A stretch of 37,370 nucleotides of DNA. Source: a virus. Below are positions 1 through 37,370 of this stretch, in pieces; positions within the stretch are counted from its first letter, which is position 1, and each line of letters opens with the position of its first letter. Below the pieces are notes generated by a model, which saw only the letters and a program-made list of their open reading frames with translations, ran no database searches and was not told the DNA's origin. The stretch spans positions 1 through 37,370 of the IMG/VR virus record IMGVR_UViG_3300020200_000071. One strand, written 5' to 3'. Made by a program: the position numbers and the translations under genes.

Positions 1-1705
1 CTTCTCCAAATGTATCATTTGCAGAAGATGGTGGGTTTAGTCTAGTTGCCGTCAACGAGCCAATTCCCTGATTAAGCATTCTCTCAAGAGCAGTCTTATC
101 TTTAGGTTTTCCTTGTTGTAGAGTAACGTCAAAGGTAATTCCTGTCGGAAAATCGTCTGGCCCAATTTCTTCATCAAATTTTGCAATCGTTTTGGTACAC
201 AGCAAATCTCCCATAACAAAGATAGGATTCATTGGATTGCCAACTACAATATGCCATTCTCCAACTGGCCTATCTGCCAACGCTGATTTTACCGAAAGTA
301 ATTTTGGCATTGCACCTGCAAATTTACTTAGAGCAAAAGCATTAACTGCGTCCCCAGCAACACTGGCTGGGTCCTTTTCAACCTTTTCTTTAAGAGTTTT
401 AAATAATTGGCCTTGAGCTTTAATGATTGCAGATATTTTATTAAGGGCTTGCTTTGTAGAAAGTTTACCCATACCCCAACCCATTAGCAAATCAGTTAAG
501 ACTTGTGTCGTTGTTGGATCAAATTTAACTCCAGTTTTTGGGAAATATCTTGCCAATTGCCCCAAGAACTGTGCATCGTTAAAGGTTAGTGCCATAAAGT
601 TGGACATTAGGTCTAATGCTGCCATTTTTGGGCTAATTCCAGAAAATGACCTAAATTGATAGTGAAACTTTAGAATAAAGTTGGTCTGCCAAGAAGTTTG
701 GATGCCTCTCATTCTTCTAGAACTTTCATGGATTACGTTTACCGGTCCATATATTCTGTTCCAATACGGGCCTTTATCTTTGTCGTACAGTTCTTTGATA
801 TATTTCCGTATATCTACGTCCATTCCACTAATTTCGGCAGCCTTCTTTGGATTAGTGCCAATATTTGCAGTATTTGTAATTAGTTCAAGAGATTTGGCTA
901 ATGCTGTGCCAAGTTTACCAGTGATTCCGGATAAGGCTCCAGTAATATCTGAAATTAAAACCTCATTACCGTCAATCAGGTTTTCCTCTACCGTTAATTT
1001 TTGCCAAGGCATATCCCATTGCCAATTTCCAATTGCTGATAGCTTATTATCAGTTTCTCCTCCAAACCAGGTTACTGCCTGCGCAATTGGAATTAATGGA
1101 GATAGATCTGGGCCCTTAAGGTGATCGTGAACTGGAAATGGATAGCGACGCAAAGTAATCATTCGATTATTTGGCACTTTTCCATAAAATTTACAATAGG
1201 AAAAATCTGTCCAGGCAAATGGTTGATATCCAATATTCGTGTGACGAGAAATGTTTTTACTCCAATTTATAATACGTTCAGCTGTCGGATTTGAAACGTA
1301 CTCTTTCATTGCTTCCTGTCTCGCAATATTTCGGTCAGCTAATCGATCGGCACTGTCTCTAGCTGCGGCAGCAAGTCGCTTTCTATCGTCAAGTGGCAGG
1401 CTAGCGATTTCTGGTGCTGAACTGTTTATCACAGCCTGTTCTTTCCGATCAGCTTCATCTTCGGCGGCTTTGCGATCTGCTCCAAAGTCGTGACGTAGAT
1501 AATAACCTACAAAATGCGCATCTGGCTCGTACTTATCAACTGTAAAGTTTTCTACATACCTAAATACCGCAAAGTGGTTGAATATAGACTCAACTCCTCC
1601 ACTAATTGGGTCTACGTTAATCTTATCCTTAATATCTGCTAATTTTTCATCAGTTGCAAGATAATTAACAGAACTAAAAAATTCTTTAGTAGTTAAATTT
1701 CCCAT
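1..1705 (-). CDS. Large virion-structural-like protein, C-terminus off the left edge
   Basis: Reading the minus strand from the ATG at 1705 gives about 568 codons without a stop, running off the window at position 1, so the C-terminus is missing. The protein starts MGNLTTKEFFSSVNYLA. It has a charged, Ala/Arg/Asp-rich helical stretch near residues 80-135, then a globular part rich in W, F and P. A late part reads VGNPMNPIFVMGDLLCTKT followed by GPDDFPTGITFDVTLQQGKP, a style I associate with large tail or baseplate structural proteins, but I cannot name the family. A late-type box (GATAAATA) lies 22 bases upstream of the start. A terminator at 1741-1773 separates it from the operon upstream. 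The open frame itself is certain; the function is inference. Confidence 0.75.
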   Translation of the reverse strand, partial: MGNLTTKEFFSSVNYLATDEKLADIKDKINVDPISGGVESIFNHFAVFRYVENFTVDKYEPDAHFVGYYLRHDFGADRKAAEDEADRKEQAVINSSAPEIASLPLDDRKRLAAAARDSADRLADRNIARQEAMKEYVSNPTAERIINWSKNISRHTNIGYQPFAWTDFSYCKFYGKVPNNRMITLRRYPFPVHDHLKGPDLSPLIPIAQAVTWFGGETDNKLSAIGNWQWDMPWQKLTVEENLIDGNEVLISDITGALSGITGKLGTALAKSLELITNTANIGTNPKKAAEISGMDVDIRKYIKELYDKDKGPYWNRIYGPVNVIHESSRRMRGIQTSWQTNFILKFHYQFRSFSGISPKMAALDLMSNFMALTFNDAQFLGQLARYFPKTGVKFDPTTTQVLTDLLMGWGMGKLSTKQALNKISAIIKAQGQLFKTLKEKVEKDPASVAGDAVNAFALSKFAGAMPKLLSVKSALADRPVGEWHIVVGNPMNPIFVMGDLLCTKTIAKFDEEIGPDDFPTGITFDVTLQQGKPKDKTALERMLNQGIGSLTATRLNPPSSANDTFGE

Positions 1706-1727
1706 TATTTGGTCAGAGTCTTTTTGT

Positions 1728-1735
1728 TATTTATC
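1728..1735 (-). promoter_or_regulatory. T4-like late promoter box GATAAATA
   Basis: On the minus strand this reads GATAAATA followed by AC, 22 bases before the ATG at 1705. It differs by one base from the T4 late promoter core TATAAATA. The same element, often followed by AC, precedes many operons in this window. Confidence 0.5.
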
Positions 1736-1740
1736 GCCAT

Positions 1741-1773
1741 AAATAAAAAAGAGAAGCAACTGCCTCCCTTCTC
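1741..1773 (-). terminator. Rho-independent terminator after the 1796-3034 gene
   Basis: GAGAAG (1751-1756) pairs with CTTCTC (1768-1773) around an 11-base loop. On the minus strand the stem is followed by TTTTTTATTT. It lies just downstream of the stop codon at 1796, so it probably ends the operon transcribed from 6658. Confidence 0.6.
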
Positions 1774-1795
1774 AATGCGTGCCGCGTACAGCCAT

Positions 1796-3034
1796 TTATT
1801 CGCCAAATTTAATCTCGTATGTAAAATTAGCTGGATCCCAGCTCCTACTCATATGGATGTCGATTTCCTCTAGCTCTATTGGGAATGAATTAGTAATTTC
1901 ATATTTTATCTTTGTGCTCATAAACAAATTAGTGTCATCCAGAATCTCAATATTTAATTCATCCCAAGTTTCATAGTCATCTTTATCAACATTAAATACT
2001 TCTAGACTAAATTGCATTAAGATACTTAGCGCAGTTACGGCAATTTCATTTATTCCAGCTCGACCGTATGCTGGCACCATGTGATATTTTACAGTACACT
2101 TTTCTGGTCTAATATTTTCAAGATATAAGCCATTACTTAACCCTAGCTGAGTTAGCCGTTTTAAATCGGGATATTTTTTATTAATTAGAGCCGTTATATT
2201 ATCTGGAAACGTGGTAGGTGGATCATATGTGTCAATATTAACGTATCCTATACTTTTTTGAAAAATATAATATTCGTCCGATTTGTCCCATTTAAATTTA
2301 TTATCGCTATCCAAGTTAATAGTTTCATTGGTTTTTCTAACCTTTTGTGCTAGATCTTTATCCGCTTTACCCCAAGTACCTTTGCCTTTAGTTGCAAATG
2401 AATTTACTCGAGCCATTGCCCATTGGTGTTGGGTTACTCCAGGTCTATGACCTGTTCGCCAAGCGGCAAGGCCTCTATTGTAAACGCTGCGTAAGATTGA
2501 TTTAGAAATTTCAGTAGTCTTTGCTTTTTTATCGAGAGCTGAGTCAACTTGACCTTCTGAGATCTGCTCCATGAAAGCTTCTCCAAACATTTGATGAAAC
2601 TTTTTTGTATGCTGACTAGTTTTAGTTTTATAGGGCTTGCCACCTTTGCCATAATCAGCTTTCCAACCACCATCTGGGTGACTCGTATATGCACTTGCAT
2701 CTTTTGAATCTTTATGAGAGTGCTTTTTAATCTCATCTTTCATTGCTCTTGCATTCTTAGTAAGATACTTTGGATTGATTTTACCTTCGTCTTGTGCGTT
2801 CATTGGCTCAAGCTCCTTCTCTAATAGACCAGAAACTACTACAATATTAGTACCGTCCATCGAAACTGGCGTTTCGAGTTCAACTTCATAAAAATCAACG
2901 CCAGGCAAATATGTTTGTGAATAGCGTTCAACGACAGTCGCAAATTCTCCATCTGCCGCTCTAAAAAGTGCAGATGAATCTTTCCTATCTTCAGAGAATC
3001 TAAGAATTACCTTATCGTCAATGTCAAACCTCAT
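1796..3034 (-). CDS. DUF5824-like phage protein
   Basis: A 412-residue protein. Its middle (about residues 88-230) holds patterns I recall from the DUF5824 family of phage proteins: KYLTKNARAMKDEI, then HPDGGWKADYGKGGKPYKTK, then SVYNRGLAAWRTGHRPGVTQ and WAMARVNSFATKGKG. The function of that family is not known to me. The C-terminal 180 residues look like a separate alpha/beta domain with an acidic end. The start overlaps the stop of the preceding gene as ATGA, which implies translational coupling to the small basic protein at 3031-3285. Its place in an operon of head-associated-looking proteins suggests a virion or late role. It lacks the N-terminal targeting-like peptide of its neighbours. 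Confidence 0.75.
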   Translation of the reverse strand: MRFDIDDKVILRFSEDRKDSSALFRAADGEFATVVERYSQTYLPGVDFYEVELETPVSMDGTNIVVVSGLLEKELEPMNAQDEGKINPKYLTKNARAMKDEIKKHSHKDSKDASAYTSHPDGGWKADYGKGGKPYKTKTSQHTKKFHQMFGEAFMEQISEGQVDSALDKKAKTTEISKSILRSVYNRGLAAWRTGHRPGVTQHQWAMARVNSFATKGKGTWGKADKDLAQKVRKTNETINLDSDNKFKWDKSDEYYIFQKSIGYVNIDTYDPPTTFPDNITALINKKYPDLKRLTQLGLSNGLYLENIRPEKCTVKYHMVPAYGRAGINEIAVTALSILMQFSLEVFNVDKDDYETWDELNIEILDDTNLFMSTKIKYEITNSFPIELEEIDIHMSRSWDPANFTYEIKFGE

Positions 3035-3285
3035 TTCTTTTTAGCCTTTTTTCGACCTTTTTTCTTTGGTGCTTCTTCTGGTTCTAATTGATCTCTAAAC
3101 TTTTTAATCTTTAGTCTAGCTTCAATTGCTTCAGCTCTAGCATCACGACGTTTTTTAAAATAAGTATCGGTCTTATTAACCTTTTTGTCACTGTTGGCAT
3201 CTACATCCTCTTGGCCAACTAGGTCCATTTCAGGTTTTGTCTTCTTAGCTTCAGTGATGTACTGCGAAAATCTGTAGAGTTTCAT
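3031..3285 (-). CDS. Small basic internal-head-like protein with capsid-targeting-like N-terminus
   Basis: An 84-residue, highly charged protein with a Lys-rich tail (KKKGRKKAKKK) and a predicted helical middle (about residues 43-67). It begins MKLYRFSQYITEA. T4 internal proteins begin MKTYQEFIAEA and are cut after I-x-E by the gp21 prohead protease; here the equivalent site would be ITE followed by A. Small size, high charge and this N-terminus fit an internal head or prohead core protein that binds packaged DNA. That role is inference; no family was recognised in the body. Stop and next start overlap (ATGA), and the upstream cupin-like gene ends 4 bases before this start. Confidence 0.7.
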   Translation of the reverse strand: MKLYRFSQYITEAKKTKPEMDLVGQEDVDANSDKKVNKTDTYFKKRRDARAEAIEARLKIKKFRDQLEPEEAPKKKGRKKAKKK

Positions 3286-3289
3286 GAGG

Positions 3290-3553
3290 TTATGAGTTTT
3301 TATGAATTTTCACGATTAGATTGCCAGTTCCTTTGATTAAGCGATGCCATGCATGCTTGGGAATTTCAATCCTCTCAGTTATATTTATAGGGAGCATATT
3401 GTCCAATTGAATCATCCAATCTGTTTCAGCAACGGCTTCTACTATTCTATTCTCATCATCTCGATGCCACATTAATTCAATTGGATCAATGTTTTCCGTA
3501 AATTCTCTAATTATCCAAGAGTCAGTTACTTCAAGATCAGTATATGGTGTCAT
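3290..3553 (-). CDS. Small cupin-like protein
   Basis: An 87-residue protein when started at the ATG at 3553, which overlaps the upstream stop as TAATG; a longer frame to 3586 would need a non-ATG start. It reads IELMWHRDDENRIVEA, then MIQLDNMLPINI, IPKHAWHRLIKGTGNL. The W-H-R-D motif, the central Gln/Asp strand and the late I-P-K-x-x-W-H-R-L turn fit a single-domain cupin barrel of a type common in T4-like phages. The two His residues could bind a metal. I do not know the substrate. It sits between two genes with capsid-targeting-like peptides. Confidence 0.6.
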   Translation of the reverse strand: MTPYTDLEVTDSWIIREFTENIDPIELMWHRDDENRIVEAVAETDWMIQLDNMLPINITERIEIPKHAWHRLIKGTGNLIVKIHKNS

Positions 3554-4143
3554 TACCAAAATCCAGGATAAGTTTTTCCTCCCCAAAGATGAGCATACCG
3601 GTTAATTCGGCAAGCCCAATAACCAGGTTTAGTCTTGTCATTTTTTAGATGACATCGATGTCTAGCCGCAAACGATCTTCTAGCCTTTGGATCGCTAACT
3701 TTTGCTGTAAGGCCTCCGTGCACGTCGCCGAATGCAAGATTAACAACCTTTTTCGTTTTTGGATTCATAACGTATACATGATATTTCTTGACACCGCCAC
3801 GACTCGGATATCCTAGTTTAACTTCTTTACCTTTATACTGAGCTTCATTCGTTTCGAATTCTTCGATCGGCAAATCCAATGCAACTACTTGATCCATATA
3901 GACTCCGGTTTTTCCTAAGTCAGACGTTTCAAACAGTTCTTCTGTGACCTCGTCTATTTGGATCGAACCCGCGGTCCATAATTGTCTAGCCTCTTTAAGT
4001 AGTTCAATATGAGCTTCACTTCCAGGCCTATATGCTGATTCGGCTATACACAGATCCTTATCCAGATGATATCTAAGACTCTCAGAGATCAATAAAGATT
4101 GATTATGATTAGACCAAGTCTCGTATAGTTGAACGTATCTCAA
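3553..4143 (-). CDS. Putative virion protein with conserved C-terminal Cys/His/Arg-rich domain (TTG start)
   Basis: A 196-residue protein. The only plausible start is TTG at 4143; the first internal ATG comes about 80 codons later. The N-terminus, MRYVQLYETWSNHNQSLLISES, resembles the short targeting-like peptides of its neighbours, with a possible prohead-protease site ISE-S at residues 19-22. The C-terminal part (about 100-196) has GYPSRGGVKKYHVYVMNPKT, VSDPKARRSFAARHRC and GYWACRINRYAHLWGG, a conserved domain I recall from T4-like and jumbo phage proteins of unknown function. Its position in the operon supports a head-associated role. Stop and next start overlap as TAATG. Confidence 0.65.
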   Translation of the reverse strand: MRYVQLYETWSNHNQSLLISESLRYHLDKDLCIAESAYRPGSEAHIELLKEARQLWTAGSIQIDEVTEELFETSDLGKTGVYMDQVVALDLPIEEFETNEAQYKGKEVKLGYPSRGGVKKYHVYVMNPKTKKVVNLAFGDVHGGLTAKVSDPKARRSFAARHRCHLKNDKTKPGYWACRINRYAHLWGGKTYPGFW

Positions 4144-4159
4144 GTGAATCTGCTTGATT

Positions 4160-4552
4160 TTAAATGCCGTGTTCTCTTCTAAGCGTCATTTCATCATGTT
4201 TCATTTGATCCTTTGCCATTTGATCAAGTTCTTTCTCTGAATACTCTGGCATTTTATATCGAACGTTGTCACTTTTGTCTTCAGTTGGTTCGTCAATTTC
4301 GTTCTTAACAAAGTTAAATACTTCTTCAATATCGTCCTTTGATGTAGCAATATGGTCTACTGCCCAACTGTGGCCGCTTTTTAAGATATTATCAACCTCG
4401 ACCTGATCCATTTCAAGTAAAGTTTCACAAAGTCTCTTAATTGTTTCCAGATTACCAAAGAACATATAGTTTTCAGTTTGGTGTTGAGCATCGCGATCAA
4501 TATTATCAGAATTCTCATCAATGAACTGATCAAACTTTTTAAGTAGGTTCAT
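4160..4552 (-). CDS. Small acidic protein with capsid-targeting-like N-terminus
   Basis: A 130-residue protein when started at ATG 4552, which overlaps the upstream stop as TAATG; a two-codon extension to TTG at 4558 is unlikely. The N-terminus reads MNLLKKFDQFIDEN, matching the F-x-x-F-I-x-E pattern shared across this window, with IDE followed by N as a possible prohead-protease site. The rest is acidic and helical with no recognised domain, and ends in a Met/Lys/Glu-rich segment. A head core or internal protein is the simplest reading. The evidence is the N-terminus and the operon context only. Confidence 0.65.
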   Translation of the reverse strand: MNLLKKFDQFIDENSDNIDRDAQHQTENYMFFGNLETIKRLCETLLEMDQVEVDNILKSGHSWAVDHIATSKDDIEEVFNFVKNEIDEPTEDKSDNVRYKMPEYSEKELDQMAKDQMKHDEMTLRREHGI

Positions 4553-6033
4553 TACCAATTGTTTTTATTTTTTAAAAATTCAGAGAATTCCATAATTCTC
4601 TTCTTCTTTTTCTTTGGATTAAAATTATCTCCTGAACCCAATGTTGTTTGAGTTGGTGGAGTAATCGGTCCCATTGAACCAATTGATGCAGGTACTTGCA
4701 TTGCTACGCCTGGCGCAACTGCCTCTTCTGCAACATTATCTACTTTGTCCAAATATTCAGTAGTCGGCATAAACATTCTAGAAACGGCATCTGCTTTTAT
4801 TTCGCCTGTACGACCGCCAACTAGTTTTCCAATTGCTTTTGCAGTTCGGTTTAGTGCAACTGAATAGATTGTAGAAAAAGAAGCACCTAGATTTTGAAAT
4901 GCGATGCTTAATTGACTTTGCGGTTGCTGTGAATTACCAAATATGATTGAGGAAATTTCAATGAATTTCTTTTTAGCTTTTGCAATAAATGTGTTATCCG
5001 CAATCTGCTTACCAGTCACTGGCAACATTACTGTTTTGAATAGCGGTAACTTAGTATTAAAGTCATAATGAATTCCCTTGTTTAGTTCAAGCCTCAGTGA
5101 TTTATCCTGTGCTCGGCGTAATAGGGTTGCTTCAATTTGATCAACCCATGTGCTTAAGTATGCTTTTGAATCAGCATCTAAATTGTCATTATTTGCAATT
5201 CTAACATTTCTAAGCAAACGGGCAGTTTCTTTAATTTCAGCTTCTTGAGCATATAGCTGTTCAAATTCAAGTATGTCCTTTACGATCTTTGTAAAAAAGA
5301 TATTATTAATTTTTCGGTAACGAATCTCTTCAAGTTCTTCTTCAGTTAACTCAGACTTAATTGATTCCTCTGCTTGCTGTTTTGCCTGTTTAACGCCAGT
5401 CATTATCTCTTGCGGATATTCTTTAGTTATTTCCTCTATTTCTTCAAAGTCAACATATACCTTCTCAGCGGCTTTGTATTTTTCAATAGGCTGACTATTT
5501 GACCTTATTACAATTAACGACTGCTTAATTTCGTCAGACTTAACCTGAACCGGTGTCATATAAAAATTACGAATATCCTGTTTTATTTCGCTAATTGTTG
5601 CAATTAATTCATTTGCTTTTTCAATCTTTGCCTTTCTGTAAATTTCATCAAGCAATTCAATTCTTTCTTGAATTTTAGCAGTCCCAACGTTTAATTGTCT
5701 AACCTCGTCTGAAGCAAAAACTCCACCGGTCAACAGCGAATTTATTCTATTTTTATTTTCCTGTATTCTAGTTTTTGAGTACGCTAAATATTCAGACATT
5801 GTCGAAATAACCGCGTCTGCAGTAAATGCATTTATGAAATTAGGATTGTCTAAATAGGCTTGAATATTTTTATCAATTAAATCGTCAAGCATTAAATCGA
5901 TCTTATCAAATGCGTCCTTTTTTTCAGAATCAGATGCGCCAGTAATGCTGTTAATGTCACTGCCAACTCTAATAATGTCTGCTTCCAATAGCAGACTTTC
6001 AAATATAGAAAGTCTTTTTACGTTAAATATCAT
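4552..6033 (-). CDS. Long helical protein with targeting-like peptides at both ends
   Basis: A 493-residue protein, mostly charged helix and probable coiled coil between about residues 60 and 300, rich in I, E and K. The N-terminus reads MIFNVKRLSIFESLLLEA, with LLE-A as a possible prohead-protease site. The C-terminus has a Lys run (KKKKK) and ends IMEFSEFLKNKNNW, which resembles the F-x-x-F-L motif seen elsewhere here. The middle (about 345-410) is more globular, and residues 420-465 are Pro/Gly-rich and flexible. A prohead core or internal scaffold-like role is possible. No domain was recognised. The start overlaps the upstream stop (ATGA). Confidence 0.7.
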   Translation of the reverse strand: MIFNVKRLSIFESLLLEADIIRVGSDINSITGASDSEKKDAFDKIDLMLDDLIDKNIQAYLDNPNFINAFTADAVISTMSEYLAYSKTRIQENKNRINSLLTGGVFASDEVRQLNVGTAKIQERIELLDEIYRKAKIEKANELIATISEIKQDIRNFYMTPVQVKSDEIKQSLIVIRSNSQPIEKYKAAEKVYVDFEEIEEITKEYPQEIMTGVKQAKQQAEESIKSELTEEELEEIRYRKINNIFFTKIVKDILEFEQLYAQEAEIKETARLLRNVRIANNDNLDADSKAYLSTWVDQIEATLLRRAQDKSLRLELNKGIHYDFNTKLPLFKTVMLPVTGKQIADNTFIAKAKKKFIEISSIIFGNSQQPQSQLSIAFQNLGASFSTIYSVALNRTAKAIGKLVGGRTGEIKADAVSRMFMPTTEYLDKVDNVAEEAVAPGVAMQVPASIGSMGPITPPTQTTLGSGDNFNPKKKKKRIMEFSEFLKNKNNW

Positions 6034-6440
6034 TCTTGTGATAGTAGATAATTTAGTTTATTCTTAAGAGTCTTGATATTATCCAAGTCATTATACAATT
6101 CTGAATCCTGTTGAGGATCAAATACTGAGTAGAATATTGCAACAGACTCATCAATCATTTCCATAAATGATTCATAATTTCCATTATATGAAACTAGGCC
6201 GATTGCGGCCTCCTCAAACGAAAGCGCTTCCTTTCCGTACTTTCCTAGAATACTTTCAACTAGGTCATCAACTAAAACTAAAAATTCAGCATAGAACATT
6301 CCAAAGTTACGGTGTTCTGCCTCTAGCTCAGTTTGCCAATGAATGATATGAGCTTGATCTCTAATTTGTAATAGGCTCAAGATAAATTGAGCAGGAGTTG
6401 CATCTGGGGCTTGCTCCATTTCAATGTTTTCTACGTTCAT
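6030..6440 (-). CDS. Dps/ferritin-like phage protein
   Basis: A 136-residue all-helical protein. Residues 24-60 read LQIRDQAHIIHWQTELEA, then HRNFGMFYAEFLVLVDDLVE. The H-x-x-H-W-Q-T start, an aromatic-rich second segment and a D-x-L-V-E motif are the ferritin-like/Dps signature I recall from a small phage family (DUF5856 type). In bacterial Dps, comparable His, Asp and Glu residues form the iron site. Whether this version binds iron or forms a cage cannot be told here. It is translationally coupled on both sides (ATGA overlaps), in an operon with head-associated-looking genes. Confidence 0.65.
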   Translation of the reverse strand: MNVENIEMEQAPDATPAQFILSLLQIRDQAHIIHWQTELEAEHRNFGMFYAEFLVLVDDLVESILGKYGKEALSFEEAAIGLVSYNGNYESFMEMIDESVAIFYSVFDPQQDSELYNDLDNIKTLKNKLNYLLSQE

Positions 6441-6658
6441 CTCTTTAATTTTTGTTTTTTAGCCCATACATTAAATGGGATCACCCAAAAGTTTCTTTCA
6501 ACCTTTCCCTTCAAGTAATCGTATTCCTTATTACCTTTAGGGTGTTGCAGAACTGCATTCTGTAAAGGTTCAGTTCCTTTTCGATAATTCTTTGCATTTT
6601 TATGAGAGCTTTCCATTCCAAAGTTATTTATTCTACAACTAGCCGTACATAGTTTCAA
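6437..6658 (-). CDS. Small basic hypothetical protein, first gene of the operon
   Basis: A 73-residue basic protein that starts at an ATG at 6658 and overlaps the next gene as ATGA. It has two Cys near the N-terminus (C4, C8) and an aromatic C-terminal part, KVERNFWVIPFNVWAKKQ. I recognise no family. The coupling and the divergent promoter region upstream support it as a real gene. Confidence 0.55.
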   Translation of the reverse strand: MKLCTASCRINNFGMESSHKNAKNYRKGTEPLQNAVLQHPKGNKEYDYLKGKVERNFWVIPFNVWAKKQKLKR

Positions 6659-6680
6659 AATCCGTAGTATATTGGCTTAG

Positions 6681-6761
6681 TATAATATTATTAGGTATAT
6701 GCGACAACGGTAGCATATATTAAACTGATTACTAAAACTTAATGATTCTGGTGAATATAAT
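6681..6761. promoter_or_regulatory. Divergent promoter region between 6658 and 6783
   Basis: On the plus strand TATAAT occurs at 6681-6686 and again at 6756-6761, the latter in the extended context TGAATATAAT, 21 bases before the GTG start at 6783. On the minus strand a TATACT box lies 15 bases before the ATG at 6658. I see no convincing -35 element. The stretch has no ORF of its own. Confidence 0.4.
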
Positions 6762-6782
6762 CTTAGAAAAAATCACAACTTA

Positions 6783-8354
6783 GTGAAATTTGAAGAGATA
6801 ACGCCGGAGGACTTAGAGAAAATCTCCGAAATTTATTGGAACAAGGACCTAACTTGGGATAATCGTATGGATTTACTCAAGCAATACTTTAATAAATCTA
6901 GTAGAACTGTCCAAAAATGGCTTAGCGATTTGGGAATCAAGGAGAAACCTGATCAGGAGTCTCCACAACTAATAAAAGCCAAAGAGCGATCTATTGATCC
7001 AAAGAAAAAACGATTTATAATTACTTGGGCTCAAAATGATACGCCAGTTCACGAAGCATTTATTTCAAATATTGAAGCCTATGCCAAACATGTTAATGCA
7101 AGTATTCATGTTATTGCTGGCCGATATAAAAACCCAACATCAATATTTACTGATAAGAAGTATGAAACCTGGTCTGATCGAATCCTAGATTACTTGGATG
7201 CAAACCGACATGAACTTCATAAGTACATGTGGATCATGTCAGACATAAAAATTCAGCCGACCGCAGTTGATCCAATGACAGGTTTACAGGGAATGTCTGG
7301 AATAAACTCGTGCATTTTCGGTTCTCCTAAAGTACAATTGGAAACGATTCCTGTGCTTGAGGGCAATATCCCAAAAATGATGCTAACTACTGGTGCGTGT
7401 ACCGTCAATAACTACACCGATTCAAAGGCTGGTAAAAAGGGCGAGTTTCACCATACGTTAGGCTTTGTGATCGTTGAGATCAAGAATGAAGAAGTATTCT
7501 TTGCACGGCAAGTCACTGCCCAAGATGATGGAAATTTCTCTGATCTATATTATCGAGTTAATTATAATTTAGAAGAAGCTAAAGGTCATGTTGAAAGACA
7601 AAGCTCAATTTCAGCAATTATCCTTGGAGATCTACACTATGGTCAACACGATTCACGAATAATCAAACGAACTGTTAAATTATTTGATAAACTAAAGCCG
7701 GATCATATAGTCCTGCATGATGTATTCGACGGCCTATCGATCAATCACCATGAAATGAATGATCCATTTATCCAATTTCAACGTGAAATTGATGGCAGCA
7801 ATTCATTACGTAATGAAATTGACGCAATGTTAGTTGGCCTTGAAGACTTTAAAGATTATAATGTAACGATTGTTAGAAGTAATCATGATGATTTTCTAGA
7901 TCGATGGTTAAAGAATACTGATTGGCGCAAAGCCTCTACTCTGCGTAATTCCATCGAATACATGGAGTTTTCTGCCATACTTTTAAAAGGAGAAGCCCAA
8001 CATGGAATTATCTCATATTTAATAAAGCAAAAATTTCCAAGCTTTAATACACTAGGTCGTAGCGACTCGTTTGTAGTTAATGATTGGGAACTTGGTTTAC
8101 ATGGAGATGTTGGATCAAATGGCTCACGCGGTTCTTTATTACAGTTTAGAAAGCTAAATAGAAAAATGGTAATTGGCCATTGTCATTCTCCAGGCAGAAA
8201 AGATGGTGCTCTATCGGTAGGCACAAGCACTAAACTCAGAGTCAATTATAACGTTGGCCCTAGCAGTTGGTTACAGGCTCATGTAATTATCCACAATGAC
8301 GGCAAAGCCCAACATATTTGTTTTATCGAAGGAGACTTTACGACTTTAACTTAA
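6783..8354 (+). CDS. Calcineurin-like metallophosphoesterase with N-terminal HTH-like segment
   Basis: A 523-residue protein beginning with GTG. The C-terminal half carries the metallophosphoesterase motifs in order: GDLHYG (282-287), HDVFDG (312-317), RSNHDDFL (365-372), GLHGD (near 437) and GHCH (near 462). These are the metal ligands of the Mre11/calcineurin fold, so a two-metal phosphodiesterase or nuclease is expected. Residues about 34-52 (NKSSRTVQKWLSDLGI) look like a helix-turn-helix. The middle (about 75-265) is a separate alpha/beta domain I cannot name. Candidate roles are DNA degradation, as for T5 A1 (a resemblance I recall but could not check), or processing of nucleic-acid ends. 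It overlaps the convergent ligase gene by 9 bases. Confidence 0.8.
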   Translation: MKFEEITPEDLEKISEIYWNKDLTWDNRMDLLKQYFNKSSRTVQKWLSDLGIKEKPDQESPQLIKAKERSIDPKKKRFIITWAQNDTPVHEAFISNIEAYAKHVNASIHVIAGRYKNPTSIFTDKKYETWSDRILDYLDANRHELHKYMWIMSDIKIQPTAVDPMTGLQGMSGINSCIFGSPKVQLETIPVLEGNIPKMMLTTGACTVNNYTDSKAGKKGEFHHTLGFVIVEIKNEEVFFARQVTAQDDGNFSDLYYRVNYNLEEAKGHVERQSSISAIILGDLHYGQHDSRIIKRTVKLFDKLKPDHIVLHDVFDGLSINHHEMNDPFIQFQREIDGSNSLRNEIDAMLVGLEDFKDYNVTIVRSNHDDFLDRWLKNTDWRKASTLRNSIEYMEFSAILLKGEAQHGIISYLIKQKFPSFNTLGRSDSFVVNDWELGLHGDVGSNGSRGSLLQFRKLNRKMVIGHCHSPGRKDGALSVGTSTKLRVNYNVGPSSWLQAHVIIHNDGKAQHICFIEGDFTTLT

Positions 8355-10154
8355 GTCGCGATTATAAGTAAAAAATTCGGAATGAATTGAATGGGGCACG
8401 AGACCTTTGTATGTTGCAAAGTCTTGTGCCTTTATTGCTTGAATAGCTTCGTTAGCCGTAGGCGAATATGGGATTTCAACTAAGCTTAAGTTTCTTTTAA
8501 GATTTAGGTCTCTTGATCTCTTTTTAGCATGTTCCAGCTGTAGAGCAAGATCCGCAAGCCTGCCTTTTTCTGCAACTATTGATATTGGTTCAAAATCTGG
8601 TTTAATCACTGCAAGTATCTTAGCAATATCTGCTTCGTTAACTGTAAAAAAGCCGGCGATCTTTTCTGGATTAGCGGTTGAATATTTGCGTAAAGTAGCC
8701 GTCACCGTTTCATTAGAAATCTGAAATCTTTTACTCTTATTTCCTGGATGAATTGCAATTAGCAATGTTGGCATATTTGATTCTTGCCAAAGCTTTTCTA
8801 CGATTCGGTCGTGAGAATTAGTTATTGGCTGAAAGTCAGATAAGATTAAATTTACCTGCTTGACCTTACGCTTATTAGCAGGAACTTCAGCAAATGATTC
8901 AAAATATCCAGGTTCATCGGCGTTTCCAACAAATTCACTGAACGTTGGAAAGTAATTTTCAAATAGCTTAGATTCGTTCACAATATTCATTATTTTATTA
9001 ATCTGCGAATGTAGAATTTTTTTCATCGGTTGTGTAAAAAAGCTTGCGCCAATCCGAATGTTTTTCTTTCTAAAGACATTCAGTAAAATTCGATAGATTT
9101 CCTTATAGTTCGGATTTGATTCAATTAAGTCAACTGTTTCTGCATCATTAATTAAATCAAAGTTAACGTTAAATTCCTCTCTTTTTAAATATTCTGGAAT
9201 TTTGATTTCAAGCTCCGCATACTTATCTCCAAACTCTTTAACAAAGCCCTTATAGATTGAGTTAATCAACGACACGTATCGCTCATCCATAGTTTCTCCA
9301 TCCATTGGCAAGCTCCGAAGCTCAGAATTATTAAAGCGTTCAATATAATTCATTAAGTCGGTAACTGTAATCCAAATATAATCATCGCTTTTTTTAGCTT
9401 CAGTTCTTTGATTTTCAGCACGATCAATTGCTTCCTGTTGAAACCATGGATCAATTAGTTTTGCCAAGAAGACAGAATCATCTTCGCCGGATTCAGGTTC
9501 ATAGAATCTAAAAACTAGTCCCTCAATCGCTTTATCCATATCATCATTTAAGAAACTGGCCGTTAGTTCAGGATTAAACACCGAAAGGATATGCTTGGTA
9601 AATGAAGTCGTCTTAAATTTCTCAAGCAGCTGATCTATTGGCGTGTAGATAAAGTCCATAATCTCAACCTTTTGCTCATCGCTAAGCTTACCTTCGAATA
9701 CAATTGGCGGTCTTTCAACCTGTAATTTATCAGCCCAATCATTTAGCGTTTCTCCGTCATGGATTGTTTGTTGAGGTTCGCCGTCTTCTCCAAGAATATT
9801 AATGTAACTGAGAATTAGATTATTTTGTGGAAGTCTGTCATATTCAACCTTTTGTGAATTTTTATTGACAAAATACTCAAATCCAAAATAGTGATCGCAT
9901 GGCAAATCAATCTGTCCCAATTTCTCAAAGTGTTGGATTGCTTGCTCGTAATAACGACTTAGTACTCTATCTACAAACGAAAGTTTGCCGCCTTTTTTAT
10001 AAAATTCAGGCTGGCCAGTTTCACAGTTCTTTCTAACTCCAAAAAAAGCCCCATCCATTTTCTCATTAACAATTACATGCTTATTGAGAAGCTCGGAAAT
10101 AAAGTCTTTACCTTTCTTTTGATATAAGTCTTTAATATGTGATAGGCCTGCCAT
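8346..10154 (-). CDS. ATP-dependent nucleic acid ligase fused to a nucleotidylyltransferase domain
   Basis: A 602-residue protein. The N-terminal part has the motifs of covalent nucleotidyltransferases (ligases): motif I KMDG at 32-35 with the predicted adenylated Lys32, a motif III-like YFGFEYF near 105, motif IV-like EGLVFRF near 210, and motif V-like LAKLIDPWF near 235. The middle (about 250-400) is an unassigned helical region. Residues about 430-600 look like a Rossmann nucleotidylyltransferase: NLILSDFQPITNSHDRIVEKL matches the G-x-F-x-P-x-H-x-G-H class with variations. An RNA ligase is favoured over DNA ligase because kinase and HAD genes lie immediately upstream. The order kinase, phosphatase, ligase suggests an end-repair operon. 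A late-type box lies 7 bases before the start. Confidence 0.75.
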   Translation of the reverse strand: MAGLSHIKDLYQKKGKDFISELLNKHVIVNEKMDGAFFGVRKNCETGQPEFYKKGGKLSFVDRVLSRYYEQAIQHFEKLGQIDLPCDHYFGFEYFVNKNSQKVEYDRLPQNNLILSYINILGEDGEPQQTIHDGETLNDWADKLQVERPPIVFEGKLSDEQKVEIMDFIYTPIDQLLEKFKTTSFTKHILSVFNPELTASFLNDDMDKAIEGLVFRFYEPESGEDDSVFLAKLIDPWFQQEAIDRAENQRTEAKKSDDYIWITVTDLMNYIERFNNSELRSLPMDGETMDERYVSLINSIYKGFVKEFGDKYAELEIKIPEYLKREEFNVNFDLINDAETVDLIESNPNYKEIYRILLNVFRKKNIRIGASFFTQPMKKILHSQINKIMNIVNESKLFENYFPTFSEFVGNADEPGYFESFAEVPANKRKVKQVNLILSDFQPITNSHDRIVEKLWQESNMPTLLIAIHPGNKSKRFQISNETVTATLRKYSTANPEKIAGFFTVNEADIAKILAVIKPDFEPISIVAEKGRLADLALQLEHAKKRSRDLNLKRNLSLVEIPYSPTANEAIQAIKAQDFATYKGLVPHSIHSEFFTYNRDLS

Positions 10155-10160
10155 ACTTGG

Positions 10161-10763
10161 TTATTTATTCAAACCAAGTGCGGAATTACAAGATTCAATA
10201 AAGAAGGTGACCGCAACTTGGTCAAAAGTGTTTTTAATTGAGTAAAATCCATTGCCCCTATTTAAGTCAGAAATGTCATATAGGTTGTTCTGGATTAGAT
10301 CAAGCATTAAATACGATTCATCTTCAGTTTTAACAGTTGCATCCCAGTGATCTTTTTTACGAGTATTATCATCAGTTTGGCCATCAGCCGCTACAAATAT
10401 AGTTTTACAGTTACGATAGAGAGCGGAAGATAATAATTTATGCGCTTCTGAGTGCGCTCTATCGTGAGTCAGTCTGCCTCTTAAAATTGCCCAAGCATAG
10501 GCCGATATGATAGCTCGGTCAAATATCCAAATCCTATCATGATAAGCTTCGCGCTGGTTCATTTCTAAAATGGTTAAAATATTGCCTAGACTAAAATAAT
10601 GTAGACCGGGTTGATCTTCTTGCCATTCGAGTTGCAGAGCCTTTAAGTGATTTGCGAAATAAAACTTATAGTATTCAACTCTAGGATCACTGCATTGACT
10701 AATAAACTGTTTAATTAAATGAGTTTTGCCACTGTGTCTTGGGCCTTCAACAAATAATATCAT
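10161..10763 (-). CDS. P-loop kinase (nucleotide or polynucleotide kinase-like)
   Basis: A 200-residue protein. The Walker A motif GPRHSGKT is at residues 7-14, directly after the first strand (MILFVE). A later segment reads IWIFDRAIISAYAWAILRG, where D-R is typical of the thymidylate kinase family, and IFVAAD probably forms a later core strand. The length fits a small nucleotide or polynucleotide kinase. It starts with an ATGA overlap after the HAD gene and is followed 6 bases later by the ligase fusion, so the three are probably translated together. In that context a 5'-end kinase analogous to the kinase half of T4 Pnk is attractive, but a dNMP kinase cannot be excluded. Confidence 0.65.
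   Translation of the reverse strand: MILFVEGPRHSGKTHLIKQFISQCSDPRVEYYKFYFANHLKALQLEWQEDQPGLHYFSLGNILTILEMNQREAYHDRIWIFDRAIISAYAWAILRGRLTHDRAHSEAHKLLSSALYRNCKTIFVAADGQTDDNTRKKDHWDATVKTEDESYLMLDLIQNNLYDISDLNRGNGFYSIKNTFDQVAVTFFIESCNSALGLNK
10162..10169 (-). promoter_or_regulatory. Possible late promoter box AATAAATA
   Basis: Minus-strand AATAAATA followed by AC, 7 bases before the ligase-fusion ATG at 10154. It overlaps the stop codon of the kinase gene, so it may be chance in an AT-rich stretch. Confidence 0.3.
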
Positions 10764-11287
10764 ATAATATTTAATCTAGTAATATTTGAATAATCTTCAA
10801 TTTCACAAGCAGTCATCATATCAAATTCGATAATCTTATTCTTATCAACAAGTACAAATTTAACATTTTCAACAAATCCATAATCGCGTAAACCGACAGT
10901 ATACTCGATTATTTGATATAAAGAGTCTTCATAGATAACAAGTTCATCAACCTCGTCTTCCTCTCTTAACCAATTTATTAATACGTCTACCTTTTTACCA
11001 GATCTACCTAAAAAATAGAGCTTATCAAATCTGATATTTTTTGAAATTAGCAAGTCAATCACAGCATCCCTAGTTTCAACGACTCGATTCGTTATCAAAA
11101 TATTAATTGCAGCTGTGTCCCTAGCTCTAAGAATCACATTTTCAATGCCCCTTATATTAAAGGACTGGTCCAATGATTTTGGTGAATCAAACCATTCATA
11201 TGGGGTTAAACCGGTTGCCTCTTTGCAAACGTAGCCCGGAACCCTGAATAAAGTTTCATCAAAATCGAATACTTGTAATTTCGCCAT
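10760..11287 (-). CDS. HAD-superfamily phosphatase (RNA-repair-associated type)
   Basis: A 175-residue protein with HAD motif I VFDFDETLF (Asp8 nucleophile, Asp10 acid/base), motif II as ITNR near residue 86, a short insert, and a motif IV-like IYEDSLYQII near 139. The spacing and the Y-E-D motif fit the HAD domain described in Swiss-army-knife RNA repair proteins. The likely reaction is removal of a phosphate from a nucleic-acid or nucleotide 3' end. It is the first gene of a coupled operon with a P-loop kinase and a ligase fusion, the set needed to heal and seal broken RNA ends. The substrate is inferred from context. Confidence 0.7.
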   Translation of the reverse strand: MAKLQVFDFDETLFRVPGYVCKEATGLTPYEWFDSPKSLDQSFNIRGIENVILRARDTAAINILITNRVVETRDAVIDLLISKNIRFDKLYFLGRSGKKVDVLINWLREEDEVDELVIYEDSLYQIIEYTVGLRDYGFVENVKFVLVDKNKIIEFDMMTACEIEDYSNITRLNII

Positions 11288-11303
11288 AATTACATATTTT
11301 ACT

Positions 11304-11311
11304 GATAAATA
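11304..11311 (+). promoter_or_regulatory. T4-like late promoter box GATAAATA
   Basis: Plus-strand GATAAATA followed by AC, 33 bases before the ATG at 11345. It lies in the 57-base divergent gap shared with the HAD gene on the other strand. Confidence 0.4.
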
Positions 11312-11344
11312 ACTAAGTAGTTTATACTAATTTACACAATTTCA

Positions 11345-11815
11345 ATGGAAAAAGTAATCAGAAAGACTAGAGAGATCCAAGGTAACCGTTATTCGGCTAT
11401 TCGGGATTGCGTACAGTCACAGAAACCGTTCGCTATTTACAACTTTTTAAACGCTAAGCAGTACAATCAATTCCTATTAGACTTGGACAAATTCGGCAAG
11501 TTAAAATATGTTTTACAGGTACTACACGCAATAGAGCCTAGGTCTGGTATACGCAGATTAAAAGTACCTAGCATCTTTATCACAAATGACGGAACTACTG
11601 TTTCTACCGAAGACTTTAAATCTATTGTCAAGGGTTCAATCAAATACTATTCATTAGACTCAATAATTTGTCTATATGATGGCCGGGTTGGAGTTTTCTA
11701 TAAGAATGGAGATCATCACATTATTGGCAATGATATTTACTCAAGCACAAACATTCAGGACTTTCGCTCTGATTTTTACCAATTGGAAAGTGTTTACTAC
11801 ACGTTTATCAGATAA
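11345..11815 (+). CDS. Hypothetical protein upstream of uvsY
   Basis: A 156-residue protein that I do not recognise. It looks globular and alpha/beta, with a basic N-terminus, a middle Arg-rich segment (IEPRSGIRRLKVPSIF) and an aromatic C-terminus (YQLESVYYTFI). It has no signal peptide and no membrane segment. It lies 32 bases upstream of the UvsY-like gene on the same strand, so it may belong to the recombination cluster, but nothing in the sequence shows this. Confidence 0.6.
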   Translation: MEKVIRKTREIQGNRYSAIRDCVQSQKPFAIYNFLNAKQYNQFLLDLDKFGKLKYVLQVLHAIEPRSGIRRLKVPSIFITNDGTTVSTEDFKSIVKGSIKYYSLDSIICLYDGRVGVFYKNGDHHIIGNDIYSSTNIQDFRSDFYQLESVYYTFIR

Positions 11816-11847
11816 AACTTGCTGAGCAATTTAGGTAAAATAAACAG

Positions 11848-12282
11848 ATGCAGGAAGAAACTCAAAAGAAATCAGTAGCCCAAGTCTTTAAAGAAAAACG
11901 AGAAGTATTTTCTTCAGAGATTTATGATGGCATTAAGTTATTGGACAACATCAAGAAGATGTCACAAGTCCAGGTTACTTTTTTGAGTTTACGCCAGCGT
12001 TTGCTTGAAGAGAATCATACTTTACTCGAACACTTTACCCGTCTTAAAAAGACCTACCGTGAACGTAAGGGAGAGGAGTGGGTTGATACTTCAAAAAGCA
12101 TGCAAATGAGGTACAATTCCAATGAAAAGGCAACAATCGTTGACGGCAAGACCGCCGATATCAAGGAAAAATTAGAACAAATTGAAAATCAAATTGCATT
12201 CTATGCAGAATCGATTAAGACCGTCGATGCTGTTCTATTTGGTTTGAAAACCCGAGTCGATGTAGAAAAACTTCTCGGTTAA
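11848..12282 (+). CDS. uvsY: UvsY-like recombination mediator
   Basis: A 144-residue helical protein. T4 UvsY is 137 residues and helps load the UvsX recombinase on gp32-coated ssDNA. The layout agrees with UvsY: an N-terminal helical segment with basic residues, RLKKTYRERKGEEW near residue 65, where UvsY has its DNA-contacting basic region, then KATIVDGKTADIKEKLEQIE, which resembles the UvsY stretch TVLSADKDVLKVDTSLQY, and a C-terminal helix that in UvsY drives oligomerisation. It sits 15 bases before the UvsW-like helicase, and T4 also keeps these two functions close together. There is no Shine-Dalgarno sequence. Confidence 0.7.
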   Translation: MQEETQKKSVAQVFKEKREVFSSEIYDGIKLLDNIKKMSQVQVTFLSLRQRLLEENHTLLEHFTRLKKTYRERKGEEWVDTSKSMQMRYNSNEKATIVDGKTADIKEKLEQIENQIAFYAESIKTVDAVLFGLKTRVDVEKLLG

Positions 12283-12297
12283 AAATGTTTATGAGTT

Positions 12298-13854
12298 TTG
12301 CTAAGATTTAAAGTTACCGATGATCGTCAATACCTGCAATTAATCCATTCGGATCTAAAAAAAGAGGCTAAAGACCTCAAACTGCACTTTCGCAAACGTC
12401 AAAAAGGCTATCACTTTAATGTTCTTTATAAGAGAAGGCTTTGGGATGGCTATGATAAATTTATAGACTCAGAAAATCGAATAGGCATTGGCCTTTGGCG
12501 AGAAGTAATAAAGTTTGGACAAAACTTTGGTTATGAAATTGAAATCGAAGGTTTAGACTCTTTACTTAATTTAGATTTTACTAGAGAGATGTTGGAGAAG
12601 TTTACGTCAGTTCTCTTAGATGGATCTAATATTGATACTCGAGACTATCAAATGGAAGCAGCTCACCGAGCCCTTAAGTATAAATTTTGTGCACAAGAGC
12701 TTGCTACTTCCGCCGGTAAGACGCTAATTCTTTACATTTATATCTCCTTTCTTAAAAGAAAGGGTATTGTCTCAACAGACAAAAAAGCCCTGATTGTTGT
12801 TCCAAATATTTCGTTAGTCGGCCAAACTGCTGAAAAGTTTGAAAAGGAATATCAAACTGGTTTACTTAATTATAAAATAATGCAGATAGGCGGATCAAAT
12901 AAGTATTCAGATAAAAAGTTTGAAGAAGCTGATCTAGTTATTTCAACTTACCAGAGTTTAGCTAATCGAGAACCTGAATGGTTTTTAAATTTCTCAGTAT
13001 TATGTATTGACGAGGCCCATACGTCAAGAGGGGATTCAATTAAAAATATCTTATTATCTTCTAAAAATGCAGAATATAAGCTGGGACTCTCTGGCACAAT
13101 TAAAGTTGAGGAAGAGTACTCTGACTTTTTTAAGATCCAACAGTATTTAGGTCCATTATCGATGGTCCTTAAGCCAAGTTTTTTAATTGAGCAGCAGCAC
13201 TCGCCAAATGTATACATTAAAATGATAAAGCTTAAATACCCAGAAGACGAACCGTGGGTTAAAAAGTATCTATGGCTCAAAGCGAATAATAAATCAATTG
13301 ATGGTAAAGCCATGTTTACGATGGAACGTGAGTTTATTGTTAGTTATGAGCCACGAATAAATTTTATATCAAGCCTCTGTCGAAAACTTGATGGCAATAA
13401 GCTTATCCTATTCATTAACGTTAAAGACCAATATGGAGCTAAAATTGCTAACCAAATTAGAGAATGGAATGAAAACTGCTATTATATCGATGGCGAAGTC
13501 GGCGACCGGGATCGAGCTTCTTATAAAAATGCAATGGAAAAAGGCCAAGGTGTAGTATTAGTTGCATCATATGGAACTTTTTCTACTGGCATTGACCTTA
13601 AAAATGTCAACCATATCATTTTTGCAGAGAGCTACAAATCAGAAATCACAATTAGACAGTCGATTGGTCGAGGTATGCGCCAATTAGCTGGTAAGCATGA
13701 AGTAGTCGTTTATGATTTAATTGATGACCTTAATGGATACATTGTAAAGCACGGAGCGACTAGGGAAAAAATCTACAATCGGGAAAAGTTTATTGTGTCA
13801 AAACACCAGTTTGAGCTGCTCAAATTTAGAATTAACTCTCATTCACAAAGTTAA
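12298..13854 (+). CDS. uvsW: UvsW-like superfamily 2 helicase
   Basis: A 518-residue protein close in length to T4 UvsW (about 500). The N-terminal domain matches UvsW in layout, including FNVLYKRRLWDGYDKF. Helicase motifs follow in order: motif I TSAGKT near residue 140, motif II DEAH near 239, motif III LSGTIK near 264, VASYGTFSTGID near 425 and motif VI RQSIGRGMRQ near 455. UvsW unwinds branched DNA and R-loops and acts in recombination-dependent replication and fork rescue. The reading frame is open only from TTG at 12298; an ATG 7 bases upstream is in another frame and stops after six codons. The 3' end overlaps the convergent gene by 23 bases. Confidence 0.9.
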   Translation: MLRFKVTDDRQYLQLIHSDLKKEAKDLKLHFRKRQKGYHFNVLYKRRLWDGYDKFIDSENRIGIGLWREVIKFGQNFGYEIEIEGLDSLLNLDFTREMLEKFTSVLLDGSNIDTRDYQMEAAHRALKYKFCAQELATSAGKTLILYIYISFLKRKGIVSTDKKALIVVPNISLVGQTAEKFEKEYQTGLLNYKIMQIGGSNKYSDKKFEEADLVISTYQSLANREPEWFLNFSVLCIDEAHTSRGDSIKNILLSSKNAEYKLGLSGTIKVEEEYSDFFKIQQYLGPLSMVLKPSFLIEQQHSPNVYIKMIKLKYPEDEPWVKKYLWLKANNKSIDGKAMFTMEREFIVSYEPRINFISSLCRKLDGNKLILFINVKDQYGAKIANQIREWNENCYYIDGEVGDRDRASYKNAMEKGQGVVLVASYGTFSTGIDLKNVNHIIFAESYKSEITIRQSIGRGMRQLAGKHEVVVYDLIDDLNGYIVKHGATREKIYNREKFIVSKHQFELLKFRINSHSQS

Positions 13855-14617
13855 GAAAATTCGCTTTGGCGTTTTTCTCAAATTTTATGTGTTCATTCTT
13901 AATGAATATTAGAGCCTCTTCGTGACGAGCAAGTACGCCAATCTCATCCTCAATTAATCTAAGTACCTCCATCTTTTGATCGGTAAGATCAGCGTATGCC
14001 ATGTCCGATTTTCCTCGGACTAGGCCTAAATCTGTCAATCTATCTCTTTCGCTGGGTTCATACTCATGAATTGCTCTAATATCAGCAAGCTCGTCAATTT
14101 CAAGATTTTGAATTGAGCTATTATACTCGTCCATTTGTGCTTCAATGTTTTCTAAAATATCAGTTAACGAAGACTCTGGAACTGGACACATCCATCCCCC
14201 ACTTTGGCCAAGCATACGCACTTCTTTAAATACATCGCCATATTTAGCTAAGAACACATTATTAATAAAATCATCAGTTTCAAACTCTAACCAATTCCAC
14301 CAGGCTCTGTCCAAATCATCATTTGATGCTTCATCGTTGCCGCTAGCCTTTTTATAATCTTCTAAGCTTACGTCTGCATATAGTTTAACATCTATTGCAT
14401 AGTGAGCCTCAAGATCTCGTGAATATCTATTGTAGCCCCATTCTCTACTGTCTAACTCATCAACTTTAGAGTCTAGTTCCTGAAGGGCATCAGCTAATTC
14501 CTGATTAAAATTAGATAGCTCATCTAATAGTCTAGTATAGGTATCAACGAGTCGATCACGGTTCTCAAGGTAATAAGATTCATTTATAAAATTTGAAAAT
14601 TTCTTTAGGAATTTCAT
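13832..14617 (-). CDS. Virion-associated-like protein with capsid-targeting-like N-terminus
   Basis: A 261-residue acidic, helical protein. I start it at ATG 14617, which overlaps the upstream stop as ATGA; a TTG three codons earlier is less likely. The N-terminus, MKFLKKFSNFINES, fits the shared F-x-x-F-I-x-E pattern, with INE-S as a possible prohead-protease site. Residues 192-199 read DRLTDLGL, a second motif shared with three other proteins here. A predicted coiled coil covers about 20-60 and another about 155-260. No known domain was recognised. A head-internal role is inferred from the two motifs. Confidence 0.65.
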   Translation of the reverse strand: MKFLKKFSNFINESYYLENRDRLVDTYTRLLDELSNFNQELADALQELDSKVDELDSREWGYNRYSRDLEAHYAIDVKLYADVSLEDYKKASGNDEASNDDLDRAWWNWLEFETDDFINNVFLAKYGDVFKEVRMLGQSGGWMCPVPESSLTDILENIEAQMDEYNSSIQNLEIDELADIRAIHEYEPSERDRLTDLGLVRGKSDMAYADLTDQKMEVLRLIEDEIGVLARHEEALIFIKNEHIKFEKNAKANFLNFVNES

Positions 14618-15024
14618 TTTTTCCAAGTACCTTTAGCTTTCATTTTTGAAATTTCAATAGCTTGCAATTGTTTAACTGCTTTTTCCTTTGATGGATGGGT
14701 ACCGAGTACCTTTTTACCTTTTGAATCAAGAACAACCCATTTATCTCCACGCCTTGCAATTTTCTCTATTATAAACTCGCCAAACCCAATTACCTTTTTT
14801 TCCGATATGGCGACCGGCTCTAATACTGGAACCGAAACAGGCTGGTCTGCTTGCTGAATTTGCTGGGTTTTGACCTCATTAAATATTTTGTCTACTTTAT
14901 CGACTAATTCTGTTACTTTGGTTTGGATAAGGCACAATTTTTGAAACTGATCTTTAGTAAGAGTTTCAAAAGATTCCTCAACTGAATAGAGGTACTTTAT
15001 AAATAAATCCATCTCAGTTTGCAT
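14614..15024 (-). CDS. Small protein with internal targeting-like motif and a conserved C-terminal phage domain
   Basis: A 136-residue protein when started at ATG 15024, one base after the upstream stop; a TTG start at 15060 would add 12 residues. The first 60 residues are helical. Residues 78-87 read VIGFGEFIIE, resembling the short motif that is N-terminal in neighbouring proteins. It is followed by a compact beta domain, KWVVLDSKGKKVLGTHPSKE and then KAVKQLQAIE, a repeat-like module I recall from many phage proteins. The function is unknown. An internal I-x-E site could separate the two halves if the prohead protease acts here, which is speculation. Confidence 0.65.
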   Translation of the reverse strand: MQTEMDLFIKYLYSVEESFETLTKDQFQKLCLIQTKVTELVDKVDKIFNEVKTQQIQQADQPVSVPVLEPVAISEKKVIGFGEFIIEKIARRGDKWVVLDSKGKKVLGTHPSKEKAVKQLQAIEISKMKAKGTWKK

Positions 15025-15025
15025 C

Positions 15026-15646
15026 TTACAGAGATATTTTTGAGGCAATGACAACTCCAAGAATTAGCTTCGTATAAATCAAACGAAAGTTATAGTACGC
15101 ATCAATAATTGCATATTCGTCCTTGCTTAACTTAACTAATCCTTTTTTGTCGGAAAGCCGGTTAATGCTATTTATCAACTGGACAGTATCTTTAATTTGT
15201 TTATCTCCTATCAGTACTGCTAAAACGTCACTAAATGTTGAATATGCCAGCATTGTTTTTGAATCAGCCAGCTTCTTAATCCAATCATCAGCTATTTCAG
15301 TGCAGTCGCGCTTAGTTAATAGGTCTGTTGTCACGAGCCCTTGATTTAGGATCTGTGAAATGACATCCAATTCGATAACCGTTTCGGCCCGACGGTGAAC
15401 CCAAACAAGATCCGTTTCATGAATATTAATTGAAAATCTAGAATCCTTTTCATAGACGAACCTAATGATCGGCGATGAGTATTTGGCTAACTTTGGGTCA
15501 TAGCCATCTTCGTCAGATATTGAAACGCCTTTTAGGCCATAGGGAATTTCTCCAACCTCTAACGAAAATTCAGAAAATGGAAAATTCACCAAAAATGGAT
15601 ACTTTTTGTTTAAAATCACTCTATCTTGCATGAGCAAGGCTGCCAT
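15026..15646 (-). CDS. Hypothetical protein, first gene of a three-gene operon
   Basis: A 206-residue protein that I do not recognise. The N-terminal half is beta-rich (strands around residues 18-75, with YGLKGVSISDEDGYDP); the C-terminal half (about 85-206) is helical and ends in a hydrophobic segment, LIYTKLILGVVIASKISL, that could be a membrane helix or a buried helix. Two downstream genes follow with a one-base gap and an ATGA overlap. A late-type box AATAAATA lies 17 bases upstream of the ATG, so late expression and a virion role are plausible. T4 late operons contain several baseplate proteins of similar size, but no specific match is visible. Confidence 0.6.
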   Translation of the reverse strand: MAALLMQDRVILNKKYPFLVNFPFSEFSLEVGEIPYGLKGVSISDEDGYDPKLAKYSSPIIRFVYEKDSRFSINIHETDLVWVHRRAETVIELDVISQILNQGLVTTDLLTKRDCTEIADDWIKKLADSKTMLAYSTFSDVLAVLIGDKQIKDTVQLINSINRLSDKKGLVKLSKDEYAIIDAYYNFRLIYTKLILGVVIASKISL

Positions 15647-15663
15647 TTTAATCGTCTTTTTAG

Positions 15664-15671
15664 TATTTATT
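15664..15671 (-). promoter_or_regulatory. T4-like late promoter box AATAAATA
   Basis: Minus-strand AATAAATAC, 17 bases before the ATG at 15646. It matches seven of the eight T4 late core bases. A GTATAAT sequence on the same strand lies 9 bases further upstream. Confidence 0.45.
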
Positions 15672-15740
15672 TAAGATTATACTCACTAGATAAACTTCGA
15701 TCTAGTTAATTGTACAAAACAGTATACCGCCATTCAAAAA

Positions 15741-17369
15741 ATGACAAGATCTGAAAAAGAACAAGTAATTAAGTCAATGGATTTAAAGCAAAACGCCATT
15801 AAAATCTTAATTAATTCATTTTATGGTGCTTTTGGAAACAGATACTTCTACTTCCACAATAACGAGATTGCGCAATCGATTACTCTACAAGGACAGGACC
15901 TAATTAAGTTCTCAATCAAGGCAATAAATCACTATTTTATGGCAAAGTGGCACATCGATACTGAACTTCATAAAAAGCTTGGCATTGCTGGCCGACCAAT
16001 CACGCAAATCGATAAAGAGGCCGCAATTTACACGGATACTGACTCAGTTTATATTTGTTTTGACTATGCAATTCAATCAGTTGAAGGACTTTCTCAAGAA
16101 CTTAATTCAAAGGAGTCACTTGAATTTTGTTTAGCAATCAATCGAAATAGACTTAAAGACTATTTTAAGCAGGCTTTTACTCGATATGCTGCCTACTTTC
16201 ACACAGATAATCGGCAAGACTTTGAGCTTGAGAATATCTCACGATCTGCAATTTGGTTAACCAAAAAGAAATACATTCTTAAAGTCTCGTACAAAGACAA
16301 TAAAAAAGAAGAACTCTTATCCAAAGAATCACTCATCATTAAAGGTCTTGAAGCAATTCAAGCAGCATATCCGGTTTGGGCTAGAACTAATCTCTACCAG
16401 TTATATGAATACTTACTAGAAGTCGGCACATCACTAGACTTAGAGCAAGACTTAATTCCAAAGCTAACTGCAATTCGTGAAGAATTTGAGCAATTACCGA
16501 TTGACAATATTGCTTTTAACTTTTCAATCCGAGTTTATGATGATTATGTAAAAAAGTTGGTTCCATTACAACTTGAAAAAGGTATTTCGATTTATGCTAG
16601 AGCAGCTGCCTATCATAATCACATTATAAAAAAGACTGGCAACCAAAAGTATAACTACATTCAATCAGGCTCAAAGATTCGCTTTTATTATGCTGCGCCA
16701 AATGAATATGAGTTTGATATTTTCGGTTATGCCCCCGGGTCATATCCAGAAGAATTTGCGCCGCCAATTGATAAGCAACAACAGTTCTTTAGATTGATCA
16801 TTGAGCCAATCAATAAGATCATAAAGGCAATGGGTTATCCTGAACTGACTGTATCCTTATCTAGAAATATAGAATTAGTTAAATCACGCAGTCGTAAAAA
16901 GGATTTTACTGATGAGGAGATGTATCCGTTATATGCGGTTCACAGTCAAACTCTTGACTATGCTAAAATTCCAGAAAGCTGTCAAGGTTTTATCGGTAAC
17001 ATTGACGCACAAATTCCTCCTGACCTAATGACAGTTTATCTACAAGCAATTTCACAGTTTGGTTTAAATACGGTCATTGTGCCTAAACATGAACTTGTTA
17101 AATACCGAGATCGCGTTGCAAAAAAGCTTGGAATCCAAGTTGAAGATCCATTTGCTATTCCAGTAGAAGTGATGAAGATCTATCTTAAAGAAAATGGTTG
17201 GTCCGAGATAATTAACTCGTCAGACGGCGGCAGTTGGTTACAAACTGACAAATATGAAAAGGCCATAAAACAGGGAAAAGATTATTATAAAATGGGATAT
17301 GACTTAACTAAGGCTTATAAATTGGCAATTAAACCCAAGCCGATTAAAACTATAGAAGAAACTACGTGA
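15741..17369 (+). CDS. 43: Family B DNA polymerase, C-terminal polymerase half only (gp43-like)
   Basis: A 542-residue protein carrying the second half of a T4 gp43-like polymerase. Motif B is at 17-29 (QNAIKILINSFYG), motif C at 97-104 (YTDTDSVY), and a K-K-K-Y thumb-proximal element is near residue 175. The 3'-5' exonuclease domain and palm motif A (D-x-x-S-L-Y-P) are absent and are not encoded anywhere upstream on this strand: the preceding 1.8 kb is occupied by minus-strand genes and before that by uvsW. So the polymerase is split between motif A and motif B, with the N-half presumably elsewhere. The C-terminus lacks an obvious clamp-binding tail. It overlaps the primase start as GTGA. 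Confidence 0.85.
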   Translation: MTRSEKEQVIKSMDLKQNAIKILINSFYGAFGNRYFYFHNNEIAQSITLQGQDLIKFSIKAINHYFMAKWHIDTELHKKLGIAGRPITQIDKEAAIYTDTDSVYICFDYAIQSVEGLSQELNSKESLEFCLAINRNRLKDYFKQAFTRYAAYFHTDNRQDFELENISRSAIWLTKKKYILKVSYKDNKKEELLSKESLIIKGLEAIQAAYPVWARTNLYQLYEYLLEVGTSLDLEQDLIPKLTAIREEFEQLPIDNIAFNFSIRVYDDYVKKLVPLQLEKGISIYARAAAYHNHIIKKTGNQKYNYIQSGSKIRFYYAAPNEYEFDIFGYAPGSYPEEFAPPIDKQQQFFRLIIEPINKIIKAMGYPELTVSLSRNIELVKSRSRKKDFTDEEMYPLYAVHSQTLDYAKIPESCQGFIGNIDAQIPPDLMTVYLQAISQFGLNTVIVPKHELVKYRDRVAKKLGIQVEDPFAIPVEVMKIYLKENGWSEIINSSDGGSWLQTDKYEKAIKQGKDYYKMGYDLTKAYKLAIKPKPIKTIEETT

Positions 17370-18484
17370 AGCGATCCGAAGTAGTAGCATTTGTTAAATT
17401 AGTTTTAGAGAAACGTTTTCCAGATACTCTAGAAAAGCAAAAGATTGAGACCGGCACTGAATACAAGCTCAACTTTGCCTGTCCAATTTGTGGTGACTCT
17501 CAAAAGAAGATCGGTAAAAAGCGTGGCAATCTATACCTAGATACTAAGCATTATAAATGTTTTAATGACGGCTGCATGACATACATGAGCCTTGCAGAAT
17601 TCGTATCAAAGATGAGCCGTCGGTTTTCAGTATTGATGCCGACTTTTATTCTTGAAGAGGATACAACCGTTAAGATAAAAAGAGTCGACAACCAACTAGT
17701 TAGATTCTTAACGTCAGATACGTCAAAACTTATTAGGATAACTGACATAATTAATCGGTTCTCACTTAAAAGACTTGATTTAGTCGATGAAGAATCAGCA
17801 GCGCTTGTCTTTATTAAGGGTCGAAATCTAGACAGAATTCCTGATTATGGAGATTTTCTTTATACTGATGCAACTAGCTCTAGAATCTACATTTTTAATT
17901 TTGATAGAAAATCTGGAAAAATACTTGGCCTCGCAACTAGAAGCTTACGCGCTGACGCTGAACGCAAATACATCATTAAGAGCTATACTGAGTTGAGCTC
18001 AATGTTTGTTCAAAAGCAGATCGAAAGATCTCTTATTGAGGATGCGAATTTTCTAAATAATTACTTCAATATCCTAAACATTGATTTTGCTAAACCGATT
18101 CTATTAGCAGAAGGCCAATTTGATTCAATGCTGGTCGAAAACTGTATTGCAACGTCTGGCGTCAGTAAAGCTCGATCAATTTTATTAAATTTAGGGTCAA
18201 AGAGCGGAACCCGAATCATATTCGACCGAGACAAAGCTGGAAAGACTCAGATGATGACCTTAATTAAGCAGGGTTATTCAATTTTTCTCTGGAATAAGGT
18301 ATTTGATACAATTAAAAAGTTTCACACAGATCAACAGTCTTTAATTGATCTGCAACAAGTCAAGGACATAAATGATCTCTTTTCATTTATGGTCAGCAAA
18401 GATAAATCTATAACGACTCATGATTTTTCAAAATTCATTAATGGCTATTTTAGTGAGACTGTTCTAGACATGGTCTACCTATAA
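17366..18484 (+). CDS. 61: T4 gp61-like DNA primase (GTG start)
   Basis: A 372-residue protein (T4 gp61 is 342). The start is GTG within the polymerase stop (GTGA). An N-terminal zinc-binding region has CPICGD at about 36-41 and CFNDGC near 65-70, as in phage primases. The TOPRIM-type core follows: ILLAEGQFDSMLVE near residue 245 (catalytic Glu), IIFDRDKAGK near 287, and VKDINDLF near 332, in the same order as the T4 motifs LEGPIDSL, WVLDNEP and SKDVNDM. It makes RNA primers for the lagging strand and would work with a gp41-like helicase not seen here. Its neighbours are the polymerase half and the head genes. Confidence 0.85.
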   Translation: MKRSEVVAFVKLVLEKRFPDTLEKQKIETGTEYKLNFACPICGDSQKKIGKKRGNLYLDTKHYKCFNDGCMTYMSLAEFVSKMSRRFSVLMPTFILEEDTTVKIKRVDNQLVRFLTSDTSKLIRITDIINRFSLKRLDLVDEESAALVFIKGRNLDRIPDYGDFLYTDATSSRIYIFNFDRKSGKILGLATRSLRADAERKYIIKSYTELSSMFVQKQIERSLIEDANFLNNYFNILNIDFAKPILLAEGQFDSMLVENCIATSGVSKARSILLNLGSKSGTRIIFDRDKAGKTQMMTLIKQGYSIFLWNKVFDTIKKFHTDQQSLIDLQQVKDINDLFSFMVSKDKSITTHDFSKFINGYFSETVLDMVYL

Positions 18485-18487
18485 ATA
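18480..18487 (+). promoter_or_regulatory. Exact late promoter box TATAAATA, 5 bases before a start codon
   Basis: TATAAATA overlaps the primase stop codon and is followed by exactly five bases before the ATG at 18493. In T4 the late box spans about -13 to -6, so transcription would begin at or next to the ATG and the message would be leaderless. The same spacing occurs at 32241-32248. Confidence 0.5.
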
Positions 18488-18492
18488 ACTAT

Positions 18493-18999
18493 ATGAAGCC
18501 GGTTCAAAAGAATAATATTAAGACCTTTCTTAGCCCTCGACATGGTCAGGTCCAGCAAGGTTATTTTAGACCAGCCAATCCAGAAAAGTACATCGGCAAT
18601 CCAAGTCAAATAATTTTTAGAAGCTCATGGGAATTTAAATTTCTAAAATGGTGTGACGCTAGCCCAACCATTCTAAAATATTCATCTGAGCCGGTCGGCA
18701 TTCCATACTATAGCCCTCTAGATAAAAGAGGCCACATTTACTATGTTGACTTTTATATTGTAACAAAAGATACTGATGGTAAGGAAAAGGCTTGGCTAAT
18801 CGAGGTAAAACCTAATAAGTATACAAAGCCGCCAGTTGCTCCAAAACGGATGACCGATAAGCAGACAGCGAATTATATGTATGCAGCCAAGCAGTTCATT
18901 CTCAATCAGGCTAAGTTTGAAGCAGCTCGTGAATTTGCATCAATTCGCGGTTTACAGTTTGGAATTATAACTGAAAACTTTTTGTTTAAATCAATATAA
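18493..18999 (+). CDS. 4: gp4 (gp50)-like head completion protein
   Basis: A 168-residue protein with the layout of T4 gp4, needed late in head maturation for DNA-filled heads to accept tails. The N-terminus has GYFRPANPEKYIGNP followed by IIFRSSWEFKFLKWCD, an almost word-for-word match in pattern to T4 gp4. A nuclease-like core follows: IYYVDFYIV and WLIEVKPNKY, where the D and E-x-K spacing fits the PD-(D/E)xK fold proposed for this family. It lies 8 bases after the primase and 9 bases before the next gene. A late box immediately precedes it. Confidence 0.9.
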   Translation: MKPVQKNNIKTFLSPRHGQVQQGYFRPANPEKYIGNPSQIIFRSSWEFKFLKWCDASPTILKYSSEPVGIPYYSPLDKRGHIYYVDFYIVTKDTDGKEKAWLIEVKPNKYTKPPVAPKRMTDKQTANYMYAAKQFILNQAKFEAAREFASIRGLQFGIITENFLFKSI

Positions 19000-19008
19000 A
19001 ATATAGTA

Positions 19009-19656
19009 ATGGCATATATTGATTTAGATTCATATATTACAGATGGCACGATTGCCGAATCGAGTCATTATGCAAATTATTACTTTCAGGAAGAAGGTAA
19101 ACCGTTTAACAGGTTTAAATTGATCCCTGGTCATTTCTATTCATTTAATGTGGTGAATGCTTTGCCAAATGATGTAGTACCAAACTTATCTGAAACGTTT
19201 AGCCCAAAATCATTAAATCAATATCAGGTTAAGCGGCCGTATTATGATAACAGCCCTGTTTGTCTAGGCTTGGGTGGGTCAGATGGAGAAATCATACTAA
19301 ATCTTAAAATGATTCCTCCCAAATTGCGATCAGTTATCATCCGTCGATATTTGAGAACAGTTCAAGAAAGACTAAAGCTTTTTTATGGAAACGACGGCCA
19401 GTTAATTCCATTTGAAAACCGGTTAAACGAAAAAACGATTGGCCCATTTTTAACAGTCAATCCGGCTTTCATGTCCAAGCTCACTGGAATTAACTTGAGC
19501 TTTGCTCTAAATAAATATCAAAGAGAGAACATGGCAAACATATCCCTAATTGATTGGGAGGATGTTTCAAAAATCGAACAAATCGATTACCGAAACGATC
19601 CAACCATTGCAGTAAAGACTCCAGTTGCAGTTCTTTTATCAGAATTTGGAAAATAA
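19009..19656 (+). CDS. Putative head or connector protein between gp4 and portal
   Basis: A 215-residue protein that I cannot name. It contains GHFYSFNV near residue 42, KRPYYDNSPVCLGLG near 75 and EIILNLKMIPPKLRSVIIRR near 94. The pattern P-Y-Y-D-x-x-P followed by N-L-x-x-x-P-P-x-x-R is one I recall from a conserved family of T4-like and jumbo phages whose role is unclear. In T4 the gene after gp4 is the baseplate protein gp53, but this protein does not resemble gp53. Its place between gp4 and the portal suggests head or neck assembly. Confidence 0.6.
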   Translation: MAYIDLDSYITDGTIAESSHYANYYFQEEGKPFNRFKLIPGHFYSFNVVNALPNDVVPNLSETFSPKSLNQYQVKRPYYDNSPVCLGLGGSDGEIILNLKMIPPKLRSVIIRRYLRTVQERLKLFYGNDGQLIPFENRLNEKTIGPFLTVNPAFMSKLTGINLSFALNKYQRENMANISLIDWEDVSKIEQIDYRNDPTIAVKTPVAVLLSEFGK

Positions 19657-19665
19657 CGCCCATAA

Positions 19666-21348
19666 ATGGCAGGCTTTTTAGATAATAATCCACTCAGCGG
19701 CATTAGATCAAGATTAACTGAGCTAAGTCGATTTGGAATGAAATATGATGACTTGTTAATCAAAAATTCTCAAGCAATTGGCTTTATTGAAGGTCAATTG
19801 AGTGGAATGCAGGGCGGACTATTGGGCGATGACCTAATGAAAGCTACTTTAGCCTTATCCGATACTACATCAAGCTTACGATCAAAGTCAATTGCATTCT
19901 TTCAATTAGACTATATTTCAAAGAGAGAAAGACTTAGAGACATTGCATCAAACGGCGAAATCGAATTTATCTTGGAAACGATTACTGACGATGCGGTCGT
20001 ATTTGACGATGATAACCGTTTTTGTTATCCAAATGACCTGATAGGAGAAATTCGGTATAAGGGAAGAAGTAAAGAAGCTAGATTGCAATACCAAGAGAAA
20101 ATTGTTAACCGCTATCAAGAAAACTTTCAAAAGATCTACTCCGCTTGGGGATTTGGTACAGGTATCTCATCTTGGCAATATTTCTATCAGTGGCTTATCG
20201 AAGGCCATCTAGCCTTTGAGATAATCTTTGACGATCCAATGAATCCAAAGAATATTATCGGATTTAAAGAACTTGATCCAGCTACTCTTTTTCCTCAAGT
20301 TAAAAAGGATTTTACCGGTAAGATTTATCTAGAATGGGCACAAAAAGATCCAAAGGGTGCAAAACTTAGAACGCTTACCGATTCTCAAGTAATTTATATC
20401 TCATATTCAAATCAATTTAGAACAAAGCGAGTATCGTTTGTTGAAAGAATGGTTCGCTCGTTTAATCTACTTAGAATCATTGAGCATTCAAAAGTTATTT
20501 GGCACACAATGAATGCGCCAATTCGCTTAACGACGACAGTGCCAGTAGGTACAAAGTCAATGCAGAAGGCAAAAGAAGATATTCGCGAATTTACAAATAC
20601 TCTAAAAGAAGATATTTCGTTTGACGGAGAATCTGGTGAATTAAAAGTTGACGGTAAACCGAACATTCTTTTTTATAAGAACTATGTATTACCGATAAAT
20701 GACCGAAACGAACAAGTCAAGATTGAACCGCTCGAATATGCTGGTCCAAATCTATCAGGTTCTGAGCTTCTTAAGTATTTCCATGATAAACTAAAACTAG
20801 ATTCAAAAATTCCAGAATCTAGATTTGGCGATGGTATGGGAACTTATACTATGAGCGCTGAAGGAATTTCTAGAGAAGAAATCCGGTATAATAAATTTAT
20901 TTCAAGACTCCGTTCTGCTTTTAAAGAGCTTATTACCAAGCCTCTTTATATTCAAATGTGCTTGGACTTTAAAGAGTTAAAAGACGATCCTAAATTCTCA
21001 AATGCAGTAGGTCTTCAATTTTATGATGATAATGTATTTGAAGAAATCAAACAACAGGATCTACTTAATAAGCGTCTTGCCACACTAAATGCTCTTAAGG
21101 CAGTAGTCGACGATGGCGGCCAGCCATACTTCTCAACTGAATACTTAATTAAGGAATATCTTAAGATGAGTGATGAAGATATTCATAAGAACCGCGACTA
21201 CTTAGCAGCATATGGCAAAGCTTTAGAAGTTAGTGCTGATGCAGGAGCAGTTCCAGCTGGAGCACCTGCTTCGCCGGCCGCACCAGCAGCACAAACTCCA
21301 CCAACTGGAGAAACCTCAAAAGAGGTTGGCGAGCCAGGCTCCTTATAA
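19666..21348 (+). CDS. 20: gp20-like portal protein
   Basis: A 560-residue protein (T4 gp20 is 524), expected to form the dodecameric ring at the head vertex through which DNA is packaged and ejected. Features that fit are the early clip/stem-like part, a central region with VERMVRSFNLLRIIEHSKVI followed by MNAPIRLTTTVPVGT, where T4 has a similar region preceding the tunnel loop, and ESRFGDGMGTYTMSAEGISR, as in gp20 portals. The C-terminal 35 residues are Ala/Pro/Gly-rich and disordered. The start is nine bases after the preceding gene. It ends one base before the convergent gene at 21350. Confidence 0.85.
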   Translation: MAGFLDNNPLSGIRSRLTELSRFGMKYDDLLIKNSQAIGFIEGQLSGMQGGLLGDDLMKATLALSDTTSSLRSKSIAFFQLDYISKRERLRDIASNGEIEFILETITDDAVVFDDDNRFCYPNDLIGEIRYKGRSKEARLQYQEKIVNRYQENFQKIYSAWGFGTGISSWQYFYQWLIEGHLAFEIIFDDPMNPKNIIGFKELDPATLFPQVKKDFTGKIYLEWAQKDPKGAKLRTLTDSQVIYISYSNQFRTKRVSFVERMVRSFNLLRIIEHSKVIWHTMNAPIRLTTTVPVGTKSMQKAKEDIREFTNTLKEDISFDGESGELKVDGKPNILFYKNYVLPINDRNEQVKIEPLEYAGPNLSGSELLKYFHDKLKLDSKIPESRFGDGMGTYTMSAEGISREEIRYNKFISRLRSAFKELITKPLYIQMCLDFKELKDDPKFSNAVGLQFYDDNVFEEIKQQDLLNKRLATLNALKAVVDDGGQPYFSTEYLIKEYLKMSDEDIHKNRDYLAAYGKALEVSADAGAVPAGAPASPAAPAAQTPPTGETSKEVGEPGSL

Positions 21349-21349
21349 T

Positions 21350-21787
21350 TTAGGAAAATGGATCTAGGTCCGGGTTTGGAATCATATTCCAGGCCTTTTC
21401 GGAATTAACGCCAGTTCCTCTAGCAAGTTGGGTTACTAATGCTTCTCGCTTAAGTATATCTAGCGCAGTGGTGTATTCACTATCTCTTAACAGTTCTTCG
21501 ATTTGATCAGAGTCTTCGGTATTTAGTTTAACTCGATATACTACTGCGTGTCTTTGAGAATTTGTACGAGCTCGCATTTGTAACATACTTACCGTATTTG
21601 ACCAGTCCTTTCGCATTTCATTACCAGCGCCAGGTTTATCTAACCCCAATTCAGCAAGCCTATCTGCGTCATCCGCGTCGCTCATATCTGGTTCTTGAAT
21701 AAAAGATTCAATACCATTACAATCAGCAAGGCCAATCCACCAACTTGGAGTTGAGTAAGTTTCGAATAGTGGTACATAAGTTGTCAT
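21350..21787 (-). CDS. Small protein with targeting-like N-terminus and DRLAELGL motif
   Basis: A 145-residue protein beginning MTTYVPLFETYS, similar in style to the N-terminus of the protein at 3553-4143. Residues 42-49 read DRLAELGL, the second motif shared by four proteins in this window, and IQE at 30-32 is a possible prohead-protease site. The C-terminal part has VVYRVKLNTEDSDQIEELL and looks alpha/beta. No family was recognised. It is coupled (ATGA) to the gp25-like gene and lies convergent to the portal gene. Confidence 0.6.
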   Translation of the reverse strand: MTTYVPLFETYSTPSWWIGLADCNGIESFIQEPDMSDADDADRLAELGLDKPGAGNEMRKDWSNTVSMLQMRARTNSQRHAVVYRVKLNTEDSDQIEELLRDSEYTTALDILKREALVTQLARGTGVNSEKAWNMIPNPDLDPFS

Positions 21788-22164
21788 ACATCAAATAGGG
21801 CGGCGAAAGCAGAAGTTTCACCATTTATTTTTACATCTAATACAATTGAAGTTTTATATGGATCACCAACATTGTCTAGATAACCGGCTGATACTCCAAT
21901 TTTATATTTTCTAGAATTTAGCACATAGTCTTCAACAAGCTGATTTGTCTCCCGTTCAATTCCAGTAATACTAAGATTGTCAAATTCAAATAGATATTTT
22001 TCCATTCCAAATCCAAAATCTGGCTCGCCTAATACTTCTCCCTTCTTAGTTAAAATAGTCATTCTGACCTGTTGAATAGTGTTTTCGATATCGTCCATTA
22101 CTTCAAAAATACCAGGTTTATAGTTAGGATCGCCTTCTGTTCTAAAATAAAAATCTATTGCCAT
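21784..22164 (-). CDS. 25: gp25-like baseplate wedge protein
   Basis: A 126-residue protein (T4 gp25 is 132). Members of this lysozyme-like-fold family (gp25, GpW) link the baseplate wedge to the sheath and help start sheath assembly. Visible signature elements are IENTIQQVRMTILTKKGEVL, then GEPDFGFGMEKYLFE near residues 47-61, and a late beta-hairpin segment IVLDVKINGE. Contractile-tail phages and type VI secretion systems share the G-E-x-x-x-x-x-G pattern. It lies between two structural-looking genes and overlaps the downstream start as ATGA. Confidence 0.85.
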   Translation of the reverse strand: MAIDFYFRTEGDPNYKPGIFEVMDDIENTIQQVRMTILTKKGEVLGEPDFGFGMEKYLFEFDNLSITGIERETNQLVEDYVLNSRKYKIGVSAGYLDNVGDPYKTSIVLDVKINGETSAFAALFDV

Positions 22165-22168
22165 ACGC

Positions 22169-22906
22169 TTATTGTCTTATTAGGAACATCCAATCGGCTG
22201 TGTTCTCGCCTTTCATCATGTCCATTACTTGAGTGAGCTCAGCCTCGGCTCTAGTTACTAAGTTTGTATAATTTACCTTAACTCCACCGGGAAGGTTGTA
22301 ATCAAAACTAGTTAAGAGTTCTCCCAACCTTAATTTTGCTTTTGCTCTCATGTATCTTTGGAAAAGTTCGTCATTATACAAGTCTTCTAATTCAATCTTT
22401 TTTGCAACTTCTAATACCATACCATTAGTGATTGGGTTTCTACCAATAATGATTAGATCATGAGTGTTACGATTATAATTATATGCAAATGTGTCTAATA
22501 CAAAGCCCTTAGTTAAGTCTAAGAATGAGAATAGAATGGTTCTGTACATAATTGATTCTCCAATAAATGGAGTTAAGAATATCTCAGAACCAACAAATTT
22601 ATTTTCTGAAAAGTCTCTATCAATTGATCCAAAAATAGAAGCTCCTCTAGGTTCTCTAACTTGGTGAACGAATTGTACGCAATCAGGCAGTCTAACCGCG
22701 CGGTCCTTTTTGAATCTATCATTTTTAAAAACATCTTGTGGAATTGCAAGATATCTAGGCTCAACTGCATGACGCCAGTTATCATAAAAATAGCCTTCAG
22801 CAATCTTCATTATTCTAGCAATCTCTTTTTCTGGAATAACATAAGGTAGTGCCTTTGAAAAGGTTAACTCTTCCTGGATATCTGCAATTAATTCTGCTTT
22901 AGTCAT
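22169..22906 (-). CDS. Putative virion structural (connector or baseplate) protein
   Basis: A 245-residue protein. The first 45 residues, TKAELIADIQEELTFSKALP then PEKEIARIMKIAEGYFYDNW, form helices of the kind seen in head-tail adaptor proteins. The middle is beta-rich with RAVRLPDCVQFVHQVREPRG. The C-terminal third is helical (IELEDLYNDELFQRYMRAKAK). I recall similar proteins as unnamed structural proteins in large myoviruses. It lies four bases upstream of the gp25-like gene, so a neck or baseplate position is the best guess. Confidence 0.6.
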   Translation of the reverse strand: MTKAELIADIQEELTFSKALPYVIPEKEIARIMKIAEGYFYDNWRHAVEPRYLAIPQDVFKNDRFKKDRAVRLPDCVQFVHQVREPRGASIFGSIDRDFSENKFVGSEIFLTPFIGESIMYRTILFSFLDLTKGFVLDTFAYNYNRNTHDLIIIGRNPITNGMVLEVAKKIELEDLYNDELFQRYMRAKAKLRLGELLTSFDYNLPGGVKVNYTNLVTRAEAELTQVMDMMKGENTADWMFLIRQ

Positions 22907-22920
22907 TTAATTAGCCTTTT

Positions 22921-23715
22921 TTATGCAGTTGCTGCAACTTCCGCTCTCTTTTTTTCAAGATCAGCTTTTCTCTGTGCTAGAACAGCCTGCTCATTTGCGA
23001 GGATTTGTCTTTCAGTCATTGCGTTTGGATCATCATCCTTAATTTTTTCAGCACGTGTTGCTAAAGCTGCTTCATCTTTTGCAATTTTTGCATCTTCTTC
23101 TTCAATTGCTGATTTTCTTTGTGCAACTTCAGCTTCAGTAGCTTCCATCATTCTAGCTCTGCGGTCTATTTCATCTTTACTAATATACGCGTCAGTTTCA
23201 GGACCATAATCCTCTGAATCCGCTTCATCAGTTTCTGCGTCCTGTGCCATCATTGCTGCTTCATCATACATTTCAGTTGATAAGTCGTAACCGGCTTGAG
23301 ATGCTTCCATTCTAGCACTTTCGTAACTATTAGGTAGAGATCCACCAAAAAAGTCTAATACTGAAAAGCTGTCATGGAATTTTTTAGCAGAATCTAATCC
23401 AACTTCTCGCAGTCTATCCTTTTCTTTAGGGTCAAATACTTTAAATTCATCTTTAGTGTTCATTCTGCCTTTCATTTTTTCAAATGAAGCACCTAAATCA
23501 ACGCCTGGCATGATTTCTTTGATGTTTTTTTTATTATAATCATCAGCGAATTTTTTAGCTTCAGCTCCAGTATCAAAGGTTTTAATTTCACCATCTTGAG
23601 TAGTGTAAACTTCAAATTTACCTTTTACTTTCATCACTTTAGCCTTATCATATGGGTCTTTAGAACCTTCTTGTATTTTTGTGTAAAAATTGTCGAAATT
23701 TAAAATCGATGCCAT
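22921..23715 (-). CDS. Head-core-like protein with targeting-like N-terminus
   Basis: A 264-residue acidic, low-complexity protein. It begins MASILNFDNFYTKIQEG, with IQE-G as a possible prohead-protease site. A compact beta module follows at about 26-65 (KVKGKFEVYTTQDGEIKTFD). Residues 100-107 read DRLREVGL, the shared second motif. Residues 120-264 are a long Ala/Glu/Lys/Asp helix, likely coiled coil. This make-up resembles prohead scaffold or core proteins such as gp22, but no specific match is visible. A late box lies 18 bases upstream. Confidence 0.65.
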   Translation of the reverse strand: MASILNFDNFYTKIQEGSKDPYDKAKVMKVKGKFEVYTTQDGEIKTFDTGAEAKKFADDYNKKNIKEIMPGVDLGASFEKMKGRMNTKDEFKVFDPKEKDRLREVGLDSAKKFHDSFSVLDFFGGSLPNSYESARMEASQAGYDLSTEMYDEAAMMAQDAETDEADSEDYGPETDAYISKDEIDRRARMMEATEAEVAQRKSAIEEEDAKIAKDEAALATRAEKIKDDDPNAMTERQILANEQAVLAQRKADLEKKRAEVAATA

Positions 23716-23733
23716 ATCGGTCGCGTTTTTGTT

Positions 23734-23741
23734 TATTTATC
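23734..23741 (-). promoter_or_regulatory. T4-like late promoter box GATAAATA
   Basis: Minus-strand GATAAATA, 18 bases before the ATG at 23715, in the 43-base gap between two minus-strand genes. It matches the late box seen at other operons here. Confidence 0.5.
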
Positions 23742-23758
23742 AGCCGATTAAAAGAGCA

Positions 23759-25015
23759 TTATTTCTTATCTGTGAAGTCTTTAAATGACAGGACTTTATT
23801 CTCGTTTATAAACCCATTTCGATATGTTGGATGCTGTAGTGCTCGATTAGTGGTTACCGGATTAATTGGCTGATTTGTGACTTTTTTATTTAGTTTAAAA
23901 GCGCTAGCCGGCACAGTGTATTCGCCGGTCTCATTAGTTCTTAATATTTTCCAAATGATCTTTGGATTTATTTTGTCCGGAATCCCCTGCGCAAATGAGG
24001 CAAAGTCGTCATTCTTTAAAAATCTTCTAAGGTCCTTTCCATATAGATCTCGGTTGCCGTCGCTAAACTTTGCTCGGCCAGTATTAACCTTTTGGATGTT
24101 CTTTATCTTACCAGCGAATTTATGAACGTCATCAAATCTTGACATATCATCAGGTGCTGCATACAAAGTAATTGCGTGGTTTGGTGCATCAGCCGTCTCG
24201 CCAAGTGCATAAATCAATTGATATGCACTTCGAACTGGAGAGATACTTGTCTTTTTAATTATTGTATTTTTTGAATTTTTACCAATATACTTCTTTAAGA
24301 TTTTGATTGCCTTGTCTGCAGTGATTCCGCCCTCAGGCCTATCAGAAACGTAGATCATAACTTGATCATTTTCAGCAAGGGCTCTCTTAATTATTTCATA
24401 GTGGCCTTTGTGAGGAGGCTTAAATTTACCGGTAAAAATTCCAATTTTCTTCATTGTAATCTCTGGCAATTGCTCGGGCTTAATATGTTCAGTTTTAATC
24501 TTAATTGAATATCTTTTCTCGAGCAGCTTTGCATGCTTTAGGTTATTTATGTCGTCGTCGAAGAAAATAAATTTAGAATAGCCTTTCTCTATTAGTTTTT
24601 TAAAGGCTTGGCTCTTTTTTTCTGCATTTGTACCAATGAATTTTGTGCCAGGTTCATTTACTGCAAATACAAGGTCTGGGTGAATATCTACTCCATGACT
24701 TAACATAAATTCTCTAACGAGCTTAGCATCTCCCCTAGCTGTGATTATACCTACTGCTCCCTCTTTTGCATAGACTTCTTTCATAATATCAAGAGTCCAC
24801 TTAACGATTGTGCCGGCTCGCAAGATATCAGGATCATCAAACTGGGAGAAATTAATAGAATGATTTACATTTCTCTCGTAATCGTTAAATTCCTTTGGTG
24901 ACAGATAAAATTTAGAACCAGTTCGAGAGTCCATGACCTCGATACGAGCATTAGTTACAACCAGAGTATCGTCAAGGTCAAAAATTGCAATAGTGCGTCC
25001 TCGAATAGCCATCAT
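23759..25015 (-). CDS. HAD phosphatase fused to a cytidylyltransferase-like domain
   Basis: A 418-residue two-domain protein. Residues 1-175 are a HAD domain: IFDLDDTLV (Asp13, Asp15) in motif I, GIITARGD near 90 as motif II, and FIFFDDDINNL near 148 as motif IV. Residues about 190-380 form a nucleotidylyltransferase: IGIFTGKFKPPHKGHYEII holds the G-x-F-x-P-x-H-x-G-H signature that binds the nucleotide. The C-terminus ends INENKVLSFKDFTDKK, like the short targeting motif of other proteins here. The fusion suggests nucleotide end or cofactor processing, with the substrate unknown. A TATAAT box lies 4 bases before the ATG at 25015. Confidence 0.8.
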   Translation of the reverse strand: MMAIRGRTIAIFDLDDTLVVTNARIEVMDSRTGSKFYLSPKEFNDYERNVNHSINFSQFDDPDILRAGTIVKWTLDIMKEVYAKEGAVGIITARGDAKLVREFMLSHGVDIHPDLVFAVNEPGTKFIGTNAEKKSQAFKKLIEKGYSKFIFFDDDINNLKHAKLLEKRYSIKIKTEHIKPEQLPEITMKKIGIFTGKFKPPHKGHYEIIKRALAENDQVMIYVSDRPEGGITADKAIKILKKYIGKNSKNTIIKKTSISPVRSAYQLIYALGETADAPNHAITLYAAPDDMSRFDDVHKFAGKIKNIQKVNTGRAKFSDGNRDLYGKDLRRFLKNDDFASFAQGIPDKINPKIIWKILRTNETGEYTVPASAFKLNKKVTNQPINPVTTNRALQHPTYRNGFINENKVLSFKDFTDKK

Positions 25016-25034
25016 GTTTATTATACTCCCTAAA

Positions 25035-25063
25035 ATAAAAAATGGGACTTAGGTCCCATTTAA
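25035..25063 (-). terminator. Terminator after the 25083-25793 gene
   Basis: AATGGGAC and GTCCCATT form an eight-pair stem with a four-base loop. On the minus strand it is followed by TTTTTTATTTTAGGG. It lies between the stop at 25083 and the start of the next minus-strand gene at 25015. Confidence 0.8.
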
Positions 25064-25082
25064 TAAAATATTAAAAGATCAA

Positions 25083-25793
25083 TTATCTCCAAGCTTCGTT
25101 CATCATGCACTCTTTAAAATAAGACGTACACTCATGAATATAACCGTCATACGTATGAGACTCATTTTCGTCTTGATGGTATTTCATACCCTCGTCAATC
25201 AAATATTCTTTACACATTGACCTAATCATTGACTTGGTTTTGGCTGAGCAGCCAGATCCTTCTGAAATAGGCTCATGATCAAAATATGGAAGTTCGTCAT
25301 CGTCACGCCTATTTTTAGGCCTATTGGCTAAATCGACCATTGCTTCTCCAATAAATTGTTTAAATCTTAGAACTTGTGATTCATTAATATCTGCTTCGTC
25401 TTTCTCTTTTTTAGCTGAGCCCATATCTGCACTAACATCACCAATTTTGATATCGTAATCGCCATTGCCGGCTTCTTCGATTTCGCAATTAATCAGGTAA
25501 ACTACATCATTATATTCAGAAGATAGGGTTCCTTTGTAAATTCCCTCTTCTTCAGTCTCTTCGCGATCGTCGTCAAGTTTAAATTCTAGAGCAACTTCTT
25601 CACCTTCAACTGTTTTAACTGTAATTGTGATAAAATCGCCGCCGTCTGCATCGCCTAATGAAACAATTTCGGGCTCAGAATGACCCTCTTGTAATTCTTG
25701 AATTCTTGCTTTTTTTATAGAATCCTCACCAATCAGCATATCATTTTCATCTTTCATAAACTTAGGTATGCTTCTGTTTCCAAATTTCCCCAT
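25083..25793 (-). CDS. Acidic protein with an internal targeting-like motif
   Basis: A 236-residue acidic protein. Residues about 40-125 form a beta-rich domain (DFITITVKTVEGEEVALEFK). Residues 137-151 read INESQVLRFKQFIGEA, with two potential I-x-E sites (INE-S and IGE-A) around a F-x-x-F-I core. The remaining 85 residues contain four Cys (CSAKTKSMIRSMC, then CTSYFKEC) and are probably a small helical domain. The internal motif parallels the one at 14614-15024. No family was recognised. A terminator follows at 25035-25063. Confidence 0.65.
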   Translation of the reverse strand: MGKFGNRSIPKFMKDENDMLIGEDSIKKARIQELQEGHSEPEIVSLGDADGGDFITITVKTVEGEEVALEFKLDDDREETEEEGIYKGTLSSEYNDVVYLINCEIEEAGNGDYDIKIGDVSADMGSAKKEKDEADINESQVLRFKQFIGEAMVDLANRPKNRRDDDELPYFDHEPISEGSGCSAKTKSMIRSMCKEYLIDEGMKYHQDENESHTYDGYIHECTSYFKECMMNEAWR

Positions 25794-25805
25794 TTTATAA
25801 TCATC

Positions 25806-27818
25806 TTATTTTAATTTATTTATTTGAGAGGAGTCTCCATTAATTATTCTAAGCTCTTCTGCTCCAGGATCATGGGTTATTACCAGATGATCTCCATTCT
25901 GGACCGTATTGTCAATATAAGCTTCAGCGATCAGGTCCTCTACGTGTGACTGGATCATTCGGTGCAGAGGTCTAGCTCCATACTTCTCATCATAGCCCTT
26001 ATCAACAATAAAGTCCTTTGCGGCTTGAGTTAATTCTAAAGTATAGCCATTTTCTGAAACTCTCTCATATAGATCAGCAATCTCAACTTCAATAATCTTT
26101 TGAATATTTTCTCTGGTTAGACTATCAAAAATGATTACATCATCTATCCGGTTAAGAAACTCTGGTGCAAATTGAGAGCTTAACGCATTTTTTAATACCG
26201 ATGCAGCTAAATCTTTTTGTTTTTCTAGAGAGCTTGCTGTTGCAAAGCCAATGCCGTTACCGAAATCTTGAACTTTACGTGCCCCAACATTAGAAGTCAT
26301 AATGATAACAGTATTCTTAAAGTCAATCTTTCGACCCAATCCGTCAGTCATATGACCCTCATCTAATACCTGTAATAGAGTGTTAAAAATATCTGGATGG
26401 GCTTTTTCAATTTCATCAAGAAGTACAACTGAATAGGGTTTACGTTTTACTTTTTCAGTTAACTGGCCGCCTTTTTCATAACCAACATAACCTGGAGGAG
26501 CTCCGGATAATTTGCTACTGGTAAATTTTTCTCCAAATTCAGACATGTCAACTCGAATTAGAGCATCTTCTGAATCAAACATAAATTTTGCCAATTGCTT
26601 AGCTAATTCGGTTTTACCGACACCAGTTGGGCCTAAGAAAATAAATGTCCCAATCGGCTTCTTTTTAGATTTAAGACCTGCTCTTGCTCTATGAATTGCT
26701 CGAGTAATCTTTTTAACTGCATGATCCTGACCTATTACTCTTGCATTCAACCAATCTTCCATACCGACAAGCCGTTCTCTTTCTGAGCCCTTTAGTCGAC
26801 TAACAACAATTCCAGTAATGTTTGAAACTACCTGAGCAATATCATCTTCATTTACTGGCAGCCTATTATCTTTTAAAGATTGGTCCCAACCCTTTTTAGC
26901 AAGGTCAATTTCATCCATTACTTGGCGCTCTTCATCTCGTAGCTTAGCAGCAGTTTCATATTGTTGAGCTTCAACTGCTTTTCTTTTTTTATCGCCAACT
27001 TCACCCAGCTTTTTTTCAAGCTCTTTAATATTTTCTGGAACTATTACTCCAGCTATATGCACATTTGCGCCAGCTTCATCCATTAAGTCAATTGCCTTGT
27101 CTGGCAAAAATCTATCCTGAATATATCGATTACCGTAATTAACACAAGCATCTAGAGCCTCTTCTGAATACCTGACCATATGATGGGCTTCATATTTTTC
27201 TCGGATATTGTGTAAGATTTGTCGAGTTTCATCGGATGTTGATGGGTCAACCATAACTTGCTGAAATCTTCTGCTTAATGCACCATCCTTTTCAATAGAT
27301 TCTCGGTATTCATTAATTGTAGTCGCGCCAATACATTGTATTTCTCCACGAGCGAGTGCTGGCTTTAGAATATTGGCCGCGTCCAGCGAACCACTTGCGG
27401 AGCCCGCTCCAATTAACGTATGAATTTCATCAATAAACAGAATAATATTTGGGTTGACAGAAACTTCTTGAATAATGTTTTCCATACGTTCTTCAAATTG
27501 ACCACGATATTTAGTACCTGCAACTAGTGTTGATAGTTCTAAAGCAATAATCTTTTTGTCAAAAAGAACTCTTGGGCAAGTTCTCTCGATAATCATCTTT
27601 GCTAAGCCTTCAACAATGGCAGTTTTACCAACACCAGGCTCCCCAATTAAGATCGGATTATTCTTTTTTCTTCTAGCTAAAATTTGACTGCATCGTCTAA
27701 TTTCCTTTTGCCTACCTACGACTGGGTCGAGTCGGCCTTCTGCTGCTAATTGCGTTAAATCTTTACCGAAATTATCTAATACTGGAGTTTTGCTTTGATT
27801 TGCTTGTTGTTTTGCCAT
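25806..27818 (-). CDS. ClpC-like double AAA+ unfoldase lacking the N domain
   Basis: A 670-residue Hsp100 protein. D1 has Walker A GEPGVGKT at 59-66 and Walker B IILFIDE near 131. A linker has a UVR-like helix ([18 protein letters not shown], 283-300), typical of ClpC. D2 has Walker A GPTGVGKT at 396-403 and Walker B VVLLDE at 464-469, and an IGF tripeptide at 523-525 in the position of the ClpP-docking loop. Host ClpC carries about 150 N-terminal residues that bind substrates and adaptors; here the protein begins almost directly at D1. It could feed host ClpP, or act alone in capsid maturation or take-over. Phage origin is clear from the context. Confidence 0.9.
25817..25824 (-). promoter_or_regulatory. 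Possible late box AATAAATA
   Basis: Minus-strand AATAAATA lies 23 bases upstream of the ATG at 25793, inside the 3' end of the ClpC-like gene. This stretch is a run of TTTATTTATT, so the match is less specific. Confidence 0.3.
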
Positions 27819-27913
27819 TAAGGTAAATGGTGTTTTTATTCTTATATTATGTATTCTGAATTTTTGGTTTTAATTAGTTTTGCCACATTATAAAAATAAT
27901 ATTTTTTAAGTTA

Positions 27914-27967
27914 ATCCCACCAACCCATCACGCCAGAGCCATCAACCTGGGCATAATCGTTCTGCAA
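27914..27967 (-). CDS. Possible 18-codon micro-ORF in an intergenic gap
   Basis: On the minus strand a frame from TTG at 27967 to the TAA at 27911-27913 encodes a short peptide containing NDYAQVDGSG followed by VMGWWD. This stretch is less AT-rich than the flanks, and the residue mix looks coding rather than random. It could be the remnant of an older C-terminus, a leader peptide, or chance. There is no ATG in frame before it and an in-frame stop lies just upstream. Confidence 0.15.
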
Positions 27968-27992
27968 AATTTATTTTCATATTCTGTTATAC

Positions 27993-28019
27993 TAAAAAAG
28001 GGGACTTTGTTTAGTCCCC
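27993..28019 (-). terminator. Terminator overlapping the stop codon of the 28011 gene
   Basis: GGGGACT (28000-28006) pairs with AGTCCCC (28013-28019) around a six-base loop. On the minus strand the stem is followed by TTTTTTAG. The 3' codons of the gene ending at 28011 form one arm, so terminator and coding sequence overlap. Confidence 0.8.
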
Positions 28020-28514
28020 TGCCATAATTTCTAGTGTTTTATCCATTAGTTTTGGTCTAATTCGTTGTCGGTCCTCAGCCGGTAGACGGTTTCGAGTTAT
28101 TAAAGCGCCTTCGACCTTTCGAATATGATAAAGTTGCATTTGATATATTGAATCAGATTTCTTAGCCGCTCGAATATCGGTTGCTTTATCAAATATTGAA
28201 CAAATATAGTTAGCTACTTCTGGATTTGCAAAAAAGACAGTAATCGTATCAGAATCAACGAATTTAATCTCATTTCCTCTAATTTGAATAATTACATTGC
28301 TTGAAGTATTTGAGACAATTCTACTAGCAGATTCGCGATAACTATAATTAAACTCAGAATCGTCCATTAGACATATTCTCTTTAACACCGTTATGAATGT
28401 CTTTTCAAATTGGTTAAGCGTATCTAACTTTTTTCGTTTTCTGTTTAAGGCCCATTTGCAATAGGCTCGTTTAATTCTATTCTGTAGGATCCGTTGGATT
28501 TTGTAATGTATCAT
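28011..28514 (-). CDS. Hypothetical basic protein
   Basis: A 167-residue protein when started at ATG 28514, which overlaps the upstream gene by 38 bases; a longer frame to 28640 would overlap it fully and is unlikely. The N-terminal 40 residues are basic (RILQNRIKRAYCKWALNRKR); the rest is mixed alpha/beta with VIIQIRGNEIKFVDSDTITV. No family was recognised. It is the last gene of the small-gene block before a strong terminator. Confidence 0.5.
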   Translation of the reverse strand: MIHYKIQRILQNRIKRAYCKWALNRKRKKLDTLNQFEKTFITVLKRICLMDDSEFNYSYRESASRIVSNTSSNVIIQIRGNEIKFVDSDTITVFFANPEVANYICSIFDKATDIRAAKKSDSIYQMQLYHIRKVEGALITRNRLPAEDRQRIRPKLMDKTLEIMAGD

Positions 28515-28917
28515 TTTTTGTCGTATTAATAATTTTATTAAAAAAGTTTTCAATTGAGAGTTTAACCGTCTCAGGATCAAATTCTTCGCGAGCTGGCAGA
28601 GTATACTCAACAAAGTTTGGAGAAAGTCTAATTTCTTCAACTACTTTCCATAGACTTTCAATTGTGTGGCATATTTCAGTGCCATCTTTATCCCAAGCCT
28701 GGTTGATGTCGCCATTTAGACTTTCTCTCTCATAAAGATACCACTCAATCCAATCAGCTGCCTCTTTTCCATAATGAGCCCTAATTGCAAGCCATATTGT
28801 ATGTGAATACTCTGTGTCATACTCAACTAGGTCTATTCCTAATCGAGTTGCCTCAAAGCTTCTTGCATCAGCTTTTTTTATTGATTTAATCAATTCTTCA
28901 AATACGTCAAATTTCAT
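28477..28917 (-). CDS. Hypothetical acidic protein
   Basis: A 146-residue acidic protein. Its centre reads HTIWLAIRAHYGKEAADWIE, then WYLYERESL, a helical aromatic pattern I recall from small unnamed phage proteins. The N-terminus MKFDVFEELIKS has a weak similarity to the targeting-like peptides but lacks an I-x-E site. It overlaps the next gene by 38 bases and starts 7 bases after the preceding one. The function is unknown. Confidence 0.6.
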   Translation of the reverse strand: MKFDVFEELIKSIKKADARSFEATRLGIDLVEYDTEYSHTIWLAIRAHYGKEAADWIEWYLYERESLNGDINQAWDKDGTEICHTIESLWKVVEEIRLSPNFVEYTLPAREEFDPETVKLSIENFFNKIINTTKNDTLQNPTDPTE

Positions 28918-28924
28918 AATTTAC

Positions 28925-29113
28925 TTATTGGCGATTTCCTATAGCGATTAGTAATTGATCAAGCGATTCCCGAATGCCGGCCTGAATCAGTAATTGTAGG
29001 TCCTGCTGATCATTAAACAATCCCATTTCTTGAGCAGCTGATATTGCTCCAACTGTCGCTTGTGCGCCTTCTTTTGCAATTTGTTCTAAGTCAACTCCTG
29101 CGTTATCTTCCAT
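28925..29113 (-). CDS. Small hypothetical protein
   Basis: A 62-residue, mostly helical, acidic protein with two Ala-rich amphipathic segments (EGAQATVGAISAAQEMGLF and IRESLDQLLIAIG). No domain was recognised. A TATAAT box lies six bases before the ATG. It sits between an HAD gene and the acidic protein of the same accessory block. Confidence 0.55.
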   Translation of the reverse strand: MEDNAGVDLEQIAKEGAQATVGAISAAQEMGLFNDQQDLQLLIQAGIRESLDQLLIAIGNRQ

Positions 29114-29119
29114 ACAGTT

Positions 29120-29125
29120 ATTATA
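29120..29125 (-). promoter_or_regulatory. Host-type -10 box TATAAT before the 29113 start
   Basis: Minus-strand GGTATAATAACTGT runs directly into the ATG at 29113, six bases after the box. If used, transcription would begin at about the ATG. No clear -35 sequence is visible. Confidence 0.35.
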
Positions 29126-29693
29126 CCAAAAAAGTTAATAATTTGTCCTTTACACCAGACTGTTTAATTCCTTCATTTGATAAAGGTGTGTGAACAAAAT
29201 TAGTTAACCCCCAATCATTTCTGAGGGACATGTCGAGATTATCTATTGCAACCCAATGTGTTATATCATCTCTGGTTTCAAGCCATTCTAGGATCTCCAG
29301 GCTACGAGTCTGTTCAAGATCAAATTGTTGATTCCAAGGAAAATCTTCATATGTCTTGTAAAGGATTCGGTCAGTTACGCCAATTGGTTTTTTAATGATT
29401 CCTTGGCTTTCATAATATTCTCCAAGTTCATCAATAGTTGTAAGAAAACGCCAATCTGACGAGACCACTATTTCTGCGCCAGTTTGGTCTAATACTGAAT
29501 TAAGAATAGCAATTGCCTTCGTGTCAAAATTGTCTAGCTTAATTGAAACTGGCCGAGCAGCTTCATTAAGCAAAGCCGTAGCATATTTGGGTATGCCTAC
29601 AACGTTCATATATTCTCTTGCCTTTTTGTAGCGACTACCCCAATTATTAGAAAGGCAAATAACTCCGTTATTATCTAAAAATATAACTTTCAT
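29121..29693 (-). CDS. HAD-like protein of the RNA-repair (SAK) type, altered motif I
   Basis: A 190-residue HAD-fold protein. Motif I is IFLDNNGVI: the first Asp (Asp7) is kept, while the second position, normally Asp, is Asn9. A motif II-like VVSSDWRF is near residue 98 and a late IDNLDMSL (near 160) replaces the usual D-D pair. The overall layout matches the second HAD type linked with Swiss-army-knife RNA repair proteins. The loss of the acid/base Asp may reduce or change activity. It is the third HAD-fold gene here and clusters with the DUF2493 protein next to it. Confidence 0.65.
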   Translation of the reverse strand: MKVIFLDNNGVICLSNNWGSRYKKAREYMNVVGIPKYATALLNEAARPVSIKLDNFDTKAIAILNSVLDQTGAEIVVSSDWRFLTTIDELGEYYESQGIIKKPIGVTDRILYKTYEDFPWNQQFDLEQTRSLEILEWLETRDDITHWVAIDNLDMSLRNDWGLTNFVHTPLSNEGIKQSGVKDKLLTFLV

Positions 29694-29696
29694 ACT

Positions 29697-30047
29697 TTAA
29701 TATTTAATTACGTGTATAATTAATCCTCTCTTTGTGGCAATGTCAATCATATGTTTGGTTCCACGGCTTTGTCCATCCCAAAATGCAATTAGAATATCTG
29801 CGTATTCTGCCATTTTTTGATTTCTTAGATAACCTGCACGTTTTCCATGTTTTTCCCAATCTGCCGGGAACCTTTTTATTAAAAAATCTCGATCTATTGC
29901 ATAAAATTCACCAAGTCGATCAGCTCCATTAGCTCCGCCAGATACTATTTCAACTTCTTCAAGATCTTTTAGTAATCTATCACACGAGGCAGCTAATAAC
30001 TCTTCATCTGAGAAGTCTCGACCGCCGGCAATGATTACTTTCTTCAT
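29697..30047 (-). CDS. DUF2493/SLOG-like nucleotide-binding protein
   Basis: A 116-residue Rossmann-like protein. It begins VIIAGGRDFSDEELL and has VEIVSGGANGADRLGEFYA, then AGYLRNQKMAEYADILIAFWDG, ending with the usual HMIDIA helix. These are the hallmarks of the DUF2493 (YspA-like) members of the SLOG superfamily, related to DprA and LOG, which bind nucleotides or sense nucleotide-derived signals. The phage role is unknown; SLOG proteins often occur in conflict systems. It overlaps the upstream stop as TAATG and is followed three bases later by the HAD gene. Confidence 0.8.
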   Translation of the reverse strand: MKKVIIAGGRDFSDEELLAASCDRLLKDLEEVEIVSGGANGADRLGEFYAIDRDFLIKRFPADWEKHGKRAGYLRNQKMAEYADILIAFWDGQSRGTKHMIDIATKRGLIIHVIKY

Positions 30048-30274
30048 TAGTCTATATTTTTTGGTTTAACTGATACGGTTATATGGTATCTGGTTAATAT
30101 GTCTAATCTAATGGTAAATCCGCTTACTCGGCTTGCGTCAATACTAAACTTAAATGGCCTAATCCATCTATACGTTTTTGCGATTCGACCTCTCTTTATG
30201 TAATTTAGTTCAGCTTTCCAATTTTTTGATAATTTTCTAACTCGTGTTTTTACTAGGGTATCTTTTTGATGCAT
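30047..30274 (-). CDS. Small basic hypothetical protein
   Basis: A 75-residue, strongly basic protein with Arg/Lys patches (KTRVRKLSKNWKAELNYIKR) and a beta-rich second half. No family was recognised. It starts two bases after the lipoprotein stop and ends with a TAATG overlap into the DUF2493 gene. Confidence 0.5.
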   Translation of the reverse strand: MHQKDTLVKTRVRKLSKNWKAELNYIKRGRIAKTYRWIRPFKFSIDASRVSGFTIRLDILTRYHITVSVKPKNID

Positions 30275-30276
30275 AG

Positions 30277-30564
30277 TTACTTTGAATAATATAGGTAAGT
30301 TATAGTATCCCCAATCTCTGGCCTGCTGCTAACGGTTATCGTATTACTGTCAGACAATTTAACTTTCCATTTTACTTCATATTCCTGTAGAGTATTAGGT
30401 GCACGGTATTTCTTAACTGATACGACTACTACTTTTTTAATATATTTTGGTTCAGGCATATCTGTGCAACCTGCCAATAGGCTAAGAATTAGCACAGTTA
30501 TGGTTACTCCAAGTAAAAAAGTCGGAAGTGTTTTAGTTATAAATTTGTTTGAATTACTAGACAT
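30277..30564 (-). CDS. Phage-encoded lipoprotein
   Basis: A 95-residue protein with a lipoprotein signal peptide: basic start (SSNSNKFITK), hydrophobic core (LPTFLLGVTITVLILSLL), and the lipobox LLAGC with Cys33. The mature 63 residues are mainly beta strands. It is expected to be lipidated and membrane-anchored. Possible roles are Rz1-like spanin activity or superinfection exclusion, but there is no Rz-like partner next to it. The start overlaps the upstream gene by 8 bases. Confidence 0.65.
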   Translation of the reverse strand: MSSNSNKFITKTLPTFLLGVTITVLILSLLAGCTDMPEPKYIKKVVVVSVKKYRAPNTLQEYEVKWKVKLSDSNTITVSSRPEIGDTITYLYYSK

Positions 30565-30856
30565 AAGCTTCTTTAGTTATTTCGTAAATTCTTTCGGCTT
30601 GAGATTGTGTCATTAGGTTTCTAGCCCTCCAAATTTCAGCTAATGCCTTTGCTAATTCTTGCTCACCATAGCTAGTAATTCCTGAAAAATAACTTTCGTT
30701 TTGATAGGCCTGATCATCACCGTTTGGATAAAAACCGTTTGCAAACAAAAGGTTAGCTAGCGTTTGGCATTCACGGTCAGAACAAGTATGTAAAATTTCT
30801 TGCGGAGTTACGTCGATTTTTACTTCGGCTTCGACGTATTTGTTGAAGGCTGCCAT
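30557..30856 (-). CDS. Small hypothetical protein, first gene of the accessory block
   Basis: A 99-residue acidic, helical protein. It has two Cys (HTCSDRECQTL, near residue 28) and a beta-strand-like start (YVEAEVKIDVTP). The pattern resembles unnamed phage proteins. It is preceded by a TATAAT box on the minus strand (30877-30882), 20 bases from the ATG, and seems to open the transcript through the genes at 28011-30564. Confidence 0.55.
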   Translation of the reverse strand: MAAFNKYVEAEVKIDVTPQEILHTCSDRECQTLANLLFANGFYPNGDDQAYQNESYFSGITSYGEQELAKALAEIWRARNLMTQSQAERIYEITKEAYV

Positions 30857-30876
30857 TAATATAATAGTTTTTTGCT

Positions 30877-30882
30877 ATTATA
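30877..30882 (-). promoter_or_regulatory. Host-type -10 box TATAAT
   Basis: Minus-strand TTAGTATAATAGC, 20 bases before the ATG at 30856. Similar GTATAAT boxes occur before 29113 and 25015. No clear -35 sequence is visible. Confidence 0.4.
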
Positions 30883-30930
30883 CTAAGGTTTTGACTTTTT
30901 TGGATTTTTATTTAGTTTTTGGAAATGCCA

Positions 30931-31329
30931 TTATTTATTCGAATTAAAGAACAGTTTGATTACTATACCTGCGACTGCAGTAAATAGGATCCATAGAGCT
31001 TTAGATACGCCATTTCTCCAACTAATCAATTCTTTGTGTTCCTGAATCATGCCCGCATAATAATCTTCGTCTTCTTGTTTTCCAATACGAAAGTCGGTAT
31101 TCTTGTTTACTCTAACGACCAATCCATCTTCTGGATCTAGCAATTGCTTTTTAATGATGCGTAACTCTTCTTTAACGTCAACCTGTGCCGTTTCTATTGT
31201 TCTGAGTCTTTGCTGAATATCTTTCAGTTCGCCATTCGGCATATTTTCACGAATATGATCTAATGCCAATAGAATATTGGTCATCATTGAATCAATACTC
31301 GGATCTTTTCTGGATCTAGGTGTTGTCAT
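30931..31329 (-). CDS. Coiled-coil protein with C-terminal membrane anchor
   Basis: A 132-residue protein. Residues 18-65 form a predicted coiled coil (IQQRLRTIETAQVDVKEELR). A hydrophobic segment near the C-terminus, ALWILFTAVAGIVIKLFF (about 111-128), is a likely membrane helix, followed by a short tail. Similar one-helix, coiled-coil phage proteins act as holin-like or spanin-like lysis components. No lysozyme gene is visible beside it. It shares strand and close spacing with the virion-like gene at 31352-31561. Confidence 0.55.
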   Translation of the reverse strand: MTTPRSRKDPSIDSMMTNILLALDHIRENMPNGELKDIQQRLRTIETAQVDVKEELRIIKKQLLDPEDGLVVRVNKNTDFRIGKQEDEDYYAGMIQEHKELISWRNGVSKALWILFTAVAGIVIKLFFNSNK

Positions 31330-31351
31330 TCAACGGTCATGTTTTTAATAA

Positions 31352-31561
31352 TTATTGCGCGTCTTCTTGAGACTCTTTTCCTGCTTCTGGTGCTTTAGGT
31401 AATTCAGCGGTTGGCCCGTTAACTAATTCAACGTCGCTTAATATTGGCATATCACCAGCTGGCTTTCCGTCAGCTGTTGGCAATTCAGCAGGCAATTCAT
31501 CTTGAGCTCCTCGATTTAAGAACTCTTCAAATGAAAGAATTTTGCTTGAAGTATTTTTCAT
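31352..31561 (-). CDS. Small protein with N-terminal targeting-like motif
   Basis: A 69-residue acidic, Pro-rich protein. Residues 1-17 read MKNTSSKILSFEEFLNRG, with the same K-[VI]-L-x-F-x-x-F-[IL] core as the internal motifs at 25083-25793 and the C-terminus at 23759-25015. The rest (DELPAELPTADGKPAGDMP and onward) is disordered with no recognised fold. It lacks an I-x-E site. An exact late promoter box (TATAAATA) lies 20 bases upstream, so it is probably a late virion or scaffold-associated protein. Confidence 0.6.
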   Translation of the reverse strand: MKNTSSKILSFEEFLNRGAQDELPAELPTADGKPAGDMPILSDVELVNGPTAELPKAPEAGKESQEDAQ

Positions 31562-31581
31562 TTTGTTTTAAAATTTAAAGT

Positions 31582-31589
31582 TATTTATA
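31582..31589 (-). promoter_or_regulatory. Exact late promoter box TATAAATA
   Basis: Minus-strand TATAAATA followed by AC, 20 bases before the ATG at 31561. It lies in a 92-base gap that otherwise holds no gene. Confidence 0.55.
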
Positions 31590-31653
31590 TGCGTATGCTC
31601 ATTGTTAACTTTTATTTCATAAATTAATTTTATAACTGTGCTAGCTGGTGGTA

Positions 31654-32235
31654 CTAGAATTTTTTAATGCTTGGTGATCTTTTCTTAGTGTAATATTTCC
31701 AAGTATATGAGCTAGGATTTGCTTTTGCGTGCTCAAAGTCAATATTCTCAGCTGCCCATTGCATTGCCTTATCAAAGAACTCTAGATCGGACATTTTGGT
31801 GTAGCCTTCTGCGTGTGAAAATCTCTTAATCTTAAAATCCACTGAGCCAGCGTATCTTGAATGAAGACCAAGGTTAATTCCCTTTGGCGTCATTCGCCTA
31901 ATTAATTTTGTCCCGGCAAAGAATCCTATACCCCAGCCGTTTGATGGTGTATAATTTTGATCTAGTGAAAATATAATATTACCATTAACTAATTGTGTGC
32001 GACTGGATACCATATGTAACCCTAATGCCATTAGCTGCTTAGCGCCTTCTGTTTCTAGAGCCTGCTTAATGTCTTCTATGCCCATTGCGCCGCTTGCCAT
32101 ATAGGCTTCTCGACGAATTTCTCTTTTTTGAGCATCATATTCAGCATCATCGACCAGTCCAAGTTTTCTCATACGATCTAATTCGTCAAACTCGTATGTT
32201 TCATTAATAAATTGGGAAAAACTGTATAGTTTCAT
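31654..32235 (-). CDS. Virion-associated-like protein with capsid-targeting-like N-terminus
   Basis: A 193-residue protein. Residues 1-13 read MKLYSFSQFINET, nearly identical to the start at 3031-3285 and close to the T4 capsid-targeting sequence; INE-T is the possible cleavage site. Residues 20-27 read DRMRKLGL, the second shared motif, followed by VDDAEYDAQKREIRREA, a short helical hairpin. The body (about 60-180) is alpha/beta, with Trp/Gly-rich GWGIGFFAGTKLIRRMTPKG. No family was recognised. An exact TATAAATA box lies five bases before the ATG. Confidence 0.65.
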   Translation of the reverse strand: MKLYSFSQFINETYEFDELDRMRKLGLVDDAEYDAQKREIRREAYMASGAMGIEDIKQALETEGAKQLMALGLHMVSSRTQLVNGNIIFSLDQNYTPSNGWGIGFFAGTKLIRRMTPKGINLGLHSRYAGSVDFKIKRFSHAEGYTKMSDLEFFDKAMQWAAENIDFEHAKANPSSYTWKYYTKKRSPSIKKF

Positions 32236-32240
32236 ACAAT

Positions 32241-32248
32241 TATTTATA
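32241..32248 (-). promoter_or_regulatory. Exact late promoter box TATAAATA, 5 bases before ATG
   Basis: Minus-strand TATAAATAATTGT directly precedes the ATG at 32235. With T4-like spacing transcription would start at the ATG itself. It repeats the arrangement at 18480-18487. Confidence 0.5.
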
Positions 32249-32284
32249 AAAACAGGACTAATAGATTAGCTATAAGATGCTAAG

Positions 32285-33079
32285 TTAATCCACTAGTTTT
32301 TCGCCACAGCTCGGGCAAAATTTCCAACTTGATTTTCTGATTCGGGTTCGGCAACTAGTACAGTATTGTCGAATTTCGCCAACCTCAATTGGTTTTAACG
32401 AATTTGGTAAAATCTTCCAGCTTGATGAGGCTTCCATAAAATTTGAAAATTCTCCAAAAGCTTCAACTAACGGTTGATTAGATTTTTCGCTAACTTCGAC
32501 TCTGCCAGTTTCAAGTGATCCAGCAACGTTCATTGAAATGTTGCTGATAGTTGATCCGCCAAGCGACGTATTCGTAAAATACGTATTTTCTGGATTATTC
32601 GTATTTGTGGTAGTTCCATACCAATAATCGCCAGTATTTGGCGGAGTAGATATAGTAACTGTCGCCGTTCCCGAACTAGTCGTTAACCATGGATAACTCG
32701 TATTAATTTGAGTTTTTAATTTCTCTGGATAAAATTCAGCAATGACATCGCCATTATTGATAATCGCAGCCTGTGCGTCGGCAGCCTGTCCATCAATTTC
32801 ATAGGTTTCAAATTTGAATTTTCTATGAGTATCAATAAACCTTTCCAAAAATATACGCTGACCGGGTTTAATGATTATCCCAGCCTGTGAAATATAGGAT
32901 CCGTTTATTTTGATTTTTGCAAGGTACGGTCGAGTAGTTGGATTGTATAGTTCAATTTCAAATTGTGAACCGTCCTTTAAATAGAGATTCGACCCATAAG
33001 CCTTGAGTCGACTTTTGTTTACTGTGATGTGAGCTGTAGGCTTTAGCTTAGAAGCCAGCTCAAAGTTAAGTATTGACAT
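32285..33079 (-). CDS. Virion-like beta protein with internal targeting-like motif and C-terminal zinc ribbon
   Basis: A 264-residue protein in three parts. Residues about 15-120 form a beta-rich domain with LYLKDGSQFEIELYNPTTRP and IIIKPGQRIFLERFID, a pattern I recall from unnamed proteins of large phages. Residues 130-200 are Thr/Asn/Gly-rich and repetitive. Residues 208-217 read FGEFSNFMEA, a version of the shared F-x-x-F motif. The C-terminus has a CXXC...CXXC zinc ribbon (Cys240, 243, 255, 258). I know of no exact relative. The role is unknown but may be late and virion-linked. Confidence 0.6.
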   Translation of the reverse strand: MSILNFELASKLKPTAHITVNKSRLKAYGSNLYLKDGSQFEIELYNPTTRPYLAKIKINGSYISQAGIIIKPGQRIFLERFIDTHRKFKFETYEIDGQAADAQAAIINNGDVIAEFYPEKLKTQINTSYPWLTTSSGTATVTISTPPNTGDYWYGTTTNTNNPENTYFTNTSLGGSTISNISMNVAGSLETGRVEVSEKSNQPLVEAFGEFSNFMEASSSWKILPNSLKPIEVGEIRQYCTSCRTRIRKSSWKFCPSCGEKLVD

Positions 33080-33155
33080 AGTATTTTGGTTTTTTTGCGT
33101 GTCTCTTCGTAGCTATTGCTAACTACTCTAAGGCCCCTAAAGACCCGAGACTAAC

Positions 33156-33168
33156 AGAGCGAGGCTCT
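33156..33168. other. Small hairpin in the 33080-33206 gap
   Basis: AGAGC (33156-33160), a GAG loop and GCTCT (33164-33168) form a short stem. The gap around it is GC-richer than other gaps here (GGCCCC and GACCCGAG runs) and has no T-tract, so it is not an obvious terminator. A structured 5' leader for 32285-33079 is possible. Confidence 0.25.
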
Positions 33169-33206
33169 ATGTCCAATATTATTTAACTAACGAAACTGCA
33201 AAAGTT

Positions 33207-34235
33207 TTAGTTCCAATAGCCTTTATCTCCGTTTGCGTGAATAATTCTACCCCAGTCGCTAGGTACAGCAAAGCCAGGATTATCGAATACTAGCCATATA
33301 GTCTTTTTACCCCAACTTTTTGGAGCAGGTGGCAAATTATTAGTTAAGTACCCATCCGTTATGATCACTACGAAATCTACATTGCCTTTTAGATTTTTAT
33401 CAATCCATGAGATTACATCTGGAATTGCTTCAGTTCCACCGCCGGTTCTAACCTTTGCAAAATCATCAGGTGTTGGCTTTTTAAAGCCCTTAATCTGAAA
33501 TGGATCTACTACTGTATTTGCAAAAGGCAATACAGAAACAGTTTTTATCTTCTTTGCTTTAACAATACCTACAACTTCTGCTGCTAATTCTGGAAAAGCT
33601 CCGGCAATTGATCCGCTAACATCCATTGCAACTGCTGCATTGTCCAATGCATTGTCAGTATCCTCTAATCCATAGCGATATTGACCTGTACTAATGTGTC
33701 TACGATTCGGTAATTTAAATGAACTTGATGACGCAAGTTTTCCTATAAATCTTCTTAGCTCTTGTCGCCAATTAACTTTAGGCTCAGTAAGTTCCATAAT
33801 ACGCTGGTAGATAGCGCCCTTTCCACTGCCAGCTGATTTAGATCTTGGATTTAAGTGAGTCTGCGCAAGCTTACGACCTAGGTCTTTCCAATCTTGGTCA
33901 GACATATTTCGGCTCTCGCTCGGATCAACTCCCTCTTCTTCGGCAATTCTTCGACCTTTTTCTCTAGTAATTACCTCGCCAGTCATCGGCCCTCTTATGA
34001 CAGTCACTGATGGTTGCGCATCGTCATCTGAAAAGTCTCCGCTTTTTACCATCGGCGATTTTTCTGAACCTTCTTGTTTGCCGGAATCTTGGCCTTCACC
34101 ATCTTGCGGTTCTCCATGTTCGCCAGACTCTTGGTCACCAAGACTATCTGTTCGTTGTTGGCTTTGAGAAGATTGACCTCCATTACCTTGACCAGGCTTA
34201 TTGATTTTTACTATTTCGTCCAGACTCGCTTTCAT
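33207..34235 (-). CDS. VWA-domain protein (DUF2201 C-terminal type), partner of MoxR ATPase
   Basis: A 342-residue protein. Residues 15-75 are Gln/Gly/Glu/Ser-rich and disordered. A linker and helical part (about 85-185) precede a von Willebrand A domain with the MIDAS motif DVSGS at 205-209, a GGGTE loop near 268 and IITDGYL near 290. Such VWA proteins work with MoxR AAA+ ATPases as chaperone-like or metal-insertion systems. The ATG overlaps the stop of the HExxH protein (TAATG). In bacteria I recall the metallopeptidase-like part and the VWA part in one polypeptide (DUF2201); here they are two coupled genes. Confidence 0.8.
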   Translation of the reverse strand: MKASLDEIVKINKPGQGNGGQSSQSQQRTDSLGDQESGEHGEPQDGEGQDSGKQEGSEKSPMVKSGDFSDDDAQPSVTVIRGPMTGEVITREKGRRIAEEEGVDPSESRNMSDQDWKDLGRKLAQTHLNPRSKSAGSGKGAIYQRIMELTEPKVNWRQELRRFIGKLASSSSFKLPNRRHISTGQYRYGLEDTDNALDNAAVAMDVSGSIAGAFPELAAEVVGIVKAKKIKTVSVLPFANTVVDPFQIKGFKKPTPDDFAKVRTGGGTEAIPDVISWIDKNLKGNVDFVVIITDGYLTNNLPPAPKSWGKKTIWLVFDNPGFAVPSDWGRIIHANGDKGYWN

Positions 34236-34960
34236 TAACCGTTTACTATTTTAATAGCTTCTTCTTTTGTGATTGGTTCATAGTCGACTTCTCTAGTTGC
34301 TTCATCTATGCTTTTAACTATTCCATAACCACCAGTTCTTTCATTACGGATTACATCTCCAACTGAAAGAGGTTGGTCTTGGCCGCCTTGGCCCCGGCCT
34401 CCATCTTTATTCTTATCTTGTTGTGGTAGTGACTGAGGAGGAGACATAACTCCAGGATCCTCATAGATCTGTTCAGCGTTCATACCTTTATATCGTTCTT
34501 CGATTAGGCCCTTTAACTCATTTGCGATTTCACTCTTTGAAATAATGCCATCATCTGCTAGCATCAAATTAATTTCATAATCTGTTGCATAATTCCATTT
34601 TGTAGGAGAGCGACCATCCATTCTAGCGAAGTGTAATAGTGCACAGTGTAGAACTTCGTGGCATAGGATAAAAACAATTTGTTTATCAGTTAATGGTGCA
34701 AAAAAGTCAGGATTAATAAAAAGGTGAGTTCCATCGACTGCTGCCGTTTGGATTGCGGAGTTTCTAGTATAAACAATCTTTAGCTTGTATGCTAGTTCCG
34801 CAAAAAACCTATATCGGCCGGTTAATATTTGAAACGCATATGACGTCTTAATCCTAGCCTTTTTACTATTTAGATCCTCAATTTGATTTTCTAAGACTAG
34901 TTCAGTACTTGCAAATTCTTGATACCTGTTAAAACTATTCCAGTCTAATAGTATCTTCAT
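34235..34960 (-). CDS. HExxH metallopeptidase-like protein (DUF2201 N-terminal type)
   Basis: A 241-residue protein if started at ATG 34960, which overlaps the MoxR stop as TAATG; an upstream alternative at 35014 is unlikely. Residues 101-105 are HEVLH with a further H at 110 and a downstream WNYATDYEINLML, the pattern of zinc peptidase-like DUF2201 N-terminal domains (H-E-x-x-H, then W-N-x-A-x-D-x-x-x-N). The C-terminal third is flexible, Gln/Gly/Asp-rich (DKNKDGGRGQGGQDQ), ending in a small beta domain. The N-terminus, MKILLDWNSFNRYQEFAS, loosely resembles the targeting-like motif. It probably forms a complex with the VWA protein. Confidence 0.75.
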   Translation of the reverse strand: MKILLDWNSFNRYQEFASTELVLENQIEDLNSKKARIKTSYAFQILTGRYRFFAELAYKLKIVYTRNSAIQTAAVDGTHLFINPDFFAPLTDKQIVFILCHEVLHCALLHFARMDGRSPTKWNYATDYEINLMLADDGIISKSEIANELKGLIEERYKGMNAEQIYEDPGVMSPPQSLPQQDKNKDGGRGQGGQDQPLSVGDVIRNERTGGYGIVKSIDEATREVDYEPITKEEAIKIVNG

Positions 34961-36513
34961 TATTGTCCAAGTTTTTCGATTTCTTTCATTGAACCAGGAT
35001 AAGCAGCTAACCAACGTTTAAGACCGGCTTGCGTAACTGGATATTGATTATTTGCAACCTTTGGTTGAATTTCTCTAACTGCTGTTAAAATTTGAATTGA
35101 TACAGTTGGATCTCCTACTCTAATCAAGTATTCAAATAGATTGGCGATTTCTTCGTCAGTCAATTCGCGATCTTTGTATTCGTATGCAATTGCTGATGCT
35201 AAGATATATGCTGTATCAATTTCATAATCGTCTCGGCCTCTTGCTTTTGGCGGAAGCGGCGCGTCATTTGGTGTTGAGTAAACCAATCCCATTTTGTCAA
35301 GATCGATTTTTTGAGATAGTGTATAGTATCCCATAAACATCTGAGCTGCTTCTTTACCTACGTTCGGTGAAATTGCCTCGTCTTCAATAATTTCAGGAGT
35401 CAGTGTTTTACCAGAATCATCTGCTTCTTTTTTAAGATTCTTCCAAGCGATTGCAGCTGCTTCCCATGAACGTGGACTTGGGAAGATTGTTCCAGATATG
35501 TTTGGATCGTATTTATGGAAAAACTCCTGACCCTTAGTCCAATTAAGGAATGAAATAATGCGTGGATCGAAAAGGTCTTCGCCAGTTTGAGTTTTTGCAG
35601 AAAGTGCAAATTTGCTGTAATCCTTAATTGAAGGTGAGAAGTTTATTTGTTGAAAACGGTTACCTAAAGCCGACCCAAATTCAGATGTGTTGGTTTCGTC
35701 ATCTTCCATACGGTTTGATGCAGCAATAATTGTCCAATTGCTACCTAATTTCCAACCACCGTCCATTTCTCTGTCGAGAACTAGCTTTAAACAAATATTA
35801 CGAATTGCTTCTTTTGCTCTCGATAATTCGTCCAAGAAGATAATTCCTCCCTTTGCATCTATACCGTTTGCTTCATCATTTCCAGCTTTACCTTGAGATT
35901 CATGGTAAACCGGTAACCATCTTTGAGGAATACGAGTTGCTCTACGTGAGAATCTGTCCTGTGCTACAGCTGACCCATCAACCTCTGGTAAAAAGAAATC
36001 TTCCGGTGCATATGTTGTCAATTGGACATCGATCATACGACCACCGTATTTCTGTTGAATCATTTTAACGATTGACGTTTTACCAATACCTGGAGCTCCC
36101 CAAATCATTAAGGGGCGTTCGTCTTTATTTTTAATGATTCTATTAAGAATGTTAAGAAGTCTCTCAGATCCCACATTTGGAACACCCGCTTGAGGATTAG
36201 GAAAGTCCAATGAAACTACTGCTTCTGCAACTTCTGCAGTATCATTTTCTCTAGTAATTTTAGGCATAGCTGAAAGGCCTAGAGCCTTTGCATCTTCAGC
36301 CGATGGAATAATAGTTACGCCATAAGGAATGGTGCCGTTTGCTCCATCTTTTGATCTTTTGCCTGACATTTGTGCCTTTAGGGCACCTAAGAAATCTCCA
36401 GCTTTACCGATTAGGCCTTTGACTGCCCCGGCTACTTTTTTACCGAATGAGGCAAGGCTCTCATTACTTAAGTTCTCACCAATGAAATCTGTATAAGATT
36501 TGATAATACGCAT
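34960..36513 (-). CDS. MoxR-type AAA+ ATPase with capsid-targeting-like N-terminus
   Basis: A 517-residue protein. The N-terminus reads MRIIKSYTDFIGEN, matching the shared F-I-x-E pattern, with IGE-N as a possible prohead-protease site. It is followed by an extra Gly/Lys/Ala-rich segment of about 100 residues not typical of MoxR proteins. The AAA+ core has Walker A GAPGIGKT (139-146), Walker B GIIFLDELSRA (223-233) and sensor 1 IIAASNR near 257. MoxR proteins remodel target complexes with VWA partners, here the two genes directly downstream. A late box lies 22 bases before the ATG; the start has a weak Shine-Dalgarno (AGGA). Confidence 0.85.
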   Translation of the reverse strand: MRIIKSYTDFIGENLSNESLASFGKKVAGAVKGLIGKAGDFLGALKAQMSGKRSKDGANGTIPYGVTIIPSAEDAKALGLSAMPKITRENDTAEVAEAVVSLDFPNPQAGVPNVGSERLLNILNRIIKNKDERPLMIWGAPGIGKTSIVKMIQQKYGGRMIDVQLTTYAPEDFFLPEVDGSAVAQDRFSRRATRIPQRWLPVYHESQGKAGNDEANGIDAKGGIIFLDELSRAKEAIRNICLKLVLDREMDGGWKLGSNWTIIAASNRMEDDETNTSEFGSALGNRFQQINFSPSIKDYSKFALSAKTQTGEDLFDPRIISFLNWTKGQEFFHKYDPNISGTIFPSPRSWEAAAIAWKNLKKEADDSGKTLTPEIIEDEAISPNVGKEAAQMFMGYYTLSQKIDLDKMGLVYSTPNDAPLPPKARGRDDYEIDTAYILASAIAYEYKDRELTDEEIANLFEYLIRVGDPTVSIQILTAVREIQPKVANNQYPVTQAGLKRWLAAYPGSMKEIEKLGQ

Positions 36514-36535
36514 GATCTTCCTAAATACTTTTTGT

Positions 36536-36543
36536 TATTTATT
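36536..36543 (-). promoter_or_regulatory. T4-like late promoter box AATAAATA
   Basis: Minus-strand AATAAATAAC, 22 bases before the ATG at 36513. AGGA lies 6 bases before the ATG, one of the few Shine-Dalgarno-like sequences seen here. Confidence 0.5.
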
Positions 36544-36626
36544 CAGGCCAAGCTTTCATATTTTTAATCTGAGTTTGTCATTTAGTACCAATGCTTCCCA
36601 ATAACCAGCAGATTCATTTTGATGAA

Positions 36627-36655
36627 TAAAAAAGGGCCCAAGTATGGGCCCTTTT
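36627..36655 (-). terminator. Strong hairpin terminator after the Myb-like gene
   Basis: AAAAGGGCCC and GGGCCCTTTT form a ten-pair stem around AAGTAT. On the minus strand it ends in a T-rich run after the stop at 36679. The symmetric A and T flanks could allow action on both strands. Confidence 0.85.
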
Positions 36656-36678
36656 CTGATAGAGTGAAATGTAAATGA

Positions 36679-37047
36679 TTAACTTTCAAATACAATCATA
36701 GTTGCTTTAACACCGTACTGCTTAGTCATTTTAGAAATTACTTCAGTAATTTCACTGAACATTCCAGATGGAGCAGTTTGAACTGCTGTAGTGTTTACAG
36801 TCGCTTTAGCAGCTTTAGCAGCTTTAGCAGTAGACTTAGCGCGAACATGAATTCCACCATTCATTCGGGTCTCTAAACCTAGAGTTCCCTTACGGGCCCA
36901 AACTGATGGAAGAGTTCGGTCTAGCTTTTTAGCAATCTGCTTTCCGCCTAAACCTGCGTTTACAGAATCGATCAGCATCTGATCTTCTTCGGTCGTCCAG
37001 CGTTGACTGTGACGATCCGGTGCGTTTGAAATTTTCTTTCGTTCCAT
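36679..37047 (-). CDS. Myb/SANT-like DNA-binding protein with an AAK repeat
   Basis: A 122-residue basic protein. Residues about 16-58 read RWTTEEDQMLIDSVNAGLGG, then KQIAKKLDRTLPSVWARKG, a Myb/SANT-like helix-turn-helix also found in GcrA-like and homing-endonuclease-linked phage proteins. Residues 72-84 are a Lys/Ala repeat (AKAAKAAKA) encoded by a 9-base tandem repeat. The C-terminus is a short helical domain with VISKMTKQYGVKATMIVF. It probably binds phage or host DNA as a regulator or nucleoid-like protein. A strong terminator follows; no late box precedes it. Confidence 0.65.
   Translation of the reverse strand: MERKKISNAPDRHSQRWTTEEDQMLIDSVNAGLGGKQIAKKLDRTLPSVWARKGTLGLETRMNGGIHVRAKSTAKAAKAAKATVNTTAVQTAPSGMFSEITEVISKMTKQYGVKATMIVFES
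36803..36830. repeat. Tandem 9-base repeat encoding Ala-Ala-Lys
   Basis: Three copies of TTTAGCAGC (plus strand) in a row within the Myb-like gene. They encode an Ala/Lys low-complexity linker and are prone to slippage. They are not a CRISPR or regulatory repeat. Confidence 0.8.
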
Positions 37048-37160
37048 GTTGTTAACTTTTTTGTTTTTATTAAGTTTAATGAAGAAAATATACTACAAAA
37101 ACATAATAATTGGCCAGCCGAGTCTTATATTATTATATGTTTAGGCCAACTCTATTAAAA

Positions 37161-37194
37161 GAATAAGGCCCGAATTTGCATTCAGGCCTTATTC
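37161..37194 (-). terminator. Terminator downstream of the right-edge gene
   Basis: GAATAAGGCC and GGCCTTATTC pair with an inner GAAT/ATTC extension. On the minus strand the stem is followed by TTTTA. It would end the gene whose last codons lie at 37322-37370. Confidence 0.7.
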
Positions 37195-37224
37195 AACCAA
37201 ATAAAAACGCAGATTTAATTATAT

Positions 37225-37256
37225 CTCAGGACGTCGACTTAATAGTAGACACTGAG
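37225..37256. other. Imperfect hairpin in the 37195-37321 gap
   Basis: CTCAG (37225-37229) pairs with CTGAG (37252-37256), and an inner GTC(G)ACT pairs with AGT(A)GAC around TAAT, with one bulge and one mismatch. It has no T-tract. It may be chance or part of a small RNA or 3' UTR. Confidence 0.2.
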
Positions 37257-37321
37257 TTACGAGTTAACCACATTTTCATATAGCAAAAATAACACTAAAT
37301 TCTCTAATAGAAAAATATCTA

Positions 37322-37370
37322 TTAATCTTTTTTGAGCTTTCTTTTTACAGCCTCGCGGGTCTTTTCCATC
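37322..37370 (-). CDS. C-terminal edge of a gene running off the right end
   Basis: On the minus strand an open frame enters from the right edge and stops with TAA at 37322-37324. The visible part, MEKTREAVKRKLKKD, is basic and helical; the first Met may be internal. The terminator at 37161-37194 supports a real gene end. Too short to name. Confidence 0.35.
   Translation of the reverse strand, partial: MEKTREAVKRKLKKD

Follow-up and report, generated by a model that had tools for sequence, protein, structure and literature searches.

A MoxR ATPase encoded together with a metallopeptidase-vWA partner has already been described in jumbo phages by Iyer et al. (2021), who, reasoning from an archaeal virus in which a MoxR-VWA pair was reported to be necessary for tail assembly, suggested that it takes part in virion assembly (PMC7824862). 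The MoxR/VWA pair of phages is thus not new; what appears to be new is a clade of such systems with a different delivery route. The pair of the jumbo phage Atu_ph07 resembles our locus in the type of ATPase, in the peptidase-VWA partner and in the adjacency of the genes, but its partner is a single chain with the sequence HQILH at the peptidase site and it carries no tag, whereas our locus has a split partner, a tagged ATPase and a late promoter motif. Phage N4 gp24/gp25 and their Schitoviridae homologues (PHROG 1297 / 1314) are likewise neighbouring genes for a homologous ATPase and DUF2201 protein, and differ by a short untagged ATPase and a single-chain partner. Among cellular systems, NorQ-NorD, CbbQ-CbbO and RavA-ViaA also have a VWA partner; they are machines that act on host enzymes and, to our knowledge, they have neither a metallopeptidase half nor a capsid tag.

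With regard to the N-terminus of the ATPase, the systems compared were the T4 proteins IPI-III and Alt, which have an N-terminal propeptide with aromatic residues and an [IL]xE site; a T4-type S77 prohead protease is also present in relatives of our phage. The T4 internal proteins are not known to include a AAA+ machine (table in PMC9026906). In T4 IPIII, a stretch of ten residues at the N-terminus is enough for packaging; positions 4 and 7 act in targeting, and positions 8 and 10 direct the cut by gp21 (PMC9026906).

The DNA analyzed, hereafter called the window, is a fragment of 37,370 nt (IMG/VR record IMGVR_UViG_3300020200_000071, positions 1 to 37,370). Prohead protease and capsid genes are absent from this 37 kb fragment; those considered below were taken from relatives and their presence in our phage is inferred from them. 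We consider it an even prospect, judging from sequence, that a MoxR AAA+/DUF2201 remodelling complex has been turned into virion cargo by this phage lineage.

Organization of the operon and its products

The features of the operon are listed in Table 1. The three genes had been described from the sequence as a MoxR AAA+ ATPase, an HExxH protein of the DUF2201_N type and a VWA protein with a MIDAS motif, joined by TAATG overlaps, and this was confirmed by the open reading frames, the junctions and the Pfam matches. The VWA gene lies in the same operon as the ATPase gene, two genes downstream and coupled through the TAATG overlaps.

Table 1. Positions of the operon features in the window.
Feature	Position	Strand	Basis
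MoxR-type AAA+ ATPase, 517 aa	34960..36513	-	Pfam, PHROG 1297, motifs, AF2 model
Metallopeptidase-like subunit, 241 aa from ATG	34235..34960	-	Pfam DUF2201_N, HEVLH, AF2 model
VWA subunit, 342 aa	33207..34235	-	End of DUF2201_N and DUF2201 VWA domain, complete MIDAS, no tag
TAATG stop/start overlap of ATPase and peptidase genes	34958..34962	-	
TAATG stop/start overlap of peptidase and VWA genes	34233..34237	-	
Candidate capsid-targeting propeptide of ATPase, MRIIKSYTDFIGE	36475..36513	-	Y-x-x-F-I-x-E as T4 IPIII residues; kept in orthologues
Remainder of ATPase N-terminal extension, predicted helix (residues 18-50) and linker preceding AAA+ core	36175..36474	-	
Weak candidate tag on peptidase subunit, MKILLDWNSFNRYQEFASTELVLE	34889..34960	-	Y-x-x-F, then [VI]LE site
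Late-promoter-like AATAAATA, context TGAATAAATAACAAAAAG	36536..36543	-	30 bp upstream of ATPase start

The ATPase has Pfam matches above the curated cut-offs to AAA_5 (38.7 bits), AAA and bpMoxR (28.6/27), and contains the Walker A (GAPGIGKT), Walker B (GGIIFLDE) and sensor-1 (AASNR) motifs together with an arginine-finger region (LGNRF). The P-loop, D228-E229, N267-R268 and R286 are invariant. In the AF2 model (pLDDT 73 overall) residues 1-37 and 89-107 are of low confidence. The AlphaFold core resembles CbbQ2 and NorQ, two MoxR proteins with a VWA partner, at a Z of about 12 (11.9 over 235 residues and 11.8 over 211, respectively); dynein and other AAA+ modules score equally high, so the fold alone cannot assign the protein to the MoxR family. 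The initial annotation had counted about 100 extra residues ahead of the AAA+ core, and the extension indeed comprises about 115. Its beginning, MRIIKSYxxFIxEN, is retained in three metagenomic relatives that are 79-87% identical overall. The GenBank phages searched included no close cultured relative, and the bacterial homologues obtained in a scan of genome contigs share 22-42% identity over part of the core.

The second gene encodes the first two thirds of DUF2201_N (profile 7-181, 95.2 bits), and the third gene, with matches of 26.2 and 42.4 bits, encodes the rest of it (157-257) followed by the DUF2201 VWA domain, all of these matches being above the Pfam cut-offs. The peptidase-like subunit has an intact HExxH (HEVLH, residues 101-105), and the MIDAS of the VWA subunit is complete and invariant across homologues (D205-S207-S209, T268, D294). 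A confident peptidase-like domain in the AF2 model of the second protein resembles the selecase/minigluzincin and SprT folds with weak E-values; it is followed at the C-terminus by a small beta domain (about residues 200-239) with weak KOW/SH3-like matches, a domain found again in the split systems of L032-L035 and in a second system of G010.

The DUF2201 parts, which are joined in one polypeptide in N4 gp25, Atu_ph07, Phosso, S-TIM66 and LR756500, are separated in the window at a TAATG junction that is conserved in relatives; the same split is present in L032-L035, L044 and the second system of the contig behind L045. The earlier statement that the two parts are joined elsewhere and split here was thus borne out, and the split pair may work like the family with the other chain layout. 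The HExxH is replaced by QGIIH/QGISH in the tagged partners of L040-L044 and by HQILH in the untagged Atu_ph07, and the peptidase site is therefore dispensable in some members. The peptidase half-domain may be mainly a recognition or docking module.

An N-terminal extension defines a clade of phage ATPases

A scan of IMG/VR with an alignment of four ATPases yielded 80 loci, which include two kinds of ATPase. Those named SHORT have 330-401 aa, almost nothing preceding the core and no tag, and those named LONG have about 500-560 aa, with 116-165 residues ahead of the trimmed core. In a tree calculated on the AAA core without the extension, the 15 LONG sequences lay on one side of a branch supported by 100/100, and the extension is confined to this clade.

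An [ILVM]xE site within residues 7-26 was identified in 15/15 LONG ATPases, preceded by aromatic-x-x-aromatic in 12/15 of them vs 0/16 SHORT ATPases, and a tagged peptidase-containing partner in 11/11 LONG vs 0/8 SHORT systems; these counts include close relatives and correspond to about five to seven independent lineages. The partner in G011 is a further tagged case and starts MLKNYKNFRNTLFE. The search of homologues for the targeting peptide that the initial annotation had proposed therefore returned a tag-like start in every sampled ATPase of the LONG clade. Homologous operons without the peptide, which the initial annotation had named as a refutation of its proposal, do exist in N4, rV5, cyanophages and Atu_ph07, only outside this clade.

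A homologous pair was also recognized, by profile comparison, in the Staphylococcus jumbo phage DC4 (UFVDC4_00011, MoxR, and UFVDC4_00012, DUF2201), whose MoxR protein is untagged and of the SHORT type, unlike the ATPase of the window. One peptide of this ATPase was reported from purified DC4 virions, with a warning by the authors that co-packaging needs confirmation (PMC10638138). Being one spectrum from a SHORT-type protein, it was considered too weak as support for the LONG clade.

Prohead scaffold genes and promoter motifs

G001, G005, G008, G009 and G010 encode a fusion of a T4-type S77 protease with a scaffold-like region of tandem 14-residue repeats (consensus about YSEYLAENLDKNIS), which distinguishes these phages from T4. 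The SHORT phages have a stand-alone S77 protease frame of 209-255 residues, and the fragments G002, G003, G004, G006, G007 and G011 yielded no S77 protease. In G001 the protease-scaffold gene is directly upstream of a Gp23-type capsid gene. When the repeat was compared with other proteins, the ATPase tag of G005 (YPEFLAENLN) was the best non-scaffold match, 1st of 33,106 positions, and the ATPase tag ranked second in G001 and G002; among the 10,956 positions of the window it came third. The ATPase tag thus appears to mimic the scaffold repeat. A 14-residue profile of this repeat was discarded as a general tag finder because it is too strict and missed most other tagged N-termini.

Gene upstream regions of G001 and G005 show an over-representation of about 25- to 55-fold for the octamers AATAAATA and ATAAATAA. 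In G001, motifs of this class stand before head and tail genes, before the protease-scaffold gene and before several long structural-looking genes. This late motif is found 29-31 bp upstream of the ATPase gene in the window and in L001, L003 and L032-L035. The sigma-70 consensus TTGAC-N16-19-TAnn[AT]T was present in 27/32 distinct SHORT ATPase upstream regions and 0/17 LONG ones, and the late motif in 0/32 and 11/17, respectively, a contrast that is confounded with phage lineage and in which "early" and "late" are read from motifs alone. Early expression of the window operon was rejected on the same grounds, no sigma-70 consensus being present before the ATPase. Motifs of the GATAAATA type do occur in the SHORT genome G016, at places other than its ATPase gene. 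ATATATA-type motifs are used in G008-G011, where they stand before the MoxR system or the gene that opens it; they also precede the protease-scaffold genes of G008, G009 and G010. Over all genes, the association between tag and late promoter is modest (odds ratio 2.7-3.8, p about 0.006, the genomes being related). The likeliest explanation of these motifs is a change of delivery, from early synthesis in the SHORT lineages to late synthesis and packaging in the LONG ones.

Late promoters and a scaffold-like tag are equally compatible with a machine for head assembly, in which the tag would dock the complex on the prohead scaffold and the complex would remodel or degrade core proteins during maturation, any copies in the virion being by-products. 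The pair required for tail assembly in the archaeal virus, the virion-assembly proposal of Iyer et al. for jumbo phages (PMC7824862) and a DnaJ-domain gene that adjoins the protease-scaffold gene of G001 also agree with this explanation. However, the untagged sister systems stand under sigma-70-type promoters in phages with their own S77 protease, which suggests that the ancestral job was unlike head assembly and points to a time early in infection, and the loss of HExxH in the tagged partners of L040-L044 argues that degradation is not essential. For these reasons a plain head-assembly role, which was set lower as the main reading after the promoter contrast, seems to us unlikely, although well worth keeping in mind. 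The initial annotation had offered "a packaged or head-assembly remodelling machine"; the first half is retained as the likeliest reading and the second is not supported in the form in which it was put.

Properties of the N-terminal peptide

The start of the ATPase, MRIIKSYTDFIGE/N, has the spacing Y-x-x-F-I-x-E of the residues mapped in T4 IPIII, and it fits the pattern of a T4-type propeptide, i.e. Y/F-x-x-F followed by an [IL]xE site (SYTDFIGE), which is conserved in orthologues. The predicted cut would be after E13 and before N14. The pattern Y-x-x-F followed by [VI]LE in the peptidase subunit is conserved in the window and five close orthologues, and was not significant in the window in the test for the house style of the genome, i.e. 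for resemblance to the common N-termini of the same genome. No tag was found in the separate VWA subunit.

At N-termini, the tag pattern was observed in 18.8% of the ORFs of the window and in 6.3-13.8% of those in six relatives, over an internal baseline of 2.2-3.2%; in the untagged SHORT control genome G016 the values were 1.5% at N-termini vs 1.9% internally. A strict form of the motif was enriched in G001, G005 and G008 (p=4e-4 to 4e-9). The tag follows the style of each genome: the house form of LR756500/G008 is MKYIxxYxxFLxE, and the peptidase-VWA partner of G008 has MKYIKSYENFIFE, the genome's own common type of N-terminus (22 vs 3 expected). In each of nine LONG genomes, the N-terminus of the ATPase was in the upper 2-23% of proteins for likeness to N-termini of the same genome. 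The generic pattern was not enriched in G006 and G007, the contigs of L037 and L038, which have a different shared N-terminus that their ATPase also resembles. The starts of L036-L038 (MKKxLVxE[ST]LQDF and similar) are merely analogous to the tag. Searches of the other tagged window proteins against Pfam and PHROGs gave almost no matches.

The matching residues, the N-terminal enrichment, the likeness to the scaffold repeat and the late motifs together support the earlier claim of an ATPase tagged for the capsid, in the sense that the peptide is of a capsid-targeting type. It could instead be a motif of another kind, recurrent in this phage group and serving in docking or regulation, that belongs to a machine which is cytoplasmic and acts late in infection. 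In favour of this reading, similar motifs are also seen at C-termini and in the interior of proteins, a large share of the proteins, of diverse kinds, have one, and L036-L038 share a different N-terminus. We nevertheless regard it as improbable, since the tag has the processing consensus [ILV]xE at its end and resembles the protease-scaffold repeat, tagged genes lie immediately downstream of the capsid gene in G009 and G010, and C-terminal propeptides are also known on T4 head proteins (PMC9026906). Tagged genes were modestly more frequent near the scaffold gene in five genomes taken together (14/81 vs 82/893, p=0.02), an effect absent in G001 and G008. An ordinary auxiliary MoxR-VWA chaperone with an incidental N-terminal extension would suit a pair as widespread as this one (matches in 613 GenBank phage records for the ATPase and in 473 for the peptidase subunit), but it is highly improbable already from the clade, house-style and promoter patterns, as the extension and the tag together mark a single clade and the tag conforms to the house style of each genome.

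Proposed role as virion cargo

A peptide of the capsid-targeting type combined with late motifs makes a packaged machine the likeliest reading. In its full form, which we put forward as tenable and still tentative, the whole MoxR/VWA machine would be packaged in the head by means of capsid-targeting peptides and injected, so that protein takes the place of the early genes of the sister lineages. The arrangement would be comparable to T4 Alt vs ModA/ModB, except that it is multi-subunit and ATP-driven.

From the features described above, we infer packaging, cleavage, ejection and the site of action as follows. The operon would be transcribed late, alongside the head and tail genes. The N-terminal peptide of the ATPase, mimicking the scaffold repeat, would recruit the protein into the prohead core, as the weaker tag of the peptidase subunit probably also does, and the VWA subunit would be carried along, since it completes the split DUF2201 fold. 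The S77 (T4 gp21-type) prohead protease would then cut after [ILV]xE and release the subunits. A folded hexamer is unlikely to pass the portal, so the subunits would travel singly, accompany the DNA into the next host and form the complex again there. The ATPase, steered by its VWA/peptidase partner, would at once remodel a host or early-phage complex, at the time when the untagged sister systems act through early transcription. This passage as single subunits, the weak tag of the window peptidase subunit, the untagged VWA subunit, the merely analogous starts of L036-L038, the modest enrichment of tagged genes near the scaffold gene, the confounding of promoter class with phage lineage and the lack of protease and capsid genes in the window fragment itself count against this proposal.

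MoxR-VWA systems are present in hundreds of phage genomes, and the tagged clade opens their function to testing. A machine carried in the virion could be active ahead of all phage gene expression, and its target would then have to be sought among host structures, or in DNA entry and early transcription. A scaffold-like N-terminal peptide might also serve as a simple sequence rule for predicting the injected cargo of a large group of uncultured T4-like phages.

Annotation of the DUF2201 homologues

With regard to the family of N4 gp25, it is important to mention that the label "HNH endonuclease" given to PHROG 1314 looks like a misannotation.

Tagged proteins and tag-like motifs

Besides the MoxR ATPase, four window proteins carry strict N-terminal tags of the T4-like capsid-targeting type and are predicted to be co-packaged cargo; almost no family matches were found for them. 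Tag-like motifs can also be observed at C-termini and inside proteins of the window, recalling how T4 Alt and gp21 are processed at their C-termini. In two related contigs (G006 and G007), another N-terminus, roughly MKxVxE[SH][LI]xxxFxRGxDxxxxLxIGKxxxI, is common to many proteins, and perhaps represents an alternative packaging module.

Features of the window and of related phages
Feature	Source	Position	Strand	Motif
Strict N-terminal tag, protein 1	window	3031-3285	minus	KLYRFSQYITE
Strict N-terminal tag, protein 2	window	4160-4552	minus	LLKKFDQFIDE
Strict N-terminal tag, protein 3	window	13832-14617	minus	FLKKFSNFINE
Strict N-terminal tag, protein 4	window	31654-32235	minus	KLYSFSQFINE
C-terminal tag-like motif	window	4552-6033		RIMEFSEFLKNKNNW
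C-terminal tag-like motif	window	13832-14626		FLNFVNES
C-terminal tag-like motif	window	23759-25015		VLSFKDFTDKK
Internal tag-like motifs	window	14614-15060 and 25083-25793
MoxR systems	G010	67.8-71.2 kb and 208080-211516
Tagged leucine-rich-repeat-like protein	L005 (LR756500)	9565-10338		MKYIQTYKDFLLEAKEV...
S77 protease-scaffold fusion	G001 (L015)	66909-68900
DnaJ-domain protein	G001 (L015)	68965-69858

MoxR systems and prohead genes of relatives

The PHROG 1314 proteins labelled "HNH endonuclease", N4 gp25 included, are DUF2201 metallopeptidase-VWA proteins, and the label, which has propagated to many records, gp25 of NC_008720 and other RefSeq phage entries among them, looks like a misannotation. 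Two complete MoxR/peptidase/VWA systems occur within one phage (contig G010): HExxH is degenerate (QGISH) in one and intact in the other, whose ATPase is tagged (MPSIKKFDQYVNE). Near the MoxR system of LR756500, the tagged protein with leucine-rich-repeat-like sequence is a possible injected effector.

Whereas gp21 and gp22 are separate in T4, five related loci (L015, L117, L118, L119 and L120) encode a T4-type S77 prohead protease in fusion with a scaffold that contains YSEYLAENLDKNIS-like 14-residue repeats in tandem. The DnaJ-domain protein gene of L015 lies immediately upstream of its protease-scaffold gene.
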